64,000 nt of DNA, from NCBI GenBank assembly GCA_009829735.1, contig CM020620.1, forward strand, positions 2,607,447 to 2,671,446. The letters are read 5' to 3'. Of this stretch, positions 1-64,000 are shown piece after piece. The translations under genes were made by a program, and so were the position numbers. The notes beneath the pieces are model-generated. The model saw only the letters and a program-made list of their open reading frames with translations. It had not been told where the DNA came from and did not search any database. Source of the stretch: Pyropia yezoensis. Its lineage: Eukaryota; Rhodophyta; Bangiophyceae; Bangiales; Bangiaceae. Within the stretch, counting starts at the first letter, position 1. Each line of letters opens with the position of its first letter.

Positions 1-292
1 TCCATCATATCAATCTACGGCCGCGTAACAGAAGACGAGGGACCAACCCAGTCAACGGATGGGAAGAACGGATGTCGACAAAGACACTTGTGAACACCGG
101 CGCGTCGGTCAGGTATTGGCTCTGCGGGCTGTGTTCGGCAGCAGGCGTGCGAGCTACGAGGCACCCGTCGCACTGCTGAACCCCGTAGAAGCCCACAACG
201 AATGCGCGCGCGCGCCACCTCACCGGATATCCGACGAGCTCCCTCTTTCCACCCCACAGTCCCTCGCACCACCGCCTGAGCGCTAGACGTAC

Positions 293-2143
293 CACTTCCT
301 GGAGCATGCTGTCACCCAAAACGTAGAACAACTTGTCGCTGATGCCGATGCGCAGGTTCCACCGCATGACAATGGCAATATCGATGATTGCCGCGGCCAC
401 CTGCAACACCGTAGTGCTCCAGAAGGCAAGACGGTATGTCCTCTTCGACAGGATCATCTGGAACAGGGAGACCCCCAGCATGCCAAACAGAGAGCCGATA
501 ATAGCCGTCCAGGCCAGGTAGAAGGCGCGGTCAAAGTGGGGCCCACCAGGAAGGCACTTCTCATCCCCTGTGTAGAAGACATCCAAGGCGCCCCGAATCT
601 GCAGGTTCATCGCGCTCGTAAGGAACCTGGCGGTGCGAGAAAACAAAAAAGAAAGGTGCCGACCAGGGGGGGCGCGCAGCAGAGCCAGACGAAGGCAGCA
701 GCCATGTCAGTACGCTCGCTTCTGGCCACCATCGCCGCCCTCCCCACCAGAGCATCATTCTCTTCGCCCATTCTGCAACGCACATGTATACTTGAGCCCT
801 TCCTAAAACGGTAAAAGTAACCGACAAGTTAGAACAAAATGAAGACCACATCGACCAAAATGTTTCAAAAAACGCGGACCAGTTGTCAGTCTCTTGGTCG
901 CCACGAGACCCGTCAACGCATGAGAGGAAACGACGACCCTCTTGCCCGCCACCCCCCTTTCGCCTTCCCTTTCGCCCGTTCGCAGTGCCCAGTCCGCCAT
1001 CCCCACCACCCTCTGTCGTACCGATTTGCTTGGGCAGCAGCAACAGGCATGACCCGCACAGCACCGCACTCACAGCAATGGAGTAGGCGGCCTGCACGAC
1101 GGGGGATCCAAACAAGGACGCTGGCACCATGCCCAGCGCCCCAACCGTCATGAAACAGCCCAGCAAGAAGTATCGGCGGTTGGTATGGACCTTGGCTCGC
1201 TGGAAGCCCCGCGGCGCGGGGTCCTCTGAAAGCCACCCAATGGCCACAGGCACTAGCACCTGCACGGCAAAGGGGAGGGTGGCCCAGAAGAACACGGTCG
1301 CGTGGCTGTTTGCAAAAAAGCCAACGAAGGCCGACGCGGCGAGGTTCCCGAACATGATGAACACCCAGACGGCCGTGACCAGGTCCGCCCCCGTCTCGGG
1401 CCGGACCACCATCTTCCGCGCATAGACGCCCTGTACCAGCAAGTCAACTGCAAACCGGTCCAGGGGGGGATACGAAGGGGAGAAAAAACACTCGCAGAAG
1501 CGAGACAGGCACATCGCAGCAACGGCACCAGAGAGTCAGCTTCCCGCCGCCAAGCCGCACCTCCTGGCCTGCTCTCTCAATACGCCACTCAGCCTGCCAT
1601 CTGATGTGGCTCCAGCCCCCCTCCCCCTCCGCCCCCCCAAACATGCCACGACAGCCGCCTCCCTCGCACACTGGGTAATCTGCCACGCGTACCTGCAGCG
1701 TGCTCAAGGGTCAGAACAAACAGCAGCACGGCGGCAGTCACTCCCCCCCCAATCTTGTTGATGGGCGCCGCCGCCAGCATGGCGCAAGCGATGGACCCGA
1801 GCGTCGCCGCGCCCAGCAGATAGTAGCGCTTGTAGTAGCCGCCAATAGGAAACGCATCGGATATCATGCCAATGGTGGCCTTGAGTGACCATGGCAGCCG
1901 GCTGACCGTGTAAAACGCCTGGTACTCCGTCGGCTTGACAACCCCTACATAGTAGCGCATGTACGGCAGATAGGCAGAGTAGGTCAACTGGGACGTGATG
2001 CCTTTGACGCCAATGTAAGCCGACAGGAGGATGACGACGAAGCGCCACCCAAAGTTGGTGCTGAGGCGCCCAAAAAAGTTGACCGTCCGCGTGAAGGGGT
2101 TGAGCTCACGCACGTTCACGTTGGGGAGCTTGAAGCACGCCAT
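293..2143 (-). CDS. Folate-biopterin transporter (BT1) family protein, 3' part outside window
   Basis: Multi-pass membrane transporter of the BT1 folate/pteridine family (major facilitator-like). The start ATG is at 2143 (MACFKLPN). Exon 1 (1693-2143) ends at a CAG|GTACGC donor. Exon 2 (1022-1447) joins in phase to read AAVDLLVQGVYARKM and ends at ATCG|GTACGA. A small exon starting at 802 after a TTTTAG acceptor restores phase (GRAQVYM); its 3' end is uncertain (about 751-768). Exon 4 (293-626) contains FLTSAMNLQIRGALD, a GGPHF motif, and RWNLRIGISDKLFYVLGD, all typical of BT1 proteins, and ends at GTG|GTACGT. No further exon was found in 1-292, so the last helices lie beyond the left edge. 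Family assignment is from remembered BT1 motifs; the substrate (folate, biopterin or other) cannot be told. Confidence 0.75.
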
Positions 2144-4528
2144 GACGACGCCGGGAAGGGGGTCCGGGTGGAAAAAGAAGGGATACCAGCGACAGAGCAG
2201 TGCTCACGACTGTTCCGCGCTCGGCCGTTCGCTGGGCCACATGCAGACTTGGCGCAGAGGGCACCGTGAGACGCCAATGACCACGGGGGGGGTGCGTTTT
2301 CGCTGGGGTGCCGGTATGGACAACACACGTGGGACGGCTCTGCGTGTGACTGCAGCGACCCCCTTGAGAGCGAGGCGGCGCAGGCTGCGACGGGCTGCGC
2401 CGCGCGGGACATTCATATGGACCCGAAGTCGTTGGGGGCCCCGCTCCCCGGCGGCACCCCGCGAGGACCTACCGCTACGCGACTGGCGGAGTTGCGTCCC
2501 CTGCTACGCCCCCTCGACTGTCCTCACGCATGGGGCCAACGAGGCGCCTACGCTCAACGACCAGAATGGCAGCGGCGAGCCCTACCAAGGCAAGCGGTGG
2601 ATCGCAGCCCATGCTGGCGGCCCCCTCCGAGGCAACCGTTCCCGCCCCCCGCGCCCACCACAAGCCACCGCTGTGGCGACGCCGCCGCCACCGCGAGCGC
2701 CCGAGGGCCAAGCCGGCCAATGCGACGCGGCGTTCGTCGGTTGGCGGCCTAGGGTGGGGAGCCGACACCGCAACGTCTGGCGGGCGACAGCCCGTTGCGT
2801 CACAGGGAGGGGCCCGCCGCGGGGGCGGGGCGAGAGCAAGGCGCTTAGTGAGTACACAGTTTCGGCTGGGGGGCGGGCTACGGGGCCCTACCCGAAGGCC
2901 ACCCCTATCCCCTTCCTAAGGTACATACTTCTGCGCCCCCCTTTTTCTGAGGGCGGCCTCGAGCCCTTCTGCCAATCCCCCCTCGTCTTGACGCCTCCCG
3001 ACCGCCCTTTTGCTGGGCGGGAGATTGTCCCGATGATCATCATGATGGGACAAGCGCGGCCATTGAAAGTGGGGTCGGAGATAAAGATGGCCGGGGATCG
3101 CACGTGGGAGCGTGGGGGGGGAGGGACGGTCGGGAGCCCCGCGCGATCCCCCTGGACCAGAGAGAGCAGGCGACGGCGGGGCCCGGCGGGCGTTGCGCGG
3201 TCGTGCTCGGGGGCAGCCCCCTCACCGGGCCGGTAGGGGGGGTGCGCGCTGCCCCGACCGCGCAAGCGGTGGCACCGGTGCGCGGGCGGGCGCGAGCCCG
3301 CCCCCGACCGCGAGAGCGGCGGGCTGATCTCATCTCCGCGCCGTCCAACACTGGACTGGCTGTTGCATTGGGGCGGTGGCGCGGCTCGTGCGTACGCCGC
3401 GGTGTCATAGACCACCCACGTAGACGGCCGCGCCGCCGGGTTACGGACGGATCACCTGGAGGACTGCCCCGCCGGCCACTCAGGGGGCACGGGGGATCCT
3501 GGGCGGCGCCACGTAGAGAGGACGCGTGCGCTGTCACTCTTGCCCATGGATCGAGATGTGCATTACCAGCCCACCGTATGAACACCTCCCTGCAAGGACA
3601 AGTTGGGGAATTTCTGTACTGTGGTGTGCACATAACGGCATCCAGTGGTGCGCCCACACACTTTTTGCCCGACTGAGCGCGGTGCGTCTTTGAAAAAGTG
3701 TTGGTTACTGTCTTGAACGCGTTTGGGACCAGGGGACGCCACGCGGTGCAACGGGGCGTGGGCCACGGCTCTCGCCGAATCGTGCTTCGCTTGCGCTCTG
3801 AAAAATGCAACGCCGGAAAGAAAAAACGTGTGCAGCCAGCCAATCAACTGCCCGGATTGCTAGAGATCTTGGAGGCCTCCAAACCAGCGACGCTCGGGGT
3901 GCCCAGGGCCTCGCTAGGGAAGCCGCGATTTCTTGAGCGCATGCGCGGCCTCGACTCCGTTTTTTTCGGGCGCAAATTGGTGCAACCGCGTCCTACCCCT
4001 CGGCCCCGGCGGGTCTCCAAGGCTTCCCGCCACCGGTGGCGGGGACCATGATCACCCGCGCCTCTGACGCCGCCAGTACAGAATCCAGCCGGCGACCATC
4101 GCAATCTCATCTCCTTCGGGATGGGAAGAGGGGATCGGTCTAAAGAAATGCAATTGCCCCCACCGTCATCTCACAACCAGGCAGGTAGATACATCGATGA
4201 ACTACAGTAGTTGCTGTTTGTAAATCATAATACATATGTAAAAGACCGCCATGGACTAATCCATAGATCAATCCATGCGCCAAGTGTGCCGCACAATCAA
4301 TAGCGGCGGCGGTGCCACCCCATCAAGACCAGCCGTGGAGGCGGTGGGCGTTTTTGCGGCGGAAGAGGCGAAGGGGAACTCTGTTCGGGATCGCGTCTCG
4401 GGAGGGGGGGATACGGGAAGGGCGGGGTGAGAGAAGGGTGGAGAGCAGCGCATGGTTCTCATGGTGACGGCGAGCGTTTTCGGGAGGCATCACGATGGGC
4501 GACTGCGTGCCTTTGGGTTTGGGGGCGG

Positions 4529-4588
4529 GGAGGTGGGCGGTTGTCGCCGGCCACCGCATGCGGTGGCCGGCGACAACCGCTCACCTCC
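4529..4588. repeat. 60-bp near-perfect palindrome without spacer
   Basis: The sequence is self-complementary around a central GCATGC (4556-4561). The 30-bp arms have a single mismatch at 4536/4581, which would be a G-U wobble in RNA. It could extrude as a cruciform or form a hairpin in a transcript. It lies in gene-free DNA about 1.5 kb upstream of the FUSC-like gene. Its role is unknown; a folded-back small transposon footprint is one possibility. Confidence 0.85.
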
Positions 4589-5670
4589 TCGCAGACGCCA
4601 CGTCGAGCCGTTGGCGAGCCGCCGCCGCGTACGCCGCAGGGGGATCTGCCCCAGGCTGGCGTCGTATTTGCTGTCCTGTGCAGCCCTGTGACCGCCCCCC
4701 CTTCCCCTTCCCAGGCAACCAACCCCCATCGCGCCACCCCTCACGCGGCGGCCGCCGCCACCGTACACGCTCTTCCCTCGCACGAGCCCTTCCCCCTCTT
4801 TCCCTCTTCCTCGCCCGGCGGCCCCGTCGGCCGCCCCTGGGGGCACCGCACACCCCGGTACGCCCGGGGGAGCGGCACGCACAGCCGATGGGGCGGCGAG
4901 GGAGTGGTCGGCTGGTCATCTCCCCGTCAGGCGGGGGGGGGGCAGGTCGGCACGGCGGCCGCCCAGCCGGGGGGCCGCCGGGCGGGCCAGCCAGCGAGGG
5001 GGCGGCCGCGCTCCCCTCCTCCCTCCGGGCCGCGCGCAGCCCGCCCCCCCGCGGCGGCGCGGGTCCCCCCTCCCCCCGCACAGCAGCGAGCAGCCACCCC
5101 CCCGCCGCGCGAAGGCGCCGCGCGGGGTGGCGCGGCACCCGAATGGAAACGGTGGGGGGTGGGGGGGGCGATGAGTACCTACAGCTACACCACGCGGGGG
5201 GCAGGCAGGGAGCACCAGCACCAGCGTATCGTGGCCGCCGCGGCGGCGCTGGGATGCTCGTCCCCACGTGGGAGCGTGGACTTCCCCCCCCCGACACCCC
5301 CCCGCACGGCAAAGAAAAGCACCCCCTTCGCCATGCAAAAGCACAGCGCGGCTACGGGCGGCATCGTGGCGGGGCCGGGGGGGGCGAGGGGAGTGAAGGC
5401 GGAGCTGAAGAGCTTTCGATCCTAGATACCTACGCCATCCGCGAGCCGCGGTGCGCGGGCTGCAGCCCAGCTGGGCCTCAAGGGGCGGGCTCCCACGAGT
5501 GCGGCCGCTCTCCTCTGTTTTCCCGCCGCCGCAGCACGCGAGCTCCAATGGTGGCCCCAAAATCCTGCACCAAGTGATCAATGCAAGGCTCTGCTTCCAT
5601 ACATGCCGGATCGAACAGGTTCCGCTCGCTCCACTGTGAACTGGGCCGGCTACCCATCGCCCGCCTCCAG

Positions 5671-5697
5671 CCCCCCCCCCCCCCCCCCCCCCCCCCC
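5671..5697. repeat. Poly-C tract (27 C)
   Basis: Uninterrupted run of 27 C on the + strand, in the upstream region of the FUSC-like gene. Length in such runs is prone to sequencing and assembly error. Confidence 0.9.
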
Positions 5698-5994
5698 GAG
5701 GCGCTGGCTCCTGCCGTTTTTCGTCGCTGCCACGGCGGCCGCTGTCGGCCGCTGCGGGCCGCGCTCATGCAGCAGCGACGGTGGGCCGTGCCCACGGCGA
5801 AAGGACGCACGCGGCAGTAAGCGCCTATCCCCGCCATCCTCCCCCCGCCACTCACTGCCTCACTGTTGCTCTTTACTATCTTGACTTACCTGTTCAGAGT
5901 CTTTCCCTATCGCGCTACTCCCTCGACATCCCTCTGCTGTTTGTTCTTTCGTCACTCCCCTGCTATTCTTTCCCGCCCTTACTTCTGTCCCTCA

Positions 5995-6020
5995 CCCCCC
6001 CCCCCCCCCCCCCCCCCCCC
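5995..6020. repeat. Poly-C tract in the 5' leader of the FUSC-like gene
   Basis: Run of 26 C that ends 15 bases before the ATG at 6036, following a pyrimidine-rich stretch (5830-5994). If the leader is transcribed, the run lies in the 5' UTR right before the start codon. It could instead be the polypyrimidine tract of a 5' UTR intron, but no AG precedes the ATG in a convincing context. Confidence 0.85.
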
Positions 6021-6035
6021 GACCTCGTGTACATT

Positions 6036-9000
6036 ATGGTGGACGGTCGCTTTCTCGCCGCCGTCCGCCGCCGCGTAGCATGGACCGGCACGCCGACGGA
6101 CCTCCGCTACGCCGCCCGACTGGCGGTCGCCACCACCGCTGCGACTGCCGCGGCGGTTCTCCCGCGTGTCCCCATCAGCTGCCTGTGCCTGGTGCTCACC
6201 GGCATCAGCATGATGGCGGGCACGCCCGAGCCCTACCTCGGCCACCAGCTCCGGACGACCGCCCTCGTCGCCACTGGCGCCTTCTCTGCCGCCCTGGCGG
6301 TGCTGCTGCTGCGGGTGGCCACGGACGGCCACGTGGTGGGGACGGTGGTGGGGGCGGCGGCGCCACTGCTCCTCGGCGCGATTACGCGCGCCGACTCGGG
6401 GCTACACCCCATGCCGACGGTCGGGACCTTCCTCGTAGGCTTCCTTCTCATCTCGGCCGCACCAGCGGGGCGCGCGGGTGCTGGCGCCGCCTTTGGCCGC
6501 GTCATTGCCGACGTGGCCCTGTCGGTGGTGCTGGTGGTGGGCGTGAACACCGGCCTCTGCGCGCGGGATGGGGCGCTCGAGGCAGGGGCGTCGCTGCTGG
6601 CGCGGCAGCTGGACCGGGTGGGCGGCCGCCTGTCGGCGGCCGCGTCGGAGCTTCTCGCCACCGCTGAGGCGGGCGTCGCTGTGGAACATACAGTCTGTGT
6701 CGACGGGGGTCGACCGCCCGCCCCGCGGGGGCGGTCGCCGTCCCGATCCCCGCCGCCGTCGCCAAAGCTCAGGGGCGTGGACCGGCTGATTGGCCCGTCG
6801 GTGCTGCCCTTTCCACTTTCCACCCCGCCGCCGTCGCCGCGGGGCTCCCCAAAGCGCGGGGGGGCGCCGGTGCCGCCGTGGGCAGCCCCGGGGGGGGCGG
6901 ACCCCGAGCCACCCCCGCGGGTGCTGCACCTGTCCGTGTCGGCTGCGCTGCGGGGCGTGCCTGGAGGCCCGGTGGGCTTTCTGGACGGGAGCGACACCGC
7001 GTCGGTGGAGGAGGTGGACAGCTGGGGCGGCACGTCAACAAGGAGCGGCCCGTCGGGCATCCTGTCGTCTGCCACTGTCCCCAGCAGCCCCTTTGACGAC
7101 ACGGGCAGCGACGCGTCAAGCGAAGAGGGCCTCGGTGCGGAGGTGTATCTGACCCCCGCTGGCAGCCACACATGTGCCTCGGGCATTGCGCGCGCGGCAG
7201 AGCTTCTGTCTGTGGGCAGCGACGAGCCGCCGCCCCTGCGGCACTGGGGCCCGCGTCTGTCGGTGCACGCGTACGGGGGCTTATCGGCGGCCGCGACCGC
7301 GCTGCTGTCACGGGCGGCCACCCTGGAAGCTGTCACCCGTGGGCACGAGTGTTCGCCCGCAACGTTGCGGCACTACTTTTCCGCCGCCGCCCTCCCCCAG
7401 TGGGCGACGCTCTACGCCCGCTGCGCGGCGGCCACCCACGACCTGGCCGTGTGGGTGGAAGGGATGCCCGCCGAGGCCGGCCGCGCGTGGAGTGTGGACC
7501 CCGACCTCGACGCCCGCGCCTGGGGGGACCTCCGCGCACGGCTCTACCGGGGGACGCTCCTGGCGTTTCGGCGCTACTGGCGGCAGGGGGGCGGGGCAGC
7601 CGAGGCGGCCGCTGCCGTCTCTGCAGCCGAGGCGGCCGCCGCCGACCCGGCCCGCGGGCCGGCCGCCGTCGCCGCCGCCCCCGACGCGGAAGCGCTGGAG
7701 CGTGTCCGCGCCGCGGACGTGCGGGCAGTGTTGTTTGCGGCTGTTACCTCGCACGGCGTCGCGACGGCGGTGGAGGCGGCCCAGGCGGCCGCTGCCCGTG
7801 TCGCACATGTGTCCAAGACCACCCGCCCCGCGGCCGTTGCCATTGCCCGGGCGGTGTTGTCGCCCCTTCGTGACACTGCCGCCCACCTGCGGCTGCTGCG
7901 GCCGTCGCTGTACACTGCGGCGGCGTGGGCGCCACCGACGGGTGTGCCAGGCGGAAGCGACGCGGCGCCGCCGCCAGTCCTCCGGCGGCGGCTGCGGCTG
8001 TGGCAGCTTGCCTACGCCCTGCAGTACTTTTTGTTGCAGTACACGATCCTGGCGGTGGTGCTTGGCGCGTCTGCGCTCCGCTCCTCATCGATTGTGCCGT
8101 CGGGGGAGGTGGCGTGGACGTACAGCTCCGCCGCGCTCGCGGCTCAGGTGAGCGTCGAGGCAACGCTCTTCATCTCGGCCATCCGCGTGGCCGCAACGGT
8201 TGCGGGCGCGACTACCGCGCTGGGACTCCACGTGGCGGTGCGGTCGCTGCCGCAGGCCGCCTATGACGTGGCCGTTGTGGTGTACCTTGGCGCCGTCGCG
8301 GCGGCCACGGCAGTGGTCACGCCCTCCCGCCTCCGCTACGCGGGCTTTCTCTTCATCATGACCAATGGGATTGTGCTGCTGTGTCCACGCGGGGGGGGGT
8401 GCGTCTTTGGGGAGGTGGTTGGCGCCGCCGACTGCGCGCCCGACGCCCGCTACGCCCTGTCCCGCGCGGCCAATGTGGCGGCGGGGGTGGTGGCGGCCAT
8501 GGTTGTGACAACGACTGTGCTGCCCCGTTTTGCAGGCGCCGACGCGCGGCGGGAGCTGGCGCGCGCGATTGGGGGGGCAGGCGGCGCGTACGCGCGCATC
8601 ATGCGGGTGTACCTCGAGACGGGGTGTTGCAAGGAGGTCGGGGGGGGCACTGGCGACGACGACGGGGTAGGATGGGGAGCGGCGGCAGCGGCTGCGGCAT
8701 CGGCGGCGGCAGCCGTTGCGGGTGGCGACGCGGCCAGCCGCGTCTTCCCCGCCAGCGCGGCGCCCGGCGCGGCGCCCCACGGGGGTCCTTCCGCCCCCAC
8801 CACGGGCCCTGCGGCGCTCGCCACGCCGCTCGCCCCCCCCCGCGCGCGGCCGTTCACGGCCGTCCACCTGCCCTCCCCCGTCACGTCTGTGCCCGCGGCG
8901 GCGGACCTTGCCACCCTCCTCACCTCCACCGTCACGCGGCACCTCCTCCGCGCGCGGCTGACGCTGGACAAGGAGTCGGGGGGCCTCCGCGGCGCGCCGT

Positions 9001-9239
9001 TTACCAACGTCCACGCCTCCACCGCCGCGCTCGTGACGTGCACGTCCAACCTGGCCGGGGGGCTGTCGGAAATGACGAGCGTCCTGTCCCGGCCGCCCGT
9101 CTTTTCGGGGGCCTACCGCCGCTCCGCGCACGCCCTGTTTGTTGCGCCCCTGGTCGACGACTACTTTGCCATCATGGGGGCGGCCGCGGCGCTCGCCGAC
9201 ACCATTGCGCGGGCGCTGGTGCTCGGGCCAGTCGTGCCG

Positions 9240-9270
<31 letters not shown>

Positions 9271-10337
9271 GGCGGCGCGGCTCGGCCGACAGCGCGCGGG
9301 CGTCTGGGGCGCCCCCCCCCCCGTCCCCCCCCGCCGGGTGCTCGCGCCCCCCCCCCAACCTCCTCGCGTGGACCCCCTGGTGGCGGCGGCTCTCCCGCTC
9401 CCACGCGGCGGCGCACGCCGCCGCCGTTGCCGCCGGCCTGGCAGGCCTGGCCGCCGCCCGTGGCGGCTGGCGTGCCCGCTACGTTGGCGCCCGCCGGCGG
9501 GTGCACGCGCAGATGGGCTTCCCGCGGGCGGGCCGCCCACCGCCGCGCGTGATGAGCGCGCCCGACGGGCTCAACCGGCTGGCCGCACGGGACGCCCGCC
9601 GCGGTGGCAGCGGCGGCCAGGGGGCGCGGCGGACAGAGAGGGCGCGTGGCCGTCCACGGCCGGCGGCAGCGGCGGCGGGCGCGGCGGGGGAGGGGGGGGA
9701 CGGGGGCGCCAGCCGCCCCGTCCTCCGCTCGGCCACCCTGGATGACGCGCTCGTCGCGCCCGCCGCGGTTCGGCGTGCGCTGCGGCACGTGTCGCTGTCC
9801 GCCGACGGGGCGGTGGGGGAGCGAGGCGCGGCGGCGGCAGGGAGGGGAGATGGCGCGGCGGCGGCAGAGAGGGGAGATGGCGGGGGGCTCGGCGCGCTCC
9901 CCGCTGGTAGCGGCCACGACAATGGCAGCGGCGGCGGCGCGGCTGCGCCCGCCCCGGGGCGGGCGGTCGCCACGCCGGCGGTCCGCCCGCTTGACGGCCA
10001 CGCGGTCCCCCCCGCGGCGGTAATCCCGCCGCCCCCCTTCCCCGCCGCACACGCGGCCGACACCGACGCCGACGCCGGCGATGGGTACGGCGGCGGCGGC
10101 GGGGTGAGCCTGTCGACGGCGCTGGCCGCCCTGGACGACCCGCCGCTGCTGCGGTCAGACGACGCGGTGCTCTTCCACGCGCTCGTCTACGCATCGTCGG
10201 CCAGCCTCGACGCCCTCACCCGCATTGGCCGGTCCCTCCACGGGGACCTGGTGCGCCGCGCGGGCGCGCGCGCCGCGCCGCCGCCGGGGGGGGGCGCCGC
10301 CCCTGCGCCGTCGGGCGAGCCGCGCCAAGGTGCATAG
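6036..10337 (+). CDS. FUSC/aromatic-acid-exporter-like integral membrane protein
   Basis: Single-exon frame of 1433 residues. Two hydrophobic modules are visible: residues about 15-195 (several membrane segments, e.g. RVPISCLCLVLTGISMMAG) and about 648-850 (LWQLAYALQYFLLQYTILA and following). They are joined by a long Pro/Ser/Ala-rich cytosolic-type linker and followed by a Gly/Ala/Pro-rich tail to the stop. A duplicated membrane module split by a soluble region is the layout of the FUSC / aromatic acid exporter / ALMT-like superfamily, including fungal and algal BRE4-like proteins; transport of organic anions is therefore plausible but unproven. The ATG at 6036 was chosen because the in-frame sequence upstream crosses poly-C and looks non-coding. 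No intron was seen. Converges on the F-box gene. Confidence 0.65.
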
Positions 10338-10354
10338 CGGGGCGAGCCACCGCG

Positions 10355-10382
10355 GGGGCGAGCCGCCGCGGCGGCTCGCCCC
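10355..10382. repeat. 28-bp perfect palindrome just after the FUSC-like stop
   Basis: Perfect self-complementary sequence centred at 10368/10369, starting 17 bases after the stop codon at 10337. It would form a 14-bp GC-only hairpin in the 3' UTR. It lies in the 316-bp spacer between two convergent genes, so it could affect 3' end formation; this is inference. Confidence 0.8.
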
Positions 10383-10653
10383 GCCCGAAGGGGGGGAACA
10401 CTGTTGGCGACCCGAGAACAAGAAAACAATAACACATCACGGTCACGGGGCGCGTCAGCCCCAAACGGTTACCCTTCCAACTCGCCCGCCCGCCCGCCCA
10501 CCTGCGCGCCCGCCCGCCCACCCGTCTGCCCGAGCACCCCCCCCCCCCGCACTATGAGGACAATGCCCCCAACCCCCGCACCACCTCTCAACGTCCGCAC
10601 CACCTCCTCCCAAGCGCCCCATCACCTCCCCTCAACCTCCTCACCACCCCCCT

Positions 10654-11988
10654 TCAAGGCGCCCCCCCCGCCAGCGGGGGCGCCCCCGGCCCCCGCACGG
10701 CCGCCGCACAGCGGCCAAGCGCCGGGTACTCGCGCCTGCGGGCGCCAATGGCCGCCCACAGCGCTCCTCGCGGCGGTGCGGTCAGCGGCGGCGGCGACCG
10801 CCGCGACGCGCGCGACGCGGCGGCGCGGTCCAGCGCCGCCAGCACCGGGGCGGGGAGGGTGGCCAGCGCGGCCACGCCGTCCAGGCGGAGCTCCCGCAGC
10901 GCCAGCGGCGGCGGCCGCCACCGCCGCCCGCGGTCGGGGTGGTCGGCCGGCCCGGGCGGGGGGGCGCGGCGGCCGCCGCGCGGCGGCGGGGGGGGGGGGG
11001 GGGGGGAGGCGCCCAGCGGCGGCGGCGGCGGCGGTGGCGGCGGGGGGGGCCCGCCAATGGTGGTCAGCGCCGGCGCGGCGGTGATGGTCAGCGACGTTAG
11101 CCGCGGGAGGCCCACCACCCAGCCGGGGAGGGTGGCGGCGGGGTAGGCGGTGAGGGTGAGCGCCTCGAGGCGCGCCCACCAGGAGGGGGGCGGGACCGCC
11201 GGCGGCGGGGCCGTGGCCGCCGCCGCTGCTGCTGCTGCTGCCGCCGCCGCCGCCGCCGCCGCTGCCGCCGCGGCCGCCGCCGCCGCAGCGGCCCCACCGG
11301 CGCCGCCGCCGGCGACGGGCGCGGCGGCCGCCGGGGGGGCGCCCGCAGTGAGGCAGGCGCCAAGGGTCCCGTCCCCCCCCTCGTCGTCCACCACCCCCCC
11401 CTCCGCCGCATCCCCCCACACGACGGTCAGGCGGGCACAGGCGGCCAGCTCCGCCACCGCCCCCACCCCCACCCCCGCCGGCAGCGTCACGGCGCGGAGG
11501 CCACACCAGCCGACCGGCGACAGAGCCGCCCGCGCGGCGGCGGCGGCGCCCCGCCCGCCCCCCCCCGTGGCGGTCAGCCACGGCAGCCGCACCGGCCCGA
11601 CGGCGGCGATGCGCCGGCGGGCGGCGGCGGCCAGGGGCGCCCACCCCCCGGCCGCGGGGCCCGCGTCGGCGCCCGCTAGGCGGGCGGCGTGCAGGTCGGG
11701 CAGCGACAGGTGGGCGGCAATGGCGGGGAGGACGTCGGCGGGGAGGGCCGCCCAGGTGGCGACCGGCAGGGGGGCAAGGGCGCCTATGGCCGCCCCGCCG
11801 TCGCCGCCGCTGCCGCCGCCGCCGCCGCCCGTGCTGTCGCGGTCGCGACGGTTGCTGCCGTCGCTGTCGCTCTCATGGCTGCCGGCCCGCCGCAGGCGGA
11901 CCGCCGCCACCTCGGGCCGCGTCCGCCGGCCGGGGGAGGGGCGGTAGCGAAAGTGGAAGGAGCGCCTTGAGTGGCGTCCAACAGTCAT
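10654..11988 (-). CDS. F-box and leucine-rich-repeat protein
   Basis: Intronless frame of 444 residues with ATG at 11988. Residues about 80-105 (ALPADVLPAIAAHLSLPDL) fit an F-box, the Skp1-binding part of SCF ubiquitin ligase adaptors. Downstream are leucine-rich-repeat-like strands: LRAVTLPAGVGVGAVAEL, LEALTLTAYPAATLPGW followed by LPRLTSLTITAAPALTTI, and LRELRLDGVAALATLPAP. An Arg-rich N-terminus and a long poly-Ala tract (plus-strand 11219-11290) and poly-Pro tract (about 10990-11050) interrupt the repeat region. The likely role is substrate recognition for ubiquitination. Repeat divergence and low complexity make the LRR count (3-4) uncertain. Confidence 0.6.
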   Translation of the reverse strand: MTVGRHSRRSFHFRYRPSPGRRTRPEVAAVRLRRAGSHESDSDGSNRRDRDSTGGGGGGSGGDGGAAIGALAPLPVATWAALPADVLPAIAAHLSLPDLHAARLAGADAGPAAGGWAPLAAAARRRIAAVGPVRLPWLTATGGGGRGAAAAARAALSPVGWCGLRAVTLPAGVGVGAVAELAACARLTVVWGDAAEGGVVDDEGGDGTLGACLTAGAPPAAAAPVAGGGAGGAAAAAAAAAAAAAAAAAAAAAAAAAATAPPPAVPPPSWWARLEALTLTAYPAATLPGWVVGLPRLTSLTITAAPALTTIGGPPPPPPPPPPPLGASPPPPPPPPRGGRRAPPPGPADHPDRGRRWRPPPLALRELRLDGVAALATLPAPVLAALDRAAASRASRRSPPPLTAPPRGALWAAIGARRREYPALGRCAAAVRGPGAPPLAGGAP

Positions 11989-12045
11989 GGACGCCCCTCG
12001 CCAGGGACGGAAAGGAAGGGAAGCGCAGAGGGGGCGGTGGGGGGG

Positions 12046-12118
12046 GGAGGGGGCGGTGGGGGTTGGATGGGGCGGTGGGACGGTGGGGGTTGGATGGGGC
12101 GGTGGGGTTGGATGGGGT
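12046..12118. repeat. Short tandem G-rich repeat upstream of the F-box gene
   Basis: Three copies of a G-rich unit containing GGTTGGATGGGGCGGTGG, spaced 18-28 bases apart. They sit 60-130 bases upstream of the F-box start (the gene is on the minus strand), in the leader or promoter. A G-quadruplex could form on the + strand. Confidence 0.75.
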
Positions 12119-12321
12119 GCTCCTGTGCGACCACCGTGGCAACGACAGCGTTGGCAGCTGGCGACGAGGCGCGGGCACTGACGTTTCCGCGCCCCCGTTT
12201 TTTAGCGCAAGTGTTTGTTGCCGCGCTCGTTCGCGCTCGTCTAGCTGGAATATATTTATATTACACACGGTCACGGGCAATGGTGAGAACAAGTGAGGGA
12301 TCAAGTCTTTCCCAGAGCCCT

Positions 12322-12331
12322 GCGGATGGCG
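12322..12331. repeat. Left target-site duplication of the MULE
   Basis: GCGGATGGCG occurs here and again at 19440-19449, in the same orientation, immediately outside the two inverted repeats. A 10-bp duplication fits the 8-11 bp range known for Mutator-like elements. Confidence 0.7.
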
Positions 12332-12340
12332 TGTATGTGG

Positions 12341-12437
12341 CTGCAAGTAAGTAAGTATGGGTTGCTTCGAGTAAGGTTGGCACGTCTATTGTTAATTGGA
12401 CAGGGTTACTCGATGTGTCCAGCCGTACCTGTACCTC
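12341..12437. repeat. Left terminal inverted repeat of the MULE
   Basis: Starts with GCTGCAAG about nine bases inside the element. The 30-base core at 12349-12378 is identical to the inverted copy at the right end. It lies 30-126 bases upstream of the transposase ATG at 12467, so it probably includes the transposase promoter, as in other MULEs. Confidence 0.8.
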
Positions 12438-12466
12438 TAACCGAGCACCCGCCCTGGGCGGCAGAA

Positions 12467-15400
12467 ATGGCGCCATTGGCACCAAAAAGGGCGCGCTGGG
12501 CGCCAAAAAAGTGGCGCGCACCCGGACCGGCGCACGCCCCCGTCGTCGCCACCCCGCCCCCCGTCGTTGCCACCGCGTCGACCGCCGTCGGCAGCGCGGC
12601 CCGGTCGCCGCGCCGGCGCCCCGCGCTGTCGCCACCCCTTCCCGCGTCGTGGCCACCCTGCCCCCGGTCGTCGACACCCCGCCCCCCGTCGGCAGCGCGG
12701 CCCCCGTCCTGGGCACTCCGCCCCCCGTCGCCGCGTCGTCGCCGCCCATCGTCGGCACGCCGTCTCCCGTCGCCGCGCCGGCGCCCCCCGTCCTCGCCAC
12801 CTCGCCCCCCGTCGTGGACACCACCCCCCCCCCCCTTTGGGTCATCGTTCCTGCCGACGTCAGTTGCTATCGAGTTGGAGATGGCAACTACAGCGGCCGG
12901 AGGGGTGGGAGCTGGAGATGCGCCCCCATTCCCGGCTTCCGGAGCCTCCGACGCCGGTGGGCCGCGTTTGGGTGCAGAAGAGGAAACCTCTCTTCACCTG
13001 CCCGTGCTGGAAGTCGGTCCCAGACGGGCCAAGCGAACGCTGACGGCGGAGAAGGTGGTTGAGTGCCTCGTGGTGCCATCCTACCCGCAGACGTCGAGCT
13101 CAACGACGAGCGGGGTCCTGACCATGGTGCCAGTCGCATCGGTTGAGACGGGCCTGAGCCCTAAGAGCTTCGTGGCGTACAAGTCGCCGGGGGGGAAGAG
13201 CCGCAAGCTGTCGGATCAACTCTCGCTCAGCTTCGGCTTCTGCACGTACAGCTGGACCGAGTACCCGTGCTCTGGCGTGGACGCCTGCACCAACGTTCCT
13301 CGCGCTGTTTTGGACATCTCTCACACGGCGCTTGAAGCGGGGGACGCCGACCAGTACGCCGTCTATGAGAAGGTCTTCGCGGAAGCCAGCTCCGAGACCG
13401 CCTCGGCCGACACGGAGCAGCAGGCGCTGGCAAAGGAATGGGACAAGTACACCTCTGTCGTGGCGCCGTTTCAGCACAAGCAGTGCCCCAACGTCCTCTG
13501 CGCGCGCTTGGGGACCCCACCGAAGGGCAAGGTCGTGACGATCCTGTCGTCGGGCAGAAAGTTTCTGGGGTGCGCCGGCTACTCAAGCGTCAACCGGATG
13601 AACCACAAGAACGCTTCCATTGCCAACATCCAAAACATGAGCAACATTGAGAGCTGGATGAGCGATGAGAGGTACGTTTCTATGCGCGTGGGGGATGCGG
13701 CTCGCTTTGAGAATGATTCGTGAGCGAGATGGGCTGTGTTTTTTTACAACGCCCGGCGAGGGAGGTTTGGCGCACCTTTTCACAGCCCACCCCCATTGCA
13801 CTGATTCTGCTTGAGCCACGACAAGCCCCTACCGATGGCGGTGCTCCCCCGCTTGCCTCTGATCAATGGCCGACACGATTACTCGGCGGTCGACCCCCCG
13901 AGGTCGCGTGCCTTGCGGCAGTCCCGCCCCTCAACCATCTCGCCCCGCGGACGTCGCCGTGACATGGACCCCGCCCCCCTCCTCGCGACTGTCGCCGGCG
14001 GTGCTGCATTCCCGACGTATCTCTCCCAGTGGCATATGGCGAGGAGTAGTGCACACGCCCGGCCGCGGAGTACGGTGGCCCTATCTGCCCGCCAACTCTT
14101 TCACGATGGGCATTGTAGACGCACCCACCTCCATGCAACGGACGACCCCCCCGTCGTTCCTTGGGCGTCCATTCGACCGAGGAGACAGAGGAGCGGTCCC
14201 CAATGATGGGCGCCGGCCTCCCCCCCCTCCGCCGTGGTCGTGCGCGGAGTACTGATATCCTGTACCAATCGTTGCTTTTGACGTACTTTTCTCTTCCCTG
14301 GCTGCTGTTCTGTTTTTTTTATCTTCCGCAGAAAGGTGACGGATATCCCCGCAGGCGTCGGCACAAACCACCCATGCATGACTATCCGCCCGTCGGGATC
14401 GCGATCCGTGTGCAAGTCGCACGCTGGAAAGGCCCAAGCCCTCTCGCGCCACATCGCGTGCAGCAGCACCCTATACGTCGGGGTGCCGCTCACGGACAGC
14501 GGCGACCGGGACCTGCGGGGGAGCTTCCTCATCTTCTCAGTCGGCGTGCATACGCACCCCCCCCCCCCCATCATGTTCTCTACCCGTGGGCTTCTCGTGA
14601 CAGCCGCGGAGGTCAAGGAGCACCACCACATCTCGCTCGCGGCGGAGGAGGAGGACGTGCGCGCAAAGCTGGCCGAGGAGTACGGTCGGGTTGTGGCGGC
14701 CGTGCCGCAAACGGCGCTGCGGTATGCCCGCCGGCAGGCAGCGGCAGAGAGAAATCCGTGGGGGCAAGGCCGCGACGCGGCCCTACGGATGGTCGCTCGA
14801 GCGGTCGTGGCGGGGGACGCGTACTTCCGTGCCCCTTTTGTCTCTGACGCGACCGCGTACATTTTCCCGGCCTTTTTTGAGAGTAACGTGCGCCAGGTGG
14901 CGAACGGGGTGCTCGCGATCGAGACGGACGAGTACTACAAGGCGGTGGAGTCGGTCGGGCTGTCGCAGGACGGCGATTTTTTTGTGCTCGCCATCTCCAC
15001 GACGATCAACAACAAGGGCGTCACTCTGGCGCGCTTCTTTATCCAGCGGGCGACGCGGCTGGTGGCGCGCACCTGCTACCGCCTTTTTTTTCAGGAGGTA
15101 TTGAGGGTGAACCCCGACTGGGCGCCCTGGCACGTGCTGGTGCTGCGGCAGTTGTCGGTGGTGGACCCCGCGCTCGACGGCGCCCCATCCGCCGAGGTGC
15201 TCCGGCGGGCAACCGAAAACACCCGGCGGATGAAGCGCGGCGTGCTGGTGGGCGTCACACTGGACTTTTCCGCGTCGCTTGCGGGGGGGCTCTGCGACGC
15301 GCTCATTGACGTCGGCTTTGACGACTTTGACGTCGACGAGCACGCCCGCAGCATCCTCTTTGGCTGCAAGGCCCACGCTAACCGCGTGTGCGACCGGGCG

Positions 15401-16399
15401 CCGCTGACCGTGCGCGCGACGCTGCGGAGGCTTATTGAGTGTTACAACTTGGAGGAGGCGGAGCGGCTGCGCGCGTTGGTTATCCAGCAAGAGCCGACGC
15501 GCGACTCTGCCGGGGTGCTGGGGAACCAGCGCCTGCTTCCTGCGTTCTGTCCCGCCTTCTCTAAGGCCGACCACCTGCAGCGAGAGGTGGCCTCGTCGAC
15601 AACCAACGCTGAGGAGTCCCAGCACGAGCGCGTTTATAAGCTCTGTGGGCGTCGACAGCCGCTGATGGTGGCTATGACTGGCAGCAAGTTTGTTGACCAG
15701 CGGGATGCTGAGGAGCTGGAGAACGGCCGTGCCGCAGGCGCGTACACCTCGATGGAGCGTGCGGAGCACTCCCAGCGACGCCGGGAAAAGCGGCGCCGAG
15801 CAAACCGACGGCGAGACGGCGGCGGATCAGGGGGAGACGAGGGCACTGGAGAAAGGGGGGCTGAGCGCGCTGGTGAGGAGGAGCTCGTTGGACTGGAAGA
15901 GGTGGGTGGGGGGGAGGGAGGTAGGGGAGAGGATGGGGGGGACGCGGGAAGGGGCGAAGAGGGGGAGAGGGAGGGGGAATGGGCGGGAGAGGGCGGCGTG
16001 AGAGCACCGCTGGGAGACGGCGGGAACGCCACTCGACCACCCTTGCCAGCTGCCGCGGGCCAGCAGCCGAAGAAGCGGCGCCGGGCCGCTGTACGGGGGC
16101 CGCGCGGCACGGCGGCGGAACTCCGCATTGCCGAGCTGGAGAAGCAACTGCTGGAGCAGCGGAACAAGACGCTGGAGGCAGAGAACGCGGCGCTGAGGAG
16201 CCGTGCAGTCCTGGAAAGCGGCGGGGCTGGACGCGCGGCGCCAGTTGGCATTATGCCGGCAGCGGCAGTTGCCGCTGTGCCGACAGCGGCTGCTGCCTCT
16301 GTGCCGGCAGCCACGCAAGGAGACGCGGCACCGCCGGCCTGGTTCGTCAACCTCATGATGGCGGCGAGTCAGGGGCCTGCGTCAACGCCCCGGCAATGA
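12467..16399 (+). CDS. MULE transposase-like protein (two exons)
   Basis: Exon 1 is 12467-13671 (AG|GTACGT donor) and exon 2 is 14332-16399 (pyrimidine tract then CGCAG acceptor). They join in phase to give 1090 residues. A Pro-rich N-terminus is followed by a Cys/His-rich region spanning the junction: CPNVLC, then FLGCAGY, then a second block ending HIACSSTLYV and GVHTHPPPP, whose C...HxH ending resembles the FAR1/WRKY-GCM1 fingers found in MULE transposases. The core includes VTLDFSASLAGGLCDAL followed by a GCKAHANRVCDR (CxxH) segment, which fits the second catalytic Asp and C/H region of MULE enzymes; the full DDE triad was not assigned. A Glu/Gly-rich linker and a leucine-zipper-like coiled coil (LRIAELEKQLLEQ) precede the C-terminus. 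A second in-frame ATG at 12881 is an alternative start that would omit the Pro-rich repeats. Confidence 0.65.
12536..12830. repeat. Degenerate about 21-bp tandem repeats, left side of the MULE
   Basis: C-rich units of the type CCCCCCGTCGTCGCCACC recur across about 300 bp and, if translated, give the Pro/Arg/Ser-rich N-terminus of the transposase. The reverse complement of the unit resembles the G-rich units at the right end of the element, so the two arrays face each other in inverted orientation. Confidence 0.6.
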
Positions 16400-16670
16400 C
16401 TGCAGTACCGCCCGTGGAAACAATGACGGTGGCGGCCAGTAGGTTGGCCGTTCAATACTACTGCGTGCTTTTCCCTTGGCTTCTCGGTTGCACCCCAGGG
16501 CCCCAACCCCCCTCCACCCCGCTCATCGACGGGGGGGGGGGATGATGGCCGTGATGCCTCCCCAGTGCTCCTGCGCCTCCCCAGTGCACCCGCGTCAGAC
16601 CAGAACACGCACACCCCGCTCGCTGCAGCACAAGGACCCCACCTTCGCTGCCAGCCATTGACCGTGACAC

Positions 16671-16830
16671 CCTCCCCCCCCCCCCCTCCCCCCCCCCCCA
16701 TCCTCCCCCCCCCCTCCCCCCCCCCCATCCTCCTCCCCCCCGCGCTTGCCCTCCCCCCCCTCCCCCTGCCCCCCCCCCCCCTCCCGCCCCCCCCCCTCCC
16801 CCTCTTCCACCCCTTCCCCCCCCCTCTTGC
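16671..16830. repeat. C-rich homopolymer region inside the MULE
   Basis: Some 160 bases composed almost only of C with occasional T/A, downstream of the transposase stop. There is no gene in it. It marks the boundary between the transposase unit and the G-rich minisatellite half of the element. Confidence 0.8.
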
Positions 16831-16899
16831 CGCCGCTGCCGCCATGCACACCCAGAGCATGGTCGCAAATGGAACACCTCACCAACCGAGGCAGCTTTG

Positions 16900-17690
16900 C
16901 GCCGCTCTTCCCCACCGCGCCGCAGAAAGGCGGCCGCCGGAAAGAGGGCGCCCGTTGCTTGGAAGGAGTGGTCCCCGGCGGAGGGTGGCCGCCGCACGTG
17001 CGGGGTGGCCGACGCAGTGGGGTGACAGCCGTCGTAGGGGAGTGGCCGTCGCTAAGTGGGTTGGAGGGTGGCCGCGGCCAACAGGGGCTGCGCGTCGCCG
17101 CCGCGAGAAAGGCTCGACTGCCCAGCGGCGCCGGTGACGGCCGAAGGAAAGGGACGACAGCCGCGGGGGGGGGACGCCGCCAGGGGGGCCTGGCCACCGC
17201 AGAGGTGTGGCCACAAAGGGGGGGTCACGGCGGAAGAGGGGTCGCCGCAGGGGCGGGGTGGCCTCGGTATGAAAAATGGGACCGTTGCAGGGGGGAGGTG
17301 GCCATACTTGAGCGATGACAACCTCAGGTGGGGGCGGGGGGGGCATGCCGCGGGTGTCAAGTCCAACTTGCTGAGGGCCAGGAGCGGGGAAGGTGCCGGC
17401 GGAGAAGCGTTGCACTGAGGAGTCGGCCGCAGATGAGGGGTAGCCGCCACAGGGGGGCGGGGGCCCCCACATGGGCGACGTGGAATCAGGGCCGGAGGGG
17501 GCCGCAGTGGTGGGGTGGCCGCTACAGGGGGGCGAAGGCCACCCCAGGGGCGACGTGGCCGCAGGATGGCAGGTAGCCGGAGGGAGGGGTGACCACCCCA
17601 CGGGAAAAATCGCCACGCGCGAGGGCCGGCCGCCGGAGGGGGTATCGTCCCTGCGTGATGGACGCCGCGGCAGGGAGGGGGTCGCCGCAG
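16900..17690. repeat. Degenerate G-rich tandem repeats, right side of the MULE
   Basis: Variable units of about 20-25 bases with the core GGTGGCCGC...GGGG recur irregularly. They look like older, diverged copies of the units that form the regular arrays immediately to the right. Confidence 0.6.
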
Positions 17691-18245
17691 GGGGGTGCCG
17701 TGTCCGAGTGCTGGGGGGGGGCGGCTGCCGCCGCAGGACAGGGGGGGGTGACCGCCGGCAGGGGGGTGGCGCTTGGGGGTTGCCGCCGCTGCAGGGTGGT
17801 CGCCGGCAGGGGGAGGGCGCGTCCGAGGGGGGGGGGTGGCTGCCGCCGCAGGAGGGGGGCGGGGGTGGCCGCCGCCGCAGGACAGGGGGGGGTGACCGCC
17901 GGCAGGGGGGTGGCGCTTGGGGGTTGCCGCCGCTGCAGGGTGGTCGCCGGCAGGGGGGGGGCGCGTCCGAGGGGGGGGGGTGGCTGCCGCCGCAGGAGGA
18001 AGGCGGGGGTGGCCGCCGCCGGAGGACAGGGGGGGGTGACCACCGGCAGGGGGGTGGCGCTTGGGGGTTGCCGCCGCTGCAGGGTGGTCGCCGGCAGGGG
18101 GGGGCGCGTCCGAGGGGGGGGGGGTGGCTGCCGCCGCAGGTGGGGGGCGGGGGTGGCCGCCGCCGCAGGACAGGGGGGGGTGACCGCCAGCAGGGGGGTG
18201 GCGCTTGGGGGTTGCCGCCGCTGCAGGGTGGTCGCCGGCCGGGGG
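17690..18245. repeat. Tandem array, about 120-130 bp unit, four copies
   Basis: Higher-order unit containing GCCGCAGGACAGGGG, GTGGCGCTTGGGGGTTGC, CGCTGCAGGGTGGTCGCC and GGGCGCGTCCGAGGGG, repeated about four times. It shares its sub-motifs with the 84-bp array that follows. Confidence 0.75.
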
Positions 18246-19180
18246 GTGCCGCGTCCGACGGGGGGGGGGGGGGTAGCCGCCTACGCAGGACAGGGGGGGA
18301 CGCCGCTGCAGGGTGGTCGCCGGCCGGGGGGTGCCGCGTCCGACGGGGGGGGGGGGGTAGCCGCCTACGCAGGACAGGGGGGGTCGCCGCTGCAGGGTGG
18401 TCGCCGGCCGGGGGGTGCCGCGTCCGACGGGGGGGGGGGGGTAGCCGCCTACGCAGGACAGGGGGGGTCGCCGCTGCAGGGTGGTCGCCGGCCGGGGGGT
18501 GCCGCGTCCGACGGGGGGGGGGGGGTAGCCACCTACGCAGGACAGGGGGGGACGCCGCTGGAGGGCGGTCGCGGGCAGGGGGGTGCCGCGTCCGACGGGG
18601 GGGGGGGGGTAGCCGCCTACGCAGGACAGGGGGGGACGCCGCTGCAGGGTGGTCGCCGGCCGGGGGGTGCCGCGTCCGACGGGGGGGGGGGGGTAGCCGC
18701 CTACGCAGGACAGGGGGGGACGCCGCTGCAGGGTGGTCGCCGGCCGGGGGGTGCCGCGTCCGACGGGGGGGGGGGGGTAGCCGCCTACGCAGGACAGGGG
18801 GGGTCGCCGCTGCAGGGTGGTCGCCGGCCGGGGGGTGCCGCGTCCGACGGGGGGGGGGGGGTAGCCGCCTACGCAGGACAGGGGGGGTCGCCGCTGCAGG
18901 GTGGTCGCCGGCCGGGGGGTGCCGCGTCCGACGGGGGGGGGGGGGTAGCCACCTACGCAGGACAGGGGGGGACGCCGCTGGAGGGCGGTCGCGGGCAGGG
19001 GGGTGCCGCGTCCGACGGGGGGGGGGGGTAGCCGCCTACGCAGGACAGGGGGGGACGCCGCTGCAGGGTGGTCGCCGGCCGGGGGGTGCCGCGTCCGACG
19101 GGGGGGGGGGGGTAGCCGCCTACGCAGGACAGGGGGGGACGCCGCTGGAGGGCGGTCGCGGGCAGGGGGGTGCCGCGCCC
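18246..19180. repeat. 84-bp minisatellite, 11 copies
   Basis: GCCGCGTCCGACG recurs 11 times between about 18250 and 19100 at 83-85 base intervals. Each 84-bp unit is made of four related subunits of about 21 bases (GTAGCCGCCTACGC..., ACGCCGCTGCAGG..., GTCGCCGGCCGGG..., GTGCCGCGTCCGACG...). Alternating variants (CTGCAGGGTGG versus CTGGAGGGCGG; ACGCC versus TCGCC) form a larger pattern, implying duplication of blocks of several units. Because 84 is divisible by three, the array stays open in several frames on both strands. Confidence 0.9.
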
Positions 19181-19337
19181 AATGGAGGGGGGCTGGTTGC
19201 CGCCGCAGAAGGGGGGGGTGTGGTGGTCGCAGGACACGGGGGGATGACCGTCGGTCGGCGAGGGGGTTCGTTCCCCCTTGTCCCACAGGCGCAGGGGAGG
19301 GACGGGTGCGGCGGACACGTGGGCGGCCGACACGCTC

Positions 19338-19430
19338 GAGGTTCAGGTACGGCTGAGCAAGTATCCCGGCTCCGATCGTCACAGTCGTGCAAACCTTACT
19401 CGAAGCAACCCATACTTACTTCCTTGCAGC
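19338..19430. repeat. Right terminal inverted repeat of the MULE
   Basis: Inverted copy of the left end. 19392-19421 is identical (reverse complement) to 12349-12378, and 19338-19353 pairs with 12422-12437. Confidence 0.8.
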
Positions 19431-19439
19431 GCTCACCCC

Positions 19440-19449
19440 GCGGATGGCG
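19440..19449. repeat. Right target-site duplication of the MULE
   Basis: GCGGATGGCG, same orientation as at 12322-12331. Confidence 0.7.
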
Positions 19450-19741
19450 GCGTAGCCCCGGCCGTTGCGATCTACGCGGCCCCCACCCCAACCGCTTTGC
19501 CAGGCGGTCCGCGACCCAGTCGCGGGCCTCAATCGTCGGCCGCGGCGGCCACCGCAATGGTCTCGTGGGTGTGGTTACCCACCCCGGTGGTGACCCCACC
19601 GGTCCACCTCCGCCCGTAGGCTACCAGCTGCGCGGCGGATCCGCGGCAGATGCTCCGCCACGTGCAACGGGGTCCAGTTGCTGCACCGCCACCCCCTCTA
19701 TTTAGATGGCTAGTAGGTGTAGGTAGCGAGGGCCATAGATA

Positions 19742-20171
19742 TCTAGTTTCTAGTCTACCGACCGCCTCATTTGAGCCGATTCGGCTCATTTGAGCCACTT
19801 TTTCGGGTCCTTTTTTTTCGTACTTCCCGTGGTCTCCTGCTCATGTTGACCACAGAAACGGACTCAGCGCAGGCTGTTTACTCTTGAAACATCTCGGGAG
19901 CGTCCCACCTAAGGGAAGTGCGCGTATGGAACGGGAGAGGTGCAGTATGGGGTGGGGTGGGGTGGGAAGGCTCCGAGGGGAACGAGGATGTGCGACAACG
20001 GATGAAGGTGACAGGCGGCTCACCGGCGCAGCTGAAGTGTGCCGGCGGCGACGCCAAGGCATGGGGTCGAACCGTGCCTCCAAGGGTCAGAATCGACGAC
20101 TTTCGTGAGGCTCATTTGAGCCTCAGGACCGGCTCGTTTGAGCCTTTTTTCCCGGTAGACTAGACACTAGA
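19742..20171. mobile_element. MITE-like element, about 430 bp, with terminal inverted repeats
   Basis: 19742-19760 (TCTAGTTTCTAGTCTACCG) matches the reverse complement of 20153-20171 with one difference. Just inside both ends are paired copies of the palindromic word GGCTCATTTGAGCC (19768-19797; 20107-20146). There is no coding capacity. Flanking target duplications are not evident, so the superfamily is unassigned. It sits directly upstream of the LtrA-family gene and 300 bp from the MULE. Confidence 0.65.
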
Positions 20172-20206
20172 GGTGAAGCAGGGGGTGGGCGCTGGCTTTC
20201 CCAGCT

Positions 20207-23200
20207 ATGGGAGCACCAGCGGCCCCAAGACGCCCCCACCCCCCACCCCAAACTGCGCCGCCACCGGCCGGGCCGGCGCGCCCGTTTTCCCCGCCCCCCC
20301 AGGACACCCCCCCCCCCCTCCTCCCCCCCCGCTTGACGCTCCCCGGTCGCCCTGCGGCCACGACGCGCGCTGCCGTGGCACCCGCCGCGACGCGTGCGGT
20401 GTGGCACGCGCCACCGTGGCGGCGGGGCGGGGCGGCTCGCCACCGCCGCCGCCACCGCCTCCGCAGCCGCTGCCGCAGCCGCCGCCCCGCCCCCCGCCGC
20501 CGGGTGGTAGCGCAGGCACGCCCCAGTACCACGGCGCACGCACCCAAGCCCACGGCGGCAGAGACGTTGTGCCGTGCCGCCCCCACCCCACCCCCCCCCC
20601 TTGTCGTCGTTTTTCTTACCAAACATTGGGGGCGGCCGCACGGCCACCACTCCTCCTCCCCCCTCCTGCCGTTGGTACATAGCGCAAGCGGTGCGGACGG
20701 CGCGCGCGGGGTGTGTCCGCCGCCGTGCACGCCAGCGCGTGCAGGCGTGCGCACCGAATCGGCCGGGTTGGCCGTCCACCATCGGCTGTCTACCAGCGGC
20801 CGTCTACCACCCCCCCCTCGCCCCGGCACTTGCCACCCCTCCCCCCCCCCCCAGTCGCGACAGCGGCGGCGACCGGTGTTGCTGCCGACGACAACCCCGC
20901 CCCGAAACGACCCGTCATTCACCCCCCGCTCGGTATCAGCGCCCCCCCCCCGCTCCGCTCCCCCACCACCCCACCACCCAAGCACGACACCGCCGCCTCG
21001 CCCGCTCTCCCTGGCCCTTGTGGGCGATGGCGTCCCTGACGCGCGCCCGCGTGGCGCGCGTCCCCCGGCCGCCCCCCCCCCCCCCGAGGAGGGGTCCGCG
21101 GCCGCCTCCACGCCCGGCGGGCTGGCCGCGTCGGTGGCGCACGAGACCAACGCGGAGTTTGGGGACCTCAAGCTCAACGCCACCCTCGTGGCCGCCCGCA
21201 ACCCGTCGGCCGAGTGGCACTCGCCCGTCGCACCGCGGACGCGGCGGGGCGGCGGCGGCGGCGGCGGCGGTGGCGGCGGCAGTGGCGGCGGGGGGGACGG
21301 CGGCAGCGGCAGCGGCACCGGTGGTAGCGGCGGTGGCGGTGGCGACGCCGGGGAGGGGGGGCACGCCAAGGGCCACGACGGCGGCGGCGGCGGGCTGGAG
21401 CGGCGGCTGTCGACGATTGGGCGGCGGCTGGTGCAGCGGCGGTGGCTCCGCCAGTACTTTGAGAATGGCATGCTCGTCCGCGAGGCGGGGGTGCGCAAGA
21501 TCAGCAACGACGAGCTGTATCTGGACCTGGTGCGTTGGGGTGGGGGGGGGGGGGACCAACCGGTGGGGGCGCAATGAGGGGGGGGGGGGTGGGGGGGTGG
21601 AGGGAGTGCAGGAAGGAGGCAGGGGCGACGGGAGGAGGGTGACCTCCGGCGATCATCCGCATGGGTGCTGCTCAAGGTGCCGCGGGACGGAGGGTCGGGG
21701 GTGAGGCTCGCTCCGTTGCTATCAGCCCGACAGCTTGTTGGCACCAGGGGCTGGCGGGCCGGCGGTGCGGCAGGCGCGCCACTCCAACGCCCAGTGTGCC
21801 CGGCTGGGGGCGGGTGGCGCTCCGCAGACGCAGCCGCTGACGTCTGTCCCCGTGCGTATTCGGGTGCGGTTTCTGGTGGGGGCGGGTCACGCCTTCCCCC
21901 GCCCCCCCCCCCTGTCTATTGGCCGGGACGGCACGCCATCGTGTCGTGCGTTGACTCCACCCCACCTCATGGCACACACCACCACCCACCACCCCCCCCC
22001 CCCCCCCCCCCCCCCCATCCCGCTTCTCTCCTTCCCACCCCCTCCCCCCCCTGCAGGTGCTGGTGGCCAACATTGCAGTCTTTGGCCACGAGCTCCGCGT
22101 CGGCGCCATCACGTGGGCGAGCTTTGAAAAGTTCTTCCTCCTCTTCTCCGTCGTCTGGTGCGTTGTGCCGTCCCAGAGCAGACTTTGGCACGCGCTCTCG
22201 TGCGTGCGGTGGGGGGGGTTGGTGTGAAGGTCCGTGGAATCCCCACTTGGGGTGGCCACTGGGGAGTGTGCGCGTGGCAGTGGGGGTAGCACGACCTGAT
22301 GGTGGGGGATGGGAGGCAGCGTTCTGCTCACTGACAGCATCGAGGGGGCGCCCGTCTGTGCCACTCTGGTCCCACTACTCTCCCATCTCTGGCCCTTCAC
22401 GCGCCCCCTCCCCCCCCCCCCGCGCCTGTTCTCTACCCCCTCTGGTCACAGGAACGTGTGGCGCGACGCGGCCTTCCTCTTCAACTCCTTTGGCTGCACG
22501 GGGGACCTGCTGGAAAAGGCGTTCGTGTACATTGTCGTTGCCAGCCTGTGTGGCATTGGCATTGGCGCGCACGCGGCGTTTGGGGCAGCCTCCCACTACG
22601 TTGCCGGCTGTGCCTTTTTCGCCCTCTTCTTCATCGCCGCCACCGCCATCCTGTACGGGTCGCGGGAGCCCCGGCTGCGGGGGGCGGCCTCCCCCGCGGG
22701 GGGCACCCCCCGCCGGCGGCGGCCGCTGTGGGCGGCGCTGCGCACCAACTTTGTGGTGGTGGTCGCGTTGGCCAACATGGCCGCCGCCACCCCCTACCTT
22801 GCCGCCGCCTTCGTCCGCTCCCCGTCGACGGTGGTGCGGCTCTACTGGACGGGCACCGCCCTCGCGCTGCTCCGCACGTCCCTGCTGCCATTACTCGTCC
22901 GCCTGGCGGCGGCCCGCTCCCGCGCGTCCCTCATTGTGCCGGCGGTCAACATTGAGGCGATTAGCGAAAAGTATACGCTCCTCACGCTAAGTACGTTGAC
23001 GTGGGGGTGGCAAGGGGGACTGCCCCAGGGGGGGGGGGGGGGGGGGGGGCGGGAGTGAGAGGAAGCGCGAGGATGCGGGTCGTGGGTGCTTGGGCTCGGC
23101 GGGCTTGGCGGGCGGTCGGGTTCAGAGAGGCCAACTTTTTGAGCAAGTGGACCTCTCTGGGCCACACGGTGGGCCGCTGCTGGAAATGCCTGCTGCTGGG

Positions 23201-24700
23201 GGGTGTTGCCCGACGAGACTCACACGCCAGACCGTGCCGATGACCCGTCAGAGAGTGCAAAGGGAGGCTAACATGTGCTTCTCCCGACGCTCCGTTTGGG
23301 TGGATCTGGTCGCTGTTTTTTAATGACCCATCCTCTCCTCTTGCTCCCCCACTGTACACGCCATCCCCCAAATTCATGTGCTTCCAGTCGTCATGGGTGA
23401 GTCCCTGCTGGCCATCCTCTTTGAGGGCGGAACCATCCTGCTGCTGCCAGCCTCCCAGGTGAGTCTCGGGCGTCTGTACTGTGGCGCCCTCTTTGGCGTT
23501 GCCCTCTCCTTTTCCTTCAAGGTGTTTTACGCCGACATTGACAACCAGGTGCTGCGGCGGGGCACCCACGCCATCCGCTGGCACCGCAACACCGGCCTCA
23601 TCTGGTCGCTCTGCCACTTCTTCTTCCACGCCGCCCTCATCCTGTCGGCCACTGGCCTGGGCCTCGCCCTCCGGGGCGCCGCGGTGCGGCCGTCGGTTGA
23701 GGCGGCCGTCGCCGCGGCGCTGGCCCAGACGGCGCCCACGTCGGGCCACTTGGCGGCGGCTGCGCCCGTGGCGGGGGTGGGGGACTCCCCCGAGGCGGCC
23801 GCCCAGGCGACGGCGGCGGCGGCCCAGGCGCTGCTGGGCGCGTTTGACACAACCTCCCGGTGGGTCTTCACGGCCGGCACCTTTGGCGCCCTCCTCGTGC
23901 TGGTCACCCTGTCGTTGGCGCACAAGCCCGGCCCGCGGGCGGCGACGCGGACGTGGCGCCTCGCCCTCCGTACCGTTGTTTCGGTGGCGGCACTGGTCGG
24001 CCTGCCAATGGTGTCGGCCACGTCGCTGGGCGGCCTGGGCCTCCTCGGGGTGGTGGCGACGGTCGTGTCTGCCATGGCCATCGTGGAGTATGTGCTCCTC
24101 GAGTGTGACCGCATTGGCTGGTTCCGCTCGGAACTGTCGGTCGGTGCCTCGTCGGGGGACCTCCGCGGCGGGGGGGAGGAGGAGGAAGACGATTGGGAGG
24201 TGGGCGTGCTGCACCCGACGGTGACCACTGGTACGGCGGGGATAGACGGCGGGGCGGCTGGGCGATTCTCTGGCAAGCCCGACGCTCCCGTTGAAGACTA
24301 TAACGAGCAGGACGAGCAGTACGATGTGGAGGAGGGCGCGCACGCCGCGGGGCAGGGCGACTGGTCAGACGGGGCGGGCAACACCCGCGCCGACGCGGGC
24401 GGGTACGGCCCGACGGCCGCCGATGCCGCCGCCGCCGCGGCGGGCGGGTCGTCGGCAGTGGCGGCACCGGCGGGGGAGTCCTCTGTGGGCGCGGCGAGCG
24501 CGGCCGCCGACGGGGCCGCCGGCGCGGCCACTGATGCCGACGGCAGCGACGCGGAGGAGCAGCCCGCCCTCGGCACCGCCGTCCGTCGGGCGCGCTTTTG
24601 GGCAGGCGAGGACGGCACCCTCACCGTGTCGGGCGTCCGGTACAAGACGTACGACGCCGCGGGGGGGGAGGGGGGGTGCCAGCCAGCCACCTTTTTCTAA
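20207..24700 (+). CDS. Low temperature requirement A (LtrA)-family membrane protein
   Basis: Four exons join cleanly in phase: up to 21529 (CTG|GTGCGT), 22057-22157 (TG|GTGCGT), 22452-22990 (A|GTACGT) and 23388-24700. The junctions restore family motifs: ELYLDL+VLVANIAVFGHE, FSVVW+NVWRDAAFL, and EKYTLLTL+IVMGESLLAI, the last matching the conserved ERYGLFTIIxLGES stretch of LtrA proteins. Later come FKVFYADIDNQV and HRNTGLIWSLCHFFFHA. Many membrane segments follow; residues beyond about nt 24130 form an acidic, Ala/Gly-rich tail. LtrA is widespread in bacteria and of unknown biochemical function. The 5' end is uncertain: the frame is open from 20207 but the first 290 residues are low complexity, and the true start may lie nearer 21100 or in another exon. 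Converges on the MYND gene with a 228-bp spacer. Confidence 0.75.
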
Positions 24701-24928
24701 GCCCCCGCCGCCGCCTCCATCACGCGCAAGAGGCACGGCAGCGCAGATGTCGACGGGGGTTGCCATCCGGGGCCTGCCACGCAGGGAGCGGCTGATGTAG
24801 AAAATAACTGTTCTGCGGAGGGGACGAAGGTTGACACCATGTTTCTTGTCAAAAGCGCCTCCCGGCACGTACGCCACCGCGGCCATAAGCGAGCGCCTCC
24901 CCCGCCCCCCCCCCCCCCCCCCCTCTGC

Positions 24929-26605
24929 TCAGGCGCCCGTCACATCAATCTCCTCGACCGCTGCAGAGGGTGCGGGCCCCGCCGCCATGAAGCGTTCTGT
25001 GCAGATGCGGAGCCCCTGGGCGGCCACCTCCAGCCCCCGCGGCGGGGGCGCGTCGAGCTCAGCCAGCGCGCGGGCGGCGGCGTCTAGGAACTCAATCTCG
25101 GTCAGCGTCGGGCGGTCCACCCCCGGCTTGGCGGCGGCCGCCGCCGATGACGCGGCGGCGCCGGCCGGCGCCCCGGCGGCGGCCGCCCCCGCCTGCGCAA
25201 CCGTGACAAACGGGACGGGGTAGAGGACGCCCCCGCCGTCGGGCGTCGGCTTGTCCGGGTCCCCCGCGACCGACGCCAGGCCGTGTTCGGCGACCGCGTC
25301 GAGGTCGTCAAACGGCACCGCGGTTGGGTCGCAGAGGAGGAGCGCCAGCTCCCGCCGCGTCCACGCCGACTCGGGGCGGGCGGCTAGCCGCGGGCCCGCC
25401 TCCGCGTCGGTGCACTCAGCGTGGTGGCGAGCTACCCAGTCGCGCGCCTGGCATGCCGGGCCGCAGTAGTGGACTGCGTGGCAGCGGGAGCAACGGTCAA
25501 TGAGAGGGTCATTATCGATGTCAGAGACGTCGGTGCTGCCGCCGCCAGTGCTCGTCCCGTCGCCCACACCAGAGGCGGCGGCACCCGCCGCCGCCGCCGC
25601 CTCCGCCGCCGCCGCCGCCGCAGCCAGCCGCCGCCGCCGCCCTCGTTCGGCTAGCCTCCGACCGCACGCTGCGCACGTCACCACCTCACCCCCATACACA
25701 GCAGGCAGCTCCTCACCCTCGCCAAAGACAGGTGCGCCACGCCCCGTGGCGCGAGTAAACTTGGCCTGCAGCGCCACTAACGACGGAGCGGCAACAAAGC
25801 CCGTCGCGTCGCCGTCCGAGCCAAACACGCTCACATAGTACACACGGCCGTCCAGGGACGTAATCCGCAGCGCGATGCTCTCTGGGAGCACCCGCCACGG
25901 CCGTGCCGCGGCCATTACGGCCGCCGAGTCGTGGAGCGACCGAAGAACGGGCACCGTGACGCCAGGGGTGCGAAGCAGCCCCGGGTGGCCCGACGCCTCG
26001 CCAATCGCGGCCGTATCCTTTTCCACCATCTTGGCCGACAACGACGCCACGTACTCGGCAACGCCCTCCGCGAGCGACAGCGTCTGGGGCTCGATGTCAG
26101 CGGCAATCAGCGCAGGAGTCGCCGCCGCCGTCGTGGCCGCGTCCACAAATGTCACCACATCTGGTCGCACCCGTGGCGCGTTGTCGCCGGCAGGTTCCGC
26201 CATAGCCGCCAGTGCAAAGCGGAGGAGCTCAGATGCTGGTGGCGGCACGTCGACGCGTGTCCGTACGCGGCCAAAGCCCGAGACACGGCCGGACGGGTAG
26301 AGCTCCAGGGCAAAGTTGTAATAGGGACGAATAACGCGGCCAGTCGCGGGGTCAGTCGCCCACACGCGGAGCGGGACGGCCACAATTTGCCAGACGCGCT
26401 TGGAGCCGCCAGACCCGGCGCGGGAGGAGCGGGGTAGGGCACGAACGGACTTGACGAGGCGGCTAATCTCGGGAGAGTAAATTGGGGTGGCAGCCTTAGA
26501 CGGGGAGGGGGGGGTGGGGGTCACAGCCTTGGCCGCGACGTTGTCCTTGGAGGGGGGCGGGTCCATTGTAGCCGTGGCGGTTGCAGGGGCGTCTCCCTCT
26601 GCCAT
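24929..26605 (-). CDS. MYND-type zinc-finger protein
   Basis: Frame of 558 residues from the ATG at 26605. A MYND finger lies in the C-terminal half: CAACGRRL, an Ala/Arg-rich and Ser/Gly-rich insertion of about 55 residues, then CSRCHAVHYCGPACQARDW and HHAEC, giving the C-x2-C...C-x2-C...YC-x3-C...H-x3-C ligands. The upstream part (residues about 50-330) has a conserved look (VWQIVAVPLRVWATDP, VYYVSVFGSDGD) but no domain I recognise. MYND fingers mediate protein interaction. The frame stays open to 26818 with coding-like sequence but no ATG and a stop seven codons further up, so an upstream exon ending in an AG near 26800-26825 is possible. Confidence 0.7.
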   Translation of the reverse strand: MAEGDAPATATATMDPPPSKDNVAAKAVTPTPPSPSKAATPIYSPEISRLVKSVRALPRSSRAGSGGSKRVWQIVAVPLRVWATDPATGRVIRPYYNFALELYPSGRVSGFGRVRTRVDVPPPASELLRFALAAMAEPAGDNAPRVRPDVVTFVDAATTAAATPALIAADIEPQTLSLAEGVAEYVASLSAKMVEKDTAAIGEASGHPGLLRTPGVTVPVLRSLHDSAAVMAAARPWRVLPESIALRITSLDGRVYYVSVFGSDGDATGFVAAPSLVALQAKFTRATGRGAPVFGEGEELPAVYGGEVVTCAACGRRLAERGRRRRLAAAAAAAEAAAAAGAAASGVGDGTSTGGGSTDVSDIDNDPLIDRCSRCHAVHYCGPACQARDWVARHHAECTDAEAGPRLAARPESAWTRRELALLLCDPTAVPFDDLDAVAEHGLASVAGDPDKPTPDGGGVLYPVPFVTVAQAGAAAAGAPAGAAASSAAAAAKPGVDRPTLTEIEFLDAAARALAELDAPPPRGLEVAAQGLRICTERFMAAGPAPSAAVEEIDVTGA

Positions 26606-28067
26606 CGCGGTACCCCCGGGGAAAGGTACGGTGGGTACGTCGTCGGTCGGGGCAGCTACGAGGGAGCGGCTGTCAATAACCGGCGTGCACACGCTCAGCA
26701 GTAGGGTGGCTGGGCCGCCGGCCTCGGACAATAGCCAAGCAAACGCGCTCGCCAAGCCAGCGTCTGCTGACAATACGGCGACGGGGTAGGGGCTCCGTGC
26801 GTACTGGATCGACTCCAAGCCGACCGTCCGCTCTCAACGACGCATCAGAAGGTAGTTTCGCCAATCCGTTAACGGTGACGAAAGACAGAGAGACCGTCGG
26901 CAATGACAAGGGACTCGGCGACAGGCATAGAGCGGGACACCATGCACCACCGCAAACAGGTGTGGGGAAGAAGACCCCGACGTGAACGGTAATTACTACC
27001 AAATTTCTTGGCCGTAAAGAACAAGAAATTGGACCGGAAGTCGCTTTAAGAACGCTGGTGATTCGGATCACACGCACCTTTATCCGGCTGCTCACGAGAC
27101 GCTATAAGAACCACAACGGCGGTGCGCATCGATTGCCCGCCGTGTGCGGCAAAAGCACGACCTCCCCTCTGCCACGGGCGAGGCATCTCTCCATGGGCCT
27201 ACATCCCGCCTCGGGGGGGTCTAGAGCGATCCACTAAGGCCTCTTATTAGGAAAGCCCGAGTCGTGCACATCTACGTGACGACGGGTGTCGGAGGAGCGC
27301 CCACATCCATGTTCTCCCCCCCCTCTCCCACTATCACTGGCCGCTCCCACTCTCACTGACCACTCTTTGTTTGACGCTGGACCGCGACGCGTTTTGCTCC
27401 TCGCGGGGTTGACTAGCGAGCATGTGTTCCTCTCAACCTATGTAGTTTGTCTGCTGTGCCTGTGTTGTTGGTTGAGTTGTTCGGCGTTCGCGTTCGCGTT
27501 GCGTGAGCTTTTTGATGGTCCTTTGTCACCAGCGTCGGTGTCACATGGACCATGAGGTGCGGCATTGGCACCTCCTGTCGCGGTCGGGGACCTCATGGAA
27601 CTTCTAGCTGGGAAGGCGGACGGGCGTGGCACTACACTGCTCGCCTGCACTGTCGAGCGCAATCGCGGTTCGTGTGACCGAGTTTGCTTGCTAGCTGGCA
27701 CCACGGTCCTTCCGTCGTTCCTTGTCACACTTGTTGAGTAACAAGCAGTGCTCTACTTCTTTTGTTCTGGTTTTTTGTTTCAGTTGTGTGCTTGTCGTAT
27801 GCCATTGAGTCAGGCGTAATGCCTTTCACCTCCCGTTACCTGAGTGTTCCTTGTCTCATCAACATTTCACCGCCCACCAAGCTAGTTTTCCTAGCGAGAA
27901 CAGCAGTTTCCTCTGTATAGACTCATCGCTTCGTACAATACATGATGTCGGTCTTATCCATACACGCAGTCGACACACCAGCGGGACACTCCCGTCCTTG
28001 TACACGATACCGCCAAAGTCAATACAATAATAACTATGCACGCTCCCTCACTCGCTCAAATCACGGG
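26606..28067. other. Intergenic, relatively AT-rich
   Basis: No gene is supported. 26980-28050 has clearly lower GC than the rest of the window, with T-rich stretches (27745-27790). It probably contains the promoter of the MYND gene (right-to-left) and the 3' flank of the phosphatase gene. No repeats were found. Confidence 0.5.
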
Positions 28068-29786
28068 TCAGGCGCACCCTACCTCCGCCACTGCCTCCCC
28101 CCAAAGCGGTGGCCACAGCGCCACCCCCCCGCATACCCCCGTGGCGCGCACGTAGCGCACGCGATCCACTCCCAAGGTACGCATAACAGCCAGGAGCAGC
28201 GCCAGCCGGACGACGACACGCTCCACTTCGGCCGGCGGCAGCGACGGCGGCGGGGACACCTCCCCGACCGCGGCCGAGCGGGCGCCCCCTGCCTCAGCGC
28301 CATCGGGGGCAGCGACTCTCCTCCGCCCCCGCCGGCGGCGCCACCCCCCCGGCAGGTCCGAGGCGGCCGCCCACAGGGCAGCCTCCACTCCACCCACCGT
28401 AATGGGCGCGCCGTCCACCACCCCCACCGCCGTGGCGGCAATGGCAAACAGGCTGCGGTCGCCGCCAACACCCACCACCCCCGCTCCCGTGCCGCAGCGG
28501 GCGGCGGCAGCTACGCGCGCCGCCGCAGCCCCACCACCACCGCCGTCAACCACAATGCGACGAGTGAGGACACGCAGCAGGGCCGTCACGTGTGCAGCCC
28601 CGGCGGGCTCCGTCCCCCCAGATGTTAGCGTCGCCCACGCAGCAGCCGCGTCGGCGCTGCCAAGCCCCCCCTGGTAGACATCGAGGCCAGCCCGGCCGCC
28701 CGGGGCAGCCGCTGCCAGTTGGAAGGAGCCGCCTCCAGAGTCCCAAACCACGAGGCCCGGCGGGAGGCCGCCAGCACCACCAAGGCCGTTACCGAGCGCA
28801 GGGCCGGAAAGACCCAGCGACGCGGCAACGGTGAGCAAGGCGAGCTCCCCCTCAGCGGCAGCGTCAACCACCATCAACCGAAGTGCGTGGCGGGCGCCCA
28901 CCGCCGCCAAATGCGCGGCGCCATTGGCCGACCGCCGAAAAGCGGCGGTAGCCACACCGCCCGTGGCACCCGGGGGGACCCCCGCGGTGGCCGCCGCCGC
29001 TGCGAGCGTCGACACAGCTGCAGCTGACGCGGCCAACGCGTCTGGTGGCAGCAGCGAACGGCTGTCGGGGCCGCCGCCTTCGGTCCTCCCACCGCTGCCG
29101 CCGCCGTTGCGCTCACGCTCGGCTGCCGCCAGCAGGGACGCGCCCAGTGGGACGCGTACCTCATAGACCGCCACGGGCAACACCGTTCCCGAGGGTGTGT
29201 GCACATCCGCGACGAGAAGCTTGTGGGAGCTCGTACCAATGTCCATCGCCCCGCGACGCACAAAACCCGTCAACGGTGGCGGTGGAGGGGCCGTCCCATG
29301 GGCGCCCTCACACAGAGCGTCCGTGCGCGTACCGGCAACTTCAAAGACACTACCCCCACTTGTCCAGGGTGCGGCAAACAGACCAGACGACAACAGGGAC
29401 GGCGGGAACCCCAGTGACGCTGTGTCAAGCGATGACGACACACATGGTGGGGACGACCCTACCGATGACAGGTCCCCGTCCGAGACGGAAACGACGGAAA
29501 AGCACTCGAGCCGTCCGTCGCCACCTGCGCGGCCGCCACCACCGTCGTCGAGGCCGCGCAGCCCGTCGAGTGTTGCCCCACATAGCCGCACAAAGGGGGG
29601 GGTGCCAAGGGGCGAGCCCCCCGCCACGGTAGCGTCAACAGCCAGCCCAGCGGCGTTGACAGCCAGCCCGGCGGCGTCGCTGGCAGGGGCAGCCCCCCGC
29701 CGAGACGGAATCGCGACTGCCGCGGAGCCAGTCCCCGGCGGCCTCCCCAGCGGGTAGCCGTAGGCGCCCCCGCCGGCCGTGGCCAT
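28068..29786 (-). CDS. Exopolyphosphatase / Ppx-GppA family phosphatase
   Basis: Intronless frame of 572 residues from the ATG at 29786 (MATAGGGAYG); the frame continues upstream without a further ATG. The Ppx/GppA actin-like ATPase fold motifs are visible in order: MDIGTSSHKLLVADV (phosphate 1 loop; DIGSNS in bacteria), TAAFRRSANGAAHL (equivalent to the TxAxRxAxN box), VVWDSGGGSFQLA (phosphate 2, GGGS) and VRATGVCGG near the C-terminus. The family cleaves polyphosphate or pppGpp. A roughly 200-residue N-terminal extension precedes the domain (Gly/Ser/Pro-rich), which may hold a targeting signal. The variant TSSHK in place of NSxxL/K is a modest deviation. Confidence 0.75.
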   Translation of the reverse strand: MATAGGGAYGYPLGRPPGTGSAAVAIPSRRGAAPASDAAGLAVNAAGLAVDATVAGGSPLGTPPFVRLCGATLDGLRGLDDGGGGRAGGDGRLECFSVVSVSDGDLSSVGSSPPCVSSSLDTASLGFPPSLLSSGLFAAPWTSGGSVFEVAGTRTDALCEGAHGTAPPPPPLTGFVRRGAMDIGTSSHKLLVADVHTPSGTVLPVAVYEVRVPLGASLLAAAERERNGGGSGGRTEGGGPDSRSLLPPDALAASAAAVSTLAAAAATAGVPPGATGGVATAAFRRSANGAAHLAAVGARHALRLMVVDAAAEGELALLTVAASLGLSGPALGNGLGGAGGLPPGLVVWDSGGGSFQLAAAAPGGRAGLDVYQGGLGSADAAAAWATLTSGGTEPAGAAHVTALLRVLTRRIVVDGGGGGAAAARVAAAARCGTGAGVVGVGGDRSLFAIAATAVGVVDGAPITVGGVEAALWAAASDLPGGWRRRRGRRRVAAPDGAEAGGARSAAVGEVSPPPSLPPAEVERVVVRLALLLAVMRTLGVDRVRYVRATGVCGGVALWPPLWGEAVAEVGCA

Positions 29787-32451
29787 GACGGTGACTGACT
29801 GTGCACAGACAGAGGGGGGGGGGGGGCAGAGGCGGCGAGGGTTTTTTCTTCGACACGCCCGCGGCGACAAATCCAACGGGGAAGGAGCCGAACCGGATGC
29901 GATAGTGACACGGCCACCGTGACGCCCACGGCAGCGACTAACGCTCCGCCGTTGCACGAGCCGCGGCGACTGTCCACGCACGAGGAGCCGCGCTGAGTCG
30001 TAACTCCCTTCGCGTGGGTCCGCGGTCGCTCTGGGTCGACGCTACGCTCACAGTACGCTACGTCCCCCCCGCCCCACCCCCAACCTAGCCAACCCTGTCA
30101 GCGGCGACGCGGGTGGCACGCGCGGCCCTCAGCCAGCACGCCGAGGAGGACGATACGAGCAGCCGGGGGGGGGGGGTCGTGTCCGCCCAACGGCCGCTCA
30201 CAGAGGACCTCCCCCAGAGGTCCAGGAGCCGGCCGGGGTGGCTGGCACACCTCCTGGCCGGGCGCGTGCCCACCAGCCCGTGACTGCCATCAACGCACTC
30301 GCTCCGCGGTTACACCGCGGCCACAAGCGCAAGGACAGGGGGGGTGGGGGGGGCCCGGGGAGGTGGAGGGGGTGGGGAGGGGGGGGGGGAGCAGCGGGTT
30401 GGGTGCAGCCTGCGCGTGCAGCGTCAGCCGCAGGGGTTGTGGCTGGATGTGGGCCGCTTGCGAAGGCGTGAGGCGGTGAACGCTGCTGCACGCGTCCACT
30501 AGCGAGGCACCCTCTCTCGCCCTTTCCTCTGTGCGGACAGCGTTCCACATGAGGCATATGAGGATGGCCGAGTAGATTCAACGACAGCCAATCAAACGTG
30601 GTAGATTATCCTCTCACGAGGTCATCAAATACCTTTTGTACAACAGCGCCAGCCTGTGCTGTACATACGCACTGTACAACTATGGGGGTACGCAAATGCA
30701 GTAGTAAATCCCAGTGCTCGGTGTCTGGATGAGTACCGTCGCTCAACGCCGCCCGCGCTCAACACTCGAGGCGGCGGTGACGGTTGTGACGGCGGTGGAC
30801 GGCGGTGGCAGCAGCGACGGCGACGGCGGTGGCAGTGGCGGTGGCCGTAGCTGTGGCGGTGCCGATGGCGGTGGCGGTGACAACACCGACGGCGACGGAG
30901 GCGGCGGCAGGAGCAGTCACTGTCGCCTCTGCCTTCACCAGCCAAGGCAGCCGTCGCACCTCAAGCAGCTGCCGTCAACGCATGCAGCTGCGGACCCCGC
31001 CGCTGCGGGGCCCACAGGCGCCGCCGCTCTCACGCGACACCCAAAAGAACACCACCACGCGCCGCCGCCCCTCCGGGTCGGACGGCACGGGCACGGCAGC
31101 GACAGCCAAGGACCCCCCTCCCACCCACATCCCTTCCACCACCACCGGGGGTCGCGGGAAAGAAATAAAAGAAGTCCCCGCACGAGAAGACTGCCTCATG
31201 GCAACGGAGAGGGGGGAGCGCTTGGCGACCGGACGCGGTGGCTCTCGCCACAGGCCGCGCGTTGCCGGCCAGGCGAGCTCGTCTTGTTCGTTTTTTTTTT
31301 TCTTCTTTTTTTTTTGCCTGCCCCCACTAAGAACTGCTCCGCAGCACACCCGTCTCGAGGCGGTGGCGGGGCGGGAGACCCGAAAAAAAGGAAAAAAGAG
31401 GTACACAGCGAGCGCTCTGACGGCCAGTGGCCGTCTTGCGGTGGGCGGGATAGGGAGGGATGGAAGGGGGAAACAGTTCCACTGGAGGATGACCGGGCCG
31501 ACCCTGCGAGCTGCAGTCCGCGGCCGCCCTGAATCTTCCACGTCCGCTTGGGGTGTGTGCTGGAGGACCAATCTGGCGGCTGGCTGCGATGACGAGGTTT
31601 CCGTTTCTCCTCGCCGGAGCCCGTCTATGACGGGGGTGTGGTTGTGCGTTCGACGGTCGGAGGGGGTGCAGTTGCACCAATGCCCCCCCAGCTGGCTAGC
31701 AGGCCAACCACAAGCTGTCGAGGTCTGTCCCCGTTGGACGCGCCCCCTGCCGGTCAACCACCTGCTGCCGCCCACTGGCGGGGGGGGGGGCGGGGGGGTT
31801 GTCCTACCCGTGGGTGACGGCCGTCAGCGTGGGCGGGAACGTAGCGGAATCCAGAGGGTAGTGGGAGGGCAGGGAGCCACTTGGGGGAGAGCCGGGGGCG
31901 TGGGGGTACCCACCGGGTTGTGCGGGACAAGCCGCGGCCACAGGCTTGGAGCAGAGATGAAGGGGGGCAGGGCACCATGCAACGCGCATGATGATGGTGT
32001 GCGTTGGTCCCGCCCCCGCCAGCGGCGACTGCAGAGTGAACTCTCTCGCAAGGATGGGGGGAGGAGAGTGACGGGGGGCGTCCCCTTGGGCCAAAGGGGG
32101 GATACGTCTGTGGTGTGAGGTAGCTGGGGGGTGGGGGCTGCGGTAGGTGCTGCGGAGCGACCCGTCCCCGTGAGCAGCAGGTGATACAAACGGGGACCGC
32201 CGTGAACGCCCGCCGGTACCGAGTGCTTCCGTGGGCAATCCAGCGCCCCTCGGCAGGCCGCCCTCCCTCCTCACCGTACACCCGACCGCGCTCCCTTCAG
32301 GCAGGAAGGCCGCCCGTTCCCCCGTCCCAATCTCTACCTCACTCCTGTCTGCCCCCGAAGTCTTCGTCTCCCGCCCCCCCGCCCTCCCTCCATATTGTTG
32401 ACGCACGCAGCCAACCCAACCCCTCCCTCTGGCCGCACCCAAGGCACCGAA
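29787..32451. other. Intergenic region of 2.7 kb
   Basis: No gene is supported. Long frames on both strands (for example 30805-32118 on +) have no domain, and several start at non-ATG codons. The interval contains a GGC/GGT-rich microsatellite-like stretch (30775-30910), a poly-T/pyrimidine stretch (31290-31316) and G-rich runs. A TGTACATAC-containing segment at 30655-30690 has look-alikes near 52195 and 58165. Confidence 0.5.
30775..30910. repeat. Degenerate GGTGGC-type hexanucleotide repeat
   Basis: Interspersed GGCGGTGGC and GACGGCGACGG words recur irregularly. A similar composition occurs at 39050-39260. Probably a decayed microsatellite. Confidence 0.55.
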
Positions 32452-33452
32452 ATGGAAGGCATCCGCGCCACCCGCCTGTCCGTGGGCGTCCGCGAGACGG
32501 GCCGCCCCCATCGGGTGGCGGCCAACGACGTGGCGCGCCTCATGTACTACCTCCACTGCGTGACGGTCGGCCTGGGCATGGACGTCCTCCCAGATCACCT
32601 TGTCGAAGACACCCGCTGGGCGCGCCTCACGGCCGCCGACACGGACGCCGTGTATAGGGCGGCGCTGGAGCTGTCTCCCGACCAGTTCCTCCACACGGTC
32701 CTCTTTCCGACGCCACTGGAGCCTACTGTGGCGGCGACGGCAACCAGTTTGTGGAGCTCACCGCCGTCACCGACGCTGTGTCGGTCACCCTGACGCAGAC
32801 GCTGCGGGGACAGCGGCGGCAGGCGAGGCGCGTCATGTTCTTCCGCCGCGCCTGGCTCGTCCCCTACTACCTCGAGCCGCTCCGCCGCGGCGCGAGCCGC
32901 CTCGCCCGCATCGCCGTTGCCGACGCCCTGGGCGGGAGTGGCCCGGCCGCCGCGGGCGCCCACTGCGCCCACTGCAAGGGCCGCGCCGCCGACTGCGCGT
33001 GCACCGCGGTGTGTGCGCGGACGGCCGCCAGCCAGTGCTCGCCGACGCTCGCGTCCCTTTGGTCTGCCCTGGTCGTCGACGCGCACGGCGGCGGCGGCGG
33101 GGGGGGGGCGCCTGCGTCCTCTCCAGGGGGCCCGCGGCAACGCCCGATCGCCCAATGTGCGCACTGCCTCGGCGGCGACGATACGTGCGCATGCCGGGAG
33201 GGGTGCGCCCGCCCCGACGGCGCAGACTGCTACCACCTCCACCCGACGGTGCTGAGCGACGGGTGCGGGGCGGCCGCCATCCACGGGTACCGCTACACGT
33301 GCGCCACGTGCGACAATTACGACCTGTGTGGCGGCTGCTATGCGGGGGGGGTCCACGACGCTGGCCACCCGTTTGTGCGACGGGAGCGGCCGGGCGGCAA
33401 GGCGTCGCTACTGGCACCCCGCGTCCGCCCGCCGCCGCCCGCCCGCCACAAA

Positions 33453-33484
<32 letters not shown>

Positions 33485-33770
33485 GCCGCCGCAGTCACCA
33501 CCCCCGCCGCGTTCGTCGCCTCCACCGCCAGCGCCCTCTCCCCCACCGACCGCCCCCGGAGCCACGGCCACGGGCGTCTCAGCCGTCCATCGGCGCATCG
33601 GCGCGCGGCTGAGGCTGGTCGGCACCAGCCGCGCCGACCTCAACGGTACCACCGTGGTGGTGGTGGACCCCATCGCGGGGGACGGCCGCGCAGAGGTGGT
33701 CCTTCCGACTGGGGGGCACCTGCGGGTGCGGTGGGCGCGGCTGGCGCCAGATATGGAGGACCTCGACTGA
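32452..33770 (+). CDS. ZZ-type zinc-finger protein with duplicated six-cysteine module
   Basis: The gene starts at ATG 32452 (MEGIRATRL) and runs in one frame to about 32710, then continues in a frame shifted by one base (DATGAYCGGDGNQFVEL...) to the stop at 33770. There is no room for a normal intron, so this is a one-base frame break (sequence error or real). Two Cys modules with identical spacing, C-x2-C-x6-C-x-C-x3-C-x7-C, lie at 32964-33038 and 33156-33230. They are followed by a ZZ finger (33243-33380: YTCATCDNYDLCGGCY and HDAGHPF) in which the usual first CxxC pair reads SDGC, so one zinc ligand is replaced by Ser. A Pro-rich linker and a small C-terminal module (ADLNGTTVVVVDP, resembling the ELNGRxG modules seen in MYND proteins) end the protein. 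ZZ fingers bind peptides; the function is otherwise unknown. Confidence 0.65.
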
Positions 33771-34457
33771 CGTCGCAGGAACAGGGGGGGGGGGGGGGGG
33801 GGGGTAGCTGGAGGGTGGGTGAGGCTTTGTCACCTACTGGAGCAAACGTTCAGCGGCGTGCGGCACGGCCATGCCGGCCTTGCAGCGGGATCGTGATACA
33901 AGGACGAGACGGAAAACAAGAACGGTCGGTCCACGTACTGGTGGTGGCATAGCACGGCATCACGCTCTGTCAGTTACATGCCAGGCACACGCTGCGTCGC
34001 TGCCGCCGTCACTGCTGCCTCTGACGTGGCGTGAAGGGGGACGTGCGCGTGTTGTGCGCCCCGTCCCCACGCTGTCGTTCCGGTGGGGTCTTGGTAGGAC
34101 GGCACCGGGTGTTCAAACGTGATCGAAAAGATTCCGAGCGAAACATTTCGTCGTCGTTTTTCCATCTTTCTCTCGCGGTCTTTCTCATCCAAACCTGCGG
34201 CGTTCGTCCTGCTGACCGCCTCCACTCCGCGCGGTGACAGCAGCTGCGTATCGCCTGCCCGGGCAGCTGCCCACCCACGCGGCTCGCTGCTCCCCATCGC
34301 GCCTCGGCAGGCCAGGCTGGGCATGCCGGCCCGCCGCGTCTTTGCCGCCGTCGCCCTCTTGGTGGACAGTGGCCGACGCCCTCGTCGTTCCCTCCTCGCT
34401 CCCCGTCGTCCGGGTGGGATAGTGCCGGGCGTCCTCCGCACTCCATCGAGGGGCATC
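33771..34457. other. Intergenic / leader of ALG6
   Basis: Contains a run of 22 G at 33785-33806 just after the ZZ gene stop. No gene was seen. The frame of ALG6 is open through part of it; an in-frame ATG at 34323 is an alternative ALG6 start. Confidence 0.5.
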
Positions 34458-36278
34458 ATGCCGGCGGACCCCGCCCCCCCTGGGGGGTGGCGGCGGTGGC
34501 AGCAGCCGCGGCGCCCCCCGCAGCCGTTGCCGGGTTTGCCCCTCGTTGTGGCCTTTCTCCTCCTCCGCGCGGCGGTGGGTCTGCACCCCCACTCGGGGGA
34601 GGGCACCCCCCCCATGTACGGGGACTTTGAGGCGCACCGGCACTGGATGGAGCTGACCGCCGCCCTCCCCCCCCGCGACTGGTACACGGCGGGCCCCGCG
34701 AATGACCTCGGCTACTGGGGCCTCGACTACCCGCCGCTGATGGCCTGGGCCTCCCGTGCGGCCGCGCCGCTCGTTGCCGCCGCCGACGGGGCGGCCATGG
34801 CGCCGGGGCGCGCCAGCCGCGGCTACGAGAGCCCCGCCGCCCGCGCGGCGATGCGGGCGGTCGCCCTCGGCGCCGACGCGTTGGCGGTGCTGCCGCCCCT
34901 GTTGGCCGCCCCACGCCTGCTGCGTGGCCACCCGCGCGGGGCGTTGTGGGCGGGGTGGGCGCTCGGCGCCGCGGTCGCCGCGTGCCCCGCGGCGGTGCTG
35001 GTTGACCACGGCCACTATCAGTTCAACGGGGTGCCAACGGGGCTGCTACTTGCCGCCCTCGTGGCGTGGGAGGTGGGCGGCGACGGCGCGGCCGCCGCGG
35101 CGGGCGCCCGGTCGGTGGTGGCCGACGCGGCGGGCGCTGCCGCCCTCACCGCCGCGGTTGCGTTCAAGCAGACGACCGCCGTGTGGGGGCCCCCAGCCGC
35201 GGCGCTGTTGTTGTCGCGCGTAGTGGCCCGCGCGCGGGGGGGGGGGACGACAGGCGCCGCGGCCGCGGCCGCCTACGCGGTTGCCGTGGCGGGGGCGGTC
35301 GTCGCCGTCCTTGTTGCCGCCTGCTGGCCGTGGCTGGTGGGGGGGCGGCCCACGCTGGCGGGCCTCGCCGCCCGCCTGGTGCCCGTTGACCGGGGGCTGT
35401 ACGAGGACAAGGTCGCCAACCTGTGGTGCGTCCTGTCGGTGGTGGTCAAGGCGCAGCGCCTCGCGTCACGGCGCACCCTCCTGGGCGTGGCGGCGGCCGC
35501 CAGCGCCGCCGCCGCCGCCCCCTTTGTCGCCGCCGTGGCGGTGGCGGTGGCGGGCTCGGCGGGGGGCGGCCGCCACGGCGCCCCCCCGCGGCACCCCCCG
35601 GGTACCGTTGGGGCGGTGATGTCGGCGGCGACCGCCGGCTGCGCCGCGGGCGCCTTCCTCTGTGGCTACCAGGTGCACGAAAAGCACATCCTGCAGGTGC
35701 TGGCGCCGCTAGCGGTGCTCGCCCCCGCGGCCCCGCGGGTGGTGGCCACCGCCTCAGCACTCGCCGCGTTTACCCTCTACCCGCTGCTCCACCGGGAGGG
35801 CCTCGCCACCGCCTATGCGGGCGTCCAAGCGGTACACGCGGTGGTGTTTGGGAGGCACCTATGGGCGGGCGCGCTCGCGCCCGCTGCTGCTGTTCACGCC
35901 GCGACCGCGGCGGGGGTGGTGTCGGTGCCGGGAGCGCCCGACGCGGCGGCGCTGCTGTTTGCGGGCATCGGGTGTGTGGGCGTGCTCGCGCTGTACGTGT
36001 GGCTCCTTGGGGGGGTCGCCGTCGCCGTCGGCTGGTGGGCGCCCCGCCGGCCATGCGTGCGGCGGGCGCTTGACATTGTGGGCGTCGCCGGGGGGGAAGA
36101 CGGCCGGGGGGGGAGGGGAAAGGAAGGGAACGACGTCGGCCGGCCGGCAGGGCCTTGGGCCGGGGTGGTGCGGGGAAGCAGCAGCGGAAGCAGCGGGGAG
36201 GGCTTCCCCGCTGGCAAGGGGGAGGCACCGCCCTCCCACCGCGGCGGCGGCCGCCGCCGCCGGTCGCCACAGCCATAG
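34458..36278 (+). CDS. ALG6: Dolichyl-P-Glc:Man9GlcNAc2-PP-dolichol alpha-1,3-glucosyltransferase (ALG6)
   Basis: ER membrane enzyme adding the first glucose to the lipid-linked oligosaccharide for N-glycosylation. The intronless frame gives 606 residues from ATG 34458. The ALG6/ALG8 signature is clear: FEAHRHWMELT near residue 56, DWYTAGPANDLGYWGLDYPPL near 75-93 (YWGLDYPPL distinguishes ALG6 from ALG8), VDHGHYQFN, AFKQTTAVWGPP, RLVPVDRGLYEDKVANLWC and GYQVHEKHILQV. The acidic residues of the first lumenal loop (GDFEAH and WGLDYPP) that the family needs for catalysis are present. Multiple Ala/Val-rich membrane segments separate the motifs. A Gly/Arg-rich tail of about 80 residues follows the last helix. 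An upstream in-frame ATG at 34323 could add 45 residues. Confidence 0.9.
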   Translation: MPADPAPPGGWRRWQQPRRPPQPLPGLPLVVAFLLLRAAVGLHPHSGEGTPPMYGDFEAHRHWMELTAALPPRDWYTAGPANDLGYWGLDYPPLMAWASRAAAPLVAAADGAAMAPGRASRGYESPAARAAMRAVALGADALAVLPPLLAAPRLLRGHPRGALWAGWALGAAVAACPAAVLVDHGHYQFNGVPTGLLLAALVAWEVGGDGAAAAAGARSVVADAAGAAALTAAVAFKQTTAVWGPPAAALLLSRVVARARGGGTTGAAAAAAYAVAVAGAVVAVLVAACWPWLVGGRPTLAGLAARLVPVDRGLYEDKVANLWCVLSVVVKAQRLASRRTLLGVAAAASAAAAAPFVAAVAVAVAGSAGGGRHGAPPRHPPGTVGAVMSAATAGCAAGAFLCGYQVHEKHILQVLAPLAVLAPAAPRVVATASALAAFTLYPLLHREGLATAYAGVQAVHAVVFGRHLWAGALAPAAAVHAATAAGVVSVPGAPDAAALLFAGIGCVGVLALYVWLLGGVAVAVGWWAPRRPCVRRALDIVGVAGGEDGRGGRGKEGNDVGRPAGPWAGVVRGSSSGSSGEGFPAGKGEAPPSHRGGGRRRRSPQP

Positions 36279-36770
36279 AGAGAGGGCGTGTCCGCCATTC
36301 TCGTCGGGGTGTTCGCCGCCCTCTCGTGCCCTTCCACCCGGCCGGCCGACCGCGCGCGGCTATCGCCCGCCGCCGCACCCGGGCCGCCAGGGAGAGGTGG
36401 GGCTCGCGCGCCCCGCCACGCGCCGCGCCGCTGCACCCGCCGCCGCCGCCGCCGCTGCGGCGCCGGCCGCGGCCGCAGTGGCGCGGCTGTTGCTGTGGCC
36501 GGCGCCGCGACCCCAGCTGCTCCTCTGCTACCGTCGCTGCTGCTGCCGCTGCCGCTCACAACCGCGCACTCTTGCGGTGCGCGAGGGGGGCGGGTGCGTA
36601 AGCCACGGATCAACTCTCGGCCGGATCCGCTTGCCCTCGTTTTTGATCCTCGCCCGCGTCGTCGGCGTCGCCCGAGACAGCCTCGTTCCCGATCGCCTCG
36701 TTCTCCCCCCCCGACTTTGCCGTGGCCAACTCCACCCCGTCCCCGCCCTTCCCTCCCCCCCCCCCACGTC
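36279..36770. other. Intergenic spacer between ALG6 and the FtsJ-type gene
   Basis: Pyrimidine-rich and GC-rich; no gene of its own was seen. Frames from 36288 lead into the ATG at 36771. Confidence 0.5.
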
Positions 36771-38401
36771 ATGTCCCTCTCTCGTCTCGCGCTGAGTGCC
36801 GCCCGGCGGGGGTCTGCGCCCCTCCGCAGCGCCCGCCCCCCCCCCCCCCCCCTACCGTTCCCCCCCCCGCGCCTGCTTCGTCTGCCGCCGCTGCCGCCTC
36901 GTCCGTCGCCGCTGCGGCGGCGGCCAGCGGTCCCCCCCTGCCGCCACCCCCCCGGCTTTCCGGTCGGGCACCCGCCGCCGTGCCTGCCGTCGATGCTGCC
37001 GCTGCCGCCGCCGCCGCCGCCGGCCGCCGCGGGATGGGCACCAAGTGGCTCCAGCAGCACCGCGCCCACGACGTGTACGTGGTGCGGGCCAAGGCGGAGG
37101 GCCTTCGCTGCCGGGCGGCGTACAAGCTGATGGAAATCGATGAGAAGACGGACCGCTTTTTGCAGCCGGTACGTTGGCGGCGGGGCAGTGGAGGGTGGCG
37201 GTGCCGAGTGGGGGGGGGGGGGGGGGAGAGGAGAGAGATGAGGGGGGGAGGCACTGAGGTGGGGGGGGGTGGGGACCTCTTGTGTGCTCTGTCTTTGCTG
37301 TCGTCCGCGGGCACTCCCGTTCTCCCCTTTACTGGGAAAAAGACGAGCATACGCGTTTCGGCTGCTGACTCGGCCCACCGCTTGTGTTTCCCCGCGCTGC
37401 CTCCCCGCTCTACCCGATTGTCGCTGGCATGTCTTCCCGCCACCGCCCATTGTACGGACTGCCCTTTCCCCCTCCCCCGCCCCCTCCTCCTCCCGCTCCG
37501 CAGGGCGCTCGGGTGGTAGACCTGGGCGCCGCCCCAGGCGGCTGGACAACCGTAGCCGTCAGGGCGGTGCGCCCCAGCCGCCGCACCCCGTGGCTGCCCT
37601 GGGCCTACACGGCGGCGCTGGCCGACCAAATCGCCCGCGGCCGCGGCGCCGCCATGCGCATGCGGCTGCCGGTGGACCCGCCGCTGGCAGAGCCGGTGCC
37701 GCCGCCAGTGGGGGAGCGCCCCACCGACGGCGATGCGAGCGGCGGCGGTGGCGCGCTTCCCCCGTCGCCGTCAGCAGTGGAGGCTGCGGCAGAGGGCGAG
37801 AGTGACGCGCCGTCACCGACGGCGGCCCCCCCCCCCCCCCCCCCCCCCCCCCCACCCCCCCCCCCCCCCCCACACGGTCCGCACCCTCGGCGAGGGCCCC
37901 TCCGCCTCCCGCGAGGGCGTTGTCATTGCGGTGGACCGGGCGCCGATGGAGCCCGTGCCCGGTGCGGTGGGCATTACCGGCGACTGGACCGAGGCGGCGA
38001 CCGTCGCCGAGGTGCGGCGCGTCCTCGCCGGCCGCGAGGCCGACGCCGTCCTCAGCGACATGGCGCCCGACACGTCGGGCGACGGGGCGACCGACCACGC
38101 GCGGAGTATGGACCTGGCGCGCGCCGCCGCGGCGTTTGCGGCTGACGTGCTGGCCGTGGGCGGGGTGCTGGTGGTCAAGGTGTTTCGCGGGGGGGAGGAG
38201 CCGGCGTGGCGGCGGGAGCTGGCCGCCGCCTACTGCCGGGTGCGGACGGTCAAGCCGGCGGCGAGCCGCGCAGAGAGCCGGGAGGTGTTTTACGTCGCGA
38301 CGGGGTACGTGCCGCCCGAGCTGCGGGGGGCTCCGCTTGGGGAAGGGCGGCCACTCCCTGTAGAGAAAAGCGGGGGGGGGGGGAAGCAGAAAAGAAAATA
38401 G
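36771..38401 (+). CDS. FtsJ/RlmE-type rRNA 2'-O-methyltransferase, probably organellar (MRM2-like)
   Basis: SAM-dependent ribose methyltransferase. The ATG at 36771 gives an Arg/Ser-rich, Asp/Glu-free leader (MSLSRLALSAARRG) typical of an organelle transit peptide. The domain itself begins MGTKWLQQHRAHDVYVVRAK (ATG 37034), aligned with the bacterial RlmE start. Exon 1 ends at 37168 (CCG|GTACGT) and exon 2 starts at 37504, joining FLQP+GARVVDLGAAPGGW (SAM motif I). The K-D-K-E tetrad is intact: RAAYKLMEID, LSDMAPD, VVKVFRG and REVFYVA. Two frame changes are needed, each at a poly-C run (36836-36852 and 37826-37871). About 100 low-complexity residues separate motif I from VVIAVDRAPM. Mitochondrial versus plastid location is not decided. 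Confidence 0.8.
37826..37871. repeat. Poly-C tract (28 + 17 C) inside the FtsJ-type gene
   Basis: 28 C, one A, 17 C. Upstream coding (AVEAAAEGESDAPSP) and downstream coding (VRTLGEGPSASREGVVIAVD) are in different frames on either side. Confidence 0.9.
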
Positions 38402-39504
38402 GGTCGGTCGTGAGCGATACCCCTTGGAGCCGGGATCCGCGGCCGGCCCGCCCCCTTGTAGGTAGTTGCACCCACCTTGACCAGTTGGGCGGCCGGGCGC
38501 GTCGCGTGTCCGTCCTCTCGGGCGTCCTCCCACTGCGTTTTTGTCCGGCGACCTCCAACTGCGACATCCCCGGTCAGCGACAGAGCCGCTCCGTGCCCCC
38601 ACGCTCTCATCAACGACCCCTGTGGTTGGGTGCTTGCTCACCTCCCCCGCCGTGATCGCGTGTCCTCAGCCAGCAACTACTCGCTGCGCCCGTGGGCGTA
38701 CACAGATGGACCCTGGGTGGTGGGGGAGGGCGGTAGAGGGGCGTCCAGGATGTGGGGCTGGATGAGGCGGAAGAGCTGTTCAACGGGCGGCTCATGGTGC
38801 ACCTACAAGTGGCACAGGCCCTGAAAAGAAGGGGAGGCCGGGAGGCATTAGCGGTCGCGGCGGCGACGGCGGCCGCTGGTGCGCGGCGGCGACGGCGACC
38901 GCTGGTGCGGCGGCGACGGCGGCCGCTGGCGCGGCCGCGTCCAGACGCGGCGCCAATGCAACGGCACCGCTCTACCCGTCGAGCAGAGCCTCAGCGCAGG
39001 GGGGAGGTGGCGAGCGGTCCCCGCCGGGCGGCCACGTCGCCGTCGCGACGGGAGCGGACGATAGCGGCCCCGACGACAGTGGCAGTGACAGTGGTGGTGA
39101 CAGCGGCGGTAACAACAGTAGGAGTGGCCAAGTGGCGGTGATGGCAGTGGCAGCGGCAGCGACAGCGATGACAGCGGGCGCGACAACCACAACGACGGGC
39201 GACCCGGCGGCTGTGACGGCATCGGCAACGGCGGCGGCGGCGGCGACGACGGCGATGGCGAGCGGCGCCCCCACCCTTGCGGCACCACCCCTCGCGCGGG
39301 TGCCCGCCCGGCTCACCGCCGGCTCTGCAGCGCACGGCGGCGTTTAACGCGGTCATGCGTCTGTCGACGCAACCACCCCGGGTCGCGCATCATGCAGCGG
39401 TTTCTTGTTGCGGGCGGTAGTGGGGACGAGGCCAAGCTCCTCGCCACTTGCTCGCTGTCAGCGAGCGGCGGCCTCGCCTCCCCCCCCCAGCCTCGAGGGG
39501 GCGG
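38402..39504. other. Intergenic region
   Basis: 1.1 kb without a supported gene, between the 3' ends of the FtsJ-type and METTL-type genes. Contains GGC/GAC-rich degenerate microsatellite DNA at 38850-39260. Confidence 0.5.
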
Positions 39505-40299
39505 CTACTCCCCCCCCCCGGCCACGCGCGTCACCCAAATCTCCATATTCCCCGCGTCGGCGCCGAGCCCCGCAGCCAGGCGCGCCACCCCCCGCGCCCC
39601 CACCGCAGAGACGGTTAGCCCCGCGGCGGCGGCGGCGGCCATGTAGGCCGCCCGGCAGCCTGACGAGCGGTGCACAAAGGCGCACACAAACGCGGCGGGG
39701 GGGGGCGCCGCCGCCAGCAGTGCCGCGACGGTGGCCACCAGTGGGGCGACGAAGCGGGGCCACTGGATGACGTCGGCGCCGAGGAGCAGGTGGGGGGGGC
39801 CCCCAGCGGCCACCACCGCCGCCGCCGCGTCGGCGGGCTCGTCCCACCGCAGCCGACACGCCCGTACGGTGGCGTCGACGGCAACCGCTGGATGGGAGTG
39901 GGTAGGAGGGACCCCGGCGGGGTTGAGGGGCAGCCGCGCACCGCTACAGCCGCCGCCGCTGCCACCCGCCACCGCGGCAGCCGCCGGGGAAGTGGCCGGC
40001 GCTGCCGCCGGGGGGGACGGGGAAAATGCGGCTGCGTTGGCCTCGAGCAGCCGCATCACCACTGTCGAGCCGTCGGTGAGGAGAGCGGTGGCACCGGGAA
40101 AGGCGGCGGCGGCGACCAGGCCCGCCAGGCCGGCACCGGCACCCAGCTCGAGAAAGCGCGGCGCAAGGGGAATGGACAGAGAGCCCGCCGTCCACCGTGC
40201 GGGCGAAAGCGGCGGGCGGCCGTCGCTGTCGCTCCCACCACCGTTGCCGTCGCCACCGCCATCATCGTCGCCGTCGCCGTTGCCGTCGCCGTTGCCGTT

Positions 40300-40332
<33 letters not shown>

Positions 40333-40623
40333 ATCGCCATTGCCATCGCCAACAGACCAGTCCCCCCCGGCCGCAACGTGGACAAGCCAGCGGCTGAGCA
40401 GGATCGACGCGGGCCAGATGACCGTTCCCGTCAGGTCCACGTCGGTCGCCGCCGAATCCAACGCTAGCAGCGTGACGCTGCAGTCGGGGGTGACGGCAAC
40501 CGCGTGCAGGGTATAGTCTTCATTCAAAAACAGAGTGGGTTCGAAGAAATCGTCACCATCTCCATCGTCAGTTTTAGGCGAGGCGGGGCGGTGGGGATCC
40601 GTGGGGGGCACGAAGGTGGTCAT
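39505..40623 (-). CDS. METTL21/family-16-type lysine methyltransferase
   Basis: Intronless frame of 372 residues from ATG 40623 (MTTFVPPTDP). The family-16 methyltransferase order is visible: TGTVIWPASILLSRWL (the W/P-containing preSAM strand), FLELGAGAGLAGL (motif I), ALLTDGSTVVMRLLEANA (post I), CRLRWDEP and LLLGADVIQW (the DxxY/W motif IV region). Such enzymes methylate lysines of elongation factors and chaperones; the target here is unknown. A (Gly-Asp/Asn)n stretch encoded by a hexanucleotide repeat (40261-40350) splits the preSAM strand from motif I. Divergent from the SufE-BolA gene with 255 bp between starts, so a shared promoter is likely. Confidence 0.75.
40261..40350. repeat. GCCGTC/GCCGTT hexanucleotide microsatellite (coding)
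   Basis: About 15 units of GCCGTC with T variants. Read on the minus strand they encode Gly-Asp and Gly-Asn dipeptides inside the methyltransferase. Confidence 0.85.
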
Positions 40624-40878
40624 GATGGCTGATGTCACGGAGGTGGGGTAGGGACGGGCGTCCGGACAGCTCCGTCCCGACCGTCAGGATCAACAGGCTT
40701 GAAATTGCGTCTCTACTCAATTCTATCTCACACGATTCTTGCAAATGACCGTGGGCTTTTTGCGCCGAGGCGACCTCCCATCACACAGCCAGCGCTCGTG
40801 GATGCAGAGGGGTCGGTCTCGCGCTCGTTGCAGCCGCCCGCTGCCAAGTCTTGAAGCGACCCACCTTCCACCCGCGCC
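40624..40878. promoter_or_regulatory. Divergent promoter interval, methyltransferase / SufE-BolA
   Basis: 255 bp between two start codons pointing away from each other. It includes an AT-richer patch at 40700-40745 (TCAATTCTATCTCACACGA). No specific factor site was identified. Confidence 0.4.
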
Positions 40879-42152
40879 ATGGCGCCATCAGCACCGACCG
40901 CTTTTGCGGCTCCGCTGTCCCTTCCGCTGCCGTCGTCCTCTTTCCATGGCACCACCTGTGTGCGGCGTCCGCGGACGCGGCTGCCAGTCGTGGCGCGGCG
41001 GCCGGCGGCCGCGGCCGCCGCCGCCGCCGCCGCCCCCCGCATGGCGGACGACGCCGGCCTGGCCCTAACGCCCGAACTGGGGAAGCTTACCTCTATGTTC
41101 AAGGCTGTGCCTGACGCCAAGCTCCGCTACCAGCAGCTGCTGTTCTTTGCCAAGGAGCTGGCGCCCATGCCAGATGAGCTCAAGACGCCTGCCAACAAGG
41201 TGTGTCGTAGGTTCCCCATTGCTTTTGTCGCACTGCCAGGAGAGGGGAAGGGCCGAGGCTATTCTGACTTTCGTTTGGGTGATTCTGCGGCACCACTTCT
41301 GCTTGTGTGTCTGGTTTGTGCGACCGTCACTGACGTGCCCTGTCGATGTTTTCCCCCGATGGACCGCGCGGCGCTTGTACTTGCCTCTCATCTTGCACTC
41401 CTTGTGCCTTTATTCATTCCTTGTCCTATGAGCAGGTTCCCGGCTGCCTCTCCACGGTCTACCTGTCTGCGACGCTGGACCCGGAAGCCCGTACCGTCTC
41501 GTACGTGGCTGACTCGGATGCGCAGCTGACCAAGGGCCTTGCCGCCCTCCTGCTGCGTGGTGTCAATGGTTGCACGCCCGAGGAGATTGCGGCCATTGAC
41601 CCCGCCTTTATTTCCGAAAGCGGCCTGTCCGTGTCTCTGACACCGGGGCGCAACAATGGCTTCCTCAACATGCTCGCGCTGGTCAAGTCCAAGGCCGTGG
41701 CGCTGGGCGCCGCCGCCGACGCTGGCGCTGCAACGGTGGCGGCGCGGGACGCCCCCGCCGCTGACGGTGGGGCGCCGCCCGCCAACGGCGCGGGCGCTGC
41801 CTCTGCCTCGGCTGCCTCGGCGGCCGCGGCGGCGGCGGTGGAGGAGGACGAGGAGCCCGACGACCCCACCGCGCCCGTGGCGTCGGCCATTCGCCGCAAG
41901 CTGGGCGCCCTCCGACCCTCGTCGCTGGTGGTCACGGATAACTCGGCGTCGCACGCGGGCCATGCCGGCGCGCGTGGCCTCAACGGTGAGAGCCACTTCA
42001 AAGTGAGCGTCGTGGCCGACGCTTTTGACGGCCTGTCGGCGGTCAAGCGGCATCAGGTGATCTACGCGCTGCTCAAGGATGAGATGGCGGGGCCGATTCA
42101 TGCGCTGGAGATTGAGGCGCGCAGCGTGGCAGAGGTGGCGTCTCAAACTTGA
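40879..42152 (+). CDS. SUFE1: Plastid-type SufE-BolA fusion, cysteine desulfurase activator
   Basis: Two exons, 40879-41199 (AAG|GTGTGT) and 41436-42152, joined in phase to give 345 residues. The N-terminus is rich in Ser/Ala/Arg without acidic residues, fitting a plastid transit peptide. The SufE domain (residues about 58-185) has FAKELAPMPDELKTPANK+VPGCLSTVYL, where the Cys of VPGCLS is the sulfur acceptor from the NFS2 desulfurase, and ALLLRGVNGCTPEEI. After an Ala/Glu-rich linker the BolA domain reads IRRKLGALRPSSLVVTD, GESHFKVSVVADAFDG, VKRHQVIYALLKDEM and IHALEIEA. The fusion is known from plants and algae, where BolA and glutaredoxin regulate the complex. It is the clearest sign that the host has plastids. 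Confidence 0.92.
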
Positions 42153-42589
42153 TCGTGGGGGACGAGGGGAGGAGGGGGTGAGCGGGAGCTCAAGGGTGGT
42201 GTATGCCTTCCTCAGCCCATTTGTCGTCAATGTGACACCGTGAGAGTGACCAACACGGCTCTGTGAACATGCTCTCAGCCAAAGATGCAGCTCTTTTTGC
42301 TGAGCACGTCTGGTCATGTCCGCAGTCAAGAGTGGGGCGATAGTTGCGGTCGAGCTTTTCTTTTTTAGCTTGGAGCAATTGTTTTGAATCAAGTTTCGCC
42401 TTGCACAAGTGAAAAAGTGGATCGACTGCCGCCGAACATGGGCTCTGACGGCGCGATGATCGCCTTGGTCGCGTGAACCTGCTCATGCAATCCCTTGCCT
42501 TGGCTCCGCCGTCATCCCACAGCTGCTGCCTGCCCCTGCTTGGCCTGCTTGGCACTGACGCTCCTCGCGGTCCCAGAGAACTGTTGAGC
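42153..42589. other. Spacer between SufE-BolA and RPP40-like genes
   Basis: 437 bp, AT-richer at 42230-42420; probably the 3' UTR of the left gene and the promoter of the right. No gene was seen. Confidence 0.5.
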
Positions 42590-43791
42590 ATGGCGGACCG
42601 CGCCCGCATCCGGTATCGTATCCATCCCCCTTCATCCCCTCTCCCCCCCGCTGTTGCCACCGCCGCCGCCTCGTCGGTGCTCTTCCCCCAACACATCCAG
42701 CTGTTAGTGCCGCTGCCCCCTCCGGCTCCCCTGACTGGCCCCTCCGGCTGCACCCCCCCCCCCCTTCCCCCCCCCCGCCTCCACCGCTCCCCCCTCGCCC
42801 CCACCCCTATACCTTCGCTCGGAACGTCTCCCTGACAGCCCTCCTCTCCCCCGCCCTGCACGCTGCCAACCCGGGGTTGGCCATCCTCCCCGTCGCGGCC
42901 GCCCTCGACCGGGCCAACACCTTCTGCGTGGCGCCATCCTCACCGCCCACGTTGCGGCTGTCACTTGACAAAGACACTTACGTGGCGCTCGGGCTGGTGG
43001 GCGACCGCAAGCTGCGGGGCGACCACCCCGTCGCGACCGCTGGCCGCCGCTTCGCGGTGGACGTGCCGCTGCCAGTCAACAGCGCCAAGGTGAGTGCCCG
43101 CCTGCAGTGGGCTCTCGGGCGGGACCGTCTCGGCGGGAGTGACATGGTGATGGTCGCGGGGGGGGCGCCGGGTGTCACCCTGCCTCCTGGATTCGGTGCC
43201 GACGCCCCGGGGGGGGGCACCGTCGTCTGCCCCTGCGAGGTGACGACGGTGACGTCAGAGGCGGGGTCCGTGGTGGATGCTGGGCGGCTGCTCCGGGATG
43301 CCAGCGGTGGCGGCGGCGGAGACGCTCTTGCCGAGCTTATTGACTGGCTGGGCGTGGCCGCCACGGGTGGTGTGGCGGCGGCGGCCGCCCTGCTGGGACC
43401 GCCCGCCACCGACTGTGACGAGGAGGTGCCCCCCCCCCAGGTGCCCCCCCCGACAGAGCCATCCTCGTTTACGTTTGACTATGCCGCCGCCTTGGCCGCC
43501 CCCCACGCGCTGCGCACCACCACCACCACAGGCTTCTTGCACCCTTCGGCTGCAGCGGCGGCGGTGGACGTTGCCATTGCCACCGTGGCTGCCGGCGCCG
43601 CACCGTGGGCGGCCGTGACCGTCATGGGGGTGCCCGACGCGCCTGTACTCTTCCGGCCGGGGGGTGTGGACAGAGGGTGCGGCCCGACCCCAGCGGCGGG
43701 ATCCTGGGGCGGGGATGGGGGGGTTGTTGTGCTCGCCGTGAAGGGGGGGGGGGGGGTGGTCGCTACGCTGCTGTCGGGTTGTGACATGTGA
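42590..43791 (+). CDS. Ribonuclease P/MRP subunit p40-like protein
   Basis: Likely the RPP40 subunit of nuclear RNase P/MRP (tRNA 5' and pre-rRNA processing). The N-terminus is read from ATG 42590 (MADRARIRYRIHPP, then QHIQLLVPLPPP). After a C-rich stretch (42753-42776) the sequence continues in another frame as YTFARNVSLTALLSPAL and LAILPVAAALDRANTF, then the hallmark LRLSLDKDTYVALGLVGDR and FAVDVPLPVNSAKVSARLQW, matching p40 (LSLxKETYExLGLxGxPS...VxIDL). The one-frame discrepancy at the poly-C run is most simply a length error. An AAG|GTGAGT at 43089 could be a donor, but reading through keeps sensible sequence. C-terminal residues are Ala/Gly-rich (GFLHPSAAAAAVDVA). Ends 183 bp from the convergent bL17 gene. 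Confidence 0.65.
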
Positions 43792-43974
43792 AGGGGAAGG
43801 GAGCACGGGAGCGCACCGCCCCTCAGCCGCCCGGCTGTTGCCAAAGAGAACTTGCGGGAACTATAACGCTGGAAAGGGGACAAGCAAGCTCGTTAATGGC
43901 AGAAGCGCTTCACGCAACAAACAATCATGCAAACAAAACAGCGGACAGCCGGAACAGCTGGCAAAGCCCACCCA

Positions 43975-44538
43975 TCACGGTTGCTCATCCTCTCTGGTGC
44001 CGCCCTCCCTCCCCTCCACAGCGGTCATCTCCCTCTGCATAACCCCCTGTGCGGCGGGCGCTTGCACCATAGCGAGGCCGCCCAACCCTCGGCCCAGCTC
44101 TCCCTGCACCCGTCTCCTGGCCGCCGCCAAGGCCTTGCGCTCCGCCCGCACGCGCACCTGCTCGGCGGTGAGGATGCTCTTGGCGCTCCCCACCAGCTCA
44201 ATCACCGCCAGCGGCGCGTTGTCCCCCCGCCGATTGCGGGTGCGGAGGACGCGGGTGTACCCGCCGGAGCGGTCGGCAAAGCGGGCGGCGATGGCACCAA
44301 AGAGCTTGACCCGTGCCTCGGGCGTCGGCAGCAGGCCGCCGGCGCGGCGCCATGCAGCTGGGGAGGCCGACTTGCCCAGCGTGATGATCTTGTCGGCGTA
44401 GCGCCGGAGCTCCTTGGCGCGCGCGACGGTCGTCTCAATGACCTCGTGCTCAAAGAGGGAGGCGGTGAGGTTGCGGAGCATGGCCATGCGGTGGGCAGTG
44501 TTCCGGGAAAGGGTCCGGTGGGTCATGCCATGGCGCAT
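43975..44538 (-). CDS. Ribosomal protein bL17, organellar
   Basis: Large-subunit ribosomal protein of bacterial type, 187 residues from ATG 44538. The start aligns with bacterial L17: MRHGMTHRTLSRNTAHRMA, then LRNLTASLFEHEVIETTVARA and KELRRYADKIITLGK, and later FADRSGGYTRVLRTRNRRGDNAPLAVIELV. This is essentially a full L17 domain of about 115-120 residues plus a charged C-terminal extension of about 60 residues (VRAERKALAAARRR), as in mitochondrial L17 proteins. No long transit peptide is present because the first Met already starts the domain; this also occurs in mitochondrial L17 of other eukaryotes. Mitochondrial location is therefore favoured. Confidence 0.9.
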   Translation of the reverse strand: MRHGMTHRTLSRNTAHRMAMLRNLTASLFEHEVIETTVARAKELRRYADKIITLGKSASPAAWRRAGGLLPTPEARVKLFGAIAARFADRSGGYTRVLRTRNRRGDNAPLAVIELVGSAKSILTAEQVRVRAERKALAAARRRVQGELGRGLGGLAMVQAPAAQGVMQREMTAVEGREGGTREDEQP

Positions 44539-47222
44539 CGTGAACGGAGCAAGACGGATGAAGAGCAGGGAGACGCAGAGGTGTGCCAATGGTGGGGTGG
44601 AACGTCGGACGTGGGGGACGCGTAGAGTGCGGGCGTTACGTGTCGGATGATGCGGAGGCCGTTGCGTTGCGGTGGCGACTGCGACGCGGATGGTCGCAGG
44701 AGAGAGTCCGAAGCGAACCGTCGAAAATTTCAACTCACGAATGTTTAGACACCAACTTGTACTTTTCACGAGTCGCACAAAACTCCAGTGGAACACCGAA
44801 AGCGTCTTCACAACCGCTACCTCGTCTCCGTCACCTTCGCCATCACCACCGTAACATATACGTCCATCCCTCCCCCCCACCACGCCCCTCCCCTCCCCGT
44901 AATCTGCTTTGGCGCCTCGCCCCTGTTTTGCTGCGACCGCGCTACGCAAGGGGAGAGATCGTGGTGCCGCACCATTTCCACCCACTCCCCGTCCCAGGCC
45001 CGTTCTGACGAAGGTCCCCCTCTCCCCTTGTTCGCCCACGCCGTCCTCAAAAGACAGGGGGCATCCCTGCGTCAAGGGCGCCATCGGCATCACCCCCCAT
45101 CGCCTGCACAGCGGCCGTCCAGTTGGCCAGGCAGCCGTCCGAGCCGGTGCAGCAGCCGCCCCCGCCCTTGAGACCCATATCAACACGTTCAGCCGGGGCG
45201 TCGTCGGTGATGGAGTTCGCAGAATTGCGCCCGTCGGCAGCATCGGCGGCCGCAGGGGGTTCCATCGAAATCGGCGGAGGTGGCGGTGTCGACGACGGCG
45301 ACGGCGATAGCGACGGCGGCGGCCACGCCGCCTTGCCGGCCTTTTGCCCACGCCACACGCGGAAGAAGGGCGACGCACGGATGCACTCGTTGTCGCGCGG
45401 TCGCGCGGTCGCGACGGGAGGCGGGGGCCGCGGTCGCCAGGGGGCTTGGAGCAGGATGCCCGCTGGCCGGCCGTCGCCTCCCATCGCGGCGGCCGGATCG
45501 ACGGTGGCGGCGAGGGGGGTGGCCACCGCCATGGGCACTGACGCCGCCCCCGAGGCGGCGGCGGCTGTCCGCTGGCCAACGGCACGGTGACAGCCACGGT
45601 GGCCCTCGTGTTTCAGCGCCAACCCAAGGGCACGAGGAGGCGGCGGCAACGGCCACGGCAAGGGCGGGCCGTCGAAGGGCAGGAGAGAGCAACACAACCG
45701 CCCGCAAGACCACTAGCTCCGCGTCGCGCCGGGCTCCAGATCTGCTGCCGGCAGATGCCAAGGCAACGGGCACAGGTGATGAAACAGGTGATGAAGGAGG
45801 GAGGAGGGGCGGCAGGTCAAAGCCCGTCTCCCACTCCTGTACGGGGGACAGTGAGAGAAACCCCCGCTTCCGACACCCAGAGGGAGGTTGGGAGGTGGTG
45901 GGAGGAGCGGCCGCTTCTCACGCCCTCCAGGAGTGGTGGAAGAGGCCCCTACAGTACCCCCAACCCCCCTTTGAAAGAGCGGAGAAGAGTGCACGCCCGC
46001 CATGGGGTGGCGCGGCTGCGCCAGCTGGCAATGGGGACCGACACCGCCCTGGCGACGGCGGCTGGCGCACGCGCCAGGCCAACACCACAGCCAGCGCACA
46101 CCTCTCGGACGGGGAGACTTCGGCGACACGGGACACGCGGGTTGAGTCGTGGCACCCGAGTCTGCTTCTTCGAGAGGTGGTATTGCTACCTGCTCCCCTT
46201 CTCCGCACCCGCCTCGTCATCGAGATATCCGGATATCCGATAGTGTATGTCCCACTCAGCATTCGCCACGGCGATGCGTGCACCCGCGGTCACAGCTGGT
46301 AGGATACAGTGTGCGTCGAGAGGTCGGACAGGGGAGGTGGTTGGTGAGGTGTTTTTTTCTTCACGCTGGCGCAGGGCCCTGCTGGGTTTTCTTGCCACCA
46401 GCAACCGCCAAGAATGATTGGTGACGCTCTGTGGAATCCCAAGGGGCCAGCCCCAACCGATTTGAGCCACGGGGCATTGCGCGACAGTGCGAACGGCGGC
46501 GGCGGGTAGGGCGCGGCGCCGATGGGCCCAGCGGCACCCGCGTTCAGACTCGCTCACCAGAGCGGCGGCGGGGGCCCCCCGCCGAAAGGTGCTTTGAAGC
46601 CACACGAGCGCTGGGGATTTCGGCGCGCTGGCGATTGTCGAGGACGCCCGTCGCCGGCCACGGTGCCCCACACCCGTCTGGGCCGCATTTGCATGGGCCA
46701 ATGGTCACAAGACCGAGCAAATAAGTGGGGTTGGCCAGCCCTCAGAGAGAAGCAAGTAGCAGGGATGGACCGCCAAAGAGGGTGTGGCTTGACGGTCACG
46801 CGATTGGGGGAGACGACGCGCACCGCGTCGGCGGGTTTGCCAACCCGCGAGCGAGGCTCAAGGCCGTGCGACCACCCCACACGTCCACACGTGGGCGAAG
46901 GGCCGCTCCACGATCGGCGGCGAGGGACCCACTGAGCCATCTCCGACAGCCAAGACAACAAAGAGGGGAGACGGAGAGGCGGTTTAATTTGCTAACGAAA
47001 AAGGGCTGCACCACAAAAAGAGGAAGGAGATCGCCACTGGCGCCACCCTGCAAACAAAACTGGCCGGCCTGCCTCGTCCGCGAGTCGCATGCACGCTCGC
47101 GGGCACACGATAGACAACGCATCCCCCACAGAGACGAGACGCCCAAAAGCAAACCAAAATACACACAAGCGCCCACCAACTTATTATGGCGGGTCGCCGC
47201 CAGAGCCCCAACGCCCTGCACG
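44539..47222. other. Intergenic region of 2.7 kb
   Basis: Contains only one weak candidate (45047-45532, -). The remainder has frames without domains on both strands. Confidence 0.45.
45047..45532 (-). CDS. Hypothetical protein (weak)
   Basis: Frame of 161 residues with ATG at 45532. The C-terminal half looks protein-like (NECIRASPFFRVWRGQK; GGGGCCTGSDGCLANWTAAV; DALDAG-type acidic end), with a CC-x4-C motif. The opposite strand is also open, so coding status is uncertain. No family was recognised; a small Cys-motif protein of an organelle is one guess. An upstream exon is possible because the frame stays open to 45697 without an ATG. Confidence 0.25.
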   Translation of the reverse strand: MAVATPLAATVDPAAAMGGDGRPAGILLQAPWRPRPPPPVATARPRDNECIRASPFFRVWRGQKAGKAAWPPPSLSPSPSSTPPPPPISMEPPAAADAADGRNSANSITDDAPAERVDMGLKGGGGCCTGSDGCLANWTAAVQAMGGDADGALDAGMPPVF

Positions 47223-50200
47223 TCAAGCCGCGGCCTCCTCCGTCGCGGTCACCCCAACACCGCCCTCGGTGTTGTGAAACTCGGAACGAGCGGCGGCCGA
47301 CGTCTTCTGCGCCATCCACAGCGTCCACACAGCGAAGGGCACGCAAACGAGGATGGTCACCCCGGCAAGCACTGCCCCAATCCATCCATCAGGGTCACGG
47401 TCCCGGTTCATTAAGCCAACAGAAATGAGGGAGAGCGATGTCATGATCTTGATCACTACGCAGGTGTGAGACGAAGCAGGGTGCATGCAGAGTGGCAGCA
47501 AAAATCACCAGAGCAGGGTGACGACAAAAGAGGAGGAATCGCAGGCAGCAAACACAGGCAGACAGACGCAGACAGGCCGTCAGCAGGTCTGCAAGGCACG
47601 GCGAACGAAATGAAAACGAGACGGCGCTACTCCCATCAGCCCGCACCACTTCTCTGACAGTGCACAGCGTCTTCCCCCCCCCATCACACAAACAGTCGTC
47701 GTCCAAACGTACGAATATTCATGGATGGCCCTGAGGTGTCCTTGAATGGGTCCCCGACGGTGTCCCCTGCAACCGTGGCCTTATGCCACTCGGATCCCTT
47801 CCCGTTGCCCGCCCCGAAGTACCCGCTCTCGGTCAGCTTCTTCGCGTTGTCCCACGCGCCGCCGGCATTACTCATCATGATGCCCACCATGTACCCGCTG
47901 CCGATGCCAGCCAGAAGGAGCCCGATGAGGGCGCGCTGGCTGTCACATATGGAGACGGGGAGTGCGGAACCAGACACGGAAACGAAGCGCGCCAACACAT
48001 CAGCAGTACCGCCATGTGAGTAAGGGCCTCCGCTCTGCCACCCATTCGCTCCCCCCCCTTCCGCCACGGTGCTCCGTGCTCCCGCATCTCACCTGGCTCT
48101 CACCAGAAACAATCAGCCCTACCACCTCAACAACGTACCCGAAACCAAATCCGACAATGAGTGGTGCCATGATGGCGATGGCCCCTGGCAAAGCCATCTC
48201 AATGATAGCGCTCTGCGTCGAGATGTTCACGCACCGCACGTGCTGCGGCTGCACGCCCCGGGCGCCCTCACGCAAGCCTGGGATGTCACGGAACTGCCGG
48301 CGAACTTCAACGATCATCGCTTGCGCAGCGCGGCTGACAGCCAACATGGTGAGCGCACCAAAGAAGAAGGGCAGCATGATGCCAATGAAGACCGACACGA
48401 CAACGTAAATGTCCACCAACGACACAACCTGGCCGCCGTCCGTGACGTGCGCCCCCGCAACGCCGGCCGCTGCCGCCGCAGGCCCAACCAACTGGAGCGG
48501 GTTCGGGGCCAGCCCCGAGTCTTGAACGAGTGCCGTTAGCAGCGCGTAAGCGGTGAGCACGGCCGAGCCGTTGGAGAAGCCCTTGCCAGTGGCGGCTGTA
48601 GTGTTACCCAGTGCGTCCAGCGCATCAGTGGTGTCCCGGACCTCTGAAGGAAGGCCAGCCATCTCAGCAATACCGCCGGCATTGTCCGCGACGGGCCCGT
48701 ACGCGTCTGTCGCCATCGTCACGCCCAGAGTTGACAGCATACCAACCGCAGACAGAGCAATGCCATACGTACCAAATAGCTCGTAGGTTCCCAGGATAAC
48801 GGCGGCTACCAGCAACAGAGGAGGCACAACGCTGAGCATACCAACTCCCAGGCCTTGGATCACCACCGCGCCCGCGCCAAACTCGCCTGCTGCTGCAATC
48901 CCCAGCGTTGGCGCATATGAGCCAGCCGTGAAGAACTCGGTCAACCCTCCAATGAGCAATCCTGCCCACAAACCCAGCAGGATGCAGAGGAACAGACGCC
49001 AAGGCACTTGAGAAGGCGAGGTAAACTGGAACCCCAGCGAGTCATACGGCTCATAGTGCGCGAGCGGGTCCAACCGCAGCTGAGAGGCGAGGATGGTCCC
49101 ATTGGTCGGCAAGACGAAAGCGAGCGGCGGGCACACCCCCTCATTGGCCAACACAACGCGTGGGAGGTTGTCGGTGCCAAAGCCCGTTGCTTCATGGAAA
49201 TCTGAGTTGCCTCCAAACATGCCCCAGCACAGAGCAGCGGCGGCCACCACGATCAGCAAGGATGACGAGTAAATGTTGATACGAAGCGAGCCAAGAAGAG
49301 ATTCCATGACCTTCCCCTTGTCCTTTTCCGTTGCCAGCTTGGGCGACACCCATACGTAGGCTGTACCGAGAATGCCTACAACCACCCCCGCGGCCGCAAG
49401 CATAAATGGCAGAGCAATGAAGATGGCATTGCTCTGCCAGATGCTCAGCGACGGGTACGCTTCCGCGATGGGGCCAGAGCACAGGATGTTGGCGAACGAC
49501 ACCTTGGAAAGGCTCGTCTCGTCCCGCGCAGGGCACGCTGCGTCCAGCGCAAGGTGGTTGAACACGCAAAGCGCCTGCCGGTTGCCCTGGAAGTAAGGAA
49601 GCGACGAGCCCAGAATGGCTGTGGCCACCAGCGAGCCAACATACGACTCAAACAGGTCCGCACCCATGCCCGCCACGTCGCCTACGTTGTCCCCAACATT
49701 ATCAGCAATCGTGGCCGGGTTGCGCGGGTCATCTTCGGGAATGTCAGCTTCAACCTTCCCGACCAGGTCAGCACCAACGTCTGCAGCCTTTGTGTAGATA
49801 CCACCGCCTACGCGCGCAAAGAGTGCAATCGTCGAAGCGCCTGCGGAAAAGCCCGCCAGCGCCCGCACGTCCCGAAACACGAGAAAAACGAAGGAGAGGC
49901 CCGTGAGGCCAATGGAGACCACCGACAGGCCCATGACGGCGCCCGACCGGAACGCCACGTTGAGTCCCTCGCTGATACCCTTCCGCGACGCCGCCGCCGT
50001 CCGCACGTTGCCTCGGGTAGCAATAGACATGCCGAGGAAGCCTGTCACTGCCGAAAGGACGGCACCAATTCCATAGCAGCCCGCCGCCGCCCAGTTCAAG
50101 GCAAAGCCAACAAGCACGAAGATGATGACGACCAGCCCGACGAGGTAGAGGTACTCGGTGCGGAGAAAGGCAATGGAGCCCTGCCGGATGTAGGTCGCAA

Positions 50201-50612
50201 TCTCAATCATCCGCGGCGTGCCCGGGTCTTCACGCAGCACAGAGAGTGCGTAGAAGGAGAGCACCGCCATGCCGAGCACGCCAACGGTCATGGAAGACCA
50301 TATATACTGAATGGGCACCGCCAGAGGCAGCGTGCGGAAGACGTACTGGTCGCTGCCCACGTCGGTCACGTCGCAGAGGTCGCCTATGCGGCACGCAAAG
50401 ATGAGCCCAGCCAGCACGGTCAGCGCCACAAACGTCCCAAGGAAGATGGCGGTCGCCGCCAGCAGCAGCACGGACGTGTGGGCCGAGTCGCGGACCAAGG
50501 CAGGGTCGCCCAGCGCCTCTTGCGTCTCCCCCTCCTCATTGGCTGTCGTAATCTTGTCCGCCTCAGCCTTGGCCTCGGCCGAGCTGCTGGAGCTGGCCTC
50601 TGGATTCGCCAT
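47223..50612 (-). CDS. Vacuolar-type H+-translocating inorganic pyrophosphatase
   Basis: Proton pump hydrolysing PPi in vacuole or acidocalcisome membranes. Three exons: 48093-50612 (CAG|GTGAGA), 47713-47935 (C|GTACGT) and 47223-47455, joined in phase to give 991 residues. The junctions rebuild LIVSGESQ+[10 protein letters not shown] and SMNI+[11 protein letters not shown]. Catalytic motifs are intact: [35 protein letters not shown] split across nt 49690-49790, and GGAWDNAKK in exon 2. [11 protein letters not shown] has Ala at the position that marks K+-dependent enzymes (type I); K+-independent enzymes have Lys there. About 16 membrane helices are expected. The start ATG at 50612 gives a Ser/Glu-rich cytosolic N-terminus. 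At 991 residues it is longer than plant enzymes (about 770), owing to the N-terminus, lumenal-loop insertions and C-terminal tail. Confidence 0.95.
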
Positions 50613-52725
50613 GGTCGTCAGGCGGAGCGGGCTGAGCAGACACTCCTGGCCGCCACCCGCAAGGGCCACGACAGTGAGCGGAACAGTGGGGAATCGCCCG
50701 TCGCCGCGACGTGCGTTGCAGAGGCCCAAAGCACGAAAGGACAAGCCCTTTCACCCTACGCGCCAGCGTGCCCCGCTGAAAGGAGGGAGCTCAACAGGCA
50801 CGCGGACTGGGGCGCAGGGCCCGGCCGTCTCGGGTCGGCGGCACGGCGGTCGGCGGGGCCGTGCACGAACGTGGGACCGTCCCCCCGGGGCAGAGATCGA
50901 TCACCGCGGGAACGTCAAGGGGGTCTCAGCTAGGGGGACCGGCCGGGGGCATGGCGAGGCCGCGCCTCCTTTTGTACCCTTCTCCATCTGGCCCACCGAC
51001 GCAGCGGGCCCACGGTCCATGTGCAGAGCAAACAGTCCAGCGCAAGCGTACAGTACCACCTTGCAGGCACGGCGTGGCGGACTGGGGGCGAGGGTGGTCG
51101 CCCCAAGACTGGGAGCTCAGCAGCAATGATTGACAGGCGCCGTCCACGCGGCTGGTCGTGAATCTGTCAACGTCGACAATAGAGAGGGTTGACCGCCACG
51201 GCCGTTGCCCACCCTCTGATCTGCCAAGGGTCCCAAAAGCTGGAAGAAAAATAAACAAGCTGAGGGAGCCGATGCAAATCTCCGCCGCTTCTTGGCCCGG
51301 CGGTCTACCAGTGGGTGTGGCGCTTGGCCACAGCGGAGAGCTCCCAACGGGTGGTCGCAGCCAGCCCCCGTCGAGAGGCGTCCGAGATGCGAGATCCAAG
51401 TGAGCGCCAGCCGTCCTCTTTCAGACCTTCCACGAGGCAGCGTGACAATCCACGAGCCGGAGGGCTGGTGGCTGCTTCATCAGCTGTCCGAGCGGGTCAT
51501 CCAGCTGTATCTGAGGGTTCCCCTTCCCCCCTTTCCTCTCTCTGGAAGGGCGGAAGAATGAACGCGAGCGCAAAATCCCGCGGCCCGGGAGTGAAGGAAA
51601 CGTAGAAGCAAGACGTTGGTTGGTGCCGTGGCCGGTCATCAATCTGCCTTGATGCAGACATAGAATTGGCGGGCGGTGCGAGGGCGGCCCGAAACGGATG
51701 GATCTTGCGGTGGCGGAACCAATGCCGGCGGTATGAACGCCTTGCTGACTTTCTGGATACGACGGGTGGTCTGGGGTGCTACCTAAATTCAGGGCGACTC
51801 CCGGTTTTGCAGCCGCCGGAGACCCACACGGTGCGTGCAGTACAGTACCCGATGACCAGAGTCCTTCCGCAACACGTGTCCACGTCCCCCGGTCCCCACA
51901 CAGCCGAGTGGACGGGGCCTTGGTCACAGGTGATGACGCCCGCAACCCGTCACCATTACTGTTAAATGTAGCGCAGCTGCTGAGCAGGACGTTACTTGTC
52001 CGGTGTGTGTGATACATAAAGTACATTGTACAGTATTACCAAAGAAAGTGTATCTGTGTCTGCGTGCGCGCGCGTGCCACCGACCTCTCTTGTTCCTGAG
52101 ATACCTACGTTACTTAAAGCGCAGTTGACCAAGGTCGCCGTCTGCGGAGGCTCATCGGCCCGTACTGGCGCTTGCGAAGTGCTGAGGATGGTCTTGTACA
52201 TACTGTATATATTGCACCGCTCCGCCTCTGTTGGGGGGAGTGGTGCATGACACCGCGGCTAACGTTATTTAGTTATGGATAACACAAAAAAAAGCGGGCA
52301 GTCCGCTCACTGGTGCGCGCCGCCACTACACCCATGATGGAACAATACAGTACCATCGGCGGTGCCACCTACAGGAACAGCCACGGCCGGAGCGCCTGCA
52401 GTGGTCATCATAGAGAGCGGCGCGCCTACGTCAGTTGCGAGTTGGCGAATCCTTGGCGCCTCGCTAAGCATCACCCCAAGATGCACCTTCCGTGACGTGA
52501 ACTGGGAGTGGAGACCCTCTGCCTTTAGTCAGACGGCCATTAAATGAGCACGTTATGGTAAGGTTGCTGTTCAGTTGACAGCGGTGACTGCCCCTCTCCA
52601 AACAATTCTCGCTGTGGTACGACCAGCAATCCTCGCAGCAACCTCGCTCCCTTCAGATCGCAGATCATCCAAAAACCAGCAAGTACGGGCGGTATCCCCC
52701 CCCCACACGCGCTGCCCGCCCCTCC
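50613..52725. other. Intergenic region of 2.1 kb
   Basis: No gene is supported. 51960-52300 is AT-richer with palindromic words such as GTACATTGTAC (52021) and TTGTACATACTGTATATATT (52194). It probably includes the PPase promoter at its left end. Confidence 0.5.
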
Positions 52726-53172
52726 CTACTCGAGCACCCCAGTCTCCGGGGGCACAAGCCGGCGCGCCATCCACAGATTGACGAAGAAGATGATCGAAAA
52801 CACCGCGCTGACCAGTCCCATTCCCATGGCTGCGAGGCGCGAGCTCCGCAGCGGGTCCGTCCAGATGGGGGTGCTCAACTTGAAAGCCACCAGCCACCCG
52901 AGGAGAGATTCGATGGCACAGTACAGGGCCAGTGCACCGGCGGGGACAAAGTAGATGAGGTAGAGTGCGGAGAAGGTCTTGCGTGGGTACGTTTCCGCTC
53001 GGGAAGGGGCGGCGACAAACGCCAGGCCGCCACCTGCTAGGAGAGCGACCGCCGCACAGATGGTGGCGATAATGTTGAGGTACATGAGCGTCGCGGCGGA
53101 AAGGCCACCGGTCATGGCGAGGAGCACCACATGACTGGCGACGGCGAACAGGTGGTAGTTATACGCATTCAT
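52726..53172 (-). CDS. Small four-helix membrane protein, unknown function
   Basis: Intronless frame of 148 residues from ATG 53172 (MNAYNYHLFAVASHVV). Four hydrophobic segments: residues about 7-27, 29-52 (LNIIATICAAVALLAGGGLAFV), 67-95 (ALYLIYFVPAGALALYCAIES) and 112-138 (MGMGLVSAVFSIIFFVNLW). A short basic segment (PSRAETYPRK) lies between helices 2 and 3. Size and layout resemble four-helix tetraspan proteins (MARVEL/CASP-like), but no signature supports a family. The amino-acid composition and low-complexity-free sequence argue that it is real. Confidence 0.65.
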   Translation of the reverse strand: MNAYNYHLFAVASHVVLLAMTGGLSAATLMYLNIIATICAAVALLAGGGLAFVAAPSRAETYPRKTFSALYLIYFVPAGALALYCAIESLLGWLVAFKLSTPIWTDPLRSSRLAAMGMGLVSAVFSIIFFVNLWMARRLVPPETGVLE

Positions 53173-55235
53173 AGCAGGTTCCGCCGGGACGTGGCGTAGA
53201 GCGCAGGAAGCGATCGGATCTAGGGCGGGGGGAGGGCGGCGCGCGCGAGAGAATGGCGAGCAGGAATCAGGGTAGGGGCAGACTTGGGGGGCAACGGGCG
53301 TGACACTCGGCGATAAGCACGACCGGGGCCCGTCGAGGGTCCCTTGAACTGGGGACGGGTGGAGGGGGAGGGAAAGACAGTGAGAGGCGACGGCTGCGGC
53401 GCGGTGAGAGGTGCCACGCCACAGCCCACCCGTCGTTGGTCGCTTATAAGACCGCGGGTGGCCGTGGACTCGGCAGGTCTGGTGGGCGTTGGCGATGGAC
53501 CCGCAGCGGATGGCCATGCCGCTCCCCGCTCAGAGGCCGCCCGCGCCTCACATTCCGCCACACCCTCGTTGCTACTGCCGAGGCTGCGGGCGCCGCCCCC
53601 ACCGCCGCCGCCGCCGAGAGGGCACGGACTACGCCCTCTAGGCAGCAGGGGTGGGTGGGCGTCCAGCGTCGGGCGCGCTGGTGGTGGCGATGGCCAAGGC
53701 CCTCGGGTGGGCCTATGACTCCTGGGCCTTGTCGTGGAGCTTCGGAGAGGGGAGGGGGGGGGGGGGGGGGGGGGGGTGTCTCCCCACTGCGCACGCCCCC
53801 CACCCTCCGCCCCTTGGGTATGCCCCCAGCCCTGCGCCGCGGCCGCCCCCCCTCTTTCCACGCCCGCCTGCCGCGGCATTCAGGGCACGGCTGTTCATTG
53901 TCGGGGGGCTCGGCGCGCCGCGGCCGTTGGCGCCACCCCCCGTCCCCTGCCGAGCTCCCCGCGAGGTCGCTCGCGCGCACGTGGCAGCGTGTCTCGCGTT
54001 GGCCCCAGCAGCCACCACCCCTCCCCCCGCTCCCGCCTAAACCCCAGTACGACAGCCCAACAACCAACCGCTGGGCAGTCGTGGCAGGGGGGTAGACGAG
54101 AGTGCGCTCCCGCAGGGGCCCCGTCGGGACCACGGAGCCACGGGGCTGCCGCGGGGGGGGGCGGGGCGTGCGCGCCCCCCCAAATGTAGTTCATTTCGTC
54201 GAATCGGACACCTGGTAGTTTTCTTGTCAAATACATTGCGATGTGGCGGAATGTGGGAGGGCGACCCACACTTCCGGAATCGTGTGTTTAACACGCATCC
54301 CCCGGCGACCGACTGACGCACTGGAGGGCGTGGCGCCCTGCTTCTCCCTACGCCTCTTCCCCCTTGGTTCCTCGCCAGCCCCCCCCCATAGCCCCTTGGA
54401 ATCCCATCCCCTGCCGCAGCTGACACGCCTTCCGCCGCCGCTGCGTGACTGGCCTCCCTGTCCTTTGCTGCGCCTCCCCCCCCACCCCCACCAACCCCTC
54501 TCTCCTCCTCCACGTCTCGGTTCCTCCCATCCTCTCCCTACGCCACCCCCCACCACCCCCTCCACTCACGTCCCGCCTTGCTGCCCCCCCCCCCCTGCTA
54601 GCGTGTCAGCCGGGGTGCCCTCGCAGATGCCTGCGCGTGCGGCGGGACACCTGGCCCTCATGGCTGGGGAGGGGAATGGGGCGGGGGGTGGAGTGAGCTG
54701 GGGAGGGGAGACACCGAGACGTGGGAAAGTGGGGTGGGGGGGGCCGGAGGGGTGGTCTGTAGGCAATGGCTAGGGCGGCGGCGGAGCCGGCCGCGCCGCG
54801 TCGCCACCACCCGACCGACGCGGCGGGCGGGTCGGCGCGGCCCCTCCCTCCCCCGTCCCCGCCACCCGGGGAAGGCCACGTTGGGCGGGCGGTCGAGCTA
54901 GCGGTCAGGCGGGCTTGTGAGCAGGCGTGCTGGTAGGGGGCAGCGAGTCGGGCGAGAGGGCGCCGCCCTCCCTCTTCCCATCAGAGCGGCGGGGCTGCGA
55001 AGGGGTGCCAATTCATGGGTTCCCGTCCCCCCATCCTCCGACTGCTGCATCCACTCTTCACAGTCTAACAGCCGCGACCGCAATCACCTAAGTCGTGGCT
55101 GCGAGTGCCGCACCGCCGCGAGGCTGGTGGGGCGATCACCCTCGCTCCTTCCCCCTGCCATCCTCGCTGCCCCTCCCTGACCACGCCCCTTTTCTTATTC
55201 CCGTCCTCTCCTCTTTCGTCTGGCCGTCACCCCCA
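53173..55235. other. Intergenic region of 2.1 kb
   Basis: No gene is supported. Contains a G-run at 53754-53776 and C-rich blocks at 54440-54600. The 54180-54300 stretch is AT-richer. Confidence 0.5.
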
Positions 55236-57194
55236 ATGGTACGGCGCGGGGCGGCGTCAGCCGCCGTCACCCGTCGCCTTGCTACCGAGCCGCTGCTGCG
55301 GTCGTCTCCGTCCCTATCGCCGTCCCTGCGGCCGTCGTCTCGCGCTACGACGGCAGTGGGGACGCCGTCTGCACCCGCAGCCACAGCAGCCGCAGCAACG
55401 ACATTGACGGCAGCAACAGACGCAGCGACGACAGCTGCTACGGCCGCTGCAGCCGCCACTGCCACTGCGGCTGCTGCCGTCGCTGCGGCTGCTGCAGCGG
55501 CCGCAGGCGCCGCAGCGGCAGCGGCCGCAGCCACCGCCCCTGGCGCGTGCATTGTGTGCATGGACCGTCCGCCCGACGTGGTGCTGCAGCCGTGCGGCCA
55601 CGCCCACTTTTGTCGCCTGTGCGTGAAGCGGCTCCCGCGGGTGGGCGAGGGGAGCTGGGCCCCGACACCTGTGGCAGGCGCCGCCGCGTCCCCCGCCTCG
55701 CCCACGCCGCCGCCGCGATTGGTGTCGCCACGGCCCTCGCCGCCGCCGCCCCCGGTGCCATCACAACCATCATCGCTTCCTACGCCGTCAGTTTCACCTT
55801 GTCCACCCAACCCGCGCCTCCCAGCCAGGCTGTCAGTGACTCGGTTTCAGCAGCCGCCGGCACGGTCCTCTATCGACTCGTTTCGTTCGACTGTGCCGGC
55901 GGCGTCTCAGCCGCCGGTGGCATCCCAGGCGTCGGCGGTGGCATCCCAGGCGTCGGCGGTGGCATCCCAGACGCCGCCCACGGCGTCTTCCGCTTCGGCC
56001 ATCCCATCTCTTCCAGTCACGACCCCGCCGGTGCGCCGGCGGGCGTGCCCAACATGCCGAGCCCCAATTGCCCGTCTGGTGCCCCCCGCCCCGGCGGTGG
56101 CGTTTGTCGGTGCCGACGCGGAGGCGGTGCACGCGCTCGTCGCCGCCGTCGCTGCGTCCTTCCCGTCACCGCCCGCAGCGACAACGTCGACGACGGCGGC
56201 CGCGGCAGCGGCAGCGGCGGCGCTCTCACCCCCGGGAGCTTCCCCCCCCGGGACGATGCGGGTGTGGCTGCCACCTCCGTCTCCCCTGCCGCCATGTACG
56301 ACGGAGGCGGCGCGGCGCGCCTCGACGAGCGGCTGCACCGATGGCGCCTCGGGTAGTGGCGGCGGTGCCCCATCTCCCAGCTCGCTCCAACGGCGGCAGC
56401 GCCCTGCCCCTCCCTCAACGCTTACGCTGGTGCCCATTGTGACGGGCATCCGCTCGGGGGGTGGCCTCTCCCCCTCCACCGTCGCCGCCCTGCGCGCCGT
56501 TCGCCCCGCGGGGGTGGTGCTCGTCGCGTGCCTCGCGTCGCTCGCGTCTTTCCAGGGGCTCCTCAGCACCGACTTGGCGCTGCTAGCCGCCGCCGCTTCG
56601 GCACGCCACGGGCGGGGGGGTGGGGGGGGGAGCGCCGCAGAGCGGCCGCCCCGAGCGTGGGCCTTTGTGACCGCATCCCGGGGGGGGGGGGCTCCCGACG
56701 TCACGGGCGGTGGCTTGGGGGGGCTCGGGGGGGGGGGGGGGGGGGGCGTGAGGGGCGGCGGGAGCGCCACCGTCGGGGAGGCCCGTCGGCTCTCCGTCGC
56801 CACTCCCACCGCCGCGAGCTGGCGCAGCCGGCGTGACAGCAGCAGCAGCGACCGCGGCGGCAGCAGCGGCGGCGCGCCGCGGCCCGTCCGGGAGGCGGAC
56901 CTGCGGGCGGGTATGCACTATGTCGGCGCCCCGCGGCGGTGGCACCTGTGCCCGCTGCTGGCGACCGCCGCTGGCAGTGGTGGCGGTGGTGGCGGCCGCG
57001 GCCGGGGCGTCGAGGGCCTCGCCGCCACGGTAGAGTCCATGGTGGGCGCGGGGGGCGCGCGCTCTCGGGGGGGCGGGGGGGAAGGGGGGGGGAGGGGGGG
57101 GCGCTGCCCGTCCACTGCAGCCCCGTGCAGAGACCGGCGCCGCGTGAGCGCCCGCCTGGGGGGGTGCGTGCCCGGCCGGCTGTGTGGGGCGTGA
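55236..57194 (+). CDS. RING-finger (C3HC4) protein with a split RING
   Basis: Frame of 652 residues from ATG 55236 (MVRRGAASAAV). After an Ala/Thr-rich N-terminus comes CIVCMDRPPDVVLQPCGHAHFCRLCVKRL, giving the first six ligands (C-x2-C-x11-C-x-H-x3... C-x2-C). The last pair CPTCRAPIARLV follows only after 141 residues of Pro/Ser-rich sequence (55623-56045) that include three 21-bp repeats (ASQASAV, 55915-55975). It resembles MAPL/LRSAM-type E3 ligases in the RING core (DVVLQPCGHAHFC, CPTCRAPI). The C-terminal part (LVPIVTGIRSGGGLSPSTVAALRAV) is unrecognised and crosses long poly-G runs, where frame errors are possible. Expected role: E3 ubiquitin ligase. Confidence 0.7.
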   Translation: MVRRGAASAAVTRRLATEPLLRSSPSLSPSLRPSSRATTAVGTPSAPAATAAAATTLTAATDAATTAATAAAAATATAAAAVAAAAAAAAGAAAAAAAATAPGACIVCMDRPPDVVLQPCGHAHFCRLCVKRLPRVGEGSWAPTPVAGAAASPASPTPPPRLVSPRPSPPPPPVPSQPSSLPTPSVSPCPPNPRLPARLSVTRFQQPPARSSIDSFRSTVPAASQPPVASQASAVASQASAVASQTPPTASSASAIPSLPVTTPPVRRRACPTCRAPIARLVPPAPAVAFVGADAEAVHALVAAVAASFPSPPAATTSTTAAAAAAAAALSPPGASPPGTMRVWLPPPSPLPPCTTEAARRASTSGCTDGASGSGGGAPSPSSLQRRQRPAPPSTLTLVPIVTGIRSGGGLSPSTVAALRAVRPAGVVLVACLASLASFQGLLSTDLALLAAAASARHGRGGGGGSAAERPPRAWAFVTASRGGGAPDVTGGGLGGLGGGGGGGVRGGGSATVGEARRLSVATPTAASWRSRRDSSSSDRGGSSGGAPRPVREADLRAGMHYVGAPRRWHLCPLLATAAGSGGGGGGRGRGVEGLAATVESMVGAGGARSRGGGGEGGGRGGRCPSTAAPCRDRRRVSARLGGCVPGRLCGA

Positions 57195-59071
57195 GCGAGG
57201 GTGGGTGCGGGTGGTGAGCGGCGGTTGCGGTGGCTGTGGCGGAGCTTTTGGCTCGAGGTGGGCTGATGGGGTAGCGGTGGTGACGGTTGGTGGCGTCCAT
57301 GGCGTTGCCGCCTGTAGGCGATGGACAAGTGCGCACGAAGCGGCGCACCTACTCGGACACACGTTGGCATTACACTTTTACATTTATAATTTATTAGCTG
57401 CTTTTTTTCTCAGTTATGACGCTTCATGGTGTGGGGAAGTGACCGCGCTTTATGACGACCGCTGCAGGCGCCGCGCGGTGTCGAGACGCGCCGCAGCGCG
57501 AGGTGGTCGAAGGGGGGGGAAGTGACGGCAACTTGCACTGGAGATCGGCCGCTAGGGCCGCGTCGCGGCAGGGGGTTGAACTCGCGAAGCGGGGGTGAAA
57601 AAGACGGTGGCCGGCATGGCGAAGGGGGCCTGGTCGGCTCGGAGGGAGGGGGAAAGCGCAGCTGGTAGCCACCACGGAGAAGGCAGAAGGTCGCAAGAGA
57701 TGGCGGTCAGGGGGGGGGGGAGTAAACTTAACGACATCAGTGGCGTGCGAGCGTTGATGGTCGTCTCTGCCAGGGCAGTGGCGGACAGTGGCTACGGGTC
57801 TCGCGGGCGGTGTGGGGAGGCGGGCCTCCTTTGTAGGTCGTCGAGGGGGTCGACCGCGCCAGCCCCTTTGCGTCTGGTGGCCGCCCGCCCGACAACCGGC
57901 GCGTGGTGTTCCCACACGTCAAGTGAGGCATGCCGTGTACATACGTCGCGCTCCCTCCCCTCGGCTGGCGTCATAGCACGGGCAGCAATCACCTCACAGA
58001 CCTGTCAGAATAGCCAGGTTGAGGAGCTTGCTATCTTTATATTTCTAGCTGACGTTTAGATCTCACGATCCGCATGATCTGCCGGCCGCTGTGCAGATCC
58101 CTGACTTGATGGACCAATCAAAGGACGACGCTTACCCCTGAAAAAGACTACTACATAATGTATGTACTGTACATACACTGCACAGTTCACACGCTCCCCA
58201 AGAAGTGCATGGGACAGGGGTACACCCCCAGTGTCTTCCGCAAGAGCGCTGCTGCACGGGACTGCTTCTCCCTACGATGGTGGCCCCCTGTGAGACTCCA
58301 CCACCTCAGGCAGGCTGTGTGCTATGCGCCTTGGGAACAGGACACCATGCAAGCAGGCGGCCGCGGGGAAGCCCCCAACGAGCACGTCCGCCCCGTGGGC
58401 CGCGGGGAATGGGCACGGGCCGTCCTCTCCAGCGGCACTGGCAGCTCAAATGGGGGCGCCCCTGCCGCCGACGGTACTACCACGCCTCGAGTAGTGTCGA
58501 CGCGGTTGACACCTCTTAGCGCTCTTTTCCCAATCCCATCCAGCGCAGGGGAGGGGCCGCGAAAGAGGCGGGACGGCGGCGTGCGTACGCAACGTCGACC
58601 CGTCAGGGCAGAAGCCCAAAGACGCCCGCCGCAGCGGGGGGCGGGCCGGGGTCAGCGATTCAGCCTCCTCCGCCGCCGCCTTGGCCGCCGCCTCCGCGTT
58701 GGAGCGCCGCGGTCGCCAACGACAATGGGTGGGGGGCGGTCCACGCATGGCGTACGAGGGAGTGGCGCACGGTACGCAACGGGCAACTCCCCCGTGCGCT
58801 CAGCAAACAACACGCCCGCCTGCGGATGCGGGCCCGCTCACTGCCACCGCCGTGGCGGCCGCGCTGGGCTCGACAAGAGGAACCCCCCGCCCCGTGCGTA
58901 CGCACACACGGTCGCGTCGCATGACCGATGGTGGGTTCCGCCCACGCCAGCGTCGATGCCTCGTGCAGACCTCCCAAGACCGAACGATTTTGCGGGTGGG
59001 GGTGGGACGCCCCGACACAAGACCGTTGTGTCCCCTCTTTCATTCCAAAACCATACACAGGGGGGCTCTTA
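57195..59071. other. Intergenic region
   Basis: No gene is supported. 57360-57420 is AT-rich and may hold the RING gene's polyadenylation region. 58156-58175 contains the imperfect palindrome TGTATGTACTGTACATACA. Confidence 0.5.
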
Positions 59072-59190
59072 TAGTGCTTCCTGTAAAAAATGGATGTTGA
59101 CGGTACGTGAAGGTGATGAAAATCGCTGTCTGGACCAATGGATCCCACCTCTCACGTCCCTTCAACATCCACGTTTTACAGGAAGCACAG
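59072..59190. mobile_element. 119-bp MITE, copy 1 (TA-flanked, Tc1/mariner-like)
   Basis: Inverted ends of about 30 bp (GTGCTTCCTGTAAAA...TGGATGTTGA) flanked by TA at 59070-59071 and 59191-59192. No coding capacity. The TA duplication and short ends fit a Tc1/mariner-derived MITE. Same length and layout as copy 2, and both carry CTGGACCAAT in the middle. Confidence 0.75.
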
Positions 59191-59642
59191 TAGCATGGAA
59201 GAGCTCCAGCGCCGTTGGAGGAGGCGGCTGGGTGCTCTGCTGGGACGGTTCCAACGGCAGGGGTGAGACAACGGGGCGGCTTCTCCCTCCATAGGGTACA
59301 GGCGCACACGAGGCCGGGGCTACCCTATGTATATATCTCCCCGTTGCGGGCACGCGTCGCTTTTTTTGGGGGCATGAGAGGGGCGGTCTGCCGTCCCACA
59401 GTCCCACAGTGGCGGCCGCGTGGCGAGCGCCTCTTGCGCAGAGCCGCCATTTACCCAGAGCCGCGCGCTTTCGGGACGACAGCGACCAGCTGTCGCGGTT
59501 GGCGTGTTGCCGTCCACCACTGTCACTGCCCTTCGCACCTCCCAACGGTCGTGGCCTGGGACGCCCAAGTGGGGGTGACGGGTCCGTCGACAGCGCAACG
59601 TGGAAAACGCCCACCAGCCACACACACCATCACCATCCAATA

Positions 59643-59761
59643 TAGTGCGTCCCGTAAAAAGTGGACGTGCTCGTGTCGTGATCATGTCAAATATCGGCCA
59701 CTGGACCAATCAAGCCCACACTGCACGACCCGTGCACGTTCACTTTTTACGGGACGCACAG
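59643..59761. mobile_element. 119-bp MITE, copy 2 (TA-flanked, Tc1/mariner-like)
   Basis: Inverted ends GTGCGTCCCGTAAAAAGTG... over about 35 bp, flanked by TA at 59641-59642 and 59762-59763. Ends differ from copy 1 at several sites, but compensating changes keep each copy's own ends paired (for example CGTCCCG here against CTTCCTG there). Confidence 0.78.
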
Positions 59762-59880
59762 TAGCCATCCATAGCCCCAATGACAATCTGCCTCCATTTG
59801 TACCTCTCTTGTAGGACCTATTGCTGTTCCTCCCAATTTTGGCCGATCCGGACAAGAAGGACACTGCATGAACAGCTGTG

Positions 59881-60000
59881 TGAGCCAATCGCGTGCTGGC
59901 AGGTGAGGGCGAGCCAATCGCGTGCTCTAGGGGCCCGATCGCCCAGAGCAGATGATTGGCTGCAGCCTCAGGGGGCCTCTTACCAATCGCTGATTGGTCG
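59881..60000. promoter_or_regulatory. Cluster of CCAAT boxes
   Basis: Five CCAAT/ATTGG words in about 115 bp (59885, 59914, 59954, 59983, 59992) and a sixth at 60186. A 16-bp direct repeat GAGCCAATCGCGTGCT occurs at 59882 and 59911. This looks like an NF-Y-type promoter, although no gene could be supported on either side. Confidence 0.45.
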
Positions 60001-63000
60001 AAACACTGTTGTTCTCGGCTGAGATCGCCGAAGAATCCCCCCACATCGGCTCGTTCCTCTCCGGAACAGTTGTCCAGCTTGTCTTGGTGTCTGTTCCACT
60101 CAGGGTCTCCCCTCCATGTGCTCGGAGTCCCGGGAAAGTCGCAGATCTATTGTTTGCACAACAAAGGAGGCTGATTCGGAGCTCTCATTGGTCAGAGAGG
60201 CATCTATGCCCAGAGGGAGGCAGAGTACCCCCACCTTCACGGTGCAAAAAGCGTCCATCTTCCCCGCCCCGTCTGTGCTTGGGCGCCCCGTTTGGCGGCG
60301 GCCGCCAAGCAACGTGTCCCCTACCTACCTACCTACCGCCTGGCTAACCCCCTCCACGGCGCCCCATTTTTGTCAGCCGCCTGCCGCTCTGTGCCGTGGC
60401 ACCCGCCCCCAGCCCGGGTTTGGACCCTCGCCCCGCTGTCGCGTCACGCGGTCGCCTTCCCCCCCCCCCCCCCCACCCCCCCCACCCACCTCACCCCACC
60501 CCCCCCCCCGCTCCCCCCTCCATCCCTCCCTCCACGCACATTCGCACACACACACGCACGCGATCCAGCACACACACGTGCGCCGCGGGAGGGGGGGGGG
60601 GAGGGGGGGGGGGGAGTGGGGTGGGGGGTGGGGTCTCACGGTGGTCGGTCGCCTCGCCCGTTGCGGTGGTGCCCCACCCCCCCCCCCCCCTCCCCCTCCC
60701 CCCCCCCCCCCAGGTGACGCCGCGGCCACACGGGCTGTCGCTGAGCTGGAGAGGGGCGCCGGGCGGCCCATGGATTGTCAGTCAATGGGGTGGGGCGCGA
60801 CAAGGGGTTGTTGTGGGGGGGGAGGGGGGGGGTGGGGGGGGGCGCAAAAGCCACTGGCGGTGGAGGTGGGGTGCCGTGTTGGGGTGGGGGGGGGTGGGGC
60901 TGTTGTTGGGCGGTCGCGGCGGCGCCACCGAGCCCATCCAGCCGTGGAGGACAAGGGGGGGGGGTGGGTGTGGCCGCGTCACGCCACCAGGGACCGCCCG
61001 CCTTCCAGTGGGCGGCGGCAGCGTGGCAGCGACAGAGGAGGAGGGGGGGGGGGGGGGGGGGGGGCGGCGGCCTGGCCTGCCAAGGGTCGCGTGGGGGGGG
61101 GTTTGCTCGTATTTTTACCGGCGGGGAGGGCTGCGGCCGTGCTTTGGTGTGACTGTCGGCGGCCGTTGGCAACGCGCCCCTCCCCCCCCCCCCCCCCCCC
61201 CTACACCTACATCGCACAGAGGTTGGTATCTATCTATTTACCCCCCCCCTCCCCCACGGTGGGGTCGTGTCATGGACGGCACGCGGGCGGGCGGGCGGGC
61301 GGGCGTGCTGGCGGGGCGAGACTGGCTGCGACCGGCTGGCGACGGCCGCCGCCGGTTGGTTTTATTTTGGGTCGCGTCCCCCACGACGCTGCCCTGGGGG
61401 GGGAAGCGCGAGGCCGGGGGGTGGGTGGGGGCGGGGGGGGGGGGGGGGGGGGGGGGGGGGAGGAGGAGGGCAGAGCACCCTCTGCCACAGCTGTGCTGGG
61501 GGCGGTTGTGGCGGCGCCCCTCCCTTCCCCCCCGCCCGCGGCGACGCTGGCTGCGTGTGCCCCCTTGCACACCACCCCCACCACCACCACCCCCTCCCCT
61601 CCCCACCCCAACGCTCCTCCTTCCTCTCTCCCCCCTCCCCCCCCCCTCGCTTTTTTTTTTTCTCCTCCCCCCTCCCACTGCGATCCGGGCGACAGGGGCC
61701 CCGGCAACTTGGACGGGGGTGGGGGGGGGTTGTATATTCCTACAGGGCCGGCTGCCGCACGGCACGATGCCGGTGCGCCCCCCACGGGGGTGCCACGCAT
61801 GCGCCGTGGGGGGGGCGCCACGCCCACCGGCGGCGGCTGCCAGTCATGCGCCCCTGCTGCGTGCGGGGAGGGCGGGGGGGGGGGGGGGGGGGATGACGAC
61901 GATGCGCCTCGCCGCGCCACTGCTGTGCCGGTTGTCGGCGGCGCACCTCCCTCCTCCCTTCCCCCCCCCCCCCCCCCCCCCCCCAGCCCGGCCGCCCGCC
62001 CGCCCGCCCGCCCGCCCGCCCGCCCGGCCGCCCGCCGGCTGCCCGCTTACCCGCCCGGCTGCCGGGGTGGCCCACGCGGCAGGCTGCCAACTTGAACGGG
62101 GAAGGGAGGGGGGGAGGANNNNNNNNNNNNNNNNNNNNNNNNNNNNNNNNNNNNNNNNNNNNNNNNNNNNNNNNNNNNNNNNNNNNNNNNNNNNNNNNNN
62201 NNNNNNNNNNNNNNNNNNNNNNNNNNNNNNNNNNNNNNNNNNNNNNNNNNNNNNNNNNNNNNNNNNNNNNNNNNNNNNNNNNNNNNNNNNNNNNNNNNNN
62301 NNNNNNNNNNNNNNNNNNNNNNNNNNNNNNNNNNNNNNNNNNNNNNNNNNNNNNNNNNNNNNNNNNNNNNNNNNNNNNNNNNNNNNNNNNNNNNNNNNNN
62401 NNNNNNNNNNNNNNNNNNNNNNNNNNNNNNNNNNNNNNNNNNNNNNNNNNNNNNNNNNNNNNNNNNNNNNNNNNNNNNNNNNNNNNNNNNNNNNNNNNNN
62501 NNNNNNNNNNNNNNNNNNNNNNNNNNNNNNNNNNNNNNNNNNNNNNNNNNNNNNNNNNNNNNNNNNNNNNNNNNNNNNNNNNNNNNNNNNNNNNNNNNNN
62601 NNNNNNNNNNNNNNNNNNCCCCCCCACACTGGCCGCCCTGGCCGCCCCCCCGCCACCATGCCCACCGTGGCCCCCCCGCGGCGGGGGGGCTCCCTGCTTC
62701 TTCGTCTACCACTCTCCGCCTCGGCGCCGCGACTCCTCCTCCCTCCGCTTCTTCTCCAAACCCCCAAACGGGAACACACCCCCCGCCGTTGCTCCATCCC
62801 AGTCTCTCCCCCTTCCCCCCCCCCTCCCCTCCCCCCCCCACCCCCCCCCCCCCCCCGACCACCTCGCCACGCGCGCCTACCAACGGTCGGCCGGCCGGCA
62901 CCACCCCCCCCCCCCCCCCCCACCTCCCTCCCTTGCTTTCTTTTTTTTTTTTTTTTTTTTTCTTGTGCCCCCGCCCCCCCGGCCCCCCGCGCACGGTGGT

Positions 63001-64000
63001 CGTGCGCTCACCCTCCCGCCGGGACGGCGCCCCGCCGGCTGCTGCCGCCGGCCGCCGCACCGCCCGCTGCCGTGGTGCGGGCGGGGCGGCCGGGGGCCCC
63101 GCCGGTGCTAGATGATACCGACCGCCCTGCTATTGCCCGCCGCCCCGCCGCCGCCGCCCACACCCGCGCGCGGCGGCAACGCCCTTGACCTGCGCCGTAC
63201 CGGCGGCCGCGGTGGCCCCGCTGGCCGCTGACGTTGCGCCAGCCAGACACACACCCCACCCACCTCCCCCCCCCCCCCCCCCCCCCCCGGCCCCTCCTCC
63301 TCCTCCTGTGCACCTCTGCTGCCGCCGACGTGCTCGCCGCGTCGTCGTGCCACACCGCCCTGGTCGCCGTGCCGGCAGCCTACGAGGCCACACGGACGTA
63401 CCGGTTTTTTTTTGGGGGGGGGGCTGCTGCCGGGTGGCCGGCCGGGGGGGCAGTAGACGGGACGGGTAGCGGGGGAGGGACCGGGGGGGGGGAGGGTACG
63501 ACAGGCCAGCTATCCACCGTCGCTCGTCTGCCCGCCCGCCCGCTCGCCCGCCTGCCCGCCCGCCCGCCGGCCGACTGGCAGGCCGGCCAGACGCCGTGCC
63601 CACCCCTCTCGTGCACCACCCCGAGCCGCCGCCGCCGCCCCCTTCTCCGGGAGGGCGGTGGTGTGCGGGGGGGAGCGGAGAGGGGGAGGGGGGGGGGGGG
63701 GTGTGCACCACGCGTTGCCAGTGCCGCACACAGCTCGCCAACGGGCGTGGCTGGGCGGCCGCGCGTCGCACCTGCCTTACCTACACCCTCGCCCCTCCCC
63801 GCCCACCCGTCGGTGACTTCCCCCCCCCCCCCCCCCCCCCCCAACACCTTGCCCGTCGACAAGGCCTAGACGCTCATCCCTCCCTCCTCCCCTCTCCCTC
63901 CCACCCCCCCCCCCCCCCCTCTACCCCTGCCCCTCCCACGGGCGTCTTTCTGGTGTGCACGGTTCTCCCCGCCCTCCCCCCCTCCCCCCCCTCCCCTCCC
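60001..64000. other. Homopolymer-rich region without a supported gene
   Basis: Dominated by poly-C, poly-G and (GCCC)n / (GGGC)n runs (e.g. 61285-61310, 61985-62035, 63530-63570) and interrupted by the assembly gap. Very long open frames cross it, including through the Ns, but none shows a domain. Short protein-like stretches such as ASSCHTALVAVPAAYEATRTYRF (split at 63318-63400) may be exon fragments of an unresolved gene. Confidence 0.5.
62119..62618. other. Assembly gap (500 N)
   Basis: Exactly 500 N, flanked by poly-G/GC-rich DNA on the left and poly-C on the right. The round number suggests a gap of unknown true size. Confidence 0.98.

Follow-up and report, generated by a model that had tools for sequence, protein, structure and literature searches.

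Members of the MULE superfamily are accompanied by target-site duplications (TSDs) of 8–11 bp, and a length of 14–500 bp is given for their often long terminal inverted repeats (TIRs) (PMC6446971). Their N-terminal zinc fingers include FLYWCH, SWIM, CCHC and others (PMC6446971). MULEs of arthropods measure 1.4–10 kb, with a D1–D2 spacing of 60–76 residues, or 84 in Ghost (PMC13359780). Muta1, a eukaryotic MULE, excises and reinserts in yeast, and a CxxH motif is common to MULE and hAT (PMC5225508). IS256 and MULE transposases have been described as similar, C/DxxH being present in an IS256 member; in ISCth4, which belongs to the IS256 family and has been studied for copy-out/paste-in transposition, the D1–D2 spacing is 66 (PMC7780238). 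Rehavkus, an outgroup of the MULEs listed from arthropods and annelids, has 9-bp duplications, TIRs of 26–400 bp, a single ORF with a PHD zinc finger and, preceding the 3' TIR, a minisatellite (PMC6446971). Such a minisatellite is not diagnostic of Rehavkus, since one also follows the ORF in aphid Phantom MULEs (PMC6446971). For Rhodophyta, two MULE-Cc groups, 36 and 38, are given, both with SWIM fingers and with TIR lengths of 192–640 bp (PMC6446971, Table 1).

We analysed a stretch of 64,000 nucleotides from the nori Pyropia yezoensis, referred to here as the window. Positions 12331–19439 are, end to end, an inverted-repeat DNA transposon of 7109 bp with a two-exon gene. With good confidence we regard it as an apparently complete and probably autonomous cut-and-paste transposon of the MULE/IS256 type, belonging to a divergent lineage that has multiplied in the nori genome. 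As a kind of element it is ordinary; its branch looks divergent. The termini are organized as follows:

12322–12330, no strand: left TSD GCGGATGGC, 9 bp, identical to 19440–19448; the length agrees with other copies
12331–12454, plus strand: 5' TIR, starting GTGTATGTGGCTGCAAG, core at 12349–12378; this end is common to five copies
19321–19439, minus strand: 3' TIR, finishing CTTGCAGCGCTCACCCC
19440–19448, no strand: right TSD GCGGATGGC, 9 bp, identical to 12322–12330

The core of the TIRs consists of 30 bases that are identical when inverted (12349–12378 and 19392–19421), and arms of 48 nt show 94% complementarity. With gaps the alignment reaches about 117 columns at a local score of 58, whereas 1000 mononucleotide shuffles reached 17 at most. 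An earlier sequence-only reading had reported both the 30 identical bases and a similarity extending to about 100 bp, and both are borne out. The outermost 9 bp or so of the 3' terminus do not match the 5' terminus in inverted orientation. Using an end probe, the right end was recovered in a genome search with an E of 2e-15 and 80% over probe positions 9–106. At about 120 bp the TIRs lie within the range given for the MULE superfamily, as does the 9-bp duplication. Read literally, GCGGATGGCG is present outside both ends of the element and had been taken for a 10-bp duplication. All five long copies found in this genome begin with the same G, however, and because of this shared first base we place the element at 12331–19439 and set the TSD at 9 bp. 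Duplications of 9 bp were also found elsewhere, namely CTGTCGACT in L012, ATAGCAGCC in L014, CGCTCCAGC in L015 and CTGCACGGC at C2:13332k. Ten independent end pairs were compared: the 9-bp duplication is perfect in five, matches in 8/9 positions in one and in 7/9 in two, and is absent from two.

Besides the window copy the same genome contains four more long copies, 97.5–99.6% identical to it. A search with the TIR pattern detected 22 ends versus 0 with the reversed control pattern, and deletion derivatives of 2616 bp and 929 bp both carry perfect 9-bp duplications. Further copies with the same TIR, which the earlier reading had proposed to look for, are thus present. Matches to exon 2 comprise 53 stretches, which we grouped ourselves into 34 separate places. 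The earlier reading had also suggested looking for empty sites; the search of the genome with the joined window flanks returned only the two window flanks themselves. That the element was recently active, as described there, may be deduced from the near-identical copies; it may be active at present. One 2.6-kb derivative sits inside an inverted duplication that takes in its flanks. Recombination that swapped flanks between L010 and L011 was rejected, as their flanking 9-mers do not pair.

The interior of the element comprises the gene and two tandem arrays:

12537–12832, plus strand: C-rich tandem array of 21-bp units close to the 5' end (14.2 copies, 65% matches)
12881–13671, plus strand: exon 1, from the better conserved ATG, with the conserved CPNxxC and FLGCxxYxxxNRxxHKN
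13672–14331, plus strand: predicted intron of 660 nt, GT...AG
14332–16399, plus strand: exon 2, 688 codons and stop, with the rest of the finger, the putative catalytic domain and the C-terminal helix
17713–19204, plus strand: G-rich minisatellite before the 3' TIR, a 144-bp unit repeated 3.9 times followed by an 84-bp unit repeated 11.8 times

The two-exon gene is uninterrupted in the window copy. The 1090-codon frame proposed earlier, starting with the ATG at 12467, is indeed open here, but it depends on a C at 12824 that is absent from the other four long copies. The ATG at 12881 gives a protein of 952 aa and is in frame in four of the five long copies; L013 has lost 1 nt downstream of it. 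This ATG is the better conserved one and the probable start. Among 18 loci for which both exons were found, 14 share the position of a GT...AG intron (133–676 nt), the splice position of the other four being imprecise in that output. Exon 2 is open in three of the five long copies, L010 and L011 being frame-broken at a poly-C tract, and L013 has Arg in place of the His of the putative catalytic CxxH. In the coding part examined only the window copy and L012 look undamaged; the other three long copies look damaged. The gene structure is conserved and the gene is under purifying selection, with dN/dS between 0.13 and 0.21 in all seven pairs with dS ≥ 0.25. All eight pairs with dS 0.018–0.244 outside the window group show a dN/dS of 0.37–1.08, and in each of them at least one copy has a stop or frame break; the split at a dS of 0.25 was chosen after the values were seen.

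Within exon 2, whose numbering is used for residues 199, 311, 345–348 and 428, the following features were located:

14411–14569, plus strand: remainder of the Cys/His finger (CKSH, C, HTHPPPP), from conservation
14927–14929, plus strand: proposed first catalytic Asp, D199 in ETDEYYK, present in 10/10 members
15263–15265, plus strand: proposed second catalytic Asp, D311 in GVTLDFSASL, present in 9/10 members
15365–15376, plus strand: CxxH (CKAH, residues 345–348), aligning with the IS256-type CxxH
15614–15616, plus strand: proposed catalytic Glu, E428, the second E of STTNAEES, aligning with the IS256-type TTNxxE
16124–16198, plus strand: C-terminal heptad-like stretch RIAELEKQLLEQRNKTLEAENAALR, similar in L022, L024, L029, L030 and L036

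The Cys/His finger split by the intron, as read earlier, is backed by conservation rather than by a profile: the conserved set ends HxHPPP and has no Pfam match. A 13-C tract at 14557–14569 within this part varies in length among copies, with the frame broken in some. In the context GCKAHANR the Cys of CxxH is conserved in 10/10 and the His in 9/10 members; E428 is conserved in all nine members that cover it. We propose that the gene encodes a transposase whose N-terminal Cys/His finger would bind the inverted repeats of about 120 bp, and whose RNase H-like domain (D199, D311, E428 and CxxH 345–348) would cut the ends and join them to the target with a 9-bp stagger. The heptad-like stretch may dimerise the protein as a possible zipper; the C-terminal coiled coil claimed earlier is read from the sequence pattern, and a heptad-like stretch is seen in several relatives. 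Copies with internal deletions and ends of the same kind are presumably moved in trans. Modelled by AlphaFold2 from one sequence, the catalytic domain reached a pLDDT of 35, and the model was discarded.

Standard profiles do not recognise the family. A search of the whole genome with PF10551 (MULE) gave nothing at E ≤ 0.001. Pfam scans of ten family members returned no family at E ≤ 10, MULE, hAT and KDZ included, and the same was true for the spliced protein, taken from 12881 through the catalytic part, with the caveat that HMMER filters discard most weak matches. Both hAT and KDZ profiles are part of Pfam-A; hAT duplications are 8 bp long, compared to 9 bp in the nori family. The comparison with MULE, KDZ and hAT profiles suggested by the sequence-only reading therefore gave no match, and its remark that the lineage is not obviously like plant MuDR is right insofar as standard profiles miss the family. 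Since all ten scanned members escape Pfam, annotation that relies on domains would fail to identify these genes as transposases. Several matches were dismissed as chance: ferrochelatase (Pfam on the exons, below the cut-off, E 0.019), GrpE (NCBIfam, two of ten members; the best E, 0.064, falls on the heptad-like part of the window protein) and two PDB sequences (E 2.3 and 7.3). Another PDB sequence search gave no match, and no relative was found in the viral contig and genome contig collections searched.

Profile–profile alignment (hhalign) to 17 IS256-type proteins yielded a score of 31.0 (P 0.0032), which none of 150 column shuffles reached (maximum 28.1); the reversed profile scored 11.6. 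The match, however, spans only 91 columns at an hhalign probability of only 10%, and forced global alignment yields nothing. CxxH is paired with CxxH and TTNAEE with TTNxxE. After cleaning, the control families scored 15.7 (ISL3, nine ORFs), 19.9 (IS4, 11 ORFs) and 12.3 (IS4, four ORFs). Cleaning addressed four of the 13 ISL3-set ORFs, which were unlike the rest, split the IS4 set into groups, and dropped L131 and L133 as a pair. Before cleaning the scores were 13.2 for ISL3 and 15.6 for IS4, with 14.4 for an intermediate ISL3 set of 11; the margin of IS256 is smaller with the cleaned sets and the conclusion unchanged. The IS256 set is coherent, all 17 proteins matching all others. On this remote evidence, an alignment score above the controls together with the anatomy of the element, the earlier assignment to MULEs survives.

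Like eukaryotic MULEs such as Muta1 of Aedes, MuDR and Phantom, the nori element combines a duplication in the 8–11 bp range, TIRs, a putative N-terminal finger and conserved, proposed catalytic acidic residues with CxxH, the latter intact in 9/10 members, and its length falls within that of arthropod MULEs. It differs from MULEs in the missing PF10551 match and in its G-rich minisatellite of about 1.5 kb. If D199 is D1, the gap to D311 amounts to about 111 residues, outside the 60–84 of arthropod MULEs. Muta1 needs a Trp that lies between CxxH and the Glu (W401, 18 residues before E419), whereas the window protein contains no Trp between residues 348 and 428 and a conserved F/Y stands at residue 409, 19 residues before the Glu. 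By description, MULE-Cc groups 36 and 38 share the red-algal host, and a 9-bp duplication is listed for group 38, but they differ in their SWIM finger, for which the nori family has no match, and in longer listed TIRs. Bacterial IS256 proteins, the best profile–profile match among the sets compared, likewise have CxxH followed by [ST]TNxxE; their ORFs of about 400 aa are shorter than the 952 aa found here, ISCth4 has the shorter D1–D2 spacing, and the nori Cys/His finger is not seen there.

The lack of any profile match apart from the chance GrpE hit, the long D1–D2 spacing and the missing Trp could also point to a separate superfamily-level lineage with a CxxH-type RNase H fold, as in hAT and IS256, that is neither MULE nor Rehavkus. 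We consider this unlikely, as 9-bp TSDs and TIRs of about 120 bp are MULE-like and, among the sets compared, the CxxH...TTNxxE stretch finds its match in IS256/MULE but in neither ISL3 nor IS4. Equally tentative is a third, unnamed branch beside MULEs and Rehavkus; it would be marked by about 45 extra residues separating D1 from D2, by another aromatic residue in place of the essential Trp, and by a 3' end whose minisatellite possibly represents an extended transposase-binding array. Placement in the Rehavkus lineage instead of MULEs proper appears doubtful. Compared by description, TSD, TIR length, single ORF and minisatellite position all fit, and all three relatives examined (L037, L038 and L039) likewise have tandem arrays 3' of the ORF. 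The hosts listed for Rehavkus are arthropods and annelids, however, and not red algae, no PHD match was found in the nori protein by Pfam, and the Phantom MULEs share the minisatellite. Copy-out/paste-in via a circular intermediate, suggested by the IS256-type profile match and by ISCth4, is very improbable given that Muta1 excises and reinserts and that the sequence shows no sign of such a route. That the repeated unit arose by segmental duplication or is a family of domesticated host genes can practically be dismissed: two of the five long copies lack a TSD and one 2.6-kb derivative shares an inverted duplication with its flanks, but the precise ends contradict it, flanks differ among the five long copies, the joined window flanks find no place other than their own two, half of the ten end pairs have perfect TSDs, and close copies show raised dN/dS and stops.

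Returning to the reading as a divergent MULE/IS256-type transposon, the lineage has near-identical copies in nori and could serve as a natural insertion tool in this crop seaweed; as a divergent branch it could also help to order the relationships of IS256, Rehavkus and MULEs. The G-rich minisatellite accounts for most of the length difference among copies. The C-rich array lies upstream of the likely start codon, and 21-bp arrays also occur in L037 and L039, with a short one in L038. A possible relationship of the 5' C-rich and the 3' G-rich array as inverted copies is a lead from the eight matches shown, all inverted but weak; the best of them has an E of 0.001 and lies in low-complexity DNA.

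In the 107.5-Mb genome of the nori alga (Pyropia yezoensis, a bangiophyte red alga; 11 contigs, the window being C3:2607447-2671446), a probe of 119 bases taken at the element's left end matched five places at 96–100% identity, each with its right end 6.3–7.1 kb from the left. The other copies with the same terminal inverted repeat (TIR) that the sequence-only reading had proposed to look for are thus present. Aligned end to end, the five long copies (L009, the window copy, and L010–L013) measure 6257–7109 bp. Over aligned positions four of them are 99.2–99.6% identical to each other, with L013 at about 97.5% to these four; tandem arrays at about 17.7–19.2 kb account for most of the length variation. 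All five start with GTGTATGTGGCTGCAAG and end with CTTGCAGCGCTCACCCC, which places the first base of the window copy at 12331, one position earlier than first read, and makes the target duplication nine bases instead of ten. A TIR pattern allowing at most two mismatches gave 22 matches in the genome versus 0 for the reversed control.

Features of the window
Window copy, before the 3' TIR: G-rich minisatellite, 144-bp units x3.9 and 84-bp units x11.8
14557-14569: 13-C tract in the putative finger of the transposase (HTHPPPP motif), varying in length among copies
24929-26818, minus strand: ORF matching a MYND finger (E 5e-8)
34119-36278, plus strand: ORF matching ALG6/ALG8 glycosyltransferase (E 9e-73)
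48000-50744, minus strand: ORF matching H+ pyrophosphatase (E 4e-187)

The three matched ORFs are ordinary eukaryotic neighbours.

Target duplications were scored at ten independent end pairs, C2:13332k and its inverted twin C2:13314k being counted once. A perfect 9-bp duplication was found at five of the ten: the window copy, L012, C2:13332k and the internally deleted derivatives L014 (2616 bp) and L015 (929 bp), each derivative with a duplication of its own. At the C2:13332k/13314k pair the ninth base is common to the element, since the terminal run has one G fewer. Eight of nine bases match at L013 and seven of nine at both C3:28022k and C2:22796k/22817k. Comparison of both flanks revealed no target duplication for L010 and L011. 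The paralogous empty site suggested earlier as a check was not found in the same genome, as the joined window flanks matched only the window's own two flanks in a whole-genome search.

Several arrangements were observed at or near family ends. In L010 (G000:C2:16561783-16570438, reverse-strand element) the right flank opens with ACATACAC, which is the element's own 8-base left terminus in reverse complement and may be left over from a second insertion or from hybrid-end transposition. A distance of 20.3 kb separates two inverted family ends at G000:C2:22796957 and 22817236, one of which has a transposase fragment nearby; they would belong either to a single very long copy or to an element carrying nested insertions. 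One 2.6-kb derivative is present twice, at G000:C2:13314k and 13332k, as two oppositely oriented copies with identical flanks some 18 kb from each other, which is an inverted segmental duplication. Just right of the window copy, 19766-19796 and 20109-20144 each contain two copies of the short inverted-repeat motif GGCTCATTTGAGCC or a near variant.

Exon 2 of the transposase gene has at least 53 matching stretches in the genome (32–100% identity), which by our own grouping fall at 34 separate places. Both exons were identified in 18 of 20 fetched loci, and in 14 of these 18 the intron (133–676 nt) is bounded by GT...AG at the same protein position; one or both splice sites were imprecise in the output for L022, L024, L035 and L036. 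The 1090-codon frame read earlier holds for the window copy only, as none of the other four long copies has the C at 12824 on which it depends. Four of the five have the ATG at 12881 in frame, and in L013 it is followed by a 1-nt deletion. The C tract is 13 bases long and in frame in loci L017-L019 and L029-L031, shorter with a shifted frame in L020 and L021 (which denote copies L010 and L011), L027, L032 and L034, and interrupted with the frame kept in L022-L026. In L035 it is interrupted by a T and the frame is shifted; in L036 the frame is kept through an interrupted tract and broken further on. Since the assembly was built from PacBio RSII reads with Quiver polishing (Nat Commun 2020, PMC7423979), long C tracts that differ by one base may reflect assembly errors; otherwise the variation may mark a slippage hot spot. 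Three of the five long copies look damaged.

Selection was assessed over the catalytic part in 19 pairs by Nei-Gojobori counting with our own script. With a split at dS 0.25, chosen after the values were seen, dN/dS was 0.13–0.21 in all seven pairs with dS ≥ 0.25 and 0.37–1.08 in all eight pairs with dS 0.018–0.244 outside the window group, each of the latter including a copy interrupted by a stop or a broken frame. Four window-group pairs (undefined, 0.17, 0.34, 0.70) hold too few changes to weigh. Low values in diverged pairs and raised values in close, decayed pairs fit a mobile gene that is under selection while moving and decays where it has landed.

Classification by profile gave no direct assignment. 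No Pfam family matched any of 10 family members at E ≤ 10, nor the spliced window protein, and the proposed search with the MULE profile PF10551 was negative throughout the nori genome at E ≤ 0.001. A comparison set was then drawn from Bacteroidota, in which PF10551 matched 34 of 296 genomes at E ≤ 0.001 (24 over the cut-off), with 3 genomes in a separate search. Of 26 loci, we kept the 17 whose ORF reached 320 aa, some of these lying under the curated cut-off. By their motifs we take these 17 proteins to be IS256-type. The IS256 family has been described as similar to MULEs (PMC7780238).

Aligned by hhalign to this set, the nori profile (alignment A2, 8 members) scored 31.0, with P 0.0032 and a probability of only 10%. 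The best of 150 column shuffles reached 28.1 and the reversed profile 11.6; a forced global alignment yielded nothing. Cleaned controls scored 15.7 (ISL3, 9 ORFs), 19.9 (IS4, 11) and 12.3 (IS4, 4), and the first, impure sets 13.2 (ISL3) and 15.6 (IS4). In the alignment with the IS256-type set, the matched segment extends from GCKAHANR through STTNAEESQHERVYK, with CxxH placed against CxxH and TTNAEE against TTNxxE. This makes exon-2 residue 428, the second E of TTNAEE, the likely catalytic Glu. Judged by eye, the context of D311 appears similar to that of the second IS256 Asp, and the strongest candidate for the first is D199, within AIETDEYYK. From the moderate profile score, the conserved motifs and the anatomy, we consider it likely that the family is a Mutator-like cut-and-paste element. 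It appears divergent and may nest within MULEs, join Rehavkus or stand beside both.

With the nori residues so assigned, the distance from second Asp to Glu would be 117, between ISCth4 (107; D175, D241, C262/H265, E348; PMC7780238) and Muta1 (136; D214, D283, H307, W401, E419; PMC5225508), whereas the two Asp would be about 111–112 apart versus 66 and 69. Muta1 requires a Trp 18 residues ahead of its Glu; the nori family has no counterpart to this Trp and conserves F or Y 19 residues ahead of the proposed Glu. Rehavkus is described as having a minisatellite before the 3' TIR, 9-bp duplications and TIRs of 26–400 bp (PMC6446971); by this description the window copy is alike in minisatellite position and duplication length. 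Aphid Phantom MULEs have a minisatellite there too, and MULE-Cc (SWIM finger, groups 36 and 38) is already on record from red algae (PMC6446971), so red algae were already known to carry MULEs. No description of the nori family was seen in searches covering open-licence papers.

Exon 1 ends with conserved Cys and His residues (CPNxxC, FLGCxxYxxxNRxxHKN), as does the start of exon 2 carry them (C, CxxH, C, HxHPPP), and these probably form one or two zinc-binding modules with the intron between them. The modules would recognise the inverted repeats and the putative RNase H-like domain would cut and join DNA, a 9-bp stagger giving the target duplications, while the C-terminal heptad-like stretch may dimerise the transposase. 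The 3' minisatellite could be a spacer, a binding array or a replication by-product; tandem arrays lie 3' of the ORF, their position being taken relative to the ORF only, in all three relatives examined.
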